A DNA stretch of 64,000 bases, taken from Methylophilaceae bacterium (lineage in GTDB: Bacteria > Pseudomonadota > Gammaproteobacteria > Burkholderiales > Methylophilaceae). Each line of letters begins with the position of its first letter. The first letter of the stretch is position 1. Below are positions 1-64,000 of this stretch, piece by piece. The stretch covers positions 62,001 through 126,000 of the forward strand of contig JADHPM010000001.1 in assembly GCA_016778465.1 (NCBI GenBank), written 5' to 3'. The notes under the pieces were generated by a model, which made no database searches, was not told where the DNA came from, and was given only the letters and a program-made list of their open reading frames with translations. The position numbers and the translations under genes were made by a program.

Positions 1-723
1 GCAAAAAAAGAATTATTGATAAATACCAAGCCCACTGGGACCTTAATATTGCCATTTGATGATGATTATTATGAATTATTAGTGAATGATTTAGGCCACA
101 AGAAAATCACTTTTGGCTCCTCAAATCAAGCAGATATTTATTATGAAAGAGAAAACGATCTATACAGTTTTTATTTTCAAAATAAAAAAATTATTGAGAA
201 AATTAAGTTCTGTGTGGAACACAATGCTACTAATTTTATGGCTGCTATTGGTGCTGCTATTGCATTAGATTTTTCACAGGAGGAATTTAAATTAATTAAA
301 AATTTTGATTTGAAAATACCTCATCGATTGGAATTCATCAATACAAATAGTGATGTGTTAGTTATTGATGATTGTTACAATGCAAACCCAAGCTCTATGA
401 AAAAAGCTATAGATGTTTTGAGTAAAATGGGAGGCCATAAAATTGCATTAATTGGGGATATGGCTGAACTTGGAGAAAGAACTGAAAAATATCATCAGGA
501 CATAATAAATTATTTAGAGGAAAAAAAAATTGATTTAATTTTCAGAATTGGGGGTCGTTTTAAAAATATTAAAACTAATCATGAAAATAATTTTTGGTTC
601 CCATCTAAAGAATCACTCATTGAGTCTTTGAAAAAGCAGCTTAAATCAAATAGTATTATCTTGATAAAAGGTTCGCGCTCCATGAAAATGGAAGATATGA
701 TTGAAGACATACAAAATTATTAA
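1..723 (+). CDS. murF: UDP-N-acetylmuramoyl-tripeptide--D-alanyl-D-alanine ligase, C-terminal part
   Basis: MurF adds D-Ala-D-Ala to the UDP-MurNAc tripeptide, the last cytoplasmic step in making the pentapeptide precursor. The reading frame is open from the first base, so the gene runs off the left edge; about 240 of some 450 expected residues are present. A TTG at 16 is not the true start. Visible Mur-ligase marks are HNATNFMAA, the IPHRLE motif that opens the C-terminal domain, the DDCYNANPSSM motif and the GDMAELGE motif. The ATP-binding P-loop lies outside the window. It is followed 21 bases later by mraY, the normal order in the division/cell-wall cluster. Confidence 0.95.
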   Translation, partial: AKKELLINTKPTGTLILPFDDDYYELLVNDLGHKKITFGSSNQADIYYERENDLYSFYFQNKKIIEKIKFCVEHNATNFMAAIGAAIALDFSQEEFKLIKNFDLKIPHRLEFINTNSDVLVIDDCYNANPSSMKKAIDVLSKMGGHKIALIGDMAELGERTEKYHQDIINYLEEKKIDLIFRIGGRFKNIKTNHENNFWFPSKESLIESLKKQLKSNSIILIKGSRSMKMEDMIEDIQNY

Positions 724-744
724 TCTTAAAATGGATCAAAGCTC

Positions 745-1848
745 ATGCTACTAGAATTTTTTCGTTGGTTGTCTGATAGCTTTAGTAGCTTTAGTGTTTT
801 TAACTATATTTCTCTAAGAGCCGTGCTTGCAGTTATTACCTCTTTATTTGTCTCTTTTTCTTTTGGCCCTTGGTTTATTAGAAAGTTAGGCGATTACAGT
901 TTTGGGGAATACATAAGATCTGATGGCCCCGAGGACCACCTTAAAAAATCTGGGACTCCAACAATGGGTGGCGGGCTAATTCTTATATCCATTTTAATTT
1001 CAACACTACTTTGGGCAGATTTGTCGAACCGTTATATTTGGCTACTAATTTTGGTTACAGGGGGGTTTGGTATAATTGGCCTTGTAGACGATTACAGTAA
1101 AATTAAGAAAAAAAATTCGGATGGCCTGCGTGCTATCCATAAATATTTATTACAGTCTATTATTGGTCTTGGGGTAGCAACTTACTTATTAATGACTGCG
1201 ACATCGCCACTTCAAACAGAATTACTTATTCCTTTCTTTAAGGACCTTAGCTTGCCCTTAGGAACATTTGGTTTTTTAATTTTGTCTTATTTAGTTATTG
1301 TGGGTAGCAGTAATGCTGTCAATTTAACAGATGGTCTTGATGGTTTGGCAATCATGCCAATTGTTATGGTTATAAGTGCATTAGGCGTATTTGCTTATTT
1401 GAGTGGCAATACTATATTTGCATCCTACCTGGGTATTCCCTACATATCAGGAACTGGTGAACTTACAATTTTTTGTGCTGCGATCGTGGGTGCGGGCTTG
1501 GGTTTCTTATGGTTTAACGCATATCCTGCTGAGGTATTTATGGGTGACTTGGGGTCGTTATCATTGGGAGCTGCAATGGGAACTCTGGCAGTAATTGTTC
1601 GCCAAGAGATAGTTTTATTGATAATGGCTGGTGTTTTTGTGGTGGAAACAATCTCAGTGGCGCTGCAAGTAAGCTATTTTCGCTATACTAAATTTAAATA
1701 CGGACATGGTAGAAGAATATTTTTAATGGCTCCTCTTCATCACCATTATGAAAAAAAGGGATGGAAAGAGACTCAAGTGGTGGTTAGATTTTGGATTATA
1801 TCTATGATATTGGTCCTTATCGGATTGGCGAGCCTTAAAATTAGGTGA
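745..1848 (+). CDS. mraY: phospho-N-acetylmuramoyl-pentapeptide transferase
   Basis: MraY is the integral membrane enzyme that moves phospho-MurNAc-pentapeptide onto undecaprenyl phosphate to make lipid I. The 367-residue length matches the family, with about ten hydrophobic segments. The catalytic signatures are present: DDYSK near residues 115-119, NLTDGLDG near 193-200, FMGDLGSL near 265, and the HHHYEKKGW loop near the C terminus. It sits between murF and murD and its TGA stop overlaps the murD start (TGATG), so translational coupling is likely. No separate promoter is visible. Confidence 0.97.
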
Positions 1849-3197
1849 TGCACAAGACAAATACTGATCACATTCTTATTCTGGGTATGGGGATAACCGG
1901 GCTATCCTTGTTGAATTATTTATCAAAAAAAAATAAAACAATTTCTGTCTATGATCAAAATAAATCTTTAGATAAGCTAAAAGAAATTACAAAGAATTAC
2001 GAAGTTCAAAATTTGTACATTGGCGATGTAAATAAACTAATATTTAATAACATTTCTTCTGTAGCCGTTAGCCCAGGGGTTAAGCTTGAGAGTGAAGTTA
2101 AAGAAAAGTTAAAGAAAAATCATGTTGAAATTATTAACGATCTGTATTTGTTAGCCCAGGAAATTGAAGGTAGCAATATAAAATTAATAGGAGTTACAGG
2201 AACAAATGGAAAAACAACAACGTGTTCTATTATTAAATTTCTCCTTCTTCAACAAGGCATAAAAGCAGAAGTCGTTGGAAATATTGGCAAACCAGTACTA
2301 GATATTTTACCTATTGAAAATCTAGATGTTTTGATTATTGAGCTCTCTAGCTTTCAATTGGAAATTGAAAGTTTTTTGAAGTTCGATGTTGGGATCACTT
2401 TAAATATATCTGAGGATCATCTAGATAGACACAATTCATTTGTCGACTACATACAAGCAAAAAAAAATCTTCATAAGAATTCATATAAAAAAATCATCAA
2501 TTATGATGACCCAAACCTTCATGACTGGTATGACGAACATACAGCGTCGGTAAGCTTATCTTCAAACAAGAAGTGCCCAGATTATTATTTAACTTATTCT
2601 TCTTCAAAACCCTTTTTAAAAGATAAAAAGGGTTTTGAATTAGACCTTTCTGAGTCTAGGCTGCAAGGCGAGCATAATCTCTTTAATGTTATGGCATCAA
2701 TTGCGGCGATAAGAGCTATTTTTTTGAATTTTGAGTGTAAAAAAATCCAATTAAAAAACTTTTGTGGGATACCGCATCGTTTGGAATGGGTAAGGAGTTT
2801 GAGAGGCATTGATTTTTATAACGATTCAAAAGCAACAAATATTGCATCAACTATTGCAGCGGTGAATAGCTTTTCTAATAAAAATATTCATCTGATTATG
2901 GGTGGTGATAGCAAAAAACAATCCTTAGCCCCATTAAAAAAAATATTACGTCAAAATATTCAATCAATTGCCCTAATTGGAAAAGATGCGAAAATATTTC
3001 AAGCTGAATTTTCTAGCAATGAGAGCTTGAGTATAAAAAATTGTAAAGTGATGGATGAGGCTGTAAAGTTTTTGTTTTCGTTAGCAAAAGAAAACGACAT
3101 TGTTCTTCTATCACCAGCATGTTCAAGTTTAGATAGCTATACCGATTATAAGGCACGAGGTGACGATTTTAAGAAAAACGTCAATTTACTTGAATGA
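1848..3197 (+). CDS. murD: UDP-N-acetylmuramoyl-L-alanine--D-glutamate ligase
   Basis: MurD is a cytoplasmic Mur ligase that adds D-glutamate to UDP-MurNAc-L-Ala using ATP. The protein (449 residues from ATG 1848; an in-frame GTG at 1845 is the alternative) starts with a nucleotide-binding GMGITG motif. It carries the ATP P-loop GVTGTNGKTTT near residue 116, the ELSSFQLE segment typical of MurD, the IPHRLEW motif and a DSKATN motif. The ATG overlaps the mraY stop by one base, and the 3' end overlaps ftsW by four bases (ATGA). Function is confident from motifs and context. Confidence 0.96.
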   Translation: MHKTNTDHILILGMGITGLSLLNYLSKKNKTISVYDQNKSLDKLKEITKNYEVQNLYIGDVNKLIFNNISSVAVSPGVKLESEVKEKLKKNHVEIINDLYLLAQEIEGSNIKLIGVTGTNGKTTTCSIIKFLLLQQGIKAEVVGNIGKPVLDILPIENLDVLIIELSSFQLEIESFLKFDVGITLNISEDHLDRHNSFVDYIQAKKNLHKNSYKKIINYDDPNLHDWYDEHTASVSLSSNKKCPDYYLTYSSSKPFLKDKKGFELDLSESRLQGEHNLFNVMASIAAIRAIFLNFECKKIQLKNFCGIPHRLEWVRSLRGIDFYNDSKATNIASTIAAVNSFSNKNIHLIMGGDSKKQSLAPLKKILRQNIQSIALIGKDAKIFQAEFSSNESLSIKNCKVMDEAVKFLFSLAKENDIVLLSPACSSLDSYTDYKARGDDFKKNVNLLE

Positions 3198-4354
3198 AAA
3201 TATTTTCTTCTCAAAAAAATTATAATTTACCGATCTATGATTACAATTTGATTTGGGTCAGCTTAATCTTATTAGGCATTGGTTTGGTCATGGTTTACTC
3301 CTCATCTGTAGATATTGCAGCGGCAAGTAAACTTTCAAATTATCAAAGCTACTATTATCTTTTAAGGCAATCTATTTTTATCTTTTTAGGTTTTTCTGTT
3401 GGATATATTTGTTTCTTGATACCAATTTATTTTTGGCAAAGAATGGCGCCATTTTTTTTCGTAATTGGTTTGATTTTACTTGTATTAGTTTTAATACCGG
3501 GAATCGGGCGTGAAGTTAATGGCAGTCAACGATGGATTTCTCTTGGTTTTACTAACTTTCAACCATCGGAAGCAGTTAAATTATTTACTATAATGTATGC
3601 ATCTGATTATGTTTTAAGAAAATCAAAGCAGATGCGAACTATTATGAAGGGGTTTTTACCAATGCTTGCAGTGATTGTATTAACAGGATTTCTGTTACTA
3701 CTTGAACCTGATTTTGGAGCATTAGCAGTAATTACTTTAATTGCTATGGGTATATTATTTTTAGGTGGTCTCACCTATAAAATATTTTTTAGTCTGATTA
3801 TTTTTGCACCAGTAAGTATTTATTTTTTAATTACAAGTTCACCCTACAGAATGGAGCGCATTGTAGGTTTTTTAGATCCTTGGTCCGATCCCTTTGGGAA
3901 AGGCTATCAATTAACACACTCTTTAATTGCATTTGGTAGGGGTGAGTTTTTTGGTGTTGGTCTTGGTGGAAGCGTTGAAAAATTACAATATTTACCGGAA
4001 GCACATACAGACTTTATATTGGCAGTTCTTGGGGAAGAGTTTGGCTTTTTAGGGGTAACAATTGTGATTTGTTTATTTGCATATCTAGTCCTTCGCATGT
4101 TTGGTATCGCTAAAGAATCCATACAAAATAAAAAACATTTTTCGGCTTTGATGGCTCAAGGGGTTGGTTTGTGGTTTGCCTTACAAGGTATTATTAACAT
4201 GGGCGTCAATGTTGGCTTATTTCCTACCAAAGGTCTAACTTTACCGCTTCTTTCTTATGGTGGTAGTGGTATTTTAATGAATATGATTGCCATTGCGATC
4301 GTGTTAAAAATTGACTATGAAAATAGAAAAAATATACGAGGACAATTTTATTAA
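3194..4354 (+). CDS. ftsW: SEDS-family cell-division glycan polymerase FtsW
   Basis: FtsW is the polytopic septal peptidoglycan polymerase that works with the transpeptidase FtsI. The 386-residue product has about ten membrane spans and SEDS signatures: GSQRWISLGFTNFQPSE, PEAHTDFILAVLGEEFGFLG and a C-terminal GLTLPLLSYGGSG. A soluble tail of about 15 residues follows the last span. The gene starts in an ATGA overlap with murD. Its last 38 bases overlap murG if murG begins at the ATG at 4317; the overlap shrinks to five bases if murG begins at ATT 4350. FtsW rather than RodA is inferred from its place in the murD-murG interval. Confidence 0.95.
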   Translation: MKIFSSQKNYNLPIYDYNLIWVSLILLGIGLVMVYSSSVDIAAASKLSNYQSYYYLLRQSIFIFLGFSVGYICFLIPIYFWQRMAPFFFVIGLILLVLVLIPGIGREVNGSQRWISLGFTNFQPSEAVKLFTIMYASDYVLRKSKQMRTIMKGFLPMLAVIVLTGFLLLLEPDFGALAVITLIAMGILFLGGLTYKIFFSLIIFAPVSIYFLITSSPYRMERIVGFLDPWSDPFGKGYQLTHSLIAFGRGEFFGVGLGGSVEKLQYLPEAHTDFILAVLGEEFGFLGVTIVICLFAYLVLRMFGIAKESIQNKKHFSALMAQGVGLWFALQGIINMGVNVGLFPTKGLTLPLLSYGGSGILMNMIAIAIVLKIDYENRKNIRGQFY

Positions 4355-5414
4355 AAAATTCCATATAGTTATTGCTGCAGCAGGAACCGGAGGGCATATT
4401 TATCCTGGACTTTCGATAGCAAATTTTTTTTCTATGCGAGGAGCAAACGTCTCTTGGATGGGTACATTGGATGGCATGGAAAATGATTTGGTGGATAAAA
4501 AAAAATACCATTTTTTAAGTATTCCAATGATGGGCGCAAGAGGAAAAGGAATTATGCATTGGTTTAAAGTACCTTTTTTCTTGACTAAAGCAATTTTGAA
4601 GGCCATTTATGAGCTAAAAAAAATTAAGCCAGATTTTATAATTCTTATGGGCGGATATATATGTTTTCCAGTTGCAATAGCAGCAAAACTTCTCAGAATT
4701 CATATTATCATTCATGAGCAAAATTCAGTGCCAGGCATGAGTAATAAAATTCTTTCATATATAAGTAATAAAATTTTTTTAGGGTTTGAATCAAATAAGC
4801 TTAAAGGTGAGCTCATAGGAAACCCAATTCGTGATGACTTGATGCGCATAAATAATCCACACGAAAGGTTTGAAGATAGAATGGGGCCATTAAGGATTCT
4901 TATTATTGGAGGAAGTTTAGGTGCAGTCCAATTTAATCGAATTATTCCCAAAATTCTTAATGAAATTGTAAAAAATAAAGAGATAAAGGTGGTGCACCAG
5001 TCTGGGAAAAAACATTTTAAAGATTTAGGAATTTTTTATGAGTCTTTAAATATAGATGTGGAAGTTGAGGATTACTTACATGATATGAACTATTATTATT
5101 CATGGGCAGACCTTGTTATAGCTCGTTCTGGAGCTATTACTGTTTCAGAACTCAGTCAGGTCGGCATTGCGAGTATCCTTATTCCCTATCCATATGCTGT
5201 CGATAATCACCAATACTTTAACGCAAAGATTTTGGAACAAAAAAAAGGAGCAGTGATCATCTCTCAAGAAAATCTTGAAGCTAATCTCCCAGAAGTAATT
5301 ATGAAATTAACAAGAAAAACCTGCGAGCAAATGGCAATAAATGCAAAACTTAGCATTCAAAACTCCCCATGTGAGATTATTTACAAATATTGTTTGGCGG
5401 TACATGAGGGATAA
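4317..5414 (+). CDS. murG: undecaprenyldiphospho-muramoylpentapeptide beta-N-acetylglucosaminyltransferase
   Basis: MurG is the peripheral inner-membrane glycosyltransferase that converts lipid I to lipid II. Family marks are the N-terminal GTGGHIYPG loop, HEQNSVPGMSNK, GGSLGA in the UDP-GlcNAc-binding half, and ARSGAITVSEL. The start is ambiguous. ATG 4317 lies deep inside ftsW, has no evident Shine-Dalgarno sequence and adds 11 non-family residues. ATT 4350 is in frame, sits seven bases after a GAGGA at 4338-4342, nearly abuts the ftsW stop, and gives an N terminus of normal length (KKFHIVIAAAGTGGH). I keep ATG in the coordinates as the conservative choice. The 3' end overlaps murC. Confidence 0.95.
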   Translation: MKIEKIYEDNFIKKFHIVIAAAGTGGHIYPGLSIANFFSMRGANVSWMGTLDGMENDLVDKKKYHFLSIPMMGARGKGIMHWFKVPFFLTKAILKAIYELKKIKPDFIILMGGYICFPVAIAAKLLRIHIIIHEQNSVPGMSNKILSYISNKIFLGFESNKLKGELIGNPIRDDLMRINNPHERFEDRMGPLRILIIGGSLGAVQFNRIIPKILNEIVKNKEIKVVHQSGKKHFKDLGIFYESLNIDVEVEDYLHDMNYYYSWADLVIARSGAITVSELSQVGIASILIPYPYAVDNHQYFNAKILEQKKGAVIISQENLEANLPEVIMKLTRKTCEQMAINAKLSIQNSPCEIIYKYCLAVHEG

Positions 5415-6783
5415 GATAAAAAAAATACATTTTATTGGCATAGGTGGCTCCGGAATGAGTGGCATCGCCGAGGTTATGCATAATCTAGGATTCATCGTTT
5501 CTGGTTCAGATTTACAATTATCATCAGCGGTAAAATCTTTAAAAAAAATGGGGATAAAAGTTTTCTCAAAACATTCATCTTCAAACATTAAAGGAAAAGA
5601 GGTAATTGTAGTCTCCGGAGCTGTTCCAAAAAATAATATTGAAATAAAAGAGGCGCAAAAAAGTAATATTCCTATTATTCCCAGAGCTGAAATGCTTTCT
5701 GAGTTGATGCGATTCAAAAAGGGGATAGCGATTGCAGGAACACATGGTAAAACCTCAACTACAAGTTTAGTTTCGAGTGTTTTATCTGCGGGAAATTTAG
5801 ATCCTACCTATGTTATTGGTGGCCGATTAAATGCAATGAAAGCAAATGCAAAATTAGGTATGGGAGATTTGTTTATTGTGGAGGCAGATGAGTCAGATGC
5901 TTCTTTTTTGCACTTAAACCCCATTAATACAGTTGTCACAAACATTGACTACGATCATTTAGAAACGTATGAGGGGGATTTCGAAAGACTAAAAAATACA
6001 TTTATAGATTTTATTCATCAAACACCTTTTTATGGAACAGTTTTTATGTGTATAGATGACGAACATGTGAAATCAATAATTCCAAGGATTTCAAGGCAAA
6101 TTATTACCTATGGTTTAAGTAAAAATGCATTAATACAAGCTAAAAAACTAAAGCATCAAGAAAATAAAATGTCATTTTGGGTTGAGGATAAATTTTTTAA
6201 AATGAAATCGTTTGAAGTAGAAATAAATCTTCCTGGTGAGCATTATGTTCGAAATGCTCTTGCAGCTATTGCCATTGGTTTGGAATATGGTTTATCAATA
6301 CCTGATATTAAAAGAGGTCTAAAAGATTTCTCAGGTGTGGGAAGAAGGTATGAAATTTTTACTAATTGTTATCACCACAAAAAAAACTTTGTACTAGTTG
6401 ATGACTACGGACATCACCCAACAGAAATAAAAGCAGTTATTGATGCAACGAGAAAGGGATATCCAAATAAATCAATTAATCTCGTATTTCAACCCCACAG
6501 ATTTTCAAGAACTCGAGATTGTTTTGAAGATTTTGTACTAGCTTTAAAATTACCAGATAAAGTTTTCATAATGGATATATATCCGGCTGGGGAAAAGCCA
6601 ATTCAAGATATTTCTTCAAAGGCTATGATCGAAAAAATTGCCAACAAAAAAACTTTTTATTTACCAGATTTAAAAAATACAAAAAAATTTATATTAAGTG
6701 AAATAGAGGATAATTCTATTTTAATACTTATGGGCGCGGGTTCAATTTCAAGTTTTGCAAAACAGTTTATTGGAAAAAAATAG
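5404..6783 (+). CDS. murC: UDP-N-acetylmuramate--L-alanine ligase
   Basis: MurC adds L-alanine to UDP-MurNAc, the first peptide step. From ATG 5404 it encodes 459 residues, the usual MurC length. An ATG at 5341 in the same frame would extend it 21 residues into murG with no family homology. Motifs: GIGGSGMSGIAEV at the N terminus, the ATP-binding GTHGKTSTTS near residue 113, EADESDASF, and the GVGRRYE and DDYGHHPTEI segments of the C-terminal domains. The gene overlaps murG by 11 bases and its TAG stop shares a base with the murB GTG start. Confidence 0.96.
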   Translation: MRDKIKKIHFIGIGGSGMSGIAEVMHNLGFIVSGSDLQLSSAVKSLKKMGIKVFSKHSSSNIKGKEVIVVSGAVPKNNIEIKEAQKSNIPIIPRAEMLSELMRFKKGIAIAGTHGKTSTTSLVSSVLSAGNLDPTYVIGGRLNAMKANAKLGMGDLFIVEADESDASFLHLNPINTVVTNIDYDHLETYEGDFERLKNTFIDFIHQTPFYGTVFMCIDDEHVKSIIPRISRQIITYGLSKNALIQAKKLKHQENKMSFWVEDKFFKMKSFEVEINLPGEHYVRNALAAIAIGLEYGLSIPDIKRGLKDFSGVGRRYEIFTNCYHHKKNFVLVDDYGHHPTEIKAVIDATRKGYPNKSINLVFQPHRFSRTRDCFEDFVLALKLPDKVFIMDIYPAGEKPIQDISSKAMIEKIANKKTFYLPDLKNTKKFILSEIEDNSILILMGAGSISSFAKQFIGKK

Positions 6784-7661
6784 TGCAAAACGATGAAATT
6801 CTTTTCGATATTCCATTACGAGATCTCAACAGTTGGCGTGTTGGAGGGGTTGTAGATCAATTTTATTTTTGTACGGATAAAGAAAAACTCTCCTATAATT
6901 TACAAAAAAGAAATTTTAAACTTCCCATTATGTTTATTGGTTTAGGTTCTAATACCCTCTTTAGAGATGGTGGGTTTAGAGGCACTATCATTGCAATGCA
7001 TAAAGGTTTAAATCATATTAAGCTGGAAGATCAATTATTTTATGCTGAGTCTGGTGTCAGTTGTAGCAAACTTGCAAAATATATTGCAAGGTTAGGGTAT
7101 GCAAATTCTGCATTTTTGGCAGGGATTCCTGGCACCCTCGGTGGTGCTCTTGCAATGAATGCAGGTTGTTATGGTTCTGAAACATGGGACTTTGTGGATA
7201 AGGTTTTAACCATTGATCAAAATGGAATTGAGCATTTAAGAAAAAAAGAGGAATTTGATATTGCTTACAGACATGTTGAAAACAAAAAAAATCCACAAGA
7301 ATTTTTTATTGCAGCATGGCTTGAATTTCAAGAAGGTAATAAAGAAAAAGCTGAGTTAGATATTAAAAAATTACTTGAGAAGCGAAAATCTACACAACCT
7401 TTGAACTGGCCAACAGCTGGATCGACCTTTAGAAATCCTGATGGGCATTTCGCAGCAAAGTTAATAGAGGAGAGTGGATTAAAAGGTTATCAAATCGGAG
7501 GTGCTCAGGTATCAGAAAAACACGCTAATTTTATTATTAATAGGGGTAACGCAAGCGCATCTGATATTGAAAATTTGATTACTTACATCAAAGCGGAAGT
7601 TTTTAAACAGACAAAAATTATATTAGAAACTGAGATTCGAATTATCGGAGAGAAAAATTGA
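6783..7661 (+). CDS. murB: UDP-N-acetylenolpyruvoylglucosamine reductase
   Basis: MurB is the FAD-dependent, NADPH-using reductase that makes UDP-MurNAc. At 292 residues it is shorter than E. coli MurB (about 340) and resembles the shorter type II class. FAD and catalytic segments are present: GLGSNTLFRDGGFRG, GIPGTLGGALAMNAGCYG, WPTAGSTFRNP with the proton-donor Ser, and GGAQVSEKHANFI. The start is a GTG sharing its first base with the last base of the murC stop (TAGTG), and the 3' end overlaps ddl (TTGA). The serial start-stop overlaps suggest tight translational coupling. Confidence 0.95.
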   Translation: MQNDEILFDIPLRDLNSWRVGGVVDQFYFCTDKEKLSYNLQKRNFKLPIMFIGLGSNTLFRDGGFRGTIIAMHKGLNHIKLEDQLFYAESGVSCSKLAKYIARLGYANSAFLAGIPGTLGGALAMNAGCYGSETWDFVDKVLTIDQNGIEHLRKKEEFDIAYRHVENKKNPQEFFIAAWLEFQEGNKEKAELDIKKLLEKRKSTQPLNWPTAGSTFRNPDGHFAAKLIEESGLKGYQIGGAQVSEKHANFIINRGNASASDIENLITYIKAEVFKQTKIILETEIRIIGEKN

Positions 7662-8566
7662 CTCGTAGATCATATGGTCGAGTTGCAGTTCTGATGGGGG
7701 GGACCTCGAATGAAAGGGAAATATCTTTACAAAGCGGCCATGCTGTATTAAATGCACTTAAGGATTCCTCAGTTGACGCATATATTTTTGATACTAGCAA
7801 CCAAGATCTAGATAATCTCAAAAAATTTGATTGTGCTTTTATTTGCCTCCACGGAAAAGATGGGGAGGATGGTAAAATCCAAAAATATCTTGATCAAATA
7901 AATTTAAGGTATACAGGCAGTGATGCTAAAGCTTCAGCATATGGAATGGATAAATACAAGTCTAAAGAAATTTGGGTATCATTAAAAATTCCTACACCAC
8001 ATTTCTTAAAATTAAATGATCAGTCAGTATTTGAGGATGTAAATAAGAAATTAAACCATCCTTTTTTCATCAAAGCATCAAATTCAGGATCAAGTATTGG
8101 GGTGTATAAAATTACATCCAAAGAGCAATTTCACAAAGCTTACGAAGAAGCAAAAAAAATTGATGATATTGTCTTTGCTGAAAAAAAAATTTCTGGTCGA
8201 GAGTTAACTGTTCCAATTTTAAATAATTGCACATTACCAGTCATAGAAATTATTCCTAAAGGAGAGTTTTATAACTATGAAGCGAAATATCTCAGGGAGG
8301 ATACTAAGTTTATTTGTCCCGCCGAAATTCAAGATACTTTAAAAAAAGAGCTCAACAAAATTTCATTAGCTGCTTTTGAATCGATAGGATGTAAAGGATG
8401 GGGCAGGGTTGATTTTATCGTTGATTCTTTTTCTAAGATTTATGTTATAGAGATAAACACAATCCCAGGAATGACGAGTCATAGCTTAGTTCCTCTATCT
8501 GCAAGAATTAATGGAATTAGTTTTAATCAACTTGTAATTGAGATTTTAGAGAGCGCTTATGCTTAA
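7658..8566 (+). CDS. ddl: D-alanine--D-alanine ligase
   Basis: Ddl is a cytoplasmic ATP-grasp enzyme that joins two D-alanines for MurF. The 302-residue protein has the N-terminal VLMGGTSNEREISL motif, the ATP-grasp segment KASNSGSSIGVYK, the metal-binding GRVDFIVD and a C-terminal EINTIPGMTSHSLVP. The start codon is TTG at 7658, overlapping the murB TGA. No ATG gives a correct N terminus. The position between murB and ftsQ is the standard location of the ddlB form. The 3' end overlaps ftsQ by eight bases. Confidence 0.95.
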   Translation: MTRRSYGRVAVLMGGTSNEREISLQSGHAVLNALKDSSVDAYIFDTSNQDLDNLKKFDCAFICLHGKDGEDGKIQKYLDQINLRYTGSDAKASAYGMDKYKSKEIWVSLKIPTPHFLKLNDQSVFEDVNKKLNHPFFIKASNSGSSIGVYKITSKEQFHKAYEEAKKIDDIVFAEKKISGRELTVPILNNCTLPVIEIIPKGEFYNYEAKYLREDTKFICPAEIQDTLKKELNKISLAAFESIGCKGWGRVDFIVDSFSKIYVIEINTIPGMTSHSLVPLSARINGISFNQLVIEILESAYA

Positions 8567-9290
8567 TGATCTTCAAGCATTAAAAAGATTAACCTTATTG
8601 GTATACCTTTTAATTATCCCATTAGTTATTTTTTTGATACAGCAGTCTCTAATTCGTTCAAACTTCCCCATCAATGAAATCCAAATCAAGAATCAGTATG
8701 AAAAGGTAGATTCTCTTCAGGTCGATTTAATTATTCAACAATATTTGAGAGGAAACTTTTTTGGGTTGGATTTAAATTTAACCAGAAATGTTTTTAAAAA
8801 ATTACCATGGGTTCGTGAAGTTAGTGTAAGGAGGATATGGCCAGATAAAATTGAAATTTCAATTGAGGAACATCAGGTTATAGCAAGATGGGGTAATGTT
8901 GGATTAGTTAATGACAAAGGAGAATTTTTTAATGCAGCCTATCAAGATGACTTGCCATATTTTTGGGGACCTAAAAATTTTGTAAGTGAAATAACTCAAA
9001 AATATTTTGAAATAAACAAAATACTTTCGAAAGAGTTAATGCAAATTGGTACAATCTCAATGTCCGACAGATTATCATGGGAAATACAAACTGATAATAA
9101 TATTAAGATAGTTCTTGGTAGAAAAGATATTTTAAAAAAAATAACCAATTTTGTTGAGCATTACCAGACTGTTTTAACTGAAATAAATAACCGTATTGAA
9201 TACGTTGATATGAGATATAAAAATGGTTTTGCTATAAAAAAACTAGATGAAAAAATAATTCAACGAGATAAAGAAAAAGCCACATTATGA
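8559..9290 (+). CDS. ftsQ: cell division protein FtsQ
   Basis: FtsQ is a bitopic inner-membrane scaffold of the FtsQBL complex. The 243-residue product has a short cytoplasmic tail, one membrane span at about residues 12-33, then a POTRA domain. A LPWVREVSVRRIWPDKIEI segment, typical of FtsQ, is followed by the beta domain (EEHQVIARWG). It overlaps ddl by eight bases and ftsA by four. Identity rests on this segment, topology and its place between ddl and ftsA. Confidence 0.93.
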   Translation: MLNDLQALKRLTLLVYLLIIPLVIFLIQQSLIRSNFPINEIQIKNQYEKVDSLQVDLIIQQYLRGNFFGLDLNLTRNVFKKLPWVREVSVRRIWPDKIEISIEEHQVIARWGNVGLVNDKGEFFNAAYQDDLPYFWGPKNFVSEITQKYFEINKILSKELMQIGTISMSDRLSWEIQTDNNIKIVLGRKDILKKITNFVEHYQTVLTEINNRIEYVDMRYKNGFAIKKLDEKIIQRDKEKATL

Positions 9291-10525
9291 TTAATACAAA
9301 AGAAGAAAAAAAATTAGTTGTGGCATTAGATGTTGGTACGTCAAAGATTGTTGTCATAGTTGCTGAACTTCAAGATGATGGAATTATGAAAATCATAGGT
9401 CTTGGTCAACACCTCTCTAAGGGCTTAAAAAAGGGTGTGGTAATTAACATAGATTCAACCATGCAAGCTATTCAGCGTGCAGTCGAGGAAGCAGAGCTTA
9501 TGGCTGATTGTAAAATTAAAGATGTTTACACAGGCATTGCTGGAAGTCATATAAAAAGCTTGAATTCGCATGGAATGGTAAAAGTAAGAGATTCTGAAGT
9601 TAGCCAAATGGATATCGATCGAGTGTTAGAGACAGCACAAGCTATTACACTCCCACCTGACCAACAAGTTCTCCATGTATTGACCCAAGAATATGTGCTT
9701 GATGATCAGAGAGATATAAGGGAGCCTCTTGGTATGAATGGTATGCGATTAGAGGTAAAGGTACATATTGTATCTGGCGCAATAGCAGCAGCACAAAATA
9801 TTATTAAATGTATTAAAAGATGTGGCCTTGAAGTTTTAGAATTAGTTCTACAACCACTTGCCTCAAGTGAAGCTGTTCTTACAAAAGATGAGAAAGATTT
9901 AGGTGTATGTTTAGTTGATATTGGAGGAGGTACGACTGATATCGCAATTATCAAAAATGGATCTATACAACATACAACTGTTATACCCATTGCAGGGGAT
10001 CAAATTACAAATGATATTGCTGTTGCTTTTCGAACACCTATGCAATCTGCAGAGGATATTAAAATTAATCATGGGTCAGCATCAATGCTAATGGCATCAT
10101 CAAATGAGATTATTGAGATACCCCTTGTTGATGGAAGAGAGCCAAAAAAAATAACAACACAAGCTTTGGCACAAGTAATTGAGCCAAGAGTAACGGAGTT
10201 ATTTGAATTAATTAGAAATGAACTGCAAAGAAGTAGAATGGGTAATGTTATTGCATCAGGGGTTGTTATCACAGGCGGATCATCTATGATGCGCGGTATG
10301 GTTAATCTAGGTGAGAAAGTTTTTAATATGCCAGTTAGAATTGGGATTCCAAGAGATGTTGATGGATTGCTTCAAGTAGTGGAAAATCCTAGGTATGCGA
10401 CTGGAATAGGTTTACTTAAAATGGCTAAAGATGAAATCGATAGCGGACAGAATCACTGGCCTAATGGTAATACTGTGCTCGATTTATTTAAAAAGTTAAA
10501 AATGTGGTTTCAAGGAAATTTTTAA
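9287..10525 (+). CDS. ftsA: cell division protein FtsA
   Basis: FtsA is the actin-like ATPase that tethers FtsZ filaments to the membrane and recruits later division proteins. The 412-residue product opens its ATPase fold with VALDVGTSKIVV, contains the phosphate-2 motif LVDIGGGTTDIAI and a GVVITGGSSMM adenosine-binding segment. It ends in an amphipathic helix (LFKKLKMWFQGNF) that fits the membrane-targeting sequence. The gene starts in an overlap with ftsQ, and 18 bases separate it from ftsZ. Confidence 0.96.
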   Translation: MINTKEEKKLVVALDVGTSKIVVIVAELQDDGIMKIIGLGQHLSKGLKKGVVINIDSTMQAIQRAVEEAELMADCKIKDVYTGIAGSHIKSLNSHGMVKVRDSEVSQMDIDRVLETAQAITLPPDQQVLHVLTQEYVLDDQRDIREPLGMNGMRLEVKVHIVSGAIAAAQNIIKCIKRCGLEVLELVLQPLASSEAVLTKDEKDLGVCLVDIGGGTTDIAIIKNGSIQHTTVIPIAGDQITNDIAVAFRTPMQSAEDIKINHGSASMLMASSNEIIEIPLVDGREPKKITTQALAQVIEPRVTELFELIRNELQRSRMGNVIASGVVITGGSSMMRGMVNLGEKVFNMPVRIGIPRDVDGLLQVVENPRYATGIGLLKMAKDEIDSGQNHWPNGNTVLDLFKKLKMWFQGNF

Positions 10526-10543
10526 GATCAAATAAGGTGACTT

Positions 10544-11716
10544 ATGTTTGAAGTAGTTGAAAATAAGAAACAAAAAGCTGTTATAAAAGTAATGGGTGTT
10601 GGTGGTTGCGGTGGAAATGCAGTCGACTACATGATAGAAAAAAATGTTGTTGGTGTTGAGTTTATATCTGCTAATACTGATTTGCAAGCTTTGCAAAAAA
10701 GCCAAGCAAATAACATAGTACAAATCGGCGAATCATTAACTCAAGGTTTGGGAGCTGGTTCAAGGCCTGATACTGGAAAGCAAGCAGCGCTGGATGATAA
10801 GGATAAAATTATCGAATCGATCCAAGGAGCAGACATGCTCTTTATTACAGCTGGTATGGGCGGAGGAACAGGCACGGGAGCAACGCCAGTAATTGCACAA
10901 ATTGCCAAAGAGCAAGGTATTTTGACGGTTGCGGTTGTGACAAAACCCTTTGAATTTGAGGGTAAGCGAACACAAGTTGCAAAAGAGGGTATTACGGAAC
11001 TGATAAAACATGTTGATTCATTGATAACCATTCCTAATGAGAAATTAATGGGCGTTCTTGGTGAGGATGTGACTTTTGTTGATGCATTTGGTGCTGCAAA
11101 TAATGTTTTATATAGTGCCGTAGCGGGTATTGCTGAAATAATCAACAGTCCAGGAATGATTAACGTTGATTTTGCAGATGTTAAAACGGTAATGAGTGAA
11201 ATGGGTATGGCGATGATTGGCTCAGGTTATGCTGAGGGATCAGATCGCGCCATCATTGCTGCTAAAGCAGCTGTAGCATGCCCACTTCTTGAGGACGTTA
11301 ATCTCAATAATGCCAAAGGAATCTTGGTTAATATATCAGCCAGTCGTGACTTTAAAATGAAAGAATACTTTGAAGTGATGGAAATTATTAAACAATATGC
11401 GGCAGAAAATGCCAATATCATTGTCGGGAATGTCATCGATGAGGGCATGGCCAACAGTATTCGAGTGACGATGGTTGCAACAGGACTTACGAATCAATCA
11501 TTAATGGATGATAATAAAGCTTCAGATGTGATGAAAAGTTTTGTATATGAAAATGATGAAAATCAGAAGGAAGATCAAGAAGATGAAGCTGTTAATGAGC
11601 AAGACGATGATGATGCACTCAACGTTTTTGCAGATAACTCGGAAAATGGATTAGATGCAATGAAAGTTCAAGCTGATGACGAGTATGATATCCCTTCTTT
11701 TTTGCGAAAAAAATAA
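10544..11716 (+). CDS. ftsZ: cell division protein FtsZ
   Basis: FtsZ is the tubulin-like GTPase that forms the division ring. The 390-residue protein has the GTP-binding tubulin signature GGGTGTGATP, the upstream GVGGCGGNAV loop and the catalytic T7-loop region NVDFADVKTVM. The C-terminal linker (roughly 320-378) is rich in Asp, Glu and Asn. The chain ends in DIPSFLRKK, the conserved peptide bound by FtsA. An AAGGTGA Shine-Dalgarno region precedes the start. lpxC begins at the base after the stop codon. Confidence 0.97.
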   Translation: MFEVVENKKQKAVIKVMGVGGCGGNAVDYMIEKNVVGVEFISANTDLQALQKSQANNIVQIGESLTQGLGAGSRPDTGKQAALDDKDKIIESIQGADMLFITAGMGGGTGTGATPVIAQIAKEQGILTVAVVTKPFEFEGKRTQVAKEGITELIKHVDSLITIPNEKLMGVLGEDVTFVDAFGAANNVLYSAVAGIAEIINSPGMINVDFADVKTVMSEMGMAMIGSGYAEGSDRAIIAAKAAVACPLLEDVNLNNAKGILVNISASRDFKMKEYFEVMEIIKQYAAENANIIVGNVIDEGMANSIRVTMVATGLTNQSLMDDNKASDVMKSFVYENDENQKEDQEDEAVNEQDDDDALNVFADNSENGLDAMKVQADDEYDIPSFLRKK

Positions 11717-12667
11717 ATGATTAGACAAAGAACAATTAAAAATTCAGTTAGCACAGTCGGAGTAGGTTTGCATACTGGAAAAAAAGTTAAGTTAACTTTA
11801 AAAGCTGCCCCCCCTAATCATGGAATCGTTTTTTGTCGAACAGATCTACCAGTTCCGATGAAAATTGAGGTAGGCCCTAATATTGTGCAAGATACAAAGT
11901 TATGTTCCGCAATTGGAACAAATGAATTTAAAATTGCGACCGTAGAGCACTTAATGTCAGCTTTGTCAGCGTTAGGTATCGATAATATATTAATTGAAGT
12001 TAATGGCTCAGAATTACCAATTATGGATGGCAGCTCTATTTCGTTCATTTTTTTAATTAAAAGCGCAGTGATAGAAGAGCAAACTGCACCTAAACAGTTT
12101 GTTTTTATAAAAGACACAATTGAAGTTGCTGATGAAGATAAGTTAGCAAAGTTTGAACCATATCCTGGTTTTATGATTGATTTTACAATTGATTTTACTC
12201 ACCCTGCATTCAAAGATGATGATAGCCGAGTGCAGATTGATTTTTTTAAAGATTCTTACATTCAAGAAATAAGTCGTGCGAGGACCTTTGGCTTTATGCA
12301 TGAAGTAGAGTTTTTGCGATCCAATGGACTTGCGCGGGGTGGATCCTTAGATAATGCAATCGTCCTTGATGAGAGAAAAATTATTAATGAAGATGGGTTA
12401 AGATTTTCTGGAGAGTTTGTTAGGCATAAAATTTTAGATGCTATAGGTGACTTATATTTATTGGGAAAACCAATCATTGGGAAATTTACTGCATATAAAT
12501 CAGGTCATGAACTTAATAATCGTTTATTGCGTCAACTTGCTGCGGAACAAGATAAATGGAAAATTGGAAACTTGGATTTGAATGATCCAGAGACTGCAAA
12601 TTTAGCTCAAGAATATTTAAAAATGAGTGAGCAGCTAAATGAACGTGCAGAGCTTGTGGAAGAGTAA
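11717..12667 (+). CDS. lpxC: UDP-3-O-acyl-N-acetylglucosamine deacetylase
   Basis: LpxC is the Zn-dependent cytoplasmic deacetylase that commits precursor to lipid A. The 316-residue protein is slightly longer than the E. coli enzyme (305). It contains the Zn-ligand motif EHLMSAL in the first half and the second ligand set HKILDAIGD in the second, as well as the N-terminal TVGVGLHTG segment. Its ATG directly follows the ftsZ TAA. The presence of lpxC implies a lipid A-based outer membrane. Its TAA overlaps the next ATG (TAATG). Confidence 0.97.
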   Translation: MIRQRTIKNSVSTVGVGLHTGKKVKLTLKAAPPNHGIVFCRTDLPVPMKIEVGPNIVQDTKLCSAIGTNEFKIATVEHLMSALSALGIDNILIEVNGSELPIMDGSSISFIFLIKSAVIEEQTAPKQFVFIKDTIEVADEDKLAKFEPYPGFMIDFTIDFTHPAFKDDDSRVQIDFFKDSYIQEISRARTFGFMHEVEFLRSNGLARGGSLDNAIVLDERKIINEDGLRFSGEFVRHKILDAIGDLYLLGKPIIGKFTAYKSGHELNNRLLRQLAAEQDKWKIGNLDLNDPETANLAQEYLKMSEQLNERAELVEE

Positions 12668-12849
12668 TGCTATTTTTAAGACTCGCTATTTTTATTCTTG
12701 TAATAACCTTAGTGGTTCTCTTTTTATTTTTTGCCATCACAAAAAATAAAAAATACCTCCTTTTGATTAAAACTATATTTAATTATTCTCTTTATTTAGG
12801 AGTTATTGTCGGATTAATTTATCTCATAATGCGCGCATTGCAGATTTAA
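12667..12849 (+). CDS. small two-span membrane protein
   Basis: I do not recognise this 60-residue protein. It has two strongly hydrophobic stretches, about residues 4-23 and 37-56, separated by a short basic loop (TKNKKYLLLIK), so it is predicted to be a helical hairpin in the inner membrane. Support for a real gene comes from the ATG overlapping the lpxC stop by one base and from the four-base gap to the next gene, consistent with co-transcription. No catalytic residue stands out and no function is proposed. Confidence 0.6.
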   Translation: MLFLRLAIFILVITLVVLFLFFAITKNKKYLLLIKTIFNYSLYLGVIVGLIYLIMRALQI

Positions 12850-12853
12850 TTAT

Positions 12854-13738
12854 ATGAATGTTATTTCAATTTTTGGTGGTTCAGGATTTATTGGGTCTCA
12901 ATTAATCTATGAGCTTGCCAAGAAGAAAGTGGAAATACGTCTTTTTACCAGAGATAAAAGATACGCAAACCATTTAAGAGTTTTTCCAACCCTCAAACTT
13001 ATTGAGTACCAAACGAATTCCAATTTATCAAAATTTCTAGAAGGAACAGATGTTTTGATTAATTGTATTGGTATTCTGCATGAGCGCCCAAATAATACTT
13101 TTGATAAGGTTCACGGTCTTTGGCTCAAAAAACTCTCGACCCTAGCAATTAAACTGAAGATTAAACGTTTCATTCATCTTAGCGCCCTTGGCGCTAGTAA
13201 AACTGCACCCAGTAAATATTTGAAATCAAAATTTAATGGTGAGAGCTATATAAAATCAATCTGTCAGAGCATAAATTGGACAATTTACAGACCCTCTATT
13301 GTTTTTGGTGAGGAAGATAGCTTTGTTAACTTATTTAAGAAAATGGTTATATGGCTGCCGATCCTTTTTGTTGTATCTCCAAAGTCAAAATTTCAACCAA
13401 TTGCAGTTAATGACCTAGTATCGATTATCAATGCAAGTATTTCCGATAAAAAAACTTATAAAAAAACTTATAACCTTGGAGGCCCTAAAAGCTACACTTT
13501 TTTTGAGCTATTAAAAGTAATTACTGATTCTTTAAATAAAAAAAGGCTGTTTATTCCTTTGCCCAAAAAGCTTTCATATTTGATGGTCTGTTTCCTAGAA
13601 TTAAGTCCAATAAAATTAATTACTAGAGATAATTTAAAGTCAATGCAGTTAGATAATGTAACACCTGTAAATGATGCTTATCAATTTAAGAAGCGTCTTA
13701 TTCAGCTTGAAACTTATTTAGATAAAGTAAATGATTAA
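12854..13738 (+). CDS. complex I NDUFA9-like NAD(P)-binding SDR-family protein
   Basis: An atypical short-chain dehydrogenase/epimerase-like protein of 294 residues. The N terminus has the Rossmann motif FGGSGFIGSQL. The segment LINCIGIL, the FIHLSALGAS strand and a later SKFNGESYI (a degenerate YxxxK region, with Phe where the catalytic Tyr is expected) resemble the family often labelled NDUFA9-like or NAD(P)H-binding. The substrate is unknown. It overlaps the CCA-adding enzyme gene by eight bases, suggesting shared transcription with lpxC and cca. Confidence 0.75.
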   Translation: MNVISIFGGSGFIGSQLIYELAKKKVEIRLFTRDKRYANHLRVFPTLKLIEYQTNSNLSKFLEGTDVLINCIGILHERPNNTFDKVHGLWLKKLSTLAIKLKIKRFIHLSALGASKTAPSKYLKSKFNGESYIKSICQSINWTIYRPSIVFGEEDSFVNLFKKMVIWLPILFVVSPKSKFQPIAVNDLVSIINASISDKKTYKKTYNLGGPKSYTFFELLKVITDSLNKKRLFIPLPKKLSYLMVCFLELSPIKLITRDNLKSMQLDNVTPVNDAYQFKKRLIQLETYLDKVND

Positions 13739-14855
13739 AAAATACCTTGTAGGCGGGGCAGTTAGAGATCAGATTATGGGTATTCCAACTAGCGACTTTG
13801 ATTATGTGGTGGTCGGTTCTACGCCTGATGAAATGATTAAACTAGGATACAAACCTATTGGAAAAGATTTTCCTGTTTTCTTGCACCCCGAAACCCATGA
13901 AGAGTATGCGCTAGCTCGAACAGAAAAAAAAATTTCAAAAGGTTACCATGGCTTTGAATTTTATGCATCGCCAGATATCACTCTTGAGGAGGATTTAGGA
14001 AGGCGAGATATTACCATTAATGCTATTGCCCAGGATGACTCCGGCCAATTTATTGATCCTTACTGTGGTATTGATGATATTAAGAATAAAATTATTCGTC
14101 ATGTTAGTGAGGCTTTTACTGAGGACCCACTTCGTGTTATAAGGGTAGCAAGATTTAAAGCTAAATTTCCAGATTTTATTATTCACCAAAGTACATTTCC
14201 CCTTCTAGAAAAGATTGTAATGAATAATGAAATTCAAACATTATCTGCTGAGCGCATTGTTGAAGAAATAAGAAAGGCCTTACCAAATTCTAATATCATT
14301 ACGATGTTAGAGGTTTTGGAGGAATGTAGAGCCCTGAATTTGATTTTTCCCAATTCTAACTTTGTAGAGATTAGACAAGACGCATCCGAGTTTTTTGGTA
14401 GTCCAAAATTATCTGAATTACATTTAGATGACCAGGTTATTTTGCTGCTGCTGATTTTATACTCTTTCAAGCAAGGGATTTCAAAGGAAGCTGGTGTTTG
14501 TGCAAAAAAATTAAAATTATCCTCACGAAATAAAAATCTTATTAATCTTATTTCGCAACATTTTTTAACACTAAGCGAAATTGAAAGCGCAGGTCAAAAG
14601 GAACAGTTTGATTTTGTAAGTTGTGTTGATTTTTTTAGGCGACCAAACGTTCTATATTCTTGCCTTTTAATCACACAACATATTTTAGATTTAAAAAAAC
14701 AAAAACATACTTTAGGTGGATTTGTTTCTAAAATAAAAGCCTTTGAACAAACTTTGGCTGAATCTAAACTTGAGGTTAATCTTGATCTGAAAGGCAAAGA
14801 GTTAGGCAGTGATATTAAGTCAAAAAGATTTAAAATTTTTCAACAAACTAACTAA
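13731..14855 (+). CDS. cca: CCA tRNA nucleotidyltransferase
   Basis: This enzyme builds or repairs the 3' CCA end of tRNAs. The 374-residue protein has the N-terminal nucleotidyltransferase signature LVGGAVRD, the catalytic DFDYVVVG carboxylates and the RRDITINAIA motif of class II enzymes. The DPLRVIRVARFKAKF segment follows. The shorter length suggests the C-terminal HD phosphohydrolase domain of the E. coli enzyme is missing or reduced. The 3' end overlaps the convergent HAD gene by eight bases. Confidence 0.93.
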   Translation: MIKKYLVGGAVRDQIMGIPTSDFDYVVVGSTPDEMIKLGYKPIGKDFPVFLHPETHEEYALARTEKKISKGYHGFEFYASPDITLEEDLGRRDITINAIAQDDSGQFIDPYCGIDDIKNKIIRHVSEAFTEDPLRVIRVARFKAKFPDFIIHQSTFPLLEKIVMNNEIQTLSAERIVEEIRKALPNSNIITMLEVLEECRALNLIFPNSNFVEIRQDASEFFGSPKLSELHLDDQVILLLLILYSFKQGISKEAGVCAKKLKLSSRNKNLINLISQHFLTLSEIESAGQKEQFDFVSCVDFFRRPNVLYSCLLITQHILDLKKQKHTLGGFVSKIKAFEQTLAESKLEVNLDLKGKELGSDIKSKRFKIFQQTN

Positions 14856-15474
14856 TTCTCATTTGCCTTAATTGATTGAGATTAGAAATCTTATAATTAA
14901 TAAAGTTTGGTTTGTATTTTTCTTTGGTCAACCAAATTGTGATTAGGCCCATTTTTTTTGCCATCATTAAATTTTCTTTGACATCATCAATCATAATACC
15001 TCGGGTAAATTTATTGGTTTTAAATAATTTATGAAAGCTTTTTTGATTAGGTTTTCCATGAAAATTAGATTCTTCTATGCTATGAATTCGATTAAAAAAA
15101 TTATAGATTTTCATATGCTTTAAGATCTTTTTTGTGTAGATTTTTGGGGCATTGGTAAATATCAATTTCTTAGCACGAATTTTTTTAATAATGTGTCTGG
15201 TATTTTTTGGGAAAATTATATTTTCTTCGCTTAAGATTATATTGTGTGTGGTTTTGAGAAAATCCTGTGCATCAATTTTATGATGTTTGACAAGCCCTAC
15301 AAGTGTTGCGCCATATGAATCCCAGTAAAACTGCCTTAATATTGCCGAGTTCTGTTTGTTAATTCCGAGTTTAGTTTGGATATAGCTATCCATTTTATAA
15401 TTAATTTGCGGGAAGATTTTATGATCTGCAAAATGCAGGGTATTATCTAGATCAAAGATCCAGTAACGACCCAT
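14848..15474 (-). CDS. HAD-family pyrimidine 5'-nucleotidase-like hydrolase
   Basis: A 208-residue HAD phosphatase. Motif I is WIFDLDNTLHFAD at the N terminus, the motif II-like Thr is in IFTNAP near residue 110, and motif IV appears as MIDDVKENLMMAKKMG near 165-180. The sequence resembles the SDT1/pyrimidine 5'-nucleotidase group often found beside argB in betaproteobacteria, but the substrate is inferred. It starts at the base after the argB stop, so it is probably the last gene of an argA-argB-HAD unit. Its 3' end overlaps cca on the other strand. Confidence 0.85.
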   Translation of the reverse strand: MGRYWIFDLDNTLHFADHKIFPQINYKMDSYIQTKLGINKQNSAILRQFYWDSYGATLVGLVKHHKIDAQDFLKTTHNIILSEENIIFPKNTRHIIKKIRAKKLIFTNAPKIYTKKILKHMKIYNFFNRIHSIEESNFHGKPNQKSFHKLFKTNKFTRGIMIDDVKENLMMAKKMGLITIWLTKEKYKPNFINYKISNLNQLRQMRIS

Positions 15475-16359
<885 letters not shown>

Positions 16360-16376
16360 TTAAAAAAAACATTATT

Positions 16377-17915
16377 TTATATCTTTTTAGATAAGAATTT
16401 TGAGTTTCTCTCTTTCTGGTAGATTTTTTTTCGATGCCTAGGCATCAAATTCTTGTTCGCAACTTTAAAACCCTTTTCTATAAACCAGTGTTCTGATTGT
16501 GTAGTTAAAATGAAGAGATCATATATATTTTGACTCTTGGCTTCTTTTTCACAGAATTTAAGAAGTTTTGAGCCATACCCTTGGCTATGAAGGTTTTCAT
16601 CAACTGCAAAGCATGCTACTTCAATCATCTTTTCATAATGGTAAAGAGCAACGCAGCCAATTAAATCAAGTCCATGCTCCATAACATAAAAATTATTTAA
16701 CTCTTTTTCAATTTGACTAATTGTTCGTGAAACTAAAATACCATCCTGGCCTAAGGGCTCAATCAGTTGAAAAATTTTATTGGCGTCGCCCGCTCTTGCT
16801 TTTCTAATTTGCTCTAAAGGATATTCAGTTAAGACAGTACCCGTGCCCTTGTCCGTAAAGAGTTCTTCTATAATTGATCCATTAGTATGCCGATTAATTA
16901 AATGAACCTTTTCAATTCTATTTTTAATTGCAACCAAGCTACTCTTTAAGATATTAAAATCATTGTATGAGATAAATGGAGCTTTACTGGGCGTTGACTG
17001 GGACTCAATATGATGTATAAGATTCTCAGCTTTTTCAGTTGTTAGTTCCGTAATAAGCTCACCTTCTAAGTTGAGAATACCGTCAGAGTTTACATAGAAA
17101 ATTAACTTATGGGCTTTGATGGCTGATGCTACTGAAGAGGCGAGTTGTTCGTAAGATAAGTTAAATACATCGCCTACTGGAGTGAAACCTAAAGGCGAAA
17201 TTAATACTACCTCTCCGCTATTAAGACGAGCCTGAACGACCTCATGATCAACCTTTCTTACTTGCCCTGTAAATTGCATATCCACGCCATCTAAAACACC
17301 TAACGGCCTTGCTGTAATAAAATTTCCACTTGCAACTCGAATATCGCTTCCGAATAGCGGGGAATTGATAAGGCTTGATGAGAGCACAGACTCGATCTTT
17401 GTTCGAATTCTACCACTTACATCTATCACATGACCCATTGTTATTTCATCCGTGACACGAATATTTCTTACCAAGTTTGTCCTGACTTTGCTTGCTAGCA
17501 ATAAATCATCAATCTGTGGGCGAATACCATGAATAAGAATAATTCGAATGCCAAGAGAGCGGAGTAAATTTATATCATAGGCAATAGACTCAAATTGATT
17601 ATCCTGTAAAACATCACCACCAATGGCAATAACAAAAACTTTATTGTTGAATGAGTTGATATATTTTGAAGCACGTCTAAATTGTTCAACAAAACTATTT
17701 GATGCATCATAATCAGGAGAGGTTAGGAGATCATGTGTTCGGCATTGAAGGGCATTGGCTAATTTTTCCAAAAGTCCCACGCTAATATTTAGCTCTCCTC
17801 GCTCAATTCGGGATAAATTACCTGAACTCATTGCAATTTTTTTGGCGAGCCCTTCAAGGCTCATATTATGCAATTTTCTTATACTTCTTATTTTTTTACC
17901 AATAATAATTTGCAT
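16377..17915 (-). CDS. argA: N-acetylglutamate synthase fused to an N-terminal XRE helix-turn-helix domain
   Basis: This 512-residue protein combines three domains. Residues 5-64 form a typical XRE/Cro helix-turn-helix (MSLEGLAKKIAMSSGNLSR, then a GLLEKLANAL helix). Residues about 74-345 match the amino-acid-kinase-like domain of classical ArgA (FVEQFRRASKYINSF, AIGGDVL, LIHGIRPQIDDL). Residues about 370-512 are a GNAT acetyltransferase with the acetyl-CoA motif HSQGYGSK at 443-450. Ordinary ArgA is about 440 residues and lacks the front domain, so the extra 70 residues are the fused HTH. The enzyme makes N-acetylglutamate from glutamate and acetyl-CoA, and the kinase-like domain normally binds arginine as feedback inhibitor. 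A role as arginine-responsive transcription regulator is inference. The single ATG at 17913-17915 opens directly into the HTH and the frame is unbroken. argB follows after 29 bases. Confidence 0.93.
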   Translation of the reverse strand: MQIIIGKKIRSIRKLHNMSLEGLAKKIAMSSGNLSRIERGELNISVGLLEKLANALQCRTHDLLTSPDYDASNSFVEQFRRASKYINSFNNKVFVIAIGGDVLQDNQFESIAYDINLLRSLGIRIILIHGIRPQIDDLLLASKVRTNLVRNIRVTDEITMGHVIDVSGRIRTKIESVLSSSLINSPLFGSDIRVASGNFITARPLGVLDGVDMQFTGQVRKVDHEVVQARLNSGEVVLISPLGFTPVGDVFNLSYEQLASSVASAIKAHKLIFYVNSDGILNLEGELITELTTEKAENLIHHIESQSTPSKAPFISYNDFNILKSSLVAIKNRIEKVHLINRHTNGSIIEELFTDKGTGTVLTEYPLEQIRKARAGDANKIFQLIEPLGQDGILVSRTISQIEKELNNFYVMEHGLDLIGCVALYHYEKMIEVACFAVDENLHSQGYGSKLLKFCEKEAKSQNIYDLFILTTQSEHWFIEKGFKVANKNLMPRHRKKIYQKERNSKFLSKKI

Positions 17916-17924
17916 ATAAAATAT

Positions 17925-17942
17925 AAATTATGTAAATTATGT
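17925..17942. repeat. tandem 9-bp direct repeat upstream of argA
   Basis: AAATTATGT occurs twice without a gap at 17925-17933 and 17934-17942, ten bases before the argA start as read on the minus strand. The position fits a promoter or operator, and the minus strand reads TACATAAT twice, resembling a -10 region. In such AT-rich DNA short repeats arise easily, so the operator role is a suggestion. Confidence 0.45.
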
Positions 17943-17959
17943 ATTATTTTAACAAAAAA

Positions 17960-17974
17960 TTGTATTTTATACAA
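17960..17974. promoter_or_regulatory. palindrome TTGTAT-TTT-ATACAA in the rsmE-argA interval
   Basis: Perfect 6-bp inverted arms with a 3-bp spacer overlap the last codons of rsmE, 45 bases upstream of the argA start. XRE proteins usually bind such short dyads as dimers, so this is the best-formed operator candidate for the HTH of the ArgA fusion. No T-tract follows on the minus strand, so it is less likely to be an rsmE terminator. Confidence 0.4.
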
Positions 17975-18707
17975 AATCACCATAAATAGATTGTAATATT
18001 GCAATGCTAGCAATAGGCGCCGTCTCTGTTCTTAAAATTCTTGGGCCTAGCATAACTGATTTAAAATCATGTGATTCTATGAAACTTACTTCATTTTCCG
18101 TAAATCCACCCTCAGGGCCAATAACAAGTTTAATCCCATCAGGCGCAGCATCTATTTTATTAGCCTTCAAGCTATTTTTAACATAAGGGTTAAGTAAGTA
18201 CCTTAGCTCGCCAACTTTCAGTGCCATAGAGGTAAAACAGGTCTCTAGCGATATTATATCGTTGACCTTTGGGATAATAGATCTACCTGATTGCTCACAT
18301 GCTGATAGGGCAATTTGTTGCCAGTGCTGATTTTTTTTATTTCTTTTATCGTCTGTTAATTTAATTAGGCTACGTTGAGTTAATATTGGCGTGATTGAAT
18401 GGACGCCTAACTCAATTGCCTTTTGGATTACCCAATCCATCTTCTCATTCGTTGACAAGGCTTGATAAAGTTGAATTTTTAAGGGTGACTCGCTTGAATT
18501 TTTATTTTTCTCAAGAACCTTTACTGAAACGTCATTTCTATCTATCGATTTTATTTGGACCTTATAGTCGTGACCGTCTCCATTAAACAAAATAGCTTTG
18601 TCATCTAATTTAGCGCGTAAAACTTGTACTAAATGACGTGCAGCAAAATCGTCTAATCTAACAATTTCATTTAACCTCAGGGTTGTAGAATGGTAAAATC
18701 TTCTCAT
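17967..18707 (-). CDS. rsmE: 16S rRNA (uracil(1498)-N(3))-methyltransferase
   Basis: RsmE is a SPOUT-class methyltransferase that modifies U1498 of 16S rRNA. From ATG 18707 it encodes 246 residues beginning MRRFYHS, the typical RsmE start; a TTG three codons upstream is less likely. Family motifs are the N-terminal barrel segment HLVQVLRAK, KMDWVIQKAIELGV, the knot motif LVIGPEGGFTENEV and the C-terminal LGPRILRTETAPI. It is divergent from the redoxin gene and lies 51 bases upstream of the argA fusion on the same strand. Confidence 0.95.
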   Translation of the reverse strand: MRRFYHSTTLRLNEIVRLDDFAARHLVQVLRAKLDDKAILFNGDGHDYKVQIKSIDRNDVSVKVLEKNKNSSESPLKIQLYQALSTNEKMDWVIQKAIELGVHSITPILTQRSLIKLTDDKRNKKNQHWQQIALSACEQSGRSIIPKVNDIISLETCFTSMALKVGELRYLLNPYVKNSLKANKIDAAPDGIKLVIGPEGGFTENEVSFIESHDFKSVMLGPRILRTETAPIASIAILQSIYGDFV

Positions 18708-18731
18708 TTGCAACAAGTAGGAGATGAAAGA

Positions 18732-19298
18732 TTGGTTAGTTTAAACCCGCCCTTATGCGAGTTTGGTTGGAAAGCAAAAGACTTTAAATTAATAGGCGTC
18801 GACTCCAAAGTTTGGACTTTAGAGAATGCTTGCGGAGAGCATGGTCTAATAATTATGTTCATTTGTAATCACTGCCCATATGTTAAAGCTATTCTACCTC
18901 GATTGGTTGAAGATATAAGACAATTAAAAGAATTGGGGATAAATACTATTGCAATTTCAAGTAATGAGGTTGTTAATTACCCCGAGGATTCGTTTGAGAA
19001 CATGCAGATGATCGCGTCACAATATCAATTTTCTTTTCCTTATGTTTTTGATGAGACCCAAGAGGTGGCGAGAGATTATGATGCCATTTGCACGCCAGAT
19101 TTTTTTGGCTTCAATGCAAACTTTGAGCTACAGTATCGTGGCCGTTTTGATTCAACAGGGCGTGGAGAACCCCCACCAAATAATAAACGAGATTTATATG
19201 AGGCAATGAAGTTAGTTGCAAAAACACAGCAAGGACCACGACAACAATATTCAAGCATTGGATGTTCGATAAAATGGAAAGACAAAACGATTAATTAA
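18732..19298 (+). CDS. thioredoxin-fold redoxin family protein
   Basis: A 188-residue cytoplasmic thioredoxin-fold protein of the AhpC/TSA-like (PRX-like) group. The putative redox site is CNHCPY in IMFICNHCPYVKAILP. A later CTPDFFGF carries the cis-Pro-type segment, and PPPNNKRDL is typical of this family. The start chosen is TTG 18732: it follows a TAGGAG Shine-Dalgarno sequence by eight bases and gives MVSLNPPLCEFGWKAKDF, which matches the usual N terminus. ATG 18690 would overlap the rsmE coding start by 18 bases. The exact substrate is unknown; a thiol-disulfide or peroxide role is likely. Confidence 0.85.
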   Translation: MVSLNPPLCEFGWKAKDFKLIGVDSKVWTLENACGEHGLIIMFICNHCPYVKAILPRLVEDIRQLKELGINTIAISSNEVVNYPEDSFENMQMIASQYQFSFPYVFDETQEVARDYDAICTPDFFGFNANFELQYRGRFDSTGRGEPPPNNKRDLYEAMKLVAKTQQGPRQQYSSIGCSIKWKDKTIN

Positions 19299-19366
19299 AG
19301 ACGATCATAGCCTTGATTGAATAGGCTGTTTGGTTGATAATTAGGGATTATGAAATTAATTATTTA

Positions 19367-19384
19367 AGCATGGCTTATCATGCT
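19367..19384. promoter_or_regulatory. inverted repeat in the transketolase leader
   Basis: AGCATG and CATGCT arms (6 bp) flank a 6-base loop, 27 bases before the transketolase ATG. A weaker AGCCT/AGGCT pair lies at about 19309-19325. The 113-base gap holds no gene. These could be an operator or leader hairpin; nothing indicates a known riboswitch. Confidence 0.3.
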
Positions 19385-19411
19385 ATGTAAGTCATCATTT
19401 TGGGAGGTAAC

Positions 19412-21400
19412 ATGGCAACAAGACAAGATTTAGCGAATGCAATTCGCGCATTATCGATGGATGCGGTTCAGAAAGCAAAGTCCGGGCATCCTGGCGCGCC
19501 GATGGGGATGGCGGAAATTGGTGAAGTTCTATGGAATCATCATTTAAGTCACAATCCTACAAACCCGGATTGGGCAAACCGAGATCGATTTATCCTTTCA
19601 AATGGGCACGGCTCAATGCTAATTTATTCGCTTTTACACCTTACTGGTTATGATTTGCCAATGAAGGAAATAGAAAACTTTCGGCAGTTACACTCAAAGT
19701 GCGCGGGTCATCCTGAGTATGGTTATGCACCAGGTGTTGAGACAACAACTGGTCCTCTAGGACAAGGCATAAGTAATGGTGTTGGTTTTGCCATGGCTGA
19801 AAAGTTACTCGCGAATCAGTTTAATAAACCCGGGCATGATATTGTCGATCACTACACTTATGTTTTCATGGGTGATGGTTGCCTAATGGAAGGTGTCTCA
19901 CATGAAGCTTGCGCTCTCGCGGGAACATGGGGGCTTGGTAAGCTCATCGCTTTCTGGGATGATAATGGGATCTCCATTGATGGCCATATTGAGGGCTGGT
20001 ATACCGATGATACAGCCGGACGTTTTGAGTCTTATGGTTGGCATGCAATTCGTGATGTTGATGGCCATGATCCCGCTGCAGTCGAAAAAGCTATTCTTGA
20101 AGCCCAAAGTGTTAAAGACAAGCCAACGCTAATTTGTTGTAAAACTATTATTGGTAAAGGCTCACCAAACAAATCAGGCTCACATGATTGCCACGGCGCA
20201 CCTTTAGGTGAAGATGAAGTAGCTCTTGTACGAAAAGAAATTGGTTGGGATCACCCTCCTTTCTCTATTCCACAGGATGTCTATGATGGCTGGAACCAAA
20301 AAGAAAAGGGGCAGGCAAAAGAGGATGCTTGGAATGCAAAATTTGATGCCTATGCAAAAGAGTTCCCTGAGCTGGCTGCCGAATTTAAGCGGCGTATGGC
20401 GGGCGATCTTCCTACAAATTGGAAACAATACACCACAGAAATGATCAATGCTGCCAACGAGACTGGAGATAAAATGGCGACACGGAAAGCCTCACAGAAT
20501 GCAATTGGCGCATTAGCTGAGGTGTTACCAGAATTTATTGGCGGCTCAGCTGACCTAACAGGGTCGAACTTAACAAGCTGCGCCTCCTTTGAGCATGTTA
20601 GTGGCAAAAAGCCGGGAAATTATATTTCTTACGGTGTTAGAGAATTTGGTATGGCGGCTATTATGAACGGTATAGCTTTGCATGGTGGCTTTTTGCCTTT
20701 CGGCGGTACATTCCACATATTCACCGACTACATGAGAAACGGTATGCGAATGGCAGCACTGATGAAACAACGTGTAGTTTACGTTCTCACGCATGACTCA
20801 ATTGGTCAGGGCGAAGATGGACCAACCCATCAGCCAATTGAAACGACTTCAGGACTTCGTTTTATACCTCGTATGGAGGTATGGCGGCCATGCGACGCTA
20901 CAGAAGTGGCAGCAGCATGGACAGCGGCAGCTGAAAATACTGAAAATCCTACCAGTCTTGTGCTTACAAGACAAGGAACAGGTTTTCATAAGCGTTCAAC
21001 CTCACAACTGGCCGATATACGTAATGGCGGTTACGTTCTCTCTGACGCAGATGGTAATCCTGATGTAATTTTAATTGCTACAGGCTCAGAAGTGGATTTG
21101 GCAGTTAATTCGCAAGCAGCCTTAAAGGAACAGGGTATCAACGCAAGAGTAGTTTCGATGCCTTGCACTCAAGCTTTTGATCGTCAAGATAAGGCCTATC
21201 AAGATAGTGTCCTTACACCAGGCGTGAAGCGTGTCTCCATTGAGGTTGGTGTCACGGATTATTGGAGAAAATATGTAGGCCTTGAGGGTGCGTCTGTAGG
21301 TATTAATACCTACGGTGAGTCTGCGCCTGGGGGTGTTCTCATGGAACATTTTGGATTTACCGTTGAAAACGTTGTGAAAACGGTTAAATCGGTCCTGTAA
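19412..21400 (+). CDS. tkt: transketolase
   Basis: Transketolase moves two-carbon ketol units between sugar phosphates with thiamine diphosphate, in the pentose phosphate pathway and, in methylotrophs, in regenerating ribulose 5-phosphate for formaldehyde fixation. The 662-residue product has SGHPGAPMG at the N terminus, the TPP-binding [13 protein letters not shown] and the transketolase motif around [14 protein letters not shown] 19412 is preceded by a GGGAGG Shine-Dalgarno sequence at 19402-19407; an upstream TTG at 19400 lies before it and is rejected. Codons are G/C-richer than in the mur genes, as expected of a highly expressed gene. A strong hairpin follows. Confidence 0.97.
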
Positions 21401-21421
21401 ATTTTTGTTTTAATGTTTCCT

Positions 21422-21463
21422 TAAGGCATCTTTTTAAATCTAAAAAGATGCCTTATTTTTTTT
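21422..21463 (+). terminator. rho-independent terminator after tkt
   Basis: A perfect stem with 13-bp arms (AAGGCATCTTTTT at 21423-21435 and its complement at 21442-21454, loop AAATCT) is followed by ATTTTTTTT. It ends only about 25 bases before the GAPDH start, so it either separates the two genes or acts as a partial terminator or processing signal inside one operon. Confidence 0.9.
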
Positions 21464-21487
21464 AAAAAACTATTTTAGGGTTTATTC

Positions 21488-22501
21488 ATGACAATTAATG
21501 TTGCAATTTCAGGTTTTGGCCGAATTGGGCGTCTTGTTCTTAGAGCTATTTATGAGAATCAATACAGCCATATTAAGGTGGTGGCAGTGAATTGCAGTCG
21601 TGGCACAATTGAGAAGCATGCCCATCTTTTGCGGTATGATAGCCAGCACGGTCGTTTTAATGTCGAGGTTCAGACTACTGAAAACGCCTTCATTGTTAAT
21701 GGAGACCGTATCCAATATTTCAACACACGTGATACTAAGGAATTGGCTTGGGATGAATTGAATGTCGATCTTGTGTTGGAGTGCACAGGTGCTTTTCGTG
21801 GTAAAGCAGCCTGCCAATTTCACTTGGACAATGGTGCAAAGAAAGTATTGATTTCTGCTCCGGGTGAAAAGGATGTCGATGCAACGATTGTTTATGGAGT
21901 GAATCATGATCAAATAAAAGCGGAACACACCGTCATTTCGAATGCGTCTTGCACAACAAATGGTTTAGCCCCAATTGTTAAGGTCATACAGGATAGTATT
22001 GGCATTGAATCAGGACTGATGAATACTATTCATTCTTACACCAACGACCAGGTCATTTTAGATAACATGCATGATGATGTAAGGCGAGCACGATCAGGCG
22101 CTGTGTCTATGATCCCAACTAAGACTGGGGCTGCCTCAGCGGTTGGTCTTGTTATTCCCGAGTTAAAAGGTAAGCTTGATGGTGTCGCGATTCGTGTGCC
22201 TACGTCAAATGTATCTTTAGTCGACCTAACTTTCACAACCAAGCGAGTAACAAGCAAAGATGAAGTGAACGGTCTTATGAAAAAGGCTGCCGAATCCCAT
22301 CTGAAAGGCATCCTAGTCTATAACGAAGAACCTCTGGTCTCAATTGATTTCAATCATACTTCAGGCTCAAGCTACTTTGATTCAACCCTCACGAAGGTCA
22401 GTGCTGACGGCAAATTGGTTAAAGTCTTTGGATGGTATGACAACGAGTGGGGCTTTAGTTGCCGCATGCTGGACACTGCAGTTGCAATGATGAAAGCCTA
22501 A
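21488..22501 (+). CDS. gap: type I glyceraldehyde-3-phosphate dehydrogenase
   Basis: This enzyme interconverts glyceraldehyde 3-phosphate and 1,3-bisphosphoglycerate. The 337-residue protein has the Rossmann motif GFGRIGR, the catalytic SNASCTTN with Cys155, the His in NTIHSYTND, and a C-terminal WYDNEWGFS. After the second strand, where NAD-specific enzymes have an Asp (AVND), this protein reads AVNCSRG. Loss of that Asp beside Ser/Arg resembles NADP-accepting enzymes, so anabolic NADPH use is possible (inference). An AGGG precedes the start, and pgk follows after two bases. Erythrose-4-phosphate dehydrogenase is a less likely alternative. Confidence 0.95.
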
Positions 22502-22503
22502 AT

Positions 22504-23682
22504 ATGGCTATCCTTAGAATCAGCGAAGTTGATTTAATAGGTCAGCGCGTGTTGATTCGTGCTGATTTAAATGTCCCTATGATGTCAGGTAAGATTGCTT
22601 CTGATAAGCGTATTCAAGCCTCCATTCCAACCATTCAGTATGCCATTAATCAAGGTGCTCGAGTTATGGTGACCTCGCATTTAGGTCGACCGACCGAGGG
22701 TGAATTTTCTGAGGAAAATTCCCTAGCCCCCGTTGCTGATTATCTTCGTAAGTATTTGGGTGCTCCAGTGCGTCTTCAACGTAATTGGGTGAGTGAGCCT
22801 TTTGAGGTAGTGCCGCAGGAATTAGTAGTCCTTGAAAATTGTCGTTTTAATGTTGGTGAAAAATCAAATGATGCAGTCTTGGCGAAACAATATGCCGCAC
22901 TGGCGGATGTCTTCGTTATGGATGCGTTTGGTACCGCTCATCGAAAACAAGCCTCTACTTATGGTGTGGCAGAGTTTTGCGAGACCTCATGTGCTGGTTT
23001 TTTATTTTTACAAGAGCTAGATTCAATTCACAGAGTCATGCTTGAACCTAACCATCCATTGGTTGCCGTTTTAGGGGGCTCTAAGTTATCCACCAAACTT
23101 CCAATTCTACATGCTCTTTCAGACAAAGTAGATCAACTTATTATGGGTGGTGGTATTGCGAATACCTTTTTAAAAGCCCAAGGTTATGATGTGGGTCAGT
23201 CCATGTACGAGGCGGGCTTTGTTGATCAAGCGAGAGCTATTATCAAAAAATTAGAACAGCGCGGGGCATCCTTACCAAAGATTATTGATGTCATTTGTGG
23301 TAAAAAATTTGACCCTAATGAGCCAGCGATTTTAAAGAAAATTAATCAGATGGAAGTCGATGACATGATATTTGATTTGGGTCCAGAGTCGATGAAGGGC
23401 ATTGAAGCTACGATCAAAGATGCCAAGACCATTTTATGGAATGGGCCCATTGGCGTCTTTGAATTTGCACAATTCTCACAAGGCACGCAAGCATTAGCTG
23501 AAGCCATTGCGAAATCGAATGCCTTTTCGTTAGCGGGGGGTGGGGACACCATTTCGGCCATTCAAATGTTTGATGCTGAAAAAGATTTATCTTACATATC
23601 CACCGCAGGTGGGGCTTTCTTAGAATTCATTGAGGGTAAAAAATTACCCACCATTGAAATTTTAGAGAAAAGGGCAGTTTGA
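22504..23682 (+). CDS. pgk: phosphoglycerate kinase
   Basis: Pgk interconverts 1,3-bisphosphoglycerate and ADP with 3-phosphoglycerate and ATP. From ATG 22504 it encodes 392 residues, the normal length; an in-frame start at 22459 lies inside gap and is rejected. Motifs: VLIRADLNVPM at the N terminus, TSHLGRP, LENCRFNVGEK, AVLGGSKLSTKL and the C-terminal nucleotide-binding LAGGGDTIS. It is two bases after gap and overlaps purC by one base, so gap-pgk-purC form one translationally coupled unit. Confidence 0.97.
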   Translation: MAILRISEVDLIGQRVLIRADLNVPMMSGKIASDKRIQASIPTIQYAINQGARVMVTSHLGRPTEGEFSEENSLAPVADYLRKYLGAPVRLQRNWVSEPFEVVPQELVVLENCRFNVGEKSNDAVLAKQYAALADVFVMDAFGTAHRKQASTYGVAEFCETSCAGFLFLQELDSIHRVMLEPNHPLVAVLGGSKLSTKLPILHALSDKVDQLIMGGGIANTFLKAQGYDVGQSMYEAGFVDQARAIIKKLEQRGASLPKIIDVICGKKFDPNEPAILKKINQMEVDDMIFDLGPESMKGIEATIKDAKTILWNGPIGVFEFAQFSQGTQALAEAIAKSNAFSLAGGGDTISAIQMFDAEKDLSYISTAGGAFLEFIEGKKLPTIEILEKRAV

Positions 23683-24566
23683 TGACATTACTCAAATCAA
23701 GTCTTGAGAGCTTGCCTCTTATTCATCAGGGTAAGGTACGTGATATTTATGATATTGATCAGAGAAAAATGCTCATTGTTACCACTGATCGTCTGTCTGC
23801 CTTTGATGTCATCATGGGCGAGCCCATCCCATATAAGGGGGAGGTATTAACGCGGATGGCTAACTTTTGGTTTGATTATTTTAAAGACATTCCCAATCAT
23901 TTAACGCATGAAAATCCTGAAGATTACGTTTTACCTGATGAGATTAGGCAGGTCAAAGGTCGTGCAATCGTGGTGAAAAAACTCATACCCATTCCGATTG
24001 AAGCTATCGTTCGAGGTTACATTATCGGAAGTGGTTGGAAGGAATACCAATTAAGCCAGACCATCTGCGGTATTGGCTTACCCGAAGGTCTAAAACAAGC
24101 AGATCGATTACCTCAAGTGTTATTTACACCGTCAAACAAGGCTGAACAAGGACAGCATGATGAGAATATCACGCTTGATCAATGCAGAAAACTCATCGGC
24201 GACGATCTTACACAAAAGGTAAGTGATATCAGTATAGAAATTTATTCAAAAGCAGCTGCATTAGCAAAAGCAAAGGGTATTATTATTGCTGATACTAAGT
24301 TTGAATTTGGTCTCGATAGTGACAATCAAGTCACCCTCATGGATGAGGTCCTAACCCCTGATTCCTCCCGCTTTTGGCCTGAGGAAAGTTATCAAGTTGG
24401 CGTGTCGCCTCCGAGTTTTGATAAGCAGTACGTGAGAGACTGGTTGGAATCTCAGACTTGGAACAAAAAAGCTCCCGCCCCAAAGCTACCAAAGAATGTG
24501 ATTGATGAGACCTCACAAAAATACATAGAAGTTTTTTTTAAAATTACAGGAAAAGGTCTTTCATGA
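23682..24566 (+). CDS. purC: phosphoribosylaminoimidazolesuccinocarboxamide synthase
   Basis: PurC (SAICAR synthase) joins aspartate to CAIR in purine synthesis, using ATP. The 294-residue protein belongs to the longer, yeast-like form. It has HQGKVRDIYD near the N terminus, TDRLSAFDVIMGEPIPYKG, the VVKKLIPIPIEAIVRGY segment, and the C-terminal DEVLTPDSSRFWP signature. ATG 23682 overlaps the pgk stop (TGATG); a TTG immediately upstream is the alternative. It overlaps the next small membrane gene by four bases. Confidence 0.96.
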   Translation: MTLLKSSLESLPLIHQGKVRDIYDIDQRKMLIVTTDRLSAFDVIMGEPIPYKGEVLTRMANFWFDYFKDIPNHLTHENPEDYVLPDEIRQVKGRAIVVKKLIPIPIEAIVRGYIIGSGWKEYQLSQTICGIGLPEGLKQADRLPQVLFTPSNKAEQGQHDENITLDQCRKLIGDDLTQKVSDISIEIYSKAAALAKAKGIIIADTKFEFGLDSDNQVTLMDEVLTPDSSRFWPEESYQVGVSPPSFDKQYVRDWLESQTWNKKAPAPKLPKNVIDETSQKYIEVFFKITGKGLS

Positions 24567-25021
24567 TCAATTGGCTTGATAAACGTTCATTTATTCAACT
24601 TTGTATTCTGGTACTTTTAGTCACAGGAGCCATTAATGGCTGGATTGCATCGATGAACATTGAAGGCGTGACCGCGCAAAAAATGCATCATAATTATCAG
24701 TTTTTTCCAGCACCCTATGTGATCGGTACGGTTTGGACTTTACTAATGTTGAGTTTAGCGTTTTGTTTTAAAAAGCTAACAGGCCATAGCTATTACCAAA
24801 AAGGTATTCTTTTTTTGTTTGTGATTTGTGTAGTTTATCCGATGTATACCATAGGTTTTTCATCGATAGGACTTATGATTGCGGGGAATTTAATTACTAT
24901 TGCAATTGCTAGTTTTTTGTCTGGCATTATTTTTGAAAAATTTAAATGGCTTGCAGGTATTGTTCTTTTAATTTCTGCTTGGGTAGTGTTTGTGACCTAC
25001 CTCATGTTTTTTATTCATTAA
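24563..25021 (+). CDS. five-span membrane protein, possible divergent TspO/MBR family
   Basis: A 152-residue protein with about five hydrophobic segments. The segment FFPAPYVIGTVWTLLML resembles the PP-W-F/VWT-LY signature at the second helix of TspO tryptophan-rich sensory proteins. Loop lengths and the late WLAGIVLLISAWVVFVTYL helix also fit that fold. Most of the conserved tryptophans are missing, so the assignment is tentative; it may simply be an uncharacterised inner-membrane protein. It overlaps purC by four bases and is followed by a bidirectional terminator. Confidence 0.6.
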   Translation: MINWLDKRSFIQLCILVLLVTGAINGWIASMNIEGVTAQKMHHNYQFFPAPYVIGTVWTLLMLSLAFCFKKLTGHSYYQKGILFLFVICVVYPMYTIGFSSIGLMIAGNLITIAIASFLSGIIFEKFKWLAGIVLLISAWVVFVTYLMFFIH

Positions 25022-25125
25022 TCTGAAGCTTACACGTACTCTTCAAGCATATTGAATTATTCAAATAACCTTCATTTTGCCCAACCTACTCTCTAAATAA
25101 GCAATTTTGATTTATTTGCAAACAT

Positions 25126-25157
25126 AAAAAAACCTGCCTTTAAAAGGCAGGTTTTTT
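25126..25157. terminator. bidirectional rho-independent terminator
   Basis: AACCTGCCTT (25131-25140) pairs with AAGGCAGGTT (25144-25153) around a 3-base loop. A-rich and T-rich flanks extend the stem and supply a U-tract in both directions. It lies between the convergent TspO-like gene and hppA and can serve both. The rest of 25022-25171 shows no gene. Confidence 0.92.
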
Positions 25158-25171
25158 AATAAAAAATCAGA

Positions 25172-27202
25172 TTATAAAATTGGCACAATAAGCAGAGCAA
25201 CAATGTTAATAATCTTAATCAACGGGTTAATTGCTGGACCCGCTGTATCTTTGTATGGATCACCCACAGTATCGCCAGTGACAGAGGCTTTATGCGCTTC
25301 CGATCCTTTACCACCGTGGTTACCGTCTTCGATATGTTTCTTCGCATTATCCCATGCGCCACCACCCGTACACATTGAAATTGCTACAAAAAGACCTGTT
25401 ACAATCGTACCCATCAAAAGACCGCCTAAAGCTTGTGGCCCTAAGTAGAAGCCAACTAAAATGGGAACAACAACTGGAATGATTGAAGGAATAATCATTT
25501 CCTTAATTGCTGCAACAGTTAATAGATCAACAGCCTTCGCATAGTCTGGCTGCGCTTTACCTGTCATGATGCCTTTAATGGTTTTAAACTGACGACGTAC
25601 CTCTTCAACTACTGAGGCAGCCGCACGACCCACCGCCTCCATAGCCATCGCGGCAAAAAGAAATGGAATTAAACCACCAATGAATAAACCTATAATGACC
25701 ATAGGTTCACTTAAGTCAAAGCGAGTAACCTCACCTAAATGTTCTTCGAGTTTATGCGTGTAGTCAGCAAATAACACCAAAGCAGCTAGGCCAGCAGATC
25801 CAATTGCATAACCTTTCGTGACAGCCTTGGTTGTGTTACCTACAGCATCAAGTGGGTCAGTGATATCACGAACTTTCTGGGGCATACCAGCCATTTCAGC
25901 AATACCACCAGCGTTATCGGTGATAGGACCATAAGCGTCAAGAGCCACAATAATACCCGCCATGCTTAACATTGAGGTGGCGGCAATAGCAACCCCATAA
26001 AGTCCGGCAAGGTCATAGGAGAAGTAAATAGCAGCACACACAGAGAGCACTGGAAGTGCAGTAGCCTTCATAGAAATACCTATGCCTGCAATAATATTCG
26101 TAGCATGACCACTTTCAGAGGCTTTTGCTACTTGTTGAACCGGTGCGTATTCAGTGCCAGTGTAGTATTCAGTAATCCAAACAAGTAAAGCGGTCAAAAT
26201 CAAACCAACAATGGCAGAGCCAAACAAAGCATTCGCTGAAACTATTTTTCCGTAAATCTCAAATCCCTCGGGGAACATATGATGCGTAACGTAGTAAAAA
26301 GCTACAGCAGAGAGTAATCCGGCAATTGCGAGACCACGATACAAGGCAGGCATAACATTTGTCATTTTACTGTTTGCCTTAACAAAGAAGCAACCAATCA
26401 CTGAAGCAATGATAGACGCAGCCCCAAGCGCTAATGGATATAGCACACCATTTGCATCTGAAACCATAAGCGCACCTAGGACCATTGTCGCAATAATGGT
26501 CACCGCATAAGTTTCAAAAAGGTCTGCTGCCATACCCGCACAGTCACCTACATTATCACCCACGTTATCTGCAATTACTGCTGGATTTCTAGGATCGTCC
26601 TCAGGAATACCAGCTTCAACCTTACCCACTAAATCAGCTCCGACATCAGCACCTTTAGTAAAGATACCGCCACCTAAACGAGCAAAAATAGAAATTAGTG
26701 ATGAACCAAAAGCTAAGCCAATAAGTGGATTTAAAGAGGCAGTTGAATTAAGAGTCTCACCACCCAAGTAAATGTAAAAACCTGCTACACCTAAGAGGCC
26801 GAGGCCTACTACTAACATTCCAGTAATCGCTCCACCTTTGAAGGCAACATCAAATGCTTGTGGCAGACCTTTTGTCGCTGCTTGCGCTGTTCTGACATTG
26901 GCGCGAACGGAGACGTTCATCCCAATAAAACCGCAAAGGCCAGAAAGAACAGCCCCTATAACAAAGCCGATTGCAGTATTCATATCAATAAAGTAGCCAA
27001 TGAGGATAGCTAAGATAACGCCAACAACACTAATCGTCTTGTATTGTCTGGCGAGATAAGCTGATGCGCCATTTTGAATTGCGGAAGCAATTCCTTTCAT
27101 TTTTGCATTACCATCGGATAAGCCGAAAATCCATTTTGACATAAGGGCACCGTATAAAACCGCGATGATTGCCGCCGCCAGTGCAAGGTTGGTTACTGAC
27201 AT
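25172..27202 (-). CDS. hppA: K+-independent proton-pumping inorganic pyrophosphatase
   Basis: A membrane-bound pyrophosphatase that pumps protons using PPi hydrolysis, recovering energy from biosynthesis. The 676-residue protein is predicted to have about 16 spans. It carries the PPi-binding signature DVGADLVGK at 186-194 and the DNVGDNVGD Mg-binding motif near 212-220. At GNTTKA (455-460) it has Lys459, the residue established as marking the K+-independent H+-pumping subclass (K+-dependent forms have Ala there). A GGAGG Shine-Dalgarno sequence at 27207-27211 and a good promoter upstream suggest its own strongly expressed transcript. Confidence 0.97.
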
Positions 27203-27232
27203 AATTCCTCCGTTAGATGATTTGTATTCTTA

Positions 27233-27250
27233 AAGTCTTATATAAGACTT
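27233..27250. promoter_or_regulatory. 18-bp perfect palindrome in the hppA 5' leader
   Basis: AAGTCTTATATAAGACTT is fully self-complementary and falls inside the predicted hppA transcript, between the -10 box and the Shine-Dalgarno sequence. It could be an operator for a dimeric regulator or a leader hairpin that stabilises mRNA. It is not followed by a T-tract in the transcribed direction. Confidence 0.5.
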
Positions 27251-27267
27251 AAAAAAAAAGATTCCGC

Positions 27268-27295
27268 ATTATACCTTTTTTCGTGCAAGTCTCAA
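27268..27295 (-). promoter_or_regulatory. sigma-70-type promoter of hppA
   Basis: On the minus strand TTGAGA (27290-27295) is followed after 16 bases by a perfect TATAAT (27268-27273). Transcription would start near 27261, giving a leader of roughly 58 bases before the hppA ATG at 27202. Confidence 0.75.
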
Positions 27296-27318
27296 TCTTT
27301 AAAAGGGAATTTTTTTTA

Positions 27319-28110
27319 TTAATATTGGTTAGCCAACATTAAAAAACCGATGGCAACCAACAGGCAAGCAAATGATTTTTTTATTGCGCTATCAGGAATT
27401 TTTAACAACCAGGTAGCCGACAATTTCACAAAAATAAGGCTCGGGAGGGTTAAGAATAAAATAGCAGGTACATAAATGTAGCCAATCATGTCATTAGTGT
27501 TGTTATTATCAGCTGCCAAAAGAAGGCTTACGCTTGATCCCACGCCAATGACAAGTCCTAAAACACTCGAGATACCTACTGCGAGCTTAGGCGAGATATT
27601 TTTTCGTAACAAATAAGGTACAAATAAAGTACCTCCACCAATACCAATAAGTCCTGAAATCGCCGCAAAAACATAACCAATAAGTTGACTTTCAATTATG
27701 TTTGGAAATGGTTTGTGCGAAAATTTAGCTTGTTTTTTTATTATTTTGTAAGCTGCCACAAATGTGTAAACTATAAAACAAATTTTGATAATTTCGGTCG
27801 GTATATGTTTAAGATAAAAACCGATTGTAAATGAGCCAAATAAAACCCCGATCGCAAAGCGTTGAAAAATTACGCTATCGAAATTTCTGTTAGTAATGTG
27901 AGTTAGTGAAGCAGTGAGGCCACTAAAAATAATAGAAGCTAAAGAGGTAGCAATCCCAGATAATAAGCCAACCTCAAAACTTACGGAATGAAAATAAACC
28001 AAGCAATATGTCACCACTGGCACAATCAATAATCCGCCGCCGATTCCAAAAAGCCCTGCCATAGTCCCAATAAACATACCAGCAAGAATCAATAAAAAAA
28101 TTTCTATCAT
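27319..28110 (-). CDS. TauE/SafE family (DUF81) membrane transporter
   Basis: A 263-residue polytopic inner-membrane protein with about eight spans. It has the two repeated glycine-rich family motifs, FGIGGGLLIVPVV near residue 22 and LIGIGGGTLFVPYLL near the middle. Members export sulfite, sulfonates or related organic anions; the substrate here is unknown and no sulfur-metabolism gene lies beside it. It starts in a four-base overlap with the DciA gene. Weak T-rich sequence but no clear hairpin follows. Confidence 0.88.
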   Translation of the reverse strand: MIEIFLLILAGMFIGTMAGLFGIGGGLLIVPVVTYCLVYFHSVSFEVGLLSGIATSLASIIFSGLTASLTHITNRNFDSVIFQRFAIGVLFGSFTIGFYLKHIPTEIIKICFIVYTFVAAYKIIKKQAKFSHKPFPNIIESQLIGYVFAAISGLIGIGGGTLFVPYLLRKNISPKLAVGISSVLGLVIGVGSSVSLLLAADNNNTNDMIGYIYVPAILFLTLPSLIFVKLSATWLLKIPDSAIKKSFACLLVAIGFLMLANQY

Positions 28111-28511
28111 TTTTTTAGAATCTTGCTTAATTTTTGTTTAAGCGGGGAAGAATTTAGTTTCTGGGCAAGTTTTTCTAATTGAGAGCGACCCAAATTTTTT
28201 ACTTTCGCTCGGTCTACCCTTAACTGGCTTTTGTTGGGATTCACCTTAACCTTCAAATCCTTTATGAGTAGGTTGTCTGCGCTAAACTGTTTTAAGAATT
28301 TTGGTTTAAGCAATTTTAATTGGTTTGCCATCACATTACTTGAAACTTCAACAATCATAATTTGGTCCATCAGATTAATTACCCTGACTTCCGAATGTTG
28401 GGAAATGGGCAGCAACTTTTTAAGCTGGTAATCACAAGCATCTATTTGCTCTTTTTTTTTCTTTATATTAGAAAAAAAATCGTTTTGGAATAACTTTTTG
28501 ATGGGTTCCAT
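28107..28511 (-). CDS. dciA: DciA-like DUF721 protein
   Basis: A 134-residue DUF721-family protein. Family members (DciA) load the replicative helicase in bacteria that lack DnaC/DnaI. The central segment VRVINLMDQIMIVEVSSNVMANQLKLL matches the family pattern of a conserved domain of alternating strands and a helix. The tails are basic and probably disordered (SSPLKQKLSKILKK). It lies beside the M23 peptidase and secA, a common betaproteobacterial neighbourhood, transcribed divergently from them. Function is by family inference. Confidence 0.75.
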   Translation of the reverse strand: MEPIKKLFQNDFFSNIKKKKEQIDACDYQLKKLLPISQHSEVRVINLMDQIMIVEVSSNVMANQLKLLKPKFLKQFSADNLLIKDLKVKVNPNKSQLRVDRAKVKNLGRSQLEKLAQKLNSSPLKQKLSKILKK

Positions 28512-28553
28512 ACTATAATGCTACCTTATTTTTTTTTATCTAATTCTAAATTA

Positions 28554-29447
28554 ATGCGAATTTACTTTCTCGGTAAAAACACAAAAAAAACTAAGAGTTT
28601 TAGTCTTGAGCTTTTTATTTTTGCGCTCCTCATTTTTATTGGCATAACGTTTTACATTGCTCATCAATATGCACAAAACCTGATTCTTTTATCGACACAA
28701 GATAAAGAAAGTTTTGATCAGCTCGATGTCGTTGATACAGCCCAATTAAATGCTAAAGAATTACATATGTTTGTTAGGCAAATTAGTGAACTGCATACCC
28801 GCTTGGAATACATTGATCAGCAAACGGAAAGAATACAAAAAGTAATGAAGAAGCAAATTGTTGGAAAAGAAAAATTTCCCAAGCTTGATAAAAAAGATCA
28901 GACAAATGCTGCGGGCGGACCATTTATCAATAATGATTTGGAAGAAACTGATGTTAGGCAAGGCCTAGAAATTTTACTCGCCAGTGTTGGAAAACGTGAA
29001 AACTTATATAATCAGATGGAAGCAATGATGTTGAAAGAATCAGTTCTTAAGGTTACATTACCTTCCCTATATCCTGTTAACGCCCCGTATCGGTCATCAA
29101 GTTACGGTTGGAGAAACGATCCAATTCTAGGTATCCGTGCTTTTCACAACGGATTAGACTTTAGTGCATCTAAAGGAGAAGCAATTAAGGTTACCGCAAG
29201 CGGGATTGTTAAGCGTGTTGGAAAGGCGCCTGATTATGGAAATTTTGTGGTTGTAAGTCATGGCGATCAACTAGAGACACGTTACGCGCATGCATCCGAA
29301 ATTTTAGTGAAAGAGGGAGATATTGTTGAACGTGAACAAGTTATAGCATTGGTAGGCAATACTGGCCGCTCCACCGGTCCTCATTTACACTATGAGATCC
29401 GCTATAAAGGTCGCCCACTCGACCCCCGTCAATATTTGAAGAAATAA
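28554..29447 (+). CDS. M23-family metallopeptidase with N-terminal membrane anchor
   Basis: A bitopic or exported peptidase acting on peptidoglycan, or a LytM-domain activator. From ATG 28554 it encodes 297 residues; an upstream ATG at 28518 adds 12 non-family residues. One membrane span lies near residues 17-38. A helical region (about 55-120) with coiled-coil character follows, then the LytM domain with Zn-binding HNGLD and HLHYE motifs, both intact, so activity is expected. It sits three bases before secA. Confidence 0.92.
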
Positions 29448-29449
29448 TT

Positions 29450-32128
29450 ATGTTAAAAAAATTAATTACAGGCTTGTTTGGAAGTCGCAATGAACGTTTA
29501 CTTAAGGATTATGGAAAAAAAGTAACCATGATCAATTCGTTAGAGGCAGACTTCCAAAAGTTAAAAGAAGTTGATTTTAAAAAGAAAACTGAAGATTTTA
29601 AGAAACGCTTTAGTTCAGGTGAAAAGTTAGACGAATTTCTTATTGAGGCTTTTGCGCTTGTTCGCGAGGCCAGTGTTAGAACCATAGGATTGCGCCATTA
29701 TGATGAACAATTAATGGGGGGTATGGCGTTGCATGAAGGAAAAATCTCTGAGATGAGAACTGGTGAAGGTAAAACCCTTGTTGCAACTCTCGCAATATAT
29801 CTAAATGCTCTTGCGAATAAAGGAACGCATGTTGTCACGGTGAATGATTATTTAGCAAAACGTGATGCAGAGTGGATGGGTAAAATTTATGAATATCTCG
29901 GGCTCTCGGTTGGGATTAATCTATCTAGAATGCCAGGAGACCAAAAACAGAAAGCATACCAATCTGACGTAACCTATGGAACGAACAATGAATTTGGTTT
30001 TGATTATCTAAGAGATAATATGGTTTATAACGCTGAGGATCGTGTGCAACGACCACTCAATTTTGCTGTAGTTGACGAGGTTGATTCTATCCTCATTGAC
30101 GAGGCTAGAACCCCACTAATTATCTCAGGGCCCTCTGAACATAATATTGATCTTTATTCAAAAATTAATAACGTTGTACCCAAGTTAATTAAACAAGAGA
30201 AACAAGATGGTGAGGGTGATTTTTGGATTGATGAGAAGGCACACCAAGCTATCTTGTCCGAAAATGGGCACGAAAAAACAGAAAAAATTCTCTCAGAGCT
30301 AGGCTTGCTTGAGAAAGGCTCTAACTTATATGACCCATCAAATATTAGTCTGTTGCATTATGTAAACTCTGCATTAAAAGCACATTACCTTTTTATACGT
30401 GACAAAGATTATGTTGTTAAAGACGGAGCAATTACAATTGTAGACGAATTTACGGGTCGTATGATGCCTGGGCGAAGGTGGTCAGATGGTTTGCATCAAG
30501 CTGTAGAGGCAAAAGAGAAAGTGACCATTCAAAAAGAAAATCAAACCATGGCAGGAATTACCTTCCAGAACTATTTTCGTATGTATGACAAATTATCTGG
30601 AATGACTGGTACAGCGGATACTGAGGCTGAAGAATTTAATCAAATTTATGGCCTAGAAACGGTCATTATCCCTCCCCATAAAATGACGGTTCGAAAAGAT
30701 AACATTGATAAGATTTACCGTACTACTGAGGAACGTTATGAGGCGGTCTTAAATGATATTATTGATTGTCATAAAAGACAGCAGCCGGTCCTAGTTGGCA
30801 CAACTTCTATTGAGAATTCAGAATTGATCTCTAAGCGCTTGACCAAGGCAAAACTAAAACACCAAGTTCTAAATGCTAAGCAACATGAGAAAGAAGCAAA
30901 TATTATCGTCCAAGCGGGTCAGCCAGGTATGATAACGATTGCCACTAATATGGCAGGTCGTGGAACGGATATTGTCTTAGGAGGAAATATTGAACCTGAG
31001 ATAGAAGTATTGGAATCTAAAAAAATCGATAATAGCAAAAGAAAAAAACAAATAGATGAGTTAAGAAAAGATTGGCAGTTGCGTCATCAATCAGTAATAG
31101 AAGCGGGTGGATTGCACATTATTGGTACAGAGCGACATGAATCTAGACGAATTGACAATCAACTTAGAGGTCGATCTGGTCGTCAAGGTGACCCTGGTTC
31201 AAGTTCATTTTATTTATCTTTAGAGGATCCTTTATTAAGGATTTTTGGGTCCGATCGTGTGGCTACAATCATGGATAAACTCGATATGCCAAAAGGTGAA
31301 CCGATTGAGCACAATTGGGTTAACCGATCAATTGAGGGGGCGCAAAGAAAAGTTGAGGGTCGAAACTTTGAGATCCGTAAGCAATTGTTAGAATTTGATG
31401 ATGTTCCAAATCAGCAACGCAAGGTGATTTATGAACAAAGAAACGATATCCTTGATAGCTCAGATTTAGTAGAGACCGTTGATCGTATTATAAATGACGT
31501 GCTTGAGCAGACAGTTTATGAATATATGCCACCTGAGAGTGTTGAGGAGATGTGGGACTTACCTGCTCTAGAAAAGAGATTATTAGCAGACTATGGTCTT
31601 GATGAGAAAATAAGTGATTGGCTCAAAAAAGATCCGAATCTACCAATCGAAGATATCATCAAGCAAGTTCAAGGCAATGCTTTAAAGAGTTACCGTTTTA
31701 AAGAAAAAGTAGCTGGAAAAGAAGCCTTACAACATTTTGAACGCTCCGTAATGTTGCAAATTTTTGATCATCATTGGCGATCGCATTTGTCGGCACTTGA
31801 TCATTTAAGGCAGGGGATTGGTTTACGAGCTTATGGGCAAAAAGATCCTAAACAGGAATTCAAAAAAGAAGCATTTAGTCTATTTGAACAATTGTTAGAG
31901 ACTATTAAATTTGAAATTACGCGAGTGTTAATGTTGGTTGTTGTGAAAGATGAGAAGGAAGCAAAAAGAATTGATCAAGAAAATCAAACAAAACTTGCAG
32001 CAGCTCAATCCAACCGTGATAAAGCGGAGCAAAAAAATACAACTAATCAAGTCAAAGTTGGTCGTAATGACCCATGCCCTTGCGGTAGCGGTAAGAAATA
32101 TAAACATTGTCACGGAGCATTGATTTAA
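29450..32128 (+). CDS. secA: preprotein translocase ATPase SecA
   Basis: SecA is the motor that drives unfolded preproteins through SecYEG. The 892-residue protein has the Walker A MRTGEGKT, the [19 protein letters not shown] segment, a [11 protein letters not shown] motif, [13 protein letters not shown], and a C-terminal Zn-binding SEC-C tail ([12 protein letters not shown]) that contacts SecB and ribosomes. Length and domain order are normal. No SecM-like arrest gene precedes it; the M23 peptidase does. Its TAA overlaps the ATG of the DUF1289 gene. Confidence 0.98.
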
Positions 32129-32316
32129 TGGATGATTTTAAAGATCAGTCAACAGTGGAGTCTCCATGTGTTGGCGTTTGCCAGTATAACGACGAAGAGG
32201 TTTGCCAAGGTTGTTTTAGAACATCAAAAGAAATCACCGATTGGTTTGATATGAGTAACGAGGACAAAGCTAAGGTTATTGCGCTTCTTCCCGCGAGAAT
32301 GGAAGAGCTTTTCTAA
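32128..32316 (+). CDS. DUF1289 small cysteine-rich protein
   Basis: A 62-residue protein with four cysteines in the pattern CVGVCQ...VCQGCFRT, followed by the EITDW segment that marks the DUF1289 family; these four cysteines suggest metal binding. The molecular role is unknown. ATG 32128 shares a base with the secA stop. An in-frame start at 32107 lies inside secA and is rejected. It overlaps the convergent nth gene by four bases. Confidence 0.85.
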   Translation: MDDFKDQSTVESPCVGVCQYNDEEVCQGCFRTSKEITDWFDMSNEDKAKVIALLPARMEELF

Positions 32317-32942
32317 TTTTTTTCCTTAAATTCACATAACGCGTTAATTACGCATGTGCTGCACAATGGGTTTTGCGCCTTACATACATAGCGACCGTGC
32401 AAAATAAGCAAATGATGGGCATCAATTAAAAATTTTTTTGGGGTCAATTTTGTTAGTCGCTTTTCAACATCCAATGGGGTTTTACCAGTCGCCAATTTAA
32501 TTCTGTTGCCAAGGCGGAATATATGAGTATCTACAGCAATAACCGGCTCTTTAAAGATGGTGTTCAGAATGACATTTGCAGTTTTTCTGCCGACTCCCGG
32601 AAGGCTCTCTAAAATAGTGCGGTTATTTGGAACTTCGCCATCATGATCGTTATGTAAAATTTGGCTGGTGCTGAGTATGTTTTTAGCTTTTGTTTTGTAA
32701 AGCCCTATGGTCTTTATTAAAGATTCAATTTTTTCTAACTTTAATTGACTAAGTTTTGAAGCAGTATCAGCAATTTTAAATAATTTTTTTGTGACCTTAT
32801 TAACCGATATATCAGTGGCCTGAGCAGATAATATAACCGCGATTAGCAGTTGAAAAGGAGTTCGGTAGATAAGCTCAGTTTTTGCATTAGGGATACTTTG
32901 CTTTAGTAGAGAAAATATTTTTTCTCTTTTTTGATAGTTCAT
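32313..32942 (-). CDS. nth: endonuclease III
   Basis: Nth is a DNA glycosylase/AP lyase that removes oxidised pyrimidines in base-excision repair. The 209-residue protein has the helix-hairpin-helix LPGVGRKTANVIL with the catalytic Lys, the catalytic Asp in AVDTHIFRLGNRI, and a C-terminal 4Fe-4S cluster motif (C-x6-C-x2-C-x5-C, in CKAQNPLCSTCVINALC). It overlaps rsxE by four bases, the same linkage as in E. coli rsxABCDGE-nth. Confidence 0.97.
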   Translation of the reverse strand: MNYQKREKIFSLLKQSIPNAKTELIYRTPFQLLIAVILSAQATDISVNKVTKKLFKIADTASKLSQLKLEKIESLIKTIGLYKTKAKNILSTSQILHNDHDGEVPNNRTILESLPGVGRKTANVILNTIFKEPVIAVDTHIFRLGNRIKLATGKTPLDVEKRLTKLTPKKFLIDAHHLLILHGRYVCKAQNPLCSTCVINALCEFKEKN

Positions 32943-33574
32943 GACGATGATTTTTTTTGATCAATCCAGTTTGTTATGGCTATTAGAAACGCCAGTCCTA
33001 AAAAGGCGCCTGGTGGCAATACAGCAAGTAAGAATCCATCAGCAGAATTAAAGAATTGGATGTTAAAATCACGATAGGCCTCACCAAAAATAAGGTGTAA
33101 TCCCGAAAACAAAGTACCTCTGCCAAAAAACTCTCGCATACCCCCCAGAATCGCAAGAATGATACATAAGCCCAATCCCATGAAGAGGCCATCATAAACA
33201 GAGGGAAGAAGTGGATTCTTGGAGGCAAATGATTCGACTCGAGCTAAGACAATACAGTTAGTAACTATAAGAGGAATGAATATCCCTAGAGTTTTGTAGA
33301 GGGGTTCAGCATAAGCATGGATAGTTAAATCGATGATAGTCACAAGGGCTGCAATGACTAATATAAAGACTGGTACACGAATCTCGCTTGGTATAAATCG
33401 TCTAATGGGGGCAATAGATGCGTTAGAAAAGATCATGACAAAAATAGTCGCAAGCCCAAGACTGACTCCATTTACAACGGTAGTTGTTACTGCCAGAGTA
33501 GGGCAAAGTCCAAGTAGCTGAATTACACCGGGGTTTTGTTTCCATAACCCATCAATAGCAGCTTGCTTAAACAT
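32939..33574 (-). CDS. rsxE: RNF/RSX electron transport complex subunit E
   Basis: RsxE/RnfE is one of the paired membrane subunits of the RNF complex, which couples ferredoxin/NADH electron transfer to an ion gradient or, as RSX, keeps SoxR reduced. The 211-residue protein has six predicted spans and the family segments NPGVIQLLGLCPTLAVTTTV and PLIVTNCIVLARVESFA with conserved Cys residues near the 2Fe-2S site shared with RsxA. It overlaps rsxG by eight bases and nth by four. Confidence 0.95.
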   Translation of the reverse strand: MFKQAAIDGLWKQNPGVIQLLGLCPTLAVTTTVVNGVSLGLATIFVMIFSNASIAPIRRFIPSEIRVPVFILVIAALVTIIDLTIHAYAEPLYKTLGIFIPLIVTNCIVLARVESFASKNPLLPSVYDGLFMGLGLCIILAILGGMREFFGRGTLFSGLHLIFGEAYRDFNIQFFNSADGFLLAVLPPGAFLGLAFLIAITNWIDQKKSSS

Positions 33575-34202
33575 CGTTAAAACCTAACATCTTTTTATTT
33601 TCTTCAAAGTATTTAAGCGCGTTATATAGCGCCTTTATAACAGCTCGAGGTGTAATTGTAGCACCAGTCATATAATCAAATTCCCCTTGATCTTTTTTAA
33701 CTGCCCATTTTTTTTCATGAGTGGTTTTGAATGATTTTGACTGAAAAATATCAATCCAGTTTGTCTTTTCCTTATCGATGTAATCACCCAACCCTGGCGT
33801 CTCTTGATGTTTAATGACTCTAGTATTAATGATTTCTGCATTTTTATTAATAGCAACCAACAAAAAAATATCTCCAGAATATCCGTCAGGAGCCCTTACC
33901 TCAAGGATGACAGCTTTGTTCATATTATTATTTTTAACCAGATAAAGTTGGGTTGGTTTTTTATTTTTTAATAAAATATTTGACTCAATTTCGATGAAAT
34001 CTTTTTCAATATCATTATCATAAACCTCGTTGGAGACCAACTCTAATAGCAGTTTTCGTTTCGCTTCAGCCTCACTTTTCTGAATAATAGGACTTGTTGT
34101 TTCAAAAAAATATCCAAGGAAGGCGGAAAAAATAAGTCCAAACAAAGTCATTATGAAAACTGTTTGAAAAATTATTTTCTGATGCGACAGAAACTTACTC
34201 AT
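33567..34202 (-). CDS. rsxG: RNF/RSX electron transport complex subunit G
   Basis: RsxG/RnfG is a single-span subunit with a periplasmic domain carrying covalent FMN. The membrane span is near residues 10-32, and the flavinylation motif is TGATIT, whose last Thr would bind FMN. From ATG 34202 the protein has 211 residues; a TTG two codons upstream is the alternative. The start overlaps the rsxD stop and the end overlaps rsxE. Flavinylation requires an ApbE enzyme, which is not in this window. Confidence 0.94.
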   Translation of the reverse strand: MSKFLSHQKIIFQTVFIMTLFGLIFSAFLGYFFETTSPIIQKSEAEAKRKLLLELVSNEVYDNDIEKDFIEIESNILLKNKKPTQLYLVKNNNMNKAVILEVRAPDGYSGDIFLLVAINKNAEIINTRVIKHQETPGLGDYIDKEKTNWIDIFQSKSFKTTHEKKWAVKKDQGEFDYMTGATITPRAVIKALYNALKYFEENKKMLGFNDV

Positions 34203-35184
34203 GACCAAAAACTTTCGGTTGTGAGAGTTTATCTATAAGGGGTACACATATGTTGGCAAAGATAACAGCAAAAGCAATACCCTCAGGGTAACCTCCAAAA
34301 ACTCGGATAACATAAACTAAAGTTGCAATTAAGATGGCAAAGAATATTTTTCCATTTGGCGTTGTTGGTCCGCTCACTGGGTCTGTAATAATAAAAAATG
34401 CAGCTAACATGGTCCCACCATTAAGTAGATGAAATTGAAATGGAGCAAATTGGTTAGGATCAATTAAATGAAAAATTGAGGCGATCACAAATAAGGTCAC
34501 CAGATATGTCAATGGCAAATGCCAAGTAATCACCTTGGTTAAAAGTAAAATAATTCCACCAATAAAGAAACCAAAACTAACCCATTGCATTTGAGTTAAT
34601 TTGGCAATAGGCTCATTCATAATTTGCGAGACATTTTTTCCTTGAAGCAATTCGGTTTTTAAATAATCCAACGGAGTTGCTGAGGCAATGGCATCATAAT
34701 TATCTATTCCACCTAGGAAGATAGAAAGTGATAATCCCATATCATTAATATGGGAGGGATTTTGCCATTTTGTCATAACGGCAGGAAAGCTAATTAATAA
34801 TATTGCATAACCTATCATTGCAGGGTTGAAGAGATTTGAACCAATACCCCCATAAAAATGCTTTGCAACCACGATAGCAAACAATGTACCTAATACTGTG
34901 ATCCACCACGGGGCAATGGACGGGATAGAGAGCGCTAATAACCATGCAGTGACAACAGCAGTATAATCTGTAAGAAAAATTTTGGCTGGAAGTTTACGAA
35001 TTTTTAAAATAATAAATTCAGCGAAAATTGCAGTTATGGTTGCGATGAGCACATTTAATAAAATACCTAAGCCAAAGAAGTGTATATAAAGAAAGAGACC
35101 CGGCAGTAAAGTCAATAGAACCAAAAGCATTATAGTTGAAACACTACTTGAGCCTTGTACAAATGGAGATTGAAGATTAATCAC
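34195..35184 (-). CDS. rsxD: RNF/RSX electron transport complex subunit D
   Basis: RsxD/RnfD is a polytopic membrane subunit homologous to NqrB and carries a second covalent FMN. The 329-residue protein has about ten spans and the FMN motif SATPLD near the middle, where the Thr is the expected linkage. The DPVSGPTTPNGK segment near the C-terminal third is typical of NqrB/RnfD proteins. It overlaps rsxC by four bases and rsxG by eight. Confidence 0.95.
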   Translation of the reverse strand: MINLQSPFVQGSSSVSTIMLLVLLTLLPGLFLYIHFFGLGILLNVLIATITAIFAEFIILKIRKLPAKIFLTDYTAVVTAWLLALSIPSIAPWWITVLGTLFAIVVAKHFYGGIGSNLFNPAMIGYAILLISFPAVMTKWQNPSHINDMGLSLSIFLGGIDNYDAIASATPLDYLKTELLQGKNVSQIMNEPIAKLTQMQWVSFGFFIGGIILLLTKVITWHLPLTYLVTLFVIASIFHLIDPNQFAPFQFHLLNGGTMLAAFFIITDPVSGPTTPNGKIFFAILIATLVYVIRVFGGYPEGIAFAVIFANICVPLIDKLSQPKVFGHE

Positions 35185-36713
35185 TGCTCTTCACCACCAG
35201 CTTCAATACGTTTGAGAGCATCAGCAATAGCTTTTCTTTTTTCCTCAATGAGTTTTGTTTTGTCTTCATTTGAGGATTGTTCGCGTCGCAATGCATTTCT
35301 CTCGGCTCGTTCTTGTTTTTCACGTTCCAGTCTTAGAATACGGAACTCATTTCTTTCTCGGGCAATATTTGCTTGCTCTTGCTCCTGTCTTTCTTCAATA
35401 ATTTCACTTTTAGCAAAACGATAGTACTGCACCAGGGGAATATTGCTTGGACAAACATACGAGCAGCAACCACATTCAATACAATCAAATAAGTTGTATT
35501 CCTCAGCCTTTTCAAGTTGTTTAGATTTACTAAACCAAAAGAGCTCTTGCGGTTGAAGTTGGACAGGACAAGCCTCTGCGCAGCGAGCACAACGAATGCA
35601 GGGTAGGACGGGTTTTTTTTCCTCAACCATATCAGGCTCTGAACTAATAATGCAATTCATCGCCTTAGTAACGGGAACATTAATACTTGGGAGTTTGAAT
35701 CCCATCATAGGCCCCCCCATAATAAACGTATTGTTCTTGATAACTTGACCCCCAGCAGCATCAATTATTTCTTTCAGCGGGGTTCCGAGTAATACTTCAT
35801 AATTTCTTGGCGACCTTAAGTTGCCAGTGATGGTGACTATTCGCGATATTGAAGGCTCACCAAATTCAAGAAATCGGTAGATAGCAATAATTGTTGCAAC
35901 ATTAAACATTTGAATACCGTAATCGCTAGAACGTTGACTTTTAGGAATTTTAATACCTTTGAGTAAGTAAATTAGACGTTTTGCATCACCACTAGGATAA
36001 ATTGTGGGTACGATTTTAAGAAAGATATTTTTTTCATTTTCAATTGCCTTCGTTAGAAGATTAATTGCTACAGTTTTATTGTCTTCAATTCCAATAACGC
36101 TTTCTTCGACACCTAATATCTCATGAACTAACTTTATTCCCAAAATAAGCTCATTGGTTTTCTCGCGCATGAGCATGTCGTCACAAGTAATATAGGGCTC
36201 ACATTCTGCAGCATTGATAATAAGTGTTTTAAGTGAGTTTTCTGCTTTGCCATGATTAAGTTTAAGGTGAGTAGGAAATGCGGCCCCGCCAAGACCAACT
36301 ATTCCTGAACTTAAAAGAAGTTTATTCACCTTTTCAAGGTCAATCTTTTTCCAGTTAGTTGGCTTTATTTGTACCCATTTATCTTTTCCATCCGGCTCAA
36401 TTTCAACACAGAAGTCCGGTAATCCTGATGGGTGAGGGATGAGTTGTTTTTCAATGGATAAAACTTTTCCAGATGTAGGTGCGTGAATTGCAGCAGAAAC
36501 GTTGCCATCAGCCTCAGCAATTAACTGTCCTTTCAAGACATGATCTCCAACAGAAACCTTTAATTTAGCTAATTTTCCAATATGTTGTCTTAAGGGAAGA
36601 ATAATTTTACTTGGCAATCCAAATTGTTTAATTGGGCTGGTTGTTGAAATATTTTTTTTTGTCTTTGCCTGTATACCACCATTAAATTTAAATATCTTTT
36701 CGAAGACTTTCAT
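35181..36713 (-). CDS. rsxC: RNF/RSX electron transport complex subunit C
   Basis: RsxC/RnfC is the peripheral NADH-oxidising subunit with FMN and two 4Fe-4S clusters. The 510-residue protein has the flavin/NADH-binding region around [13 protein letters not shown] and the cluster motifs [12 protein letters not shown] and [12 protein letters not shown] near residues 375-425. The C terminus is a charged helix rich in Arg, Glu and Lys. E. coli RsxC is about 740 residues because of long repeats; this version lacks them. It is overlapped by rsxB and rsxD. Confidence 0.95.
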
Positions 36714-37276
36714 GACACCCGCCTTTCAGACGATTTATCAATTTTATAAACAGGATATTTCCACTTCCAGTTTTCAGCATTTTCCTCAATTGGGGTCATA
36801 TCTATGCAGTCAACAGGACAAGGAGGAAGGCACAATTCGCAGCCAGTGCACTCTTTTTCAATAATGGTATGCATATGTTTTGCAGAGCCCAGAATGGCAT
36901 CTACGGGACAAGCTTGAATGCATAGCGTACATCCTATACAAGTTTTTTCATCAATAACAGCTACTGATTTAGGTTTAGGCTCGCCATGCTCAGCATTTAA
37001 GGGCTTATATTCCACCCCGAGCAGATCTGCCAGTTTGTGAATTCCCTCATCACCACCTGGTGGACACTGATTGATGTCAGCAGCTCCATTGGCAATTGCT
37101 GTGGCATAGGGCTTACAACCTGGAAAACCACATTGACCGCATTGTGTTTGAGGTAAAATAGAATCAATCTTGTCAATAATAGGGTCACCTTCTACTTTAA
37201 ATTTAATAGATGAAATTCCTAAAATTATTCCAATTAGTGCAGCAAGAAAAATAACAATGAGTATTGAGGTCAACAT
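36710..37276 (-). CDS. rsxB: RNF/RSX electron transport complex subunit B
   Basis: RsxB/RnfB is a ferredoxin-like subunit that carries electrons on the cytoplasmic face. The 188-residue protein has an N-terminal membrane span, a four-Cys cluster region ([16 protein letters not shown]) and two ferredoxin motifs, [15 protein letters not shown] and [15 protein letters not shown]. It shares one base with the rsxA stop and overlaps rsxC by four bases. Confidence 0.96.
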
Positions 37277-37857
37277 TAACGATCAAGCCCTATGAAGCCC
37301 ATAAAGGCAAGACTCATCAGTGCTGCGGTTGTCATTGCAATCGCAGAGCCACGAAATACTTTTGGTACGTCAGCTCCATCAAGACGCTCTCTTAAGGATG
37401 CAAAAAGAATCAGAACAAAGGAGAATCCTACAGCCCCTCCAAAGCCAAAAATTGCAGATTCGATGAGTGTATGACTCGCTTGGGCATTTAAAAGGGGAAT
37501 ACCTAGCACAGCACAATTGGTTGTAATTAAGGGTAGAAAAATACCAAGCATTTTATAAAGCAGCGGAAAATTCTTTTCCATTAACATTTCGGTAAACTGG
37601 ACCACAGCTGCAATGACAACTATAAAAGTTATTGTTCGCAGGTATATTAAATCATTTGGTTCTAGCAAGTAGTGGTTAATTGCCCAGCTTGTCATTGAAC
37701 CGATTGTGAGGACAAATGCTGTAGCAGCAGACATACTAATTGAAGTCTCAAGCTTCTTTGACACCCCCATAAAAGGGCATAATCCTAGAATTTTGGTGAG
37801 CACGATATTATTCACTAAAACCGTACTTATAATTATTAAAATGTAGCTATTTGACAT
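37276..37857 (-). CDS. rsxA: RNF/RSX electron transport complex subunit A
   Basis: RsxA/RnfA is a six-span membrane subunit paired with RsxE and homologous to NqrE. The 193-residue protein has [19 protein letters not shown] and [13 protein letters not shown], the two segments bearing the conserved Cys residues. It is the first gene of the rsxABCDGE-nth operon. A TATAAT lies at 37866-37871 on the minus strand only about nine bases before the ATG and no Shine-Dalgarno sequence is evident, so a nearly leaderless mRNA is possible (inference). Confidence 0.95.
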
Positions 37858-37909
37858 TATCTAAAATTATAGAGTATTTAAAGCCTTATCTATCTTATTA
37901 TGTTGTAAA

Positions 37910-37921
37910 ATTACGCGTAAT
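37910..37921. promoter_or_regulatory. 12-bp palindrome ATTACGCGTAAT between rsxA and dapA
   Basis: A perfect palindrome with the only CGCG in a very AT-rich 166-base divergent interval. It lies 52 bases upstream of rsxA and about 100 bases upstream of dapA, so it could be an operator serving either gene. No other feature is evident in 37858-38023 beyond possible -10-like AT stretches. Confidence 0.35.
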
Positions 37922-38023
37922 ATAGCAAAATTATTATATAAGTAAAAAGAATATTATTTTATTAATTTATAATTTTTTATTATATAAATGTAGTTGTTGT
38001 CACCGAATTTTCCAAGGATTATT

Positions 38024-38893
38024 ATGTTTCAAGGAAGTATCGTTGCTCTTGTGACGCCAATGAACCCAGATGGTTCTATTGATTACGAGGGTTATCTTAA
38101 GCTTTTAGATTTTCATATTTCCAATGGCTCAGATGGCGTTGTCGTTGTGGGCACGACAGGTGAGGCGCCAACTATTGATTTCGACGAGCATGTCAGTCTT
38201 ATTAAAGAGGCAGTAAGCTTCGTTGATGGAAAAATTCCTGTGATTGCGGGAACAGGTGCGAATTCGACAAAAGAAGCAATATTCTTAACGGAACAGGCTA
38301 AAAAATATAATGCTGACGCATGTTTACTTGTTACCCCTTATTACAATAAACCAAATCAAAAAGGCCTATATGCCCACTACAAGGCAATCAATGATGCTGT
38401 TGATATTCCTCAGATTCTTTATAACGTCCCTTCAAGAACAGGATGTGATCTCACTAATGAAACCATTATTGAGTTGAGCCATCAAAAAAATATTGTTGGT
38501 ATTAAGGACGCAACCGGCGATTTAAATAGAATTGATTTTATTAAAAATAAAGTCGATACAAAATTTGGATTGATTAGTGGGGATGATATTAGTTTTTTGC
38601 ATTTCTTAAAAAAAGGTGGAAGTGCAGTAATATCGGTAACTGCAAATGTGGCACCAAGACAAATGCATATGATTTGCAAAATGATTCAAGAGAAAAAATA
38701 CGGTGAAGCAGAGTCACTCAATGACACAATAAAAAGATTGCATGAGATGATGTTTATCGAACCTAATCCTATTCCAGTCAAGTGGGCTCTTTCACATATG
38801 GGCCTAATTAATGGCATGATAAGACTGCCTATGGTTAAACTTGATCCTATGCATCAAGAGGAATTGTCTAAGTTGATAGATCGTATTAGATGA
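38024..38893 (+). CDS. dapA: 4-hydroxy-tetrahydrodipicolinate synthase
   Basis: DapA condenses pyruvate with aspartate semialdehyde, the first step of the lysine/diaminopimelate branch that feeds peptidoglycan. From ATG 38024, with AAGGA at 38013-38017, it encodes 289 residues. The catalytic residues are in place: Thr44-Thr45 in GTTGE, Tyr133 in LYNVPSRTG and the Schiff-base Lys161 in GIKDATGD. An in-frame start at 37994 is rejected. It overlaps bamC by four bases. Confidence 0.97.
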   Translation: MFQGSIVALVTPMNPDGSIDYEGYLKLLDFHISNGSDGVVVVGTTGEAPTIDFDEHVSLIKEAVSFVDGKIPVIAGTGANSTKEAIFLTEQAKKYNADACLLVTPYYNKPNQKGLYAHYKAINDAVDIPQILYNVPSRTGCDLTNETIIELSHQKNIVGIKDATGDLNRIDFIKNKVDTKFGLISGDDISFLHFLKKGGSAVISVTANVAPRQMHMICKMIQEKKYGEAESLNDTIKRLHEMMFIEPNPIPVKWALSHMGLINGMIRLPMVKLDPMHQEELSKLIDRIR

Positions 38894-40344
38894 GAAAAAT
38901 AACATTTACACTTATCATAACTTTGCTTTACTCATGCAGTGCAACGGAGAGAATTTATGACGATGTAACCTCACCAGATTATGTCAATTCCTCAAAAGCG
39001 AAGAGGTTAGAGGTCCCCCCTGATTTAACTGAGTTAGAACAAAGTGAAAATTATTCAGTCCCTGGAGAGGCAAAATCATACAAAGATTATATGGAAAGGG
39101 AACAAGGGGTTCTCACAGCCAATGAGAACACCACTAGAAGTTTGATCGCAAACCCTGAAGGACTGCGCATAGTAAAATCGGGTACCCTAAGATGGCTCGT
39201 TGTGGAAAAGGAGCCAGATTTAATTTGGCCCCACGTGAGAGATTTTTGGGAAGAGTTAGGCTTTAGGGTTATTGTCGCAAATAAAAGAACCGGAATCATA
39301 GAGACAGAGTGGATGGACACAGAAGACCTAAAATTAGATGCCACTGATGATGGTGTTTTGTCAGGTTTTGATAAGTGGTTGGATAGTCTTTCAGGGTTTT
39401 CAGACAAGCGAAAATTTAGGACAAGAGTGGAAATTGGAGAAATGAGCGGTTCAACAGAAATATACATTTCTCAAAGATCTGCAGCAGCAGCAGCAGATCA
39501 GCATTCAAGAATATTAGCAACAAGACAGTCTGAATATAATGTTTCAACAATTTATAAAATTGAAGAATATAAAAGCGATGATGAGAAAAAACCTGAAACA
39601 GTAGAAATTTCTGAAGCAAGAGAAGAGGATGATTTTGAGATTGATTCAGAACTTTTAACCAGGCTAATGATAAAACTGGGAGCAACAGGCTATGAGGCAA
39701 AAGAAAAGGTAGAAAATCCTCAGCTTTTGGTTAAAGCGGAGCTTATTGATAATGAAAATGAATCTGCTGTTAAATTGTTAGATCCTTTTGATAGGTCTTG
39801 GAGGCGATTGGGTTTGGCGTTAGATATTATTGGTTTTGTCACAGAAGATAAGAATAGGAGTGAGGGTATCTATTATGTCAGATACAATGAGATTGAATTA
39901 CCTACTGAAAAAAATAAGGAAGATGATGACGAGGGCATTATAGATAGATTAATTTTTTGGGATGATGACGAAAAGAAAGAAAAAAAACAAAACCAAGATA
40001 AAAAAGAAATCAAAGAGGAATCTACTCAGGAGGGAGATGAAAAATATACTGGAATTGAATCACCCGAAGTGAGACCGCTGGATGAAAATTATAATCCAGA
40101 TGACTTTGGTGAAGAAAAAGTAAAACCGGGTGAAGAAGAAACTTGGTTAACAAGGCTTTGGCCAGACTGGGGCGGGGAAGAAGAGGCAGAGTCGCTTCCT
40201 GAAAATGAGCAGAGATATAGAGTGAGAATCAAGCCTATAGATAATGGTAATTCAATAGTTTATTTAGATTTCCCTAATGGACAAAAAAATTACTCACCGA
40301 AGGGTAGGCAGGTTATTAAAATTTTATATGGGCACTTAAAATAG
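38890..40344 (+). CDS. bamC: BamC-like outer-membrane assembly lipoprotein with long acidic insertion
   Basis: BamC (NlpB) is a lipoprotein of the BAM complex. The 484-residue protein has a short signal peptide with lipobox LLYSC (lipidated Cys16), an N-terminal unstructured segment with a LEVPPDL motif and two helix-grip domains (about 95-230 and 255-484). E. coli BamC is about 344 residues. The extra length is mainly a highly acidic, low-complexity insertion at about 339-441, splitting the second domain between YYVRYNEIELP and RYRVRIKP. It contains two similar aromatic patches (IIDRLIFWDDDE and WLTRLWPDWGGEEE). The dapA-bamC order is the same as in E. coli. Confidence 0.85.
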   Translation: MRKITFTLIITLLYSCSATERIYDDVTSPDYVNSSKAKRLEVPPDLTELEQSENYSVPGEAKSYKDYMEREQGVLTANENTTRSLIANPEGLRIVKSGTLRWLVVEKEPDLIWPHVRDFWEELGFRVIVANKRTGIIETEWMDTEDLKLDATDDGVLSGFDKWLDSLSGFSDKRKFRTRVEIGEMSGSTEIYISQRSAAAAADQHSRILATRQSEYNVSTIYKIEEYKSDDEKKPETVEISEAREEDDFEIDSELLTRLMIKLGATGYEAKEKVENPQLLVKAELIDNENESAVKLLDPFDRSWRRLGLALDIIGFVTEDKNRSEGIYYVRYNEIELPTEKNKEDDDEGIIDRLIFWDDDEKKEKKQNQDKKEIKEESTQEGDEKYTGIESPEVRPLDENYNPDDFGEEKVKPGEEETWLTRLWPDWGGEEEAESLPENEQRYRVRIKPIDNGNSIVYLDFPNGQKNYSPKGRQVIKILYGHLK

Positions 40345-41115
40345 ATGAAATTTTGTTCCTTAGGGAGCGGTAGTTCAGGTAACTGTTACCTGCTATCAGA
40401 TGCAAAGGAAACAATAATCATTGATTGCGGATTTAACGCTTCAGAATTTGAACGCAGATTAAAGAGATTTGAAATCAATCCATCATCATTAACAGCAATA
40501 CTATTAACCCACGAGCATGATGATCATAGTAAAAGCATTTTTTCAGTTGCACATAAACTAAAAATTCCCATTTTTTTAACTCATGGTACTTTTAAAATGT
40601 GCCATAAAAAAATTACTAAATCACTGCAACTTGACTTAAGATTTATCAAATGCCTAGAAGTTTTTAGAATTGGAAACATAAGTGTTACCCCAATACCTGT
40701 TCCGCATGATGCTAGAGAGCCAGTGCAATTTAAATTTCAGTCAAATGGTAAGACATTTGCAATTATTACAGATTTAGGATTTGGTAATAAAATCCTTCTT
40801 AACGAAATTCATCATTTAGATGGCCTAATTTTGGAGAGCAATCATGATGATGATTTACTCAAGCAATCAAGATATCCAAAAAGCTTAAAAGAAAGAATAT
40901 CTGGAATGTATGGACACCTTAGTAATCAAGAGTCGGCAAAGATACTTAATAACATAGATACAAAAAGACTATCATGGTTAGGTGCATCACATTTAAGTAA
41001 AGAAAATAATACAGCAGAATTAGTCACTAAATCATGGCAAAAAGTATTGAAAAATAATTTAATTGATATCAATATCATTGATCAGGATAATGGCGTTAAT
41101 TGGGTGTCCTTATAA
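40345..41115 (+). CDS. MBL-fold metallohydrolase (YycJ/WalJ-like)
   Basis: A 256-residue cytoplasmic metallo-beta-lactamase-fold hydrolase. The metal-binding motif is THEHDDHSKS near residue 54; downstream ligands are likely in PVPHDAREPV and DLGFGN. SLGSGSSGNCYLL at the N terminus is typical of YycJ/WalJ proteins, some of which are nucleases or affect cell-wall signalling. The exact substrate is unknown. It starts at the base after the bamC stop. Confidence 0.85.
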   Translation: MKFCSLGSGSSGNCYLLSDAKETIIIDCGFNASEFERRLKRFEINPSSLTAILLTHEHDDHSKSIFSVAHKLKIPIFLTHGTFKMCHKKITKSLQLDLRFIKCLEVFRIGNISVTPIPVPHDAREPVQFKFQSNGKTFAIITDLGFGNKILLNEIHHLDGLILESNHDDDLLKQSRYPKSLKERISGMYGHLSNQESAKILNNIDTKRLSWLGASHLSKENNTAELVTKSWQKVLKNNLIDINIIDQDNGVNWVSL

Positions 41116-41117
41116 GA

Positions 41118-42131
41118 ATGTATAGCTTTTTAAAAAAAATAATTTTTTTATTTGAACCAGAAATTGCACATCACATTATTTTTACCTTCCTTAAATTTTT
41201 AAATCACCTAGGAGTTTTAAAATTATTAGCGCCAAAAAATAGTTCAAAAGAGAGAATTGTATTTAACCTTAAATTTAAAAATCCTATTGGAGTGGCAGCT
41301 GGACTGGATAAGAATGCTGAATACATAAATATCCTAGATAAACTTGGGTTTGGTTTTATTGAGGTTGGTACACTGACTCCTAGACCGCAGGCAGGAAACA
41401 GCAAGCCTAGAATATTTAGATTAATTAAAGACAAAGCATTAATCAACCGGTTTGGTTTTAATAATATTGGTATTGATAAGGCAATTATAAATATAAAGAA
41501 ATCGAATTATGATGGCGTATTAGGGATTAATATTGGTAAAAATTTTGATACACCAATGGAAAATGCTATTGATGATTATTTAATCTGTTTTAGAAAATCT
41601 TATGCTTATGCGGGTTACATCACAATCAATATTTCATCCCCAAACACTAAGAATTTACGTGATCTTCAAAATACTGATAATTTTTCAAATTTAATCAGAC
41701 AGATAAAAAGTGAACAATTAAAAATGAGTAAACTTCATTCAAAATATGTTCCATTTGTAGTAAAAATTTCTCCAGATTGTACAAATGAGGAATTAGACAA
41801 CATTTGTGAAATACTGCTTGAAAATAACGTTGATGGGGTAATTACTACGAATACAACATTGTTGCGCGAAGGATTAAAATCAGAATATAAAACTGAGAAG
41901 GGTGGGCTTTCAGGAGAGCCCTTGAAGACTTATTCGCTTAATACCCAAAAAAAAATATTTAAAAACTTGAATGGAAAAATTCCTATCATTGGAGTTGGAG
42001 GCATAATGAATGCAAAAGACGGGTTGGAGAGATTTTCAAATGGAGCTGAGTTAATTCAAATTTATACTGGATTTATATATCAAGGCAATCGATTAATTAA
42101 TGAATTACTTAAAAGTATTACCCAAAAATAA
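41118..42131 (+). CDS. pyrD: class 2 (quinone-dependent) dihydroorotate dehydrogenase
   Basis: PyrD oxidises dihydroorotate to orotate in pyrimidine synthesis and delivers electrons to quinone at the inner membrane. From ATG 41118 (337 residues) the N terminus is an amphipathic membrane-associated helix. Motifs: GVAAGLDKNAEYI, NRFGFNNIG, the catalytic-Ser segment NISSPNTKNLR, and IGVGGIMNAKDG in the FMN site. An in-frame start 18 bases upstream overlaps the preceding gene and is rejected. Confidence 0.96.
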   Translation: MYSFLKKIIFLFEPEIAHHIIFTFLKFLNHLGVLKLLAPKNSSKERIVFNLKFKNPIGVAAGLDKNAEYINILDKLGFGFIEVGTLTPRPQAGNSKPRIFRLIKDKALINRFGFNNIGIDKAIINIKKSNYDGVLGINIGKNFDTPMENAIDDYLICFRKSYAYAGYITINISSPNTKNLRDLQNTDNFSNLIRQIKSEQLKMSKLHSKYVPFVVKISPDCTNEELDNICEILLENNVDGVITTNTTLLREGLKSEYKTEKGGLSGEPLKTYSLNTQKKIFKNLNGKIPIIGVGGIMNAKDGLERFSNGAELIQIYTGFIYQGNRLINELLKSITQK

Positions 42132-42741
42132 TTTTACAAAACCATTATTATATTCATACCGCAGATGCCCCTATGCTATGCGGGCTAGAATGATTCTTTT
42201 GCAAGAAGGCATTGATTTTGATATTTACGAAATATCACTCAAAGACAAGCCATCACAAATGTTGAAGTTAAGCGCAAAGGGCACTGTTCCAATTTTGGTT
42301 TTCAAAGACATTGTTATAGATGAAAGCTTAGAGATAATATCATGGGCTTTTAGTCAGAGTAAAAACTCAACTTTCCATAAACTAAAAAAAAATGAAATAG
42401 ATTTAGCAAACGAATTAATTAAAAAAAATGATAATGATTTTAAACTGTCATTAGATCGTTACAAATACCATATTCGATACCCAGAAAAATCCCAAAAAAG
42501 CTGGCGTGATGAGTGTTTATTTTTTATGGAAATTCTAGAGATGTACTTATACAAAAATAGATTTTTAATAAAGGATGAAATCACATACGCGGATATTGCA
42601 ATTTTTCCTTTTGTAAGGCAATTTAGTAATGTAGATTTGGAAGCGTTCAAAAAACTGAACTACAGTAAAACAAAGAAATGGTTAGAGAGTCTTGTGAACA
42701 ATGATTTATTTAAAAAAATTATGGCTAAACCGAAGATATAG
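42100..42741 (+). CDS. glutathione S-transferase family protein
   Basis: A 213-residue GST-fold protein. The N-terminal thioredoxin-like domain begins LLYSYRRCPYAMRARM, and GTVPIL has the cis-Pro that contacts glutathione. The C-terminal helical domain ends near LFKKIMAKPKI. RRCPYAMRAR is typical of a betaproteobacterial GST subgroup of unknown substrate. It overlaps pyrD by 32 bases: no standard start codon exists after the pyrD stop before the conserved domain. It ends at the base before the convergent clpA stop. Confidence 0.85.
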   Translation: MNYLKVLPKNNFTKPLLYSYRRCPYAMRARMILLQEGIDFDIYEISLKDKPSQMLKLSAKGTVPILVFKDIVIDESLEIISWAFSQSKNSTFHKLKKNEIDLANELIKKNDNDFKLSLDRYKYHIRYPEKSQKSWRDECLFFMEILEMYLYKNRFLIKDEITYADIAIFPFVRQFSNVDLEAFKKLNYSKTKKWLESLVNNDLFKKIMAKPKI

Positions 42742-44997
42742 TTAGACAGAAACTTCTTCTTTATTGATAAAATTCAGAAGTACTTTTTCTTGATCATCAA
42801 TATCTATTTCGACCTCACCACCATTAACCAATTTACCAAATAATAACTCGTCGGCTAAGGCTTTTCTGATTGTATCCTGAATTAATCTTGCCATTGGGCG
42901 AGCACCCATTTGTGGATCAAAGCCCTTTTTAGCAAGGAAGTTTTTCAATTTTGCTGTGAAAGTTGCGTCAACTTTTTTGTCATGCAGCTGGTTCTCCAAT
43001 TGAATGAGAAATTTATCAACAACCCTTAAAATAACATCATTATTTAATGGTGCAAACGAAACGGTTGCATCAAGTCGGTTTCTAAATTCAGGTGAAAATA
43101 TTTTCTTAATTTCAATTTGTTCGTCACCCACCTGTTTATTCTCTGTGAAGCCAAATGTTGTTTTTGAGAGAGTTTCAGCGCCCGCATTTGTAGTCATAAT
43201 AAGCGTGACATTTCTAAAATCTGTTTTTCTTCCATTGCTATCTGTTAAATTTCCATTATCCATTACTTGTAAGAGGATATTAAAAACATCTGGATGAGCT
43301 TTTTCGATTTCGTCAAGCAAAAGTACTGAGTGGGGGTTTTTATTAATACTCTCCGTCAAGATGCCGCCTTGATCAAATCCAACATACCCAGGGGGGGCCC
43401 CAATTAATTTAGAGACTGAATGCCTTTCCATGTACTCACTCATATCAATTCTAATAAGTTCTATACCCAGGGTGTAGGCAAGCTGTCTTGCTACCTCAGT
43501 CTTACCAACGCCTGTTGGCCCGCTGAAAAGAAAACTTCCAATTGGTTTGTTGTCAGAGCCTAGACCACTCCTTGCCATTTTTATTGCAGCAGATAACGAA
43601 TCGATTGCTTTATCTTGACCAAAAATTACAGCTTTTAAATCTCTATCGAGTGTTTTTAGTGCATTCCTATCATCTTTATTAATATTTTGCGGCGGGATGC
43701 GTGTTATTTTAGATATAACATCTTCAATCTCTTTTGAGCCAATCAACTTTTTTTGTTTGTTTTTTGGCAAAACTTTTTGAGCAGCACCAGCTTCATCAAT
43801 CACATCGATAGCTTTATCCGGTAATTTTTTATCATTGATGAACTTGGAAGATAATTCTGCAGCGCTAATTAGTGCATTGGAGGAAAATTTAACATTGTGA
43901 TGTTTTTCAAAATGTACTTTTAAACCTTTCAGAATGTTAATGGTTGTTTGAACACTGGGCTCTTCCACATCTATTTTTTGAAATCTTCTCGATAACGCAT
44001 GATCCTTTTCAAATACTGTTCTATATTCTTGGTAAGTTGTAGCCCCTATACATTTCAAAGCTCCATTTGCCAGAGCAGGCTTGAGAAGATTTGATGCATC
44101 GAGGGTGCCACCACTCGCTGATCCAGCACCAATAATTGTATGAATCTCATCAATAAAAAGAATAGCATTTTTATTTTCACTTAATTGCTTCAATACATTT
44201 TTTAAACGCTGCTCGAAGTCACCACGATATTTTGTACCTGCAATTAAGGCACCTAAGTCAAGTGAGTAGATAATAGCTTTTTGAAGAATTTCTGGTATTT
44301 GTTTATCGACAATTTTCTTAGCCAACCCTTCGGCTATAGCTGTTTTTCCAACGCCTGCTTCGCCAACTAATAATGGATTATTTTTTCTTCTTCTACACAG
44401 AATTTGGACAACTCTTTCAACTTCAGATTCACGCCCAATTAGAGGATCAATTCTTCCTTCAGCTACAAGTTTATTAAGATTTACTGTATAGGTCTCAAGA
44501 TTTTTGTTTGTTTTGGTATCCGTCTCACCCTCATCCACTTGAGGTTCTTTATTTTCATTTTCAGTAATCTTCGAAATTCCGTGCGCAATGAAGTTTACAA
44601 CGTCAAGTCTTGCAATACCCTCTTGATGGAGGAAATAAACTGCATGGGAATCTTTTTCTCCAAAAATTGCTACCAAAACATTGGCACCAGTAACTTCTTT
44701 TTTCCCTGATGATTGAACATGCAGCATTGCTCTTTGGATAACTCTTTGGAAGCCAAGTGTTGGCTGAGTATCAACTTCATTATCTCCACCAACAATTGGA
44801 GTATGCTCTTCGATATGTTCAGAAATATCTGAACGCAATTTTTCTAATTTTGCTCCACAAGCTTTCAAAACTTCCGAAGCAGAGGGATTGTCAAGCATTG
44901 CTAAGAGCAGATGCTCAACTGTAATCAATTCATGACGCTTTTGTCTAGCGTCCATGAATGCCATGTGTAAACTAACTTCTAATTCTTGTGCGATCAT
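42742..44997 (-). CDS. clpA: ATP-dependent Clp protease ATP-binding subunit ClpA
   Basis: ClpA is the AAA+ unfoldase that feeds substrates, with ClpS, to ClpP. The 751-residue protein has the N-terminal Clp repeat domain, D1 with Walker A GEAGVGKTAIAEG and D2 with GPTGVGKTEV. The ClpP-binding loop tripeptide, IGL in E. coli ClpA, appears here as FGF in TTFGFTENK. clpS lies upstream, eight bases before the ClpA start. ClpP is not in this window. Confidence 0.96.
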   Translation of the reverse strand: MIAQELEVSLHMAFMDARQKRHELITVEHLLLAMLDNPSASEVLKACGAKLEKLRSDISEHIEEHTPIVGGDNEVDTQPTLGFQRVIQRAMLHVQSSGKKEVTGANVLVAIFGEKDSHAVYFLHQEGIARLDVVNFIAHGISKITENENKEPQVDEGETDTKTNKNLETYTVNLNKLVAEGRIDPLIGRESEVERVVQILCRRRKNNPLLVGEAGVGKTAIAEGLAKKIVDKQIPEILQKAIIYSLDLGALIAGTKYRGDFEQRLKNVLKQLSENKNAILFIDEIHTIIGAGSASGGTLDASNLLKPALANGALKCIGATTYQEYRTVFEKDHALSRRFQKIDVEEPSVQTTINILKGLKVHFEKHHNVKFSSNALISAAELSSKFINDKKLPDKAIDVIDEAGAAQKVLPKNKQKKLIGSKEIEDVISKITRIPPQNINKDDRNALKTLDRDLKAVIFGQDKAIDSLSAAIKMARSGLGSDNKPIGSFLFSGPTGVGKTEVARQLAYTLGIELIRIDMSEYMERHSVSKLIGAPPGYVGFDQGGILTESINKNPHSVLLLDEIEKAHPDVFNILLQVMDNGNLTDSNGRKTDFRNVTLIMTTNAGAETLSKTTFGFTENKQVGDEQIEIKKIFSPEFRNRLDATVSFAPLNNDVILRVVDKFLIQLENQLHDKKVDATFTAKLKNFLAKKGFDPQMGARPMARLIQDTIRKALADELLFGKLVNGGEVEIDIDDQEKVLLNFINKEEVSV

Positions 44998-45004
44998 AAT
45001 AAAA

Positions 45005-45316
45005 CTATATCTTTTCTATAATACATTGCAAGGGGTGCTGCTCCTCTTTTGCAAAATTTAATACTTGATTCATTTTTGTTTCTGCTATTTCTAACGGATA
45101 CATTCCACAGATCCCCATACCCTCAGTATGAATTTTTAGCATTAAACGAGTAGCCTCATCATGTGTTTTGTTAAAAACAGTTTGGACAACATGAACAACA
45201 AATTCCATCGGGGTATAGTCGTCATTAAGAATTACGACCTTATACAGGCTTGGAAGTTTAGGTTTTATTTTACTCGGTTTGAGTTTTAGGTTTTCGGAAT
45301 GATTTATATCAGCCAT
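45005..45316 (-). CDS. clpS: ATP-dependent Clp protease adaptor ClpS
   Basis: ClpS delivers N-degron substrates to ClpA. The 103-residue protein has an unstructured, Lys/Pro-rich N-terminal extension ([17 protein letters not shown]) and the conserved [18 protein letters not shown] segment that forms the N-degron pocket, followed by the helical [13 protein letters not shown] region. It lies directly upstream of clpA in the usual order. Confidence 0.97.
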
Positions 45317-45324
45317 GACAACAC

Positions 45325-46587
45325 TTAATTATATATTTTAACTGTTTTAACTATTTTATCTTGACTGCTCAAAACCTCAAAAGTTTTATTGTGAATTTTA
45401 AAGCTAGTATTGGGCTCTGGAATCTCTTCAAAAAATTCTATAATTAGACCATTTAATGTTTTTGGTCCGTTAACTGGTAAATTTAGCTTGAGTTTTTTAT
45501 TCAGCTCTCTGAGCGTTATTGAGCCGTCAACGATCCAGCCATCAACATCAAATGTGACATTTGATAATTTGGATGGAAGTTCAACATTAAATTCACCTAT
45601 GATCTCTTCGAGTATATCTTCCAAAGTGATCAGGCCCATAAACTCTCCATGCTCGTTCACAATTAACCCTAGTTTTTCTTGGTTGTCTTGGAAATATTGT
45701 ATTTGTTTGTAGATGGTTGTTCCGTTAGGAATAAAATAAGGTTTATCTGCTAGAGATTTAATGGTTTCAACATCTAATTCTTCTTGTTTGTTTTTTAATA
45801 AATATTTAAAAAGTTTTTGTGTCTCTAATACTCCAAAAATACTCTCATTATTCTCTTGTTTTATAAGAATTCGGTTGTGATGAAAATTTGAAATTTTATT
45901 TAATATCTCGTCTAGGTTTTGACCTAAATTTATCGACTCTACGTGCGTATAGGGAAGCATAATGTCTTCAATTGTGACTTTCTCAAGATCGATTAAATTT
46001 AAAAAAATAGTTTTATTTTTACTCGGTAAAAACTGACCTGAATCACTGATAATACTTTTTAATTCATCCATTGTAATCAAATGGTTTTGATTAAATTTTG
46101 TTTTAATGTTGAATATTTTTAAGAGACCAAGTACAAAGAGATTTACAAACCAAACGATAGGATAAAGAATCTTAAGAAGTGGAAAAAGCACATAACTACA
46201 CTTGAGAGCTAATTTCTCTGCATGCGCAGCAGCAATAACTTTTGGTGAAATCTCACTAAAAATTAAAATTAAAAAAGTTGTTATTAATGTTCCGGTCATG
46301 ATGATAAATTCTTGTTCACCATAAAAGTGCACTGCGATGACTGTTACTAATGTGGCAGAGGCTGCATTGCAAAAGTTATTGCATAGAAGAATGACACTGA
46401 GTAATTTATCAGTTTCATTTAGAAGATTTGAGGCAAGCAGCGCGCCTTTATTTCCTTTTTTTGCAAGGTGTTTCAGGCGGAAGCGATTTACGGCCATCAG
46501 GCTCGTTTCGGCTATCGAAAAAAATCCTGACAATACAAGAAGAGTTGCAAGAAGTAACAGCTGATGTGTGAGGGAAAAATTAATCAA
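45325..46587 (-). CDS. CNNM/CorC (HlyC/CorC) family membrane transporter-associated protein
   Basis: A 420-residue protein with the domain order of the CNNM/YfjD family: an N-terminal DUF21 region of about four membrane spans, a CBS pair in the cytoplasm (about 190-320), and a C-terminal CorC_HlyC domain. Family members are linked to magnesium and cobalt efflux; the substrate here is not shown. It sits between clpS and secF on the same strand, nine bases after secF. Confidence 0.88.
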
Positions 46588-46595
46588 GGTTTTAA

Positions 46596-47531
46596 TTAAA
46601 TAATTTCTTGCTCAGTTTTTTTTGGGTCCTCAGTTCTTGCAAGATTACTTTGATTAGTTCCGAGCCACATTGCAAGCGGGCACCCAACCATAATAGATGA
46701 ATATATTCCGAATAGAATACCAATAGTTAAAGCTAATGCAAAGTTGTTTAATATTTCTCCACCAAAAATTAACATAGATATAACAACTGTTTGTGTAGAT
46801 AAATGGGTCATGATTGTGCGGGACATAGTCCTTGTTATAGCATTATTTATTACCTCTTCAACTTTAGATTTGCGCATTCTTCTAAAATTTTCTCTAACGC
46901 GGTCAAATACCACCACAGATTCATTGACTGAGTAGCCAAGAACCGCTAAAACTGCCGCCAACACAGTCAAATTAAATTCCCATTGGAAAAATGCAAAAAA
47001 TCCAAGAATAATAATAACGTCATGCAGGTTTGCGACTATTGCCGCTATAGCAAATCTCCACTCAAACCTGAAGGATAGGTACAAAACAATTCCAAGACAA
47101 ACAAACAGGATTGCAAGCGCACCATCCTCGTATAGTTCTTCGCCAATTTGAGCGCCCACAGATTCAACACGCATTATCTCGACAGCATCGTTTTTTTCTT
47201 TTAGGCTAGCTAATACTTTTTCTGACAAATCTGCAATTGAAAGGTCGCTTCGCAAGGGTAATCGAATAAGAACATCTCTTGCCGTACCAAAATTTTGAAC
47301 TTGAGCGTCCTGTAAATTTATTGTGGCAAGTGTATCTCTAATACTTTGGATGTTGGCCTGTTTAGCATATTTAACCTCCATGATAGTACCGCCCGTAAAA
47401 TCAACCCCAAGATTTAACCCTTTGAGACTTAGGAATGAGATAGCTAAGACAAATATTGAAATTGAGATAATGGCAGATATGCGTCTAAATCGCATAAAGG
47501 GAATATCTTTTTTTACTCTAAAAATTTCCAT
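46596..47531 (-). CDS. secF: protein-export membrane protein SecF
   Basis: SecF works with SecD to complete translocation, using the proton-motive force. The 311-residue protein has six spans, a large periplasmic loop after the first one, and the conserved GVDFTGGTIMEVKY and VNESVVVFDRVREN motifs. The start lies two bases after the secD stop, with tgt and yajC upstream in the usual tgt-yajC-secD-secF order. Confidence 0.97.
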   Translation of the reverse strand: MEIFRVKKDIPFMRFRRISAIISISIFVLAISFLSLKGLNLGVDFTGGTIMEVKYAKQANIQSIRDTLATINLQDAQVQNFGTARDVLIRLPLRSDLSIADLSEKVLASLKEKNDAVEIMRVESVGAQIGEELYEDGALAILFVCLGIVLYLSFRFEWRFAIAAIVANLHDVIIILGFFAFFQWEFNLTVLAAVLAVLGYSVNESVVVFDRVRENFRRMRKSKVEEVINNAITRTMSRTIMTHLSTQTVVISMLIFGGEILNNFALALTIGILFGIYSSIMVGCPLAMWLGTNQSNLARTEDPKKTEQEII

Positions 47532-47533
47532 AA

Positions 47534-49426
47534 TTAATTGTTTTCAATCTTATATATTTCACCAATTGATAGGGATTCAATCTTGCGCTTTCTTCCATAA
47601 ATATAATTGATGATTGATCGTGATACCCAAATAGCGCTGTACATTGAAGTTAAGATACCAAGTACGTGCACAACTGCAAAACCTTTGATAGGCCCTGATC
47701 CAAACATAAATAGAGCCAAACCAGCAATGAGGGTTGTAATATTAGAATCTAATATGGTCCCCCAAGCTTTTTCATAGCCCATATGAATGCTTGCTTGCGG
47801 CGTATTTCCATTCCTAATTTCATCCCTAATGCGTTCATTGATCAGCACATTTGCATCAATTGCCATTCCCAATGTTAAGGCAATTGCAGCCAAACCGGGC
47901 AATGTTAATGTTGCCTGAATGGCAGATAGTAAAGCTACTAGGAACAATAAATTAGCAGAAAGTGCGACTACTGAAACCAATCCAAATGTCATATAGTATA
48001 GGGACATAAGTATCATGATCGCTACAAAACCCCAGATAGTTGAATTCACGCCACGAGCAATATTTTCTTTACCCATACTTGGCCCCACGGTTCTCTCTTC
48101 AACGATTTCCATTGGGGCTGCAAGTGATCCAGCTCGAAGTAATAAGGCAATATCGGTAGCTTCCTGGGCATTTTCCATGCCAGTAATTTGAACCCGACCG
48201 CCACCTATCTCACTTTTGATTACTGGAGAGGTAATCACCTCAGCAGAATTTTTTTCAACCAAGATTAGAGCCATTCTTTTACCAACATTTTCTCTAGTAA
48301 TTTGTTTGAAAATATTCGCTCCAGAGCCATCAAGTGTTATTGAAACAATTGATTGTCCTGTCATTTGATCTACACCAGGACCTGCGTTAATAATTTTTTC
48401 CCCAGTGAGGATAATTTCTTTTTTTATCAGCATGGGAGCACCATCTCTATCACGATAAAGTTGGGTTCCTGGGGGAGCTTGACCATTTTCTGCACGTTCA
48501 ATCAATTCAGGTGATTGATCATCGCTGAGCATTTTCATCTCTAGAATAGCGGTACGTCCTAAGATTTCTTTTGCTTTTGCCGTGTCTTGAACTCCTGGGA
48601 GTTGAATTACAATTCTATCTTTGCCTTGTTGCTGGATGATCGGTTCAGCAACACCTAATTCGTTGACACGATTATGCAAGGTTTCTAAATTTTGCTTGAG
48701 GGCAAAACTGACAGTATCCTCATCAGCATATTGCGATTGGCGAATCTGAAGAATAAATTCTCCATTATTTTCTGTTTCTAAAAATGAAAAAGCTTCCGTT
48801 TCCTTTGCTGAACCAGCGCCAAAAATTGAGCGACCAGTACCCATACCCCTAACAATATCTTTGACTTTATCAAGATCATCTTCTTGCTTGAATTTTACTT
48901 GAATAACACCGCCATTTATTTGTGAATCATAATATTGGATTTTGTCTTCTCGCATTGCTCTTCTCAAATCACTGAGTAAACCGTCATTTTTTCTTTCAGA
49001 GACCTTAGATAAGTCAAGCTCCATGAGAAAATGTACACCACCCCTTAAATCTAATCCCAGATACATTGGCAATGCACCAAGGCTTGAGAGCCATTGAGGG
49101 GAATTTGATATTAAATTTAATGCAACCACAAAGTCACTCCCCAAGACATTTTCACTGATACTCTTTGCAGCAATCTGCTCCTCTGCAGTTTGAAACTTGA
49201 GTTTTATATTGTCTTTTTCAGCAATAGCGCCAACTGGATCGATTCCAGCAATCTTAAGTTCATTTTCAATGACTTGCAGAGTAGTGATTTCAACTTTTCC
49301 TCCAGACTTTGCAGGCATAATTTGGATAGCAGGGGACTCACCAAAAAAATTAGGAATTGTGTAGGTAACCCCAAAAATTATTGTGAGAGCAATTACAACA
49401 TACTTCCAACTGGAAAATTGATTCAT
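47534..49426 (-). CDS. secD: protein translocase subunit SecD
   Basis: SecD is the larger periplasmic-loop partner of SecF. The 630-residue protein has an N-terminal span, a large periplasmic domain and five more C-terminal spans. Motifs: LGLDLRGGVHFLMELDL in the base domain and GMAIDANVLINERIRDE in the membrane domain, whose Asp is involved in proton movement. It is directly upstream of secF and 15 bases after yajC on the same transcript. Confidence 0.97.
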   Translation of the reverse strand: MNQFSSWKYVVIALTIIFGVTYTIPNFFGESPAIQIMPAKSGGKVEITTLQVIENELKIAGIDPVGAIAEKDNIKLKFQTAEEQIAAKSISENVLGSDFVVALNLISNSPQWLSSLGALPMYLGLDLRGGVHFLMELDLSKVSERKNDGLLSDLRRAMREDKIQYYDSQINGGVIQVKFKQEDDLDKVKDIVRGMGTGRSIFGAGSAKETEAFSFLETENNGEFILQIRQSQYADEDTVSFALKQNLETLHNRVNELGVAEPIIQQQGKDRIVIQLPGVQDTAKAKEILGRTAILEMKMLSDDQSPELIERAENGQAPPGTQLYRDRDGAPMLIKKEIILTGEKIINAGPGVDQMTGQSIVSITLDGSGANIFKQITRENVGKRMALILVEKNSAEVITSPVIKSEIGGGRVQITGMENAQEATDIALLLRAGSLAAPMEIVEERTVGPSMGKENIARGVNSTIWGFVAIMILMSLYYMTFGLVSVVALSANLLFLVALLSAIQATLTLPGLAAIALTLGMAIDANVLINERIRDEIRNGNTPQASIHMGYEKAWGTILDSNITTLIAGLALFMFGSGPIKGFAVVHVLGILTSMYSAIWVSRSIINYIYGRKRKIESLSIGEIYKIENN

Positions 49427-49441
49427 GGTTAGCAGATAAAC

Positions 49442-49723
49442 TTATATGGATTTAATTGTGCCTTTTGGAAGCAATGCTTGAATAGATTGCTTTTGAATTT
49501 TAATCTCAACTGCACTGGCAATTTCAATGGTTGCATAATGCGTATTTAATTTGGTAATTTTTCCTAAAATACCTGAGCCAGTAGATATTTCATCACCATT
49601 TTTAAGAGACGCAATCATTGCTTTGTGCTCTTTCGCTTGCTTCATTTGTGGTCGAATTAACATAAAGTAAAATAATACAAAAATAACTATAAACGGTAAA
49701 AAACCCATTAAACCTTCGTTCAT
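49442..49723 (-). CDS. yajC: preprotein translocase subunit YajC
   Basis: YajC is a small SecDF-associated membrane protein. The 93-residue protein has one N-terminal span (FLPFIVIFVLFYFMLIRPQ), which includes the family motif FYFMLIRPQMKQ, then a cytoplasmic domain with the GDEISTGSGILGKI segment. It lies between tgt (48 bases upstream) and secD. Confidence 0.96.
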   Translation of the reverse strand: MNEGLMGFLPFIVIFVLFYFMLIRPQMKQAKEHKAMIASLKNGDEISTGSGILGKITKLNTHYATIEIASAVEIKIQKQSIQALLPKGTIKSI

Positions 49724-49771
49724 TTAAATACCCTCATTTTTAAAGCCTAGATTCTATCACAACACTGCTTT

Positions 49772-50899
<1,128 letters not shown>

Positions 50900-50942
50900 C
50901 TATTATAAGTTTTTTTCAATGCTCTAACGATGAATAATGTTT

Positions 50943-50959
50943 AATTCTAGGATAGAATT
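50943..50959. promoter_or_regulatory. palindrome AATTCTA-GGA-TAGAATT just upstream of pssA
   Basis: A perfect 7-bp inverted repeat with a 3-base spacer ends five bases before the pssA ATG, in the 89-base divergent tgt/pssA interval. It could be an operator or a hairpin that masks the start region of pssA. No clear Shine-Dalgarno sequence is present outside it, since its GGA lies at the spacer. Confidence 0.45.
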
Positions 50960-50964
50960 TATGT

Positions 50965-51756
50965 ATGGCTGATAAAGAAACAAAATCTAAAGCGTCAGAA
51001 GGGGTTAGAAAAAAAGGGTTCTACTTGTTACCAAATATTTTCACTACTGGTGGACTATTTGCGGGATTTTATGCAATTGTTCAGGCTATGAGTGGAAATT
51101 ATGATCATGCTGCTATTGCTATTTTTTTTGCTTTAGTCATGGATGGCTTAGATGGAAGGGTTGCAAGACTTACTCAGACACAAAGTGCATTTGGAAGTGA
51201 GTATGATAGCTTATCAGATATGGTGTCTTTTGGTGTTGCGCCAGCGCTGGTCATATATGTTTGGGCACTCCAACCTTTAGGACGTCTAGGATGGGTGGCG
51301 GCATTCATCTACTGTGCGTGCGCTGCAATCCGGCTTGCTCGCTTTAATGTAAAGCTCGACATTGACAATAAGAAATATTTTTTTGGCTTGCCTTCACCTG
51401 CAGCAGCAACGTTGTTAGCGAGTTTTATCTGGATTTCTTATGATAATGGTATCAGTGGAAATGATATTTTTCTTGGTTTTTTTCCAATGCAATGGTTTGC
51501 ACTTTTATTGACTATTTTCGCAGCTCTTTCAATGACAACAGATTTAAGATTTTATAGCGGTAAGGATATAAATTTAAGGAATAGCCAACCTTTCATTGCT
51601 ATTCTCGCTATTATTTTTGTGTTTGCGATAATCTCTCATAATCCAGCAGAAATTATCTTTCTTATTACTTTAGGCTATGCCTTGTCGGGGTACTTTACAT
51701 TTTTTAAAAATAAATTTAGCGAGCGAAGCTTCTTAGATGTCGACATCTTTAAATAA
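50965..51756 (+). CDS. pssA: CDP-diacylglycerol--serine O-phosphatidyltransferase
   Basis: PssA makes phosphatidylserine, the precursor of phosphatidylethanolamine. The 263-residue membrane protein has the CDP-alcohol phosphatidyltransferase signature in [18 protein letters not shown], continuing ExDSLxDMVSFG, and several spans. It overlaps leuA by 20 bases, a known pssA-leuA arrangement. The start is ATG 50965; an out-of-frame ATG at 50961 precedes it. Confidence 0.94.
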
Positions 51757-53284
51757 CCAACTAATCATATTTGATACCACTTTGCGCGATGGGGAACAGA
51801 GCCCAGGTGCCTCTATGACCAAAGAGGAAAAAGTAAGGATAGCGCGTCAATTAGAAAAGTTAGGGGTAAATGTAATTGAGGCAGGTTTTGCTGCGGCAAG
51901 CCTTGGTGATTTCGAAGCAATCCAGGCAGTTGCAAAAACTATCAAGCACAGCACGGTATGTTCATTAGCGCGTGCAGTTGAAAATGATATTCACAGAGCG
52001 GGCAATGCTATAAAGCCAGCAAAATCAAAACGCATCCATACATTTATTGCTACCAGTAAAATTCACATGGAAAATAAATTGCGCATGACGGAGAGCCAAG
52101 TTCTCGAGAGGGCTGTTCAGGCAGTCAAGTGGGCACTTGAGTTTACGGATGACGTTGAGTTCTCTGCAGAGGATGCTGTACGTTCTGAAATTAATTTTTT
52201 AGTAGAAGTGTTTGACGCAGTAATTCAGGCAGGAGCTAAGACAATTAATGTTCCCGATACGGTAGGCTATTCGATTCCACATTCTTGGGGAGAAAGAATC
52301 GGAATGCTTATCCAGAACGTGCCAAACTCAGGCAAAGTAGTGTGGTCAACACACTGTCATAATGACTTGGGAATGGCTGTTGCTAATTCCTTAGCAGCCG
52401 TTATCAATGGGGCACGTCAGGTAGAATGTACCATTAATGGTTTGGGTGAGCGGGCTGGAAATGCAAGTTTAGAGGAAATTGTTATGGCTGTTAAAACGCG
52501 CCGCGATATTTTCAAACTTGAGACAACGATTAATACAGAACAAATTGTTCCCTCATCAAAACTTGTATCCACGATAACTGGTTATCCCGTGCAACCAAAT
52601 AAGGCGATTGTCGGTGCGAATGCCTTTGCGCATGAATCAGGTATTCATCAAGATGGTGTTCTAAAGCACAGAGAAACATATGAAATTATGAAGGCACAAG
52701 ATGTTGGTTGGGGTGCAAACAAAATTTCTTTAGGAAAGTTATCAGGACGCAATGCATTTAAATCTCGATTGAAAGATCTTGGTATCGAAATCGATTCCGA
52801 TGAAATTTTAAATGCTGCCTTCGATCGATTTAAAAATTTAGCAGATAAAAAATCTGAAATTTTTGACGAAGATATTCACGCTTTAGTTAGCGAGGAATAT
52901 GTTGAGGTTGCAATTGATCGTTACAAATTAAATTCTCTTAAAGCCTCATCAGAATCCAATAAGACTCCTAAAGCATCAGTTGTGATTTTTGTGGATGGAA
53001 AAAGTTATGAGGCAACTTCGGAAGGAGGCGGTCAAGTTGACGCCACATTTAAATCCATTGAGTCGATTGTTAAATCAGATGCTGAGCTTTTACTCTACTC
53101 CGTTAATAATATTACTACAGGCACCGATGCCCAGGGCGAAGTTACTGTGAGACTTGCTAAGGGGGGTAGGGTTGTGAATGGACAAGGATCCGATACAGAT
53201 ATCGTGATCGCCTCAGCAAAAGCCTATATCAATGCTTTAAATAAATTATTCTCCAAGCTCGAACGAGCGCACCCTCAGGTTTAA
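51737..53284 (+). CDS. leuA: 2-isopropylmalate synthase
   Basis: LeuA joins acetyl-CoA and 2-oxoisovalerate, the first step of leucine synthesis. The 515-residue protein has the N-terminal [16 protein letters not shown], the metal-binding [16 protein letters not shown], a [12 protein letters not shown] segment and the C-terminal leucine-sensing regulatory domain (about 390-515). Retention of the whole C-terminal domain indicates feedback control. No leader-peptide attenuator is possible upstream because the gene overlaps pssA by 20 bases. Confidence 0.97.
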
Positions 53285-53295
53285 GGCAAGTCATA

Positions 53296-53958
53296 TTGAA
53301 TTTAGCTATCTTTGATCTTGATAACACCTTACTCAATGGGGATTCTGACTATAATTGGAGCCTATTTCTTATCAAAAAAGGGATTTTAGATCAGGCAGTT
53401 TATGAGAAGCAAAATGAGGAATTCTTTAAGGATTATCAAACAGGGTCTCTAGATATAGACGCTTATGCTGAATTTCAATTTAAACCCTTACGTCAAAATA
53501 AAAAGTCTGCTCTCAATGAACTGAGGGCGGAATATGTGAAAACTATAATACAACCAATGATTACTAAAAAAGCGCTTGATTTGGTCAATCAACACAAAAA
53601 ACAAGGTGACCAACTTTTAATTATCACTGCAACTAATAGCTTCATCACAAAACCCATTGCAACGCTTTTTGGTATTGAAGAATTAATAGGGACGGACTTA
53701 GAGGAGGTTGACGGCCAGTTTACTGGAAAAATTCAAGGTGTGGCTTCCTTTCAGGAAGGCAAAGTAACTCGACTTCACGCTTGGCTCAAGAATAAAAATT
53801 TAAGTTTTAAAGATTTTAAAAAAATATTTTTTTACAGTGATTCAAAAAATGATTTACCATTGCTAAGTGTTGTTAGTGATCCTGTAGCAGTCAATCCAGA
53901 TCCAACATTGAAATTTGAGGCTCAAAAAAATAATTGGCCAATATTAGATTTAAGATAG
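53296..53958 (+). CDS. HAD-IB family phosphatase (SerB-like)
   Basis: A 220-residue HAD hydrolase of subfamily IB. Motif I is LAIFDLDNTLLNGDSD at the N terminus, with a cap region of about 70 residues; motif II is ITATNS and motif IV is FFYSDSKNDLPLLSVV. The substrate is not established; relatives include phosphoserine and histidinol phosphatases. The start is a TTG at 53296, as no ATG gives the intact motif I. It lies 11 bases after leuA. Its last nine bases overlap the convergent CcsA-like gene. Confidence 0.86.
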   Translation: MNLAIFDLDNTLLNGDSDYNWSLFLIKKGILDQAVYEKQNEEFFKDYQTGSLDIDAYAEFQFKPLRQNKKSALNELRAEYVKTIIQPMITKKALDLVNQHKKQGDQLLIITATNSFITKPIATLFGIEELIGTDLEEVDGQFTGKIQGVASFQEGKVTRLHAWLKNKNLSFKDFKKIFFYSDSKNDLPLLSVVSDPVAVNPDPTLKFEAQKNNWPILDLR

Positions 53959-54744
53959 AACAATTTCTAATATAAATTTGGTTCCAACGTAAGCTAATAT
54001 CAGAGTAATGAAGGCTGCAAGGGAGAGGTTTATGGCTTTTTTTCCCCGCCAGCCAAACAGAAGGCGCCCCACTAAAAGTCCTCCATATAAAATCCAAGCG
54101 ATAAGAGATAGCAAAAATTTATGATTGAATACGAAAGCAGTTCCAAAGAGCTCTTCTGAGAAAAGAGAGCCCGAAAGCATCGTCGTTGTTAATAAAATAA
54201 AGCCAATCCAATATATTTTAAAAAGTTGGTTTTCAATAGAGAGAATAGACAAGTCACTTGAAAAAAAAGAATCTTTATTTTTTTTATCATGCAAATCTGT
54301 TTCAATAAATTTCAAGAAGATTGAAAAGATTGCTCCAAAAGCAAAGAAGCTATATCCAATAAGGGCTGTAAGAACATGTACGAGAGCATTGATTGAAAAA
54401 TATTGCGTGATGTAGTGATCATTCTGAATGGTAGGGTTAAATAAAATTATAATTATTGCGGGGATTAATGTTAAAAATTCTAACCGATGATAGCTACCTC
54501 TTAAATTTAAAACAGTGTAAATTAGAACGGTTATGAAGCTAATAACAAGAATCGCATTAGAAAAATTTAGGTTGATGCCTTGATCAAAAATAATTAAATA
54601 TGCGAAGTAGGCATGGGATATTAGACCTAGGATTAACACAATAGATATTTTTTTAAAATGTGATTGTTGTTTGCTCGACAACAATCCAATACAAGGAATG
54701 ATATAAAGTATTGCTGTTAAAAAATATGCGGTCCAATAATCCAT
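53950..54744 (-). CDS. CcsA/YpjD-like cytochrome c assembly membrane protein
   Basis: A 264-residue inner-membrane protein with about eight hydrophobic segments. The segments NALVHVLTALIGYSFFAFGAI and FNHKFLLSLIAWILYGGLLVGR match the CcsA/YpjD family, including His residues that bind heme in relatives. In E. coli the homolog ypjD also lies beside ffh, divergently. Its heme-handling role is family inference. It is divergent from ffh by 69 bases. Confidence 0.85.
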   Translation of the reverse strand: MDYWTAYFLTAILYIIPCIGLLSSKQQSHFKKISIVLILGLISHAYFAYLIIFDQGINLNFSNAILVISFITVLIYTVLNLRGSYHRLEFLTLIPAIIIILFNPTIQNDHYITQYFSINALVHVLTALIGYSFFAFGAIFSIFLKFIETDLHDKKNKDSFFSSDLSILSIENQLFKIYWIGFILLTTTMLSGSLFSEELFGTAFVFNHKFLLSLIAWILYGGLLVGRLLFGWRGKKAINLSLAAFITLILAYVGTKFILEIVLS

Positions 54745-54813
54745 CGTAATAATTTATATATCTGCTAAACCCAATTATAATAGATAATCGTCAATAAAAA
54801 ATAATAGTTAATT

Positions 54814-56166
54814 ATGCTTGAAAATTTAACAGATCGTTTACAGTCAGTAATAAAAACTATTCGCGGTCAGGCAAGATTCACAGAGGAAAACATTAGCGAT
54901 GCAATGCGAGAGGTTAGAATTGCATTGATCGAGGCAGATGTTGCTCTGCCGGTTGTGAAATACTTTATTGATCGTGTCAAAGAAAAAGCAATTGGCGCTG
55001 AAGTTCTCAAGAGTGTTAGCCCAGGCCAGGCAATTATTAAAATTGTGCAAGATGAATTAACCGATCTTATGGGCGAGCAGAATGCTCAACTTGATTTCTC
55101 CACAAAGCCACCTGCAATTATTTTGCTGGCAGGTTTGCAAGGCTCAGGTAAGACAACGACTGCTGGCAAATTAGCAAAAATTCTAAAGGAACAAAAAAAG
55201 AAAGTATTACTCGTCAGTGCTGATATTTATCGACCTGCAGCAATTGACCAATTAAAAACCTTGGCAGAAAGCCTCTCAATTGATTGTTTTGATTCCTCAC
55301 CAAAAGACAAACCCAATACCATTGCAACGGCTTCCATGGCCTATGCAAAAAAACAATTTTTTGACGTAATTATTTTTGATACTGCTGGACGCCTTGGTAT
55401 TGATGAAGCTATGATGAAAGAAATCAAGCAGTTGCATAAAACCTTAACGCCGATTGAAACTCTTTTTGTTGTGGATGCAATGCAGGGTCAAGATGCTGTA
55501 AATACTGCCAAAGCATTTGGCGATGCTTTGCCTTTGACGGGTATTATTTTAACTAAACTTGATGGTGACTCAAGGGGAGGCGCAGCGCTCTCCGTCAGAC
55601 ACATTACGGGTCAGCCAATCAAATTTATAGGTGTTAGCGAAAAGACTAACGGGCTAGAACCTTTCTATCCAGATCGAATGGCAAGTCGAATTCTTGGTAT
55701 GGGAGATATCGTTGGCCTAGTTGAAGAGGCGCAAAAGAATGTCGATATTAAAGAGGCTGAAAAGCTTGCTAATAAAGTCAAATCAGGAAAGAATTTTGAT
55801 TTAGATGATTTTAAAAACCAAATTGCGCAAATGAAAAAAATGGGTGGTATGGGGGCTATGATGGATAAGATGCCTAAGCAGCTAATGAATGCTGCTAATA
55901 ATGTTGACCCAGAAGAGGGCAACAAATCTTTAAATCAAACTGAGGCAATTATTAACTCAATGACACGCCTTGAGAGACAAAAGCCAGAGCTCATAAAAGC
56001 AAAACGTAAGATGAGAATTGCCAATGGATCAGGCGTCCAAGTTCAGGATGTTAATCGTTTGTTGAAGCAATTTGAAGAAATGCAAAAGATGATGAAAATG
56101 TTTTCCAAAGGGGGTATCGGAAAACTCATGCGCGGCCTTGGTGGTCGTTTACCTGGAATTCGTTAG
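54814..56166 (+). CDS. ffh: signal recognition particle protein Ffh
   Basis: Ffh is the GTPase of the bacterial SRP, binding 4.5S RNA and FtsY to target membrane proteins. The 450-residue protein has the N domain, a G domain with GLQGSGKTTTAGKL, DTAGRLGIDEAMM and TKLDGDSRGGAALS motifs, and a Met-rich M domain (KKMGGMGAMMDKMPK and FEEMQKMMKMFSKGG). A TATAAT at 54776-54781 is a possible promoter -10. No ffs (4.5S RNA) gene was identified in this window. Confidence 0.97.
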   Translation: MLENLTDRLQSVIKTIRGQARFTEENISDAMREVRIALIEADVALPVVKYFIDRVKEKAIGAEVLKSVSPGQAIIKIVQDELTDLMGEQNAQLDFSTKPPAIILLAGLQGSGKTTTAGKLAKILKEQKKKVLLVSADIYRPAAIDQLKTLAESLSIDCFDSSPKDKPNTIATASMAYAKKQFFDVIIFDTAGRLGIDEAMMKEIKQLHKTLTPIETLFVVDAMQGQDAVNTAKAFGDALPLTGIILTKLDGDSRGGAALSVRHITGQPIKFIGVSEKTNGLEPFYPDRMASRILGMGDIVGLVEEAQKNVDIKEAEKLANKVKSGKNFDLDDFKNQIAQMKKMGGMGAMMDKMPKQLMNAANNVDPEEGNKSLNQTEAIINSMTRLERQKPELIKAKRKMRIANGSGVQVQDVNRLLKQFEEMQKMMKMFSKGGIGKLMRGLGGRLPGIR

Positions 56167-56183
56167 TTTTTTATTTTTTAGGG

Positions 56184-56212
56184 TTGACCTGCTTTAACTA
56201 ATCTTAGATAAT
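56184..56212 (+). promoter_or_regulatory. promoter of tRNA-Lys
   Basis: TTGACC (56184-56189), 17-base spacer and GATAAT (56207-56212) form a near-consensus sigma-70 promoter. The following CGCG discriminator is a feature of stringently controlled stable-RNA promoters. Transcription would start about ten bases before the tRNA. Confidence 0.75.
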
Positions 56213-56229
56213 CGCGTTTTGCCAATGAC

Positions 56230-56305
56230 GGGGTGTTAGCTCAGCTGGTAGAGCACCGGACTTTTAATCCGTTGGTCGCGCGTTCGATCCGCGCACACCC
56301 TACCA
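56230..56305 (+). tRNA. tRNA-Lys (anticodon TTT)
   Basis: A 76-base cloverleaf with acceptor arms GGGGTGT and ACACCCT, D-arm GCTC...GAGC, anticodon loop CTTTTAA (anticodon TTT), T-arm GCGCG-TTCGATC-CGCGC and an encoded CCA end. The first acceptor pair is G-U and the top anticodon-stem pair is a C-U mismatch. It reads lysine codons AAA and AAG. Confidence 0.97.
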
Positions 56306-56338
56306 ACATTTTTTGTTTATTTTCAATATAATATCGGT

Positions 56339-56815
56339 ATTAGCAAATACCCAAATCTTCTTTTAGATAATCAACTCTGTTTCGCACTTTATGCGGCAAC
56401 AAACTCAATTATTCGGTATTATCGATTTTATTTAAAAGAAATTGGACTGACATACCCACAATATTTAGTTCTCCTTACGCTTTGGGAATCTAGCTGCAAA
56501 AACTCTTCAGAGATTGCAAGTCAACTTAAATTAGACCTACCAACCATTTCCCCCATTTTAAAAAAAATTGAAAAATTAGGCCTAATTAGTCGCTCACGAT
56601 CAAAGGACGACGAGCGAATAATTACAATTAAGTTAACAAAAAAAGGGATCGAGTTAGAGGAGTCCGTCGCTTTAATTCAAGAGAAGGTTGCATGCAAGAC
56701 GCATCTATCAAAGAGAGATTTCGATGATTTGAAAACAACACTCAACGAATTGACAGAGAATATGGAGATCGATGCCAAGGATCTAGCAGATTTAAAATTG
56801 AATCATTGCAGATAA
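56339..56815 (+). CDS. ohrR: OhrR-like MarR-family redox regulator with probable ATT start
   Basis: A 158-residue open reading frame that ends at TAA 56813-56815. It contains NQLCFALYAA near the N terminus (peroxide-sensing Cys14 by this numbering), GLTYPQYLVLLTLWE, a winged-helix region (LPTISPILKKIEKLGLISR, then SKDDER) and a second Cys near 119. This is the pattern of OhrR, an organic-peroxide-sensing repressor of the MarR family. No in-frame ATG, GTG or TTG lies between the TAG inside the tRNA (56249) and the conserved domain. ATT 56339 is the only fit for a start of the usual length. No ohr peroxidase gene is adjacent. If not ATT-started it is a pseudogene that lost its start. Confidence 0.8.
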   Translation: MSKYPNLLLDNQLCFALYAATNSIIRYYRFYLKEIGLTYPQYLVLLTLWESSCKNSSEIASQLKLDLPTISPILKKIEKLGLISRSRSKDDERIITIKLTKKGIELEESVALIQEKVACKTHLSKRDFDDLKTTLNELTENMEIDAKDLADLKLNHCR

Positions 56816-56843
56816 AAAAAGGCTAGCCCTAAAGCTAGCCTTT
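56813..56843 (-). terminator. terminator of the truncated-hemoglobin gene
   Basis: AAAGGCTAGC (56818-56827) pairs with GCTAGCCTTT (56834-56843) around a 6-base loop. Read on the minus strand it is followed by seven T residues, so it terminates the hemoglobin gene. On the plus strand no T-tract follows, so ohrR lacks a typical one. Confidence 0.85.
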
Positions 56844-56857
56844 AGTGTATAAAAAAA

Positions 56858-57388
56858 TTACAGACCGCTATAAGGACTATTATATGGGCTTGTGTAGCCA
56901 GCAGTGGGTTTTGTGACAATGTCACCTCTGAAGCTTTGCAGATCTGCCATGATTGGTTTTATGAGATGATCAGGCACATCGAATGCATAAAACGTATGTA
57001 AACATTCAATCATAATAATATCAAACTCCCTATCCGTAATATTTAAATGCGGGTGGGAGTCTTTCATAGACTTTCCACGGCCAAACTCATCTGGTTGATA
57101 AATCGCTGGCCCACCAGTTCTCTCAACGACCCAATTTGTAAGCATTACCTTAAAGCCTGCTCTTGTTTGATCTGCATCATGGACCGCTTTCAGCGCAGGA
57201 TTCTTATTTAAGGCTTTGTTCACACATATTTTATCTACCAAATGATCAACAGTAAGAGCAATATTTTAAGTACCGCCTAGCTGCGTATAAATAGATTCCT
57301 CTTCTGCAACTGCTACAGACGAAAAAGAACCAAATATAAATAGTGCTAAGAAAGGCACCATAATTTTTTTAACAAATGTAAATTTCAT
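56858..57388 (-). pseudogene. exported truncated hemoglobin (group 1-like) interrupted by an in-frame TAA
   Basis: From ATG 57388, with a strong AGGAGG Shine-Dalgarno sequence at 57395-57400, a 40-codon frame encodes a clear signal peptide (VAVA cleavage region) and the globin start YTQLGGT. Codon 41 at 57266-57268 is TAA. Immediately beyond, in the same frame, the protein continues NIALTVDHLVDKIC, then AGFKVMLTNWVVERTGGP, and SHPHLNITDREF with the likely proximal His. The frame runs 135 more codons to the stop. Without the TAA the product would be about 175 residues, a periplasmic truncated hemoglobin. A TTG at 57241 could restart synthesis, but without signal or first helix. Nonsense mutation, readthrough or a sequence error are the options; TAA excludes selenocysteine. 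Confidence 0.75.
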
Positions 57389-57422
57389 AACGCTTCCTCC
57401 TAAACATTAAAAAAAAGAAAAA

Positions 57423-57443
57423 ATATGGAAAAAGTGTCCATAT
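57423..57443. promoter_or_regulatory. inverted repeat ATATGGA-N7-TCCATAT upstream of the hemoglobin gene
   Basis: Perfect 7-bp arms and a 7-base loop lie 35-55 bases upstream of the hemoglobin ATG as read on the minus strand. A second small palindrome, CTAATCATTAG, is at 57462-57472. Together they look like operator sites in the 92-base interval to the CDF gene. The regulator is unknown; the repeat does not resemble the known OhrR box. Confidence 0.45.
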
Positions 57444-57480
57444 AAGAATATTGTTGGCACACTAATCATTAGCATGCAAA

Positions 57481-58041
57481 CTATTTTTTATTTAAGTCTT
57501 TTAAAATTTCACTTATTGCCATCAGATTGACAATGAAAATAATGGTCCCCACAATAAGGTCAGGTAATTGGCTGGTATAAAAAAATGTAATAATGCCCGC
57601 AATAATAATGGCAAGATTGCTGATGACATCATTTCTTGCAGAAAAATAAATCACCTTAAGCATGGTGTTAGATGCCTTTTTATATTTTCTCAACAAGAGG
57701 CTGCAAATTAGATTTATCAGCAATGCCCCAAGAGCGACAGATGTCAATGTAAACGGTTCCGGTACGGTCGACTGACTTATTTTATTTACAATAAGGAAAA
57801 TTGCACCAAATGCGGGGAGTATAAAAATACTTAACAGCAGTAAAGTAATGTATCTTCTGTAAACGATAGCGGCATTCATAAAAAAAAGTGCAATAAAATT
57901 AGAGCTCGCATCTTCAAGAAAATCTATACTATCGGCGAAGAGGGAAACGGAGCTGATTTTTTGTGCAAAAAAATATTCAACAAAAAAATAGCTGATATTG
58001 AGGACAATAACCAGAGAAATTGTTTTGGCATCGCGTTGCAT
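57481..58041 (-). CDS. short CDF-like cation transporter (membrane domain only)
   Basis: A 186-residue protein with about six membrane spans and the cation diffusion facilitator pattern. The first metal-site motif is FADSIDFLEDA (D-x3-D). In the second-motif region, SARNDVIS, the Asp is present but the usual upstream His appears to be Ser. There is no C-terminal cytoplasmic domain, unlike typical CDF exporters of about 300 residues. Zinc, iron or manganese export is possible but unproven. It lies upstream of the hemoglobin gene on the same strand. Confidence 0.75.
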   Translation of the reverse strand: MQRDAKTISLVIVLNISYFFVEYFFAQKISSVSLFADSIDFLEDASSNFIALFFMNAAIVYRRYITLLLLSIFILPAFGAIFLIVNKISQSTVPEPFTLTSVALGALLINLICSLLLRKYKKASNTMLKVIYFSARNDVISNLAIIIAGIITFFYTSQLPDLIVGTIIFIVNLMAISEILKDLNKK

Positions 58042-58086
58042 TTAATGATAAATTGAATTAAATGAATAATAGTAAATCATATACAG

Positions 58087-59103
58087 GTGGATTATTTAAT
58101 AAATAAAACTAAACTTTTCTTACTTTTGCTATGTGTCATATCCTTTAAAGGACATGCCTATCCTGCCCAATCAGAGCTCTTTGGTATAAGCGAATCCATG
58201 GTTCACATATGGGTAACATATGGTGATGGGGTTACAGGAACTGGCTCTGGTGTCGTCATTAAGGAAAATCATGTCGCTACCGATTGCCATGTGTTTGCTG
58301 ACTCAAAAGGCGTCAACGTTGTGAAATATTTTAAAACCTATGTGCCCATTGCCGTTTTTGCTGACTGGGGACACGACTTATGTATTTTACAATTTGATGA
58401 TCTGCCATTACCGCCGGTTAAGATGGGTAAAACTGAGTCTATAAGTTATGAAGATAAAGTTTTTGCCTTAACGTTTCCTAACGATAATCCAGTACCACTC
58501 CCTTCCTACGGAAAGGTAAAAGGTTTACATCAATTTGAAGGCGGCAATATTATTCGTACCTCTGCGACCTTTACTGTTGGTTCAAGTGGAGGAGCATTAT
58601 TCGACCTTGATTTTAATTTAATTGGCATTACAACCTTTAAAAGCCCTGGTAAAAGGTTAGGTCATTTTTATTGTTTGCCAGTTGAGTGGATTAGCGACTT
58701 ACTTCAGAAAACACCACAAAATGATCTGATGAGCTCAGAGCCTCCTTTCTGGAGCCTCCCTGACGCTGAGAAGCCTTTTTTTATGCAGGTAATTGTTCCA
58801 ATGCAACAGGAGAACTGGCAGCAGATGAAAAAAATTGCTAAGACATGGACGCAATCTGAGCAAGGTAGCCCCGATGCTTGGTATTACCTTGGCATAGCTG
58901 AGTCTAAATTAGATAATTACTCCGAAGCAATCAAGGATTTTGAAAAGGCTTTAATGATTAATGATCGTCATTTGGATTCGTTATCCGAACTTTATGCGAT
59001 CGCTAAAATTAAAAATGATACGATTTCACAGTCCACTCTTATTGATAAAATGAGGGCTATTGATCCTGATTACGTTGAATATTTTCTTCAAGTAAATTCT
59101 TGA
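58087..59103 (+). CDS. exported trypsin-like serine protease with C-terminal TPR region
   Basis: A 338-residue protein from GTG 58087; no in-frame ATG precedes the signal peptide. A signal sequence (KLFLLLLCVISFKGHA) leads into a chymotrypsin-fold domain with an intact triad by motif: His68 in TDCHVF, Asp97 in WGHDLCIL, Ser167 in TVGSSGGAL. Residues about 250-330 hold TPR-like helices (AWYYLGIAESKLDNYSEAI). This resembles S1C/HtrA-like proteases without a PDZ domain. It is likely periplasmic; the substrate is unknown. It ends six bases before the first tRNA-Arg. Confidence 0.8.
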   Translation: MDYLINKTKLFLLLLCVISFKGHAYPAQSELFGISESMVHIWVTYGDGVTGTGSGVVIKENHVATDCHVFADSKGVNVVKYFKTYVPIAVFADWGHDLCILQFDDLPLPPVKMGKTESISYEDKVFALTFPNDNPVPLPSYGKVKGLHQFEGGNIIRTSATFTVGSSGGALFDLDFNLIGITTFKSPGKRLGHFYCLPVEWISDLLQKTPQNDLMSSEPPFWSLPDAEKPFFMQVIVPMQQENWQQMKKIAKTWTQSEQGSPDAWYYLGIAESKLDNYSEAIKDFEKALMINDRHLDSLSELYAIAKIKNDTISQSTLIDKMRAIDPDYVEYFLQVNS

Positions 59104-59109
59104 GAATAA

Positions 59110-59186
59110 TGGCGCGCCCGAAGAGATTCGAACTCCTGACCCCTTGGTTCGAAGCCAAGTACTCTATCCAGCTGAGCTACGGGCGC
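59110..59186 (-). tRNA. tRNA-Arg (anticodon TCG)
   Basis: A 77-base tRNA on the minus strand with acceptor GCGCCCG/CGGGCGC, D-arm, anticodon stem CTTGG/CCAAG with loop CTTCGAA (anticodon TCG), T-loop TTCGAAT, discriminator G and an encoded CCA. It would read CGA and possibly other CGN codons. It differs from the next tRNA by one base, anticodon position 34. Confidence 0.95.
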
Positions 59187-59200
59187 AAATACCCAGGAAA

Positions 59201-59277
59201 TGGCGCGCCCGAAGAGATTCGAACTCCTGACCCCTTGGTTCGTAGCCAAGTACTCTATCCAGCTGAGCTACGGGCGC
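59201..59277 (-). tRNA. tRNA-Arg (anticodon ACG)
   Basis: A 77-base tRNA on the minus strand, identical to the neighbouring tRNA-Arg except that its anticodon loop is CTACGAA (anticodon ACG, normally edited to ICG and reading CGU/CGC/CGA). CCA is encoded. TATAAT at 59286-59291 on the minus strand could be the -10 of a promoter serving both copies. Confidence 0.96.
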
Positions 59278-59308
59278 GTTGCGATATTATAACTTAAAAC
59301 TTTGTTGG

Positions 59309-60439
59309 CTAGTTAACGGGTAAGGTGAGTAGCGGACCGGATTTATCCATGTCTCCTGATTGAAGTGCTGTGATCTGATCAAGTAACATAAAGGTGTTTT
59401 TACTTTCTATATCAGTGTCATCTATGTAGAACCAATAACCTCTCCAAAAACATTTTACCGCCGCGATATCCTCGCTTGGCTCTTGACGTGAACTTTGAAT
59501 TTGAAATAAATCACCGAAGATACTATCCCAGTCAAAAACTTCACCGTCTGCTGCCTTTGTGATCTGCACTTTGTTTTGCATGATATGTTCTTCGGGAACC
59601 TGAACGCCGTGACTTAAATAAAATTTCATACCCGATAGGGATCTGACACTAATATCAATTTCCTTATTTGATCGATAGTCGGTATTACCTTCAACATTGA
59701 CGACATAGAAAGAGTGCTTATCAACTTTCAAAATCTTAGTAATGTCTTGCATTTCTGGTCGTTCTAGCATTTCCGCACGGACGTCAAGAGCTAAAACTTT
59801 TTGGTCATTTATTATGGTGTAGCCTAAAACAAATTGACCATGACCTACTTTTTCTATAACGGACAATAATTTATCAAAGTCTAATGTATCGGGCGCAAAC
59901 GCTGGGGTCGGCCCACTTGCAGCAGCAGCATTGTCGAGGTCGTTAATGTTATTCAGAGTAAGGCGCATGATGCGTTCCAATCTCCAACCGGAACGTGAGA
60001 GCAGGATTAAGACTTCTGGGTCAAGAGGACTTAAATTCTTCTTGATTAAATCAGGACCCTTTACTGGCAAGTATGTAATGGTGGGTCTCTCTGTATAGGC
60101 ACCATTGGCGCCAATACCTAAACTATTGGCATCTTCACCCCCGTCAAATAGAGTAAGACCCAGATTACCTCCACGTTTCCACTCAAGAGTCGTCGAAACG
60201 CTATTTACCTCCAGTAAGGCAGTGTTATCCCCATATCTCCTTTTGACGAGGTTAAGAAGTAACTGTTGATCATTAGTCTCAGCAATCACAGTATTGAATT
60301 GCCCACGTCCATCTTCCACGCTGTCAGGTCCAATTTGAAGGAGCTCATCAAATGTCCCGCAACCAGATAAAATGAGAGCAAAAAAGAGAGAGGCAAGACT
60401 TTTTAAATGAAATCGAAAAAAATTCTTTAAAAAAAACAT
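59309..60439 (-). CDS. uncharacterised lipoprotein
   Basis: I do not recognise a function. The 376-residue protein has a signal peptide with a lipobox (LILSGC, Cys near residue 27), so it should be an outer- or inner-membrane lipoprotein. The segment NDQQLLLNLVKRRYGDNTALLEVNSVSTTLEW resembles an uncharacterised family of proteobacterial lipoproteins. The mature protein is mostly hydrophilic, with no enzymatic motif. It lies between the tRNA-Arg pair and a small exported protein. Confidence 0.75.
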   Translation of the reverse strand: MFFLKNFFRFHLKSLASLFFALILSGCGTFDELLQIGPDSVEDGRGQFNTVIAETNDQQLLLNLVKRRYGDNTALLEVNSVSTTLEWKRGGNLGLTLFDGGEDANSLGIGANGAYTERPTITYLPVKGPDLIKKNLSPLDPEVLILLSRSGWRLERIMRLTLNNINDLDNAAAASGPTPAFAPDTLDFDKLLSVIEKVGHGQFVLGYTIINDQKVLALDVRAEMLERPEMQDITKILKVDKHSFYVVNVEGNTDYRSNKEIDISVRSLSGMKFYLSHGVQVPEEHIMQNKVQITKAADGEVFDWDSIFGDLFQIQSSRQEPSEDIAAVKCFWRGYWFYIDDTDIESKNTFMLLDQITALQSGDMDKSGPLLTLPVN

Positions 60440-60495
60440 CTCAAAATTATACTAAAAAAAACTCTATTTATATTTTTTTTTTCACACTTTTAGCG

Positions 60496-60804
60496 TTATT
60501 GGCCGGGAATAATAAAATCCACTCCAATAGACACTATTGAAAGACCAAATTCGATATAATCTAACTCAATCCCCATAAAGGTTCTTTCTGAGTCATCATT
60601 TTCTGGAAAGAGGGATGTAAAAAAACCTTCCTCCTCTAATTCACAAGTTTTAATCTCTGGTTCAGGAATGTTGTCATGATATTTCGTATTTTGATAAGCA
60701 TTTATTTGCGGCGAGATCATTGTTATGTGTGTTGGGTAAAAATTATTTTGTGCACTGATTTGAGTAGAAAAAATTAACAGGAATAGAATGTAAAATGAAC
60801 GCAC
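60496..60804 (-). CDS. small exported protein of unknown function
   Basis: A 102-residue product with an N-terminal signal peptide (FYILFLLIFSTQISAQ, cleaved after the Ala), a polar, Asn/Tyr-rich middle with a single Cys, and a C-terminal hydrophobic stretch (FGLSIVSIGVDFIIPG). No family is recognised. The gene precedes the lipoprotein gene on the same strand at a distance of 56 bases, so the two may be co-transcribed. A real gene is probable because a good signal peptide is present. Confidence 0.55.
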   Translation of the reverse strand: MRSFYILFLLIFSTQISAQNNFYPTHITMISPQINAYQNTKYHDNIPEPEIKTCELEEEGFFTSLFPENDDSERTFMGIELDYIEFGLSIVSIGVDFIIPGQ

Positions 60805-60863
60805 AAAAATCTCCAGGATTAAATTAAAAGCTTCAATTAATTAAAAGCAATTTCTATGCCAAA

Positions 60864-61364
60864 TTAATTAAAATCAATGTCTCTTTTGAAGTGACAGGTA
60901 TAACCAAGCGGATTTTTTTGTAAATACTTTTGGTGATTTTCTTCTGCGGGATAAAATGCACCAAATTGCTCAACTATGGTTACGATTGGTGCACCCCATT
61001 TTTTTGAATTGCTAACTTTTTGAATTACTTCAAGTGCGATTTGTTTTTGAGTTTGATTAGTATAAAAAATAGCAGAGCGATACTGCGAACCTCTATCATT
61101 ACCTTGTTGATTTGTCGTTGTTGGATTGTGAATTTTGAAAAAGCTTTCAAGTAAATCAGCTAAATCTATAATTGATGCATCGAATTCAATCAAAACTGTC
61201 TCGGCATGCCCAGTGTCACCTTTCGTTACCTCTTTGTAGCAAACATTTTTAACATGCCCACCCGAAAATCCTACCTGGGTTTCTATCACACCATTTATTT
61301 CTAATAGTAGGTGCTCTAAACCCCAATAGCAACCTCCAGCAAGATATATGGTTTGTCTATCCAT
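60864..61364 (-). CDS. msrA: peptide-methionine (S)-S-oxide reductase
   Basis: MsrA repairs oxidised methionine residues using thioredoxin. The 166-residue protein has the catalytic GGCYWG with Cys12 (Tyr replaces the more usual Phe) and the VGFSGGHVKNVCYKEV segment with GDTGHAETVLIEFD downstream. It lacks a signal peptide, so it is cytoplasmic. The distal sequence NQQGNDRGSQYRS is typical. It is a separate gene, with no msrB partner nearby. Confidence 0.95.
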   Translation of the reverse strand: MDRQTIYLAGGCYWGLEHLLLEINGVIETQVGFSGGHVKNVCYKEVTKGDTGHAETVLIEFDASIIDLADLLESFFKIHNPTTTNQQGNDRGSQYRSAIFYTNQTQKQIALEVIQKVSNSKKWGAPIVTIVEQFGAFYPAEENHQKYLQKNPLGYTCHFKRDIDFN

Positions 61365-61403
61365 TTTTAAAATTTATCTGTTCAAGTTTGTGAAATATTA
61401 AAG

Positions 61404-61496
61404 TGGCGGAGAGCGAGGGATTCGAACCCTCGATACAGGTTAACCCCGTATGCTTCCTTAGCAGGGAAGTGCCTTCGACCACTCGGCCAGCTCTCC
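61404..61496 (-). tRNA. tRNA-Ser (anticodon GCT)
   Basis: A 93-base tRNA on the minus strand with the long variable arm of class II tRNAs, acceptor GGAGAGC/GCTCTCC, anticodon loop CTGCTAA (anticodon GCT) and an encoded CCA. It reads serine codons AGC and AGU. It lies 27 bases downstream of lysC. Confidence 0.97.
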
Positions 61497-61523
61497 GAAA
61501 ATATAATTCTAAATGATTTAAGG

Positions 61524-62759
61524 CTAAATCGTGATGTTTTTATCGAGTTCGAAAGCTTTGTGTAATGCCTTGACGGCATCATCCAAAGATTTTTCCTCAA
61601 GAATAACTGAGATTTTAATTTCACTTGTTGAGATAGTGCTGATATTAATGGCTTCTTCAGATAATGTTCTAAACATTTTACTTGCAACCCCTGCGTGAGA
61701 TTTCATACCCACGCCTACTAAGGATAATTTCGCAATTTTATCGTCACTAAGAACCTCTTTAGCGCCAACATGATCTTTCACTTTGCTATTCAAAATATCC
61801 AATGTTTTTTTAAGGTCTCTTTTGTGCACAGTGAAGGTAAAGTCTGTGGCACCATCTGTTCCAATATTTTGAATGATCATATCAACGTCAATATTCGCAT
61901 CCGCAACAGGACCTAAAATTTGATATGCAATACCAGGTTTGTCAGGTACACCTAAAATATTGACCTCTGCCTCATCTCGATTGAATGCAATACCAGAAAT
62001 AATTGGATTCTCCATTTTTTCATCTTCCTCAAATGTTATGATAGTTCCCTCACCAGCAGCTTCAAAGCTGGAGAGAACTCTTAACTTTACTTTAAATTTA
62101 CCCGCACATTCCACAGAACGAGTTTGCAATACTTTTGAACCTAAACTTGCTAATTCAAGCATTTCTTCAAAAGTAATTGATTTTAGTTTGCGTGCCTCAG
62201 GCACCAGCCTTGGGTCAGTGGTATAAATACCATCAACATCAGTGTATATTTGACATTCATCGGCTTTGAGGGCGGCTGCAATTGCAACAGCCGTGGTATC
62301 AGAGCCACCTCTTCCTAAAGTAGTGATGTCCCCATTTTTATCTACACCTTGAAACCCAGCTACTACAATGACGTACCCTTGCTCTAAATCAGTATTAATT
62401 TTTTTATTATCTATACTTAGAATTCTTGCTTTGGTGTATGCATCATCAGTCAAAATTTTTATTTGATGACCAGCATAACTTTTTGCTTTAATACCTAAAT
62501 TGATGAGCGCTAATGCAGTCAGACCTGATGTAACCTGTTCCCCTGAGGAGACAACAATGTCATATTCACGTGGATCAGGTTGAGTCATCATCTCTTGAGT
62601 CAAGCTTACCAGTTTGTTGGTTTCACCTGACATGGCTGAAACTACCACAATAATGTCATGTCCTTGGCTTTTATATTTTGCTACCTTATCAGCAACAGCT
62701 TTGATACGCTCCGGATTGGCTACAGAAGTACCACCAAATTTTTGAACAATTAAAGACAT
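61524..62759 (-). CDS. lysC: aspartate kinase
   Basis: Aspartate kinase starts the aspartate pathway to lysine, threonine and methionine. The 411-residue protein is of the monofunctional type. It has the N-terminal VQKFGGTSVANPERI motif, TTLGRGGSDTTAVAIAAAL, and two C-terminal ACT domains (about 260-411) for feedback control by end products. It lies six bases downstream of alaS, so it is likely co-transcribed. dapA, the next pathway gene with a lysine branch, is elsewhere in the window. Confidence 0.97.
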   Translation of the reverse strand: MSLIVQKFGGTSVANPERIKAVADKVAKYKSQGHDIIVVVSAMSGETNKLVSLTQEMMTQPDPREYDIVVSSGEQVTSGLTALALINLGIKAKSYAGHQIKILTDDAYTKARILSIDNKKINTDLEQGYVIVVAGFQGVDKNGDITTLGRGGSDTTAVAIAAALKADECQIYTDVDGIYTTDPRLVPEARKLKSITFEEMLELASLGSKVLQTRSVECAGKFKVKLRVLSSFEAAGEGTIITFEEDEKMENPIISGIAFNRDEAEVNILGVPDKPGIAYQILGPVADANIDVDMIIQNIGTDGATDFTFTVHKRDLKKTLDILNSKVKDHVGAKEVLSDDKIAKLSLVGVGMKSHAGVASKMFRTLSEEAINISTISTSEIKISVILEEKSLDDAVKALHKAFELDKNITI

Positions 62760-62765
62760 AATTTA

Positions 62766-64000
62766 TTATTGATTAAGATAATTTTTGATATCTGACAGAA
62801 CTAGATCTAAAGAACTTATTTTTGACCCTCCAGCCATTGCCATATTATCTCGACCACCACCTTTCCCTCCTAGTTGCTCACCCATAATTTTTGCAATAGC
62901 ACCAGCTTTGAATCTATCAGTTAAATCATCAGTGATACCAACAGCGAGTGATATTTTACTATTATCGTGAGTGGCCAGTATTATAACGGCTGTTTTAAGT
63001 TTTGTTTTAATTTTATCAATCATTTCTCTTAATTCGTTGGGCCCCGTATTTTCAACTTGTGCCGCAAGAAAATTGAAATCTTTAATTTTTATCGCACTTG
63101 AGGTTAAATCCTCTCCTTGATTGTTCATTAATTTGGTTTTAAGAGTACTGATGGCTTTTTCATTTTCTTTAAATTGGGTCAATAACTGACGCAATTTATC
63201 CATGACATCATTAGCGCTTGTGTTTAATTCTTTTGCAACATTTTCTAATAATGTTTGTTGATGATGTAAAAGATTAATCACGTTTAGTCCTGAAGTAGCC
63301 TCGATTCGACGAATCCCGGATGCGACACCAGACTCTGTTTGAATTTTGAATAGTCCAATATCCCCAGTTTGGCTTACGTGCGTTCCCCCACATAACTCTC
63401 TACTGTTTCCGATATCTAAAACCCTTACATTCTCATCATATTTTTCACCAAATAACATCATAGCGCCTTCTTTTTGCGCTTCTTTTATTGCCATCATTCT
63501 TGTTTGAGTAGCTTGATTTTTTAAAATCTCATTGTTAACAATTTTTTCAACTTCACTTTTTTCTATGTCAGTTAACCCTTTGGGGTGTGAAAAATCGAAA
63601 CGCGTTCTATCCTCTGTTACCAGAGAGCCTTTTTGTTCAACATGCTCACCTAAAACCATTTTTAGTGCCTTATGAAGCAAATGGGTGGCAGAGTGATTTC
63701 TCTTGATGGCTTCACGTCTGAAAACATCAATCGATGCTTGTGCATGGTCATTAATTTTTACATTACCTTTTTTAACAATACCTTCATGAACAAAAATGGT
63801 TTTGTTTACTTTTAAGGTAGTGGTCACTTCAAAAACAAAATTTTTGTTGCTTATGTGACCAGAGTCACCAATTTGACCACCTGACTCAGCGTAAAATGGG
63901 GTTTGATCAAGTATTAATAAGCCTTTGGCCCCCTCATCCATTTTATTTACAGACTCATTATTTACATATAAACCTATGATGGTTGATTCTGTTTCTGTTG
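62766..64000 (-). CDS. alaS: alanine--tRNA ligase, C-terminal part
   Basis: AlaS charges tRNA-Ala. The frame is open to the last base, so only the C-terminal 411 residues or so of about 870 are present. Visible are the end of the catalytic part, the editing domain with HSATHLLHKAL and CGGTH, both typical Zn-ligand segments, and the C-terminal DHHA1 domain with a GGKGGGRDNMAMAGG tail. The ATG at 63941 is internal. The gene ends six bases before lysC. Confidence 0.96.
   Translation of the reverse strand, partial: TETESTIIGLYVNNESVNKMDEGAKGLLILDQTPFYAESGGQIGDSGHISNKNFVFEVTTTLKVNKTIFVHEGIVKKGNVKINDHAQASIDVFRREAIKRNHSATHLLHKALKMVLGEHVEQKGSLVTEDRTRFDFSHPKGLTDIEKSEVEKIVNNEILKNQATQTRMMAIKEAQKEGAMMLFGEKYDENVRVLDIGNSRELCGGTHVSQTGDIGLFKIQTESGVASGIRRIEATSGLNVINLLHHQQTLLENVAKELNTSANDVMDKLRQLLTQFKENEKAISTLKTKLMNNQGEDLTSSAIKIKDFNFLAAQVENTGPNELREMIDKIKTKLKTAVIILATHDNSKISLAVGITDDLTDRFKAGAIAKIMGEQLGGKGGGRDNMAMAGGSKISSLDLVLSDIKNYLNQ

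Follow-up and report, generated by a model that had tools for sequence, protein, structure and literature searches.

The argA fusion gene and its product

The window, a stretch of 64,000 nucleotides from a bacterium of the Methylophilaceae, a family that feeds on methanol, carries on its reverse strand an argA gene whose 512-codon frame runs without interruption from an ATG through an XRE (HTH_3) helix-turn-helix (HTH) domain into a complete classical ArgA, the N-acetylglutamate synthase (NAGS) that opens the arginine pathway. The genes of the locus and the parts of the fusion are the following.

17967 to 18716, reverse strand: rsmE, 16S rRNA methyltransferase, upstream neighbour of argA (NF008692, 285 bits)
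16377 to 17915, reverse strand: argA fusion gene, XRE HTH plus N-acetylglutamate synthase, 512 amino acids (open frame, Pfam and NCBIfam domains)
17724 to 17903, reverse strand: XRE/Cro-CI type HTH domain, residues 5-64, recognition-helix segment at about residues 30-40 (HTH_3, E 1.2e-10)
17694 to 17723, reverse strand: variable linker, residues 65-74 (mean pairwise identity 0.23 over residues 66-73)
16824 to 17693, reverse strand: kinase-like (AAK) domain with N-terminal helix, residues 75-364 (AA_kinase)
16380 to 16823, reverse strand: GNAT catalytic domain, residues 365-512, with R397, E432, R503 and S505 (Acetyltransf models)
15475 to 16347, reverse strand: argB, acetylglutamate kinase, 29 bp 3' of argA (TIGR00761, 248 bits)
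14848 to 15474, reverse strand: pyrimidine 5'-nucleotidase (HAD), adjoining argB (TIGR01993, 146 bits)

The Pfam scan placed HTH_3 at residues 9-61 (E 1.2e-10, above cut-off), AA_kinase at 92-303 and GNAT models at about 401-484 of the fusion protein, and found no Arg_repressor domain in it. Model TIGR01890 (N-Ac-Glu-synth) covered residues 75-511 with 453 bits against a cut-off of 203, and NF003641 gave 512 bits against a cut-off of 344. With this frame and these domains, the straight read-through from an XRE HTH into a full ArgA, which an earlier sequence-only reading of this DNA had described, is borne out. Judging from the spacing, the pyrimidine 5'-nucleotidase is probably encoded on the argA-argB transcript. 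For the CCA-adding enzyme at 13731-14855 the best model covers residues 3-209 only, under its curated cut-off; the C-terminal half of this enzyme is divergent or shortened.

The same in-frame fusion is present in 156 of the 157 Methylophilaceae loci counted, and the frameshift or assembly joint at codons 65-75 that the sequence-only reading had considered is therefore not seen. This count leaves out six rows, namely the duplicates L051, L065 and L316, the 10-base row L315 and the broken loci L046 and L062; the loci come from most genomes of the family sample, leaving out, for example, G099, G146 and G133. In the one exception, L312, and in the two broken loci, the enzyme is also immediately preceded by HTH-coding DNA, a frame break or a run of N lying between the two. 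The recurrence in frame, together with the purifying selection on the HTH described below, argues for a real fusion and not an assembly joint. A separate start giving standalone ArgA, also raised earlier, has no plausible candidate in the linker of 104 of the 139 parsable loci (17 further loci could not be parsed), which contain neither an ATG nor an ATG or GTG with a Shine-Dalgarno-like sequence. An ATG is found in 18, an ATG or GTG after a Shine-Dalgarno-like sequence in 19, and both in 2.

Of the 159 genomes in the family sample, 155, representing 22 genera, match the fusion protein, and where the match begins near residue 70, the HTH is present with a longer linker in every fetched, readable locus. 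In a search of 61 relatives, the match begins at residue 3-5 in the six genomes of other Methylophilaceae genera and only at residue 54-75 in all 24 that belong to other families of the order. Among the matches listed for the order sample (399 genomes, 376 with a match) none outside the family starts before residue 41, and for the phylum sample (249 genomes, 73 with a match) none but the window's own starts before residue 54; both surveys rest on samples, and an ArgA fused to an unrelated HTH would stay invisible to them. Among the 8 relatives listed by a whole-collection scan, the closest named contigs are Methylophilaceae, with 81%, 58% and 57% identity. Since no match listed in these samples reaches the HTH outside the family, the fusion seems to have arisen once, in the ancestor of the Methylophilaceae. 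The strong match besides the fusion is argB-like in every listed genome of the 61 relatives and the family sample, and the window genome showed no second ArgA.

The active-site and arginine-site residues were mapped by hand, through an alignment to the N. gonorrhoeae NAGS (2r8v), onto the residues named in the available part of PMC4490483. The motif E-(L/I)-(F/M)-(T/S)-xx-G-x-G-T, given there as the NAGS arginine site, is found in the AAK domain (residues 75-364) as E351-LFTxxGxGT, in full E351-LFTDKGTGT, together with the key lysine K270. The arginine-binding kinase-like domain that had been assumed from known ArgA is in keeping with this, K270, E351, G357 and G359 being conserved in 47 of 47 family members. 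The glutamate/NAG-binding and catalytic residues R397, E432 and R503 are likewise present in 47/47 and S505 in 45/47; the position of the general-acid Ser is T471 in 47/47. In the CoA motif (R/Q)xxGx(G/A) the glycines are found in all 47, and the first position is H443 in the window protein and R or Q in 44/47. As judged by these alignments, the fusion is a classical ArgA with intact active-site and arginine-site residues.

Purifying selection acts on the fused HTH as it does on the enzyme: over 24 usable close pairs, dN/dS is 0.040 in the former and 0.031 in the latter. Among 143 loci, the recognition-helix segment GNLSRIERG (residues 30-40) has a mean pairwise identity of 0.83, compared with 0.56 in the whole HTH, 0.23 in linker residues 66-73, 0.69 in the kinase-like domain and 0.62 in the GNAT domain. 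Of the named HTH models, NF006015, BoxR, matches the window protein best, with 43 bits (runner-up 30). At 1e-5 this model matches 20 of 47 family members, in the HTH only and, among the matches listed, far under the whole-protein cut-off.

The palindrome at the argA promoter

Upstream of argA we found a 17-bp palindrome, TTTGYA-N5-TRCAAA, which lies in the window together with two weaker sites and a candidate promoter.

17959 to 17975, reverse strand: operator site 1, TTTGTATAAAATACAAT, over the candidate -35 box, overlapping the end of rsmE (16.9 bits)
17946 to 17974, reverse strand: candidate promoter, -35 TTGTAT (17969-17974), 17 bp, -10 TAAAAT (17946-17951) (alignment A2)
17929 to 17945, reverse strand: weak operator-like site, AATACATAATTTACATA, 30 bp from site 1 (8.5 bits)
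17909 to 17925, reverse strand: operator-like site over the start codon, TATATTTTATATGCAAA, 50 bp from site 1 (9.9 bits)

A conserved candidate operator is thereby found in the region 17900-17980, where the sequence-only reading had expected binding. Sites orthologous to the one over the start codon reach 16-20 bits in genus relatives (e.g. L003, L007, L012 and L014). The promoter assignment comes from alignment A2 of 43 double sites with a spacing of 30 bp: columns 2-7 can be read as a -35 box within the first palindrome and columns 25-30, 17 bp on, as a -10 box (T25, A26 and T30 at least 90% conserved), and the second palindrome comes after the -10 box. A generic promoter scan did not list the 17946-17974 pair and listed another weak pair at 17927-17955.

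Across the family, the palindrome reaches at least 8 bits in 153 of the 155 loci with at least 60 bp upstream, a count of loci that share ancestry and are non-independent. With the 17-bp profile TTTGYAWWWWWTRCAAA, 145 of these 155 loci have a site of at least 10 bits and 106 have two such sites. Enrichment is seen only at a spacer of 5: the pattern TG(C/T)(A/G)-N5-(C/T)(A/G)CA gave 67 matches in 42 of 62 argA upstreams, with about 3 expected, and this type of palindrome at the other spacers (0 to 11) gave 0-6 matches each. A first PWM test, with 61/61 loci positive, was circular and was replaced; because that profile had been scored on its own training loci, the loci were split by genus for cross-validation. 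Trained on two genera, the PWM recovered 103 of 116 loci of the other genera at 8 bits (Markov shuffles, mean 5.5, maximum 9), and trained on the other genera it recovered all 38 loci of the two (Markov shuffles, mean 3.1, maximum 8).

The site spacings (n=111) are 28-32 bp in 76 cases, 41-42 bp in 8, 50-52 bp in 20, 22 bp in 3 and 92 bp in 4, which fits 3, 4 and 5 helical turns with one class dominating. All 109 loci that have an RsmE motif upstream show an operator of at least 8 bits, as do 42 of the 44 in which no such motif was seen, and we therefore assign the operator to argA and not to rsmE. None of 20 stand-alone argA upstreams from other families reaches 8 bits; these outgroups are GC-richer (0.42-0.71), and operators drift with base composition, which bears on this comparison. 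Within the family, L277 and L282, of a Methylophilus-like clade, have no site of 8 bits, and the other loci of the clade are weak.

When a double-site (bipartite) model was run on 24 genomes, the argA promoter was the best match in 23, including 12 of the 13 genomes outside the training set, the window genome among them. There, the best genome-wide match is 17929-17975 (E 2.5e-4, with a model trained without the window's genus); in G001 the best match is not argA. The search scores 150 candidates per genome at most, so that other targets could be missed. Among 27 family genomes, an operator of at least 8 bits within 220 bp upstream was found for argC in 0, for argG in 1 and for argJ in 2, and these three matches of 81 are weak or single. 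This check covered argC, argG (also with 1.5 kb upstream) and argJ. The operator is nearly private to argA, with metW as a weak second candidate.

At the metW start, matched by the double-site model in many Methylotenera-like genomes, a site of at least 9 bits occurs at one fixed place, the first codons, in 11 of 18 family genomes outside two streamlined genera, and in 9 of these 18 the best site beats 95% of synonymous-codon shuffles. With one genome per genus (13 genera, themselves related) the Fisher p is 1.3e-6. Neither the 7 genomes of the window's genus, the window genome among them, nor 3 outgroups have this site. We regard metW as a possible second target and a lead only. The palindrome at this metX-metW junction is present in most larger-genome Methylophilaceae, with codons and residues partly different (loci L344-L352, L360, L362, L364, L369, L373-L375, L377, L378, L381, L384 and L385).

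A strict pattern, TTTGYANNNNNTRCAAA, was also tried on 27 genomes and matched in 25. It gave no regulon, because it misses most argA sites and its matches are mostly coding: the 20 regions opened lay mostly within coding sequence, spoT recurring in five genomes. The reversed pattern, used as a control, gave fewer matches, above zero. The spoT site is a perfect TTTGCATWWYATGCAAA-like palindrome about 500 bp inside the gene (L091-L094 and L096) and is probably a coding constraint.

Relation to known systems

Trigger enzymes such as PutA, NadR and BirA possess DNA-binding domains and both catalyse and regulate transcription related to their pathway. At the level of sequence, the fusion resembles them in that an intact enzyme and a DNA-binding domain share one chain; enzyme, pathway and HTH family are different, and the regulation by the fusion is predicted. 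With classical ArgA of the N. gonorrhoeae 2R8V type it has the AAK and GNAT domains, the arginine motif and the active-site residues in common, but it has an additional XRE HTH, about 65 residues long, and an operator of its own.

According to the available part of PMC3602430, BzdR/BoxR consist of an XRE HTH and a shikimate-kinase-like domain, and the synthetic chimera Q1, an HTH on a live enzyme, both catalysed and repressed. BzdR binds TGCA(N6)TGCA palindromes, as described in the accessible part of PMC6678401. As far as these texts go, the fusion is like BzdR/BoxR and Q1 in its order of N-terminal XRE HTH, linker and enzyme-fold domain, and like BzdR/BoxR, to which its top named HTH match belongs, in having TGCA palindromic operators at a promoter. 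In contrast to BzdR, whose catalysis is described as lost, its HTH is joined to a complete two-domain NAGS with conserved active-site residues; the shikimate-kinase-like C-terminal domain is absent, the C-terminal part being NAGS. The operator spacer is N5 and not N6 as reported for BzdR. Unlike BzdR/BoxR and Q1, the fusion is natural, family-wide and tied to its own gene.

Fusions of NAGS to other enzymes, argH(A) and NAGS/NAGK, are known (PMC1382215, PMC4490483, in the parts available). They too join NAGS activity to another domain, but in them two enzymes are joined, and the available parts mention no DNA-binding domain. A described XRE-NAGS case was not found in the open-access literature, subscription journals lying mostly outside the search, which agrees with the sequence-only reading. 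New is the family-wide operator palindrome at the argA promoter; an enzyme that is also its own regulator is of a known kind.

Binding protein, effect and signal

Because conserved sites suited to an XRE domain precede argA, the enzyme probably controls its own gene. We propose, with a probability of roughly 0.7, that the fusion is a bifunctional enzyme in which an active NAGS of the arginine-sensitive type is combined with a working XRE domain that would bind the palindromes and hold down argA, and argB with it. Dimers of the XRE domain would bind TTTGYA-N5-TRCAAA where it overlaps the -35 box and the point at which transcription or translation of argA starts; once bound, they would hold down transcription of argA and, in the window genome, of argB behind it. 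Operator sites that cover the -35 box and the start suggest repression. Because the distance between paired sites is about 3, 4 or 5 helical turns, the same face of the DNA could be occupied jointly by two HTH dimers, which may belong to one hexamer or to two. Arginine, bound at the conserved site of the kinase-like domain, would be the likeliest signal, since in NAGS structures that have been solved it binds close to the N-terminal helix, shifts this helix and widens the hexamer (available part of PMC4490483), and in the fusion the HTH directly precedes the helix. Arginine sensing through the conserved site is plausible. Of the earlier suggestion that the fusion could sense arginine and repress argAB, the control of argA, with argB, gains ground as a prediction; beyond it we infer binding of the HTH to these sites, a repressive effect and, as the signal, arginine and not glutamate, acetyl-CoA or the amount of protein alone.

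Residue 42 of the HTH covaries with operator position 5, Q occurring with TGCA and L with TGTA operators (half-sites: Q 135 C and 47 T, L 52 C and 256 T). This was the strongest raw association of 1123 tests (r about 0.7); after tree correction it is the eighth of 1123 (r 0.25), all 7 informative contrasts pointing the same way. The covariation, eighth after this correction and spotted post hoc, was dropped as proof of binding and is suggestive only as a pointer to the fused HTH. As a group, HTH columns associate slightly more with the operator than enzyme columns do (p 0.004, columns not independent).

A palindrome does not by itself identify its binding protein, and the operator could be real and bound by another transcription factor, the fused HTH acting elsewhere or being a relic. 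Larger family genomes hold up to 14 HTH_3 domains, and HTH_3 was the only class searched. We nevertheless find this distinctly unlikely. The HTH and the operator share the same taxonomic limits (153/155 in the family, 0/20 outside), and in four of nine genomes, the window's, G001, G019 and G066, the fusion is the sole HTH_3 domain at E<=1e-5. The obvious XRE competitors are thereby eliminated in these four genomes, an argument that does not extend to regulators of other classes or to other XRE-like Pfam models. The remaining five genomes have 3-14 HTH_3 domains each. It is these shared limits, and the sole HTH_3 domain combined with the BoxR match and the TGCA palindromes of BzdR, that make us favour the fused HTH as the binder; a relic, moreover, would not keep a dN/dS of 0.04 and its recognition helix. 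XRE-like domains can also work in oligomer or protein contacts. That this one serves such contacts and not DNA binding seems most improbable to us, as the recognition-helix residues are the most conserved of the HTH and an operator of matching symmetry accompanies it. The sequence-only reading had gone further and seen in the fusion a general arginine repressor standing in for ArgR across the arg genes. An ArgR (PF01316) is indeed lacking in the window genome, but equally in all 61 genomes searched, among them 24 from other families of the order with stand-alone ArgA, and its absence is therefore not specific to the fusion; with operators at argC, argG and argJ in only 3 of 81 cases, the idea of a replacement for ArgR is not supported, and such a general role is very unlikely.

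The main alternative for the mechanism is plain autorepression, in which the amount of enzyme sets expression and arginine acts on catalysis only. It needs only the HTH and the operator, coupling to a ligand resting on inference; furthermore, the linker varies in length within the family, and in the engineered Q1 catalysis blocked induction in vivo (available part of PMC3602430). Nevertheless, the HTH directly precedes the helix that arginine moves (available part of PMC4490483) and the arginine site is invariant across family members, so that we consider ligand-free control rather unlikely and prefer an arginine-responsive bifunctional enzyme.

One may speculate further, with more doubt than belief, that the ancestor of the family gained an XRE domain and that the fully active enzyme has since been its own arginine-responsive repressor, a natural and stable "Q1 stage" in which the helices of the hexamer would signal to HTH dimers on phased operators, at metW too in most larger-genome genera. 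If true, control of metW in these genera may link arginine and methionine synthesis. Regulators are thought to arise from enzymes that gain DNA-binding domains, and the dual intermediate has been built in the laboratory (available part of PMC3602430). Natural examples of such an intermediate, at once enzyme and regulator, are rarely caught; here one appears fixed across the Methylophilaceae, and the fusion persists even in streamlined genomes of 1.2-1.4 Mb, with a readable operator. It offers a concrete model of how a single protein can unite gene control with allosteric feedback, and for this group, in which no ArgR was found, it is a first candidate for the control of arginine genes. In the Methylophilus-like clade (L273-L286) the operator is weak or lost and the HTH is kept, with SNLSRIERGEIG where others have GNLSRIERGELG; this clade is a natural test case for relaxed or changed specificity.
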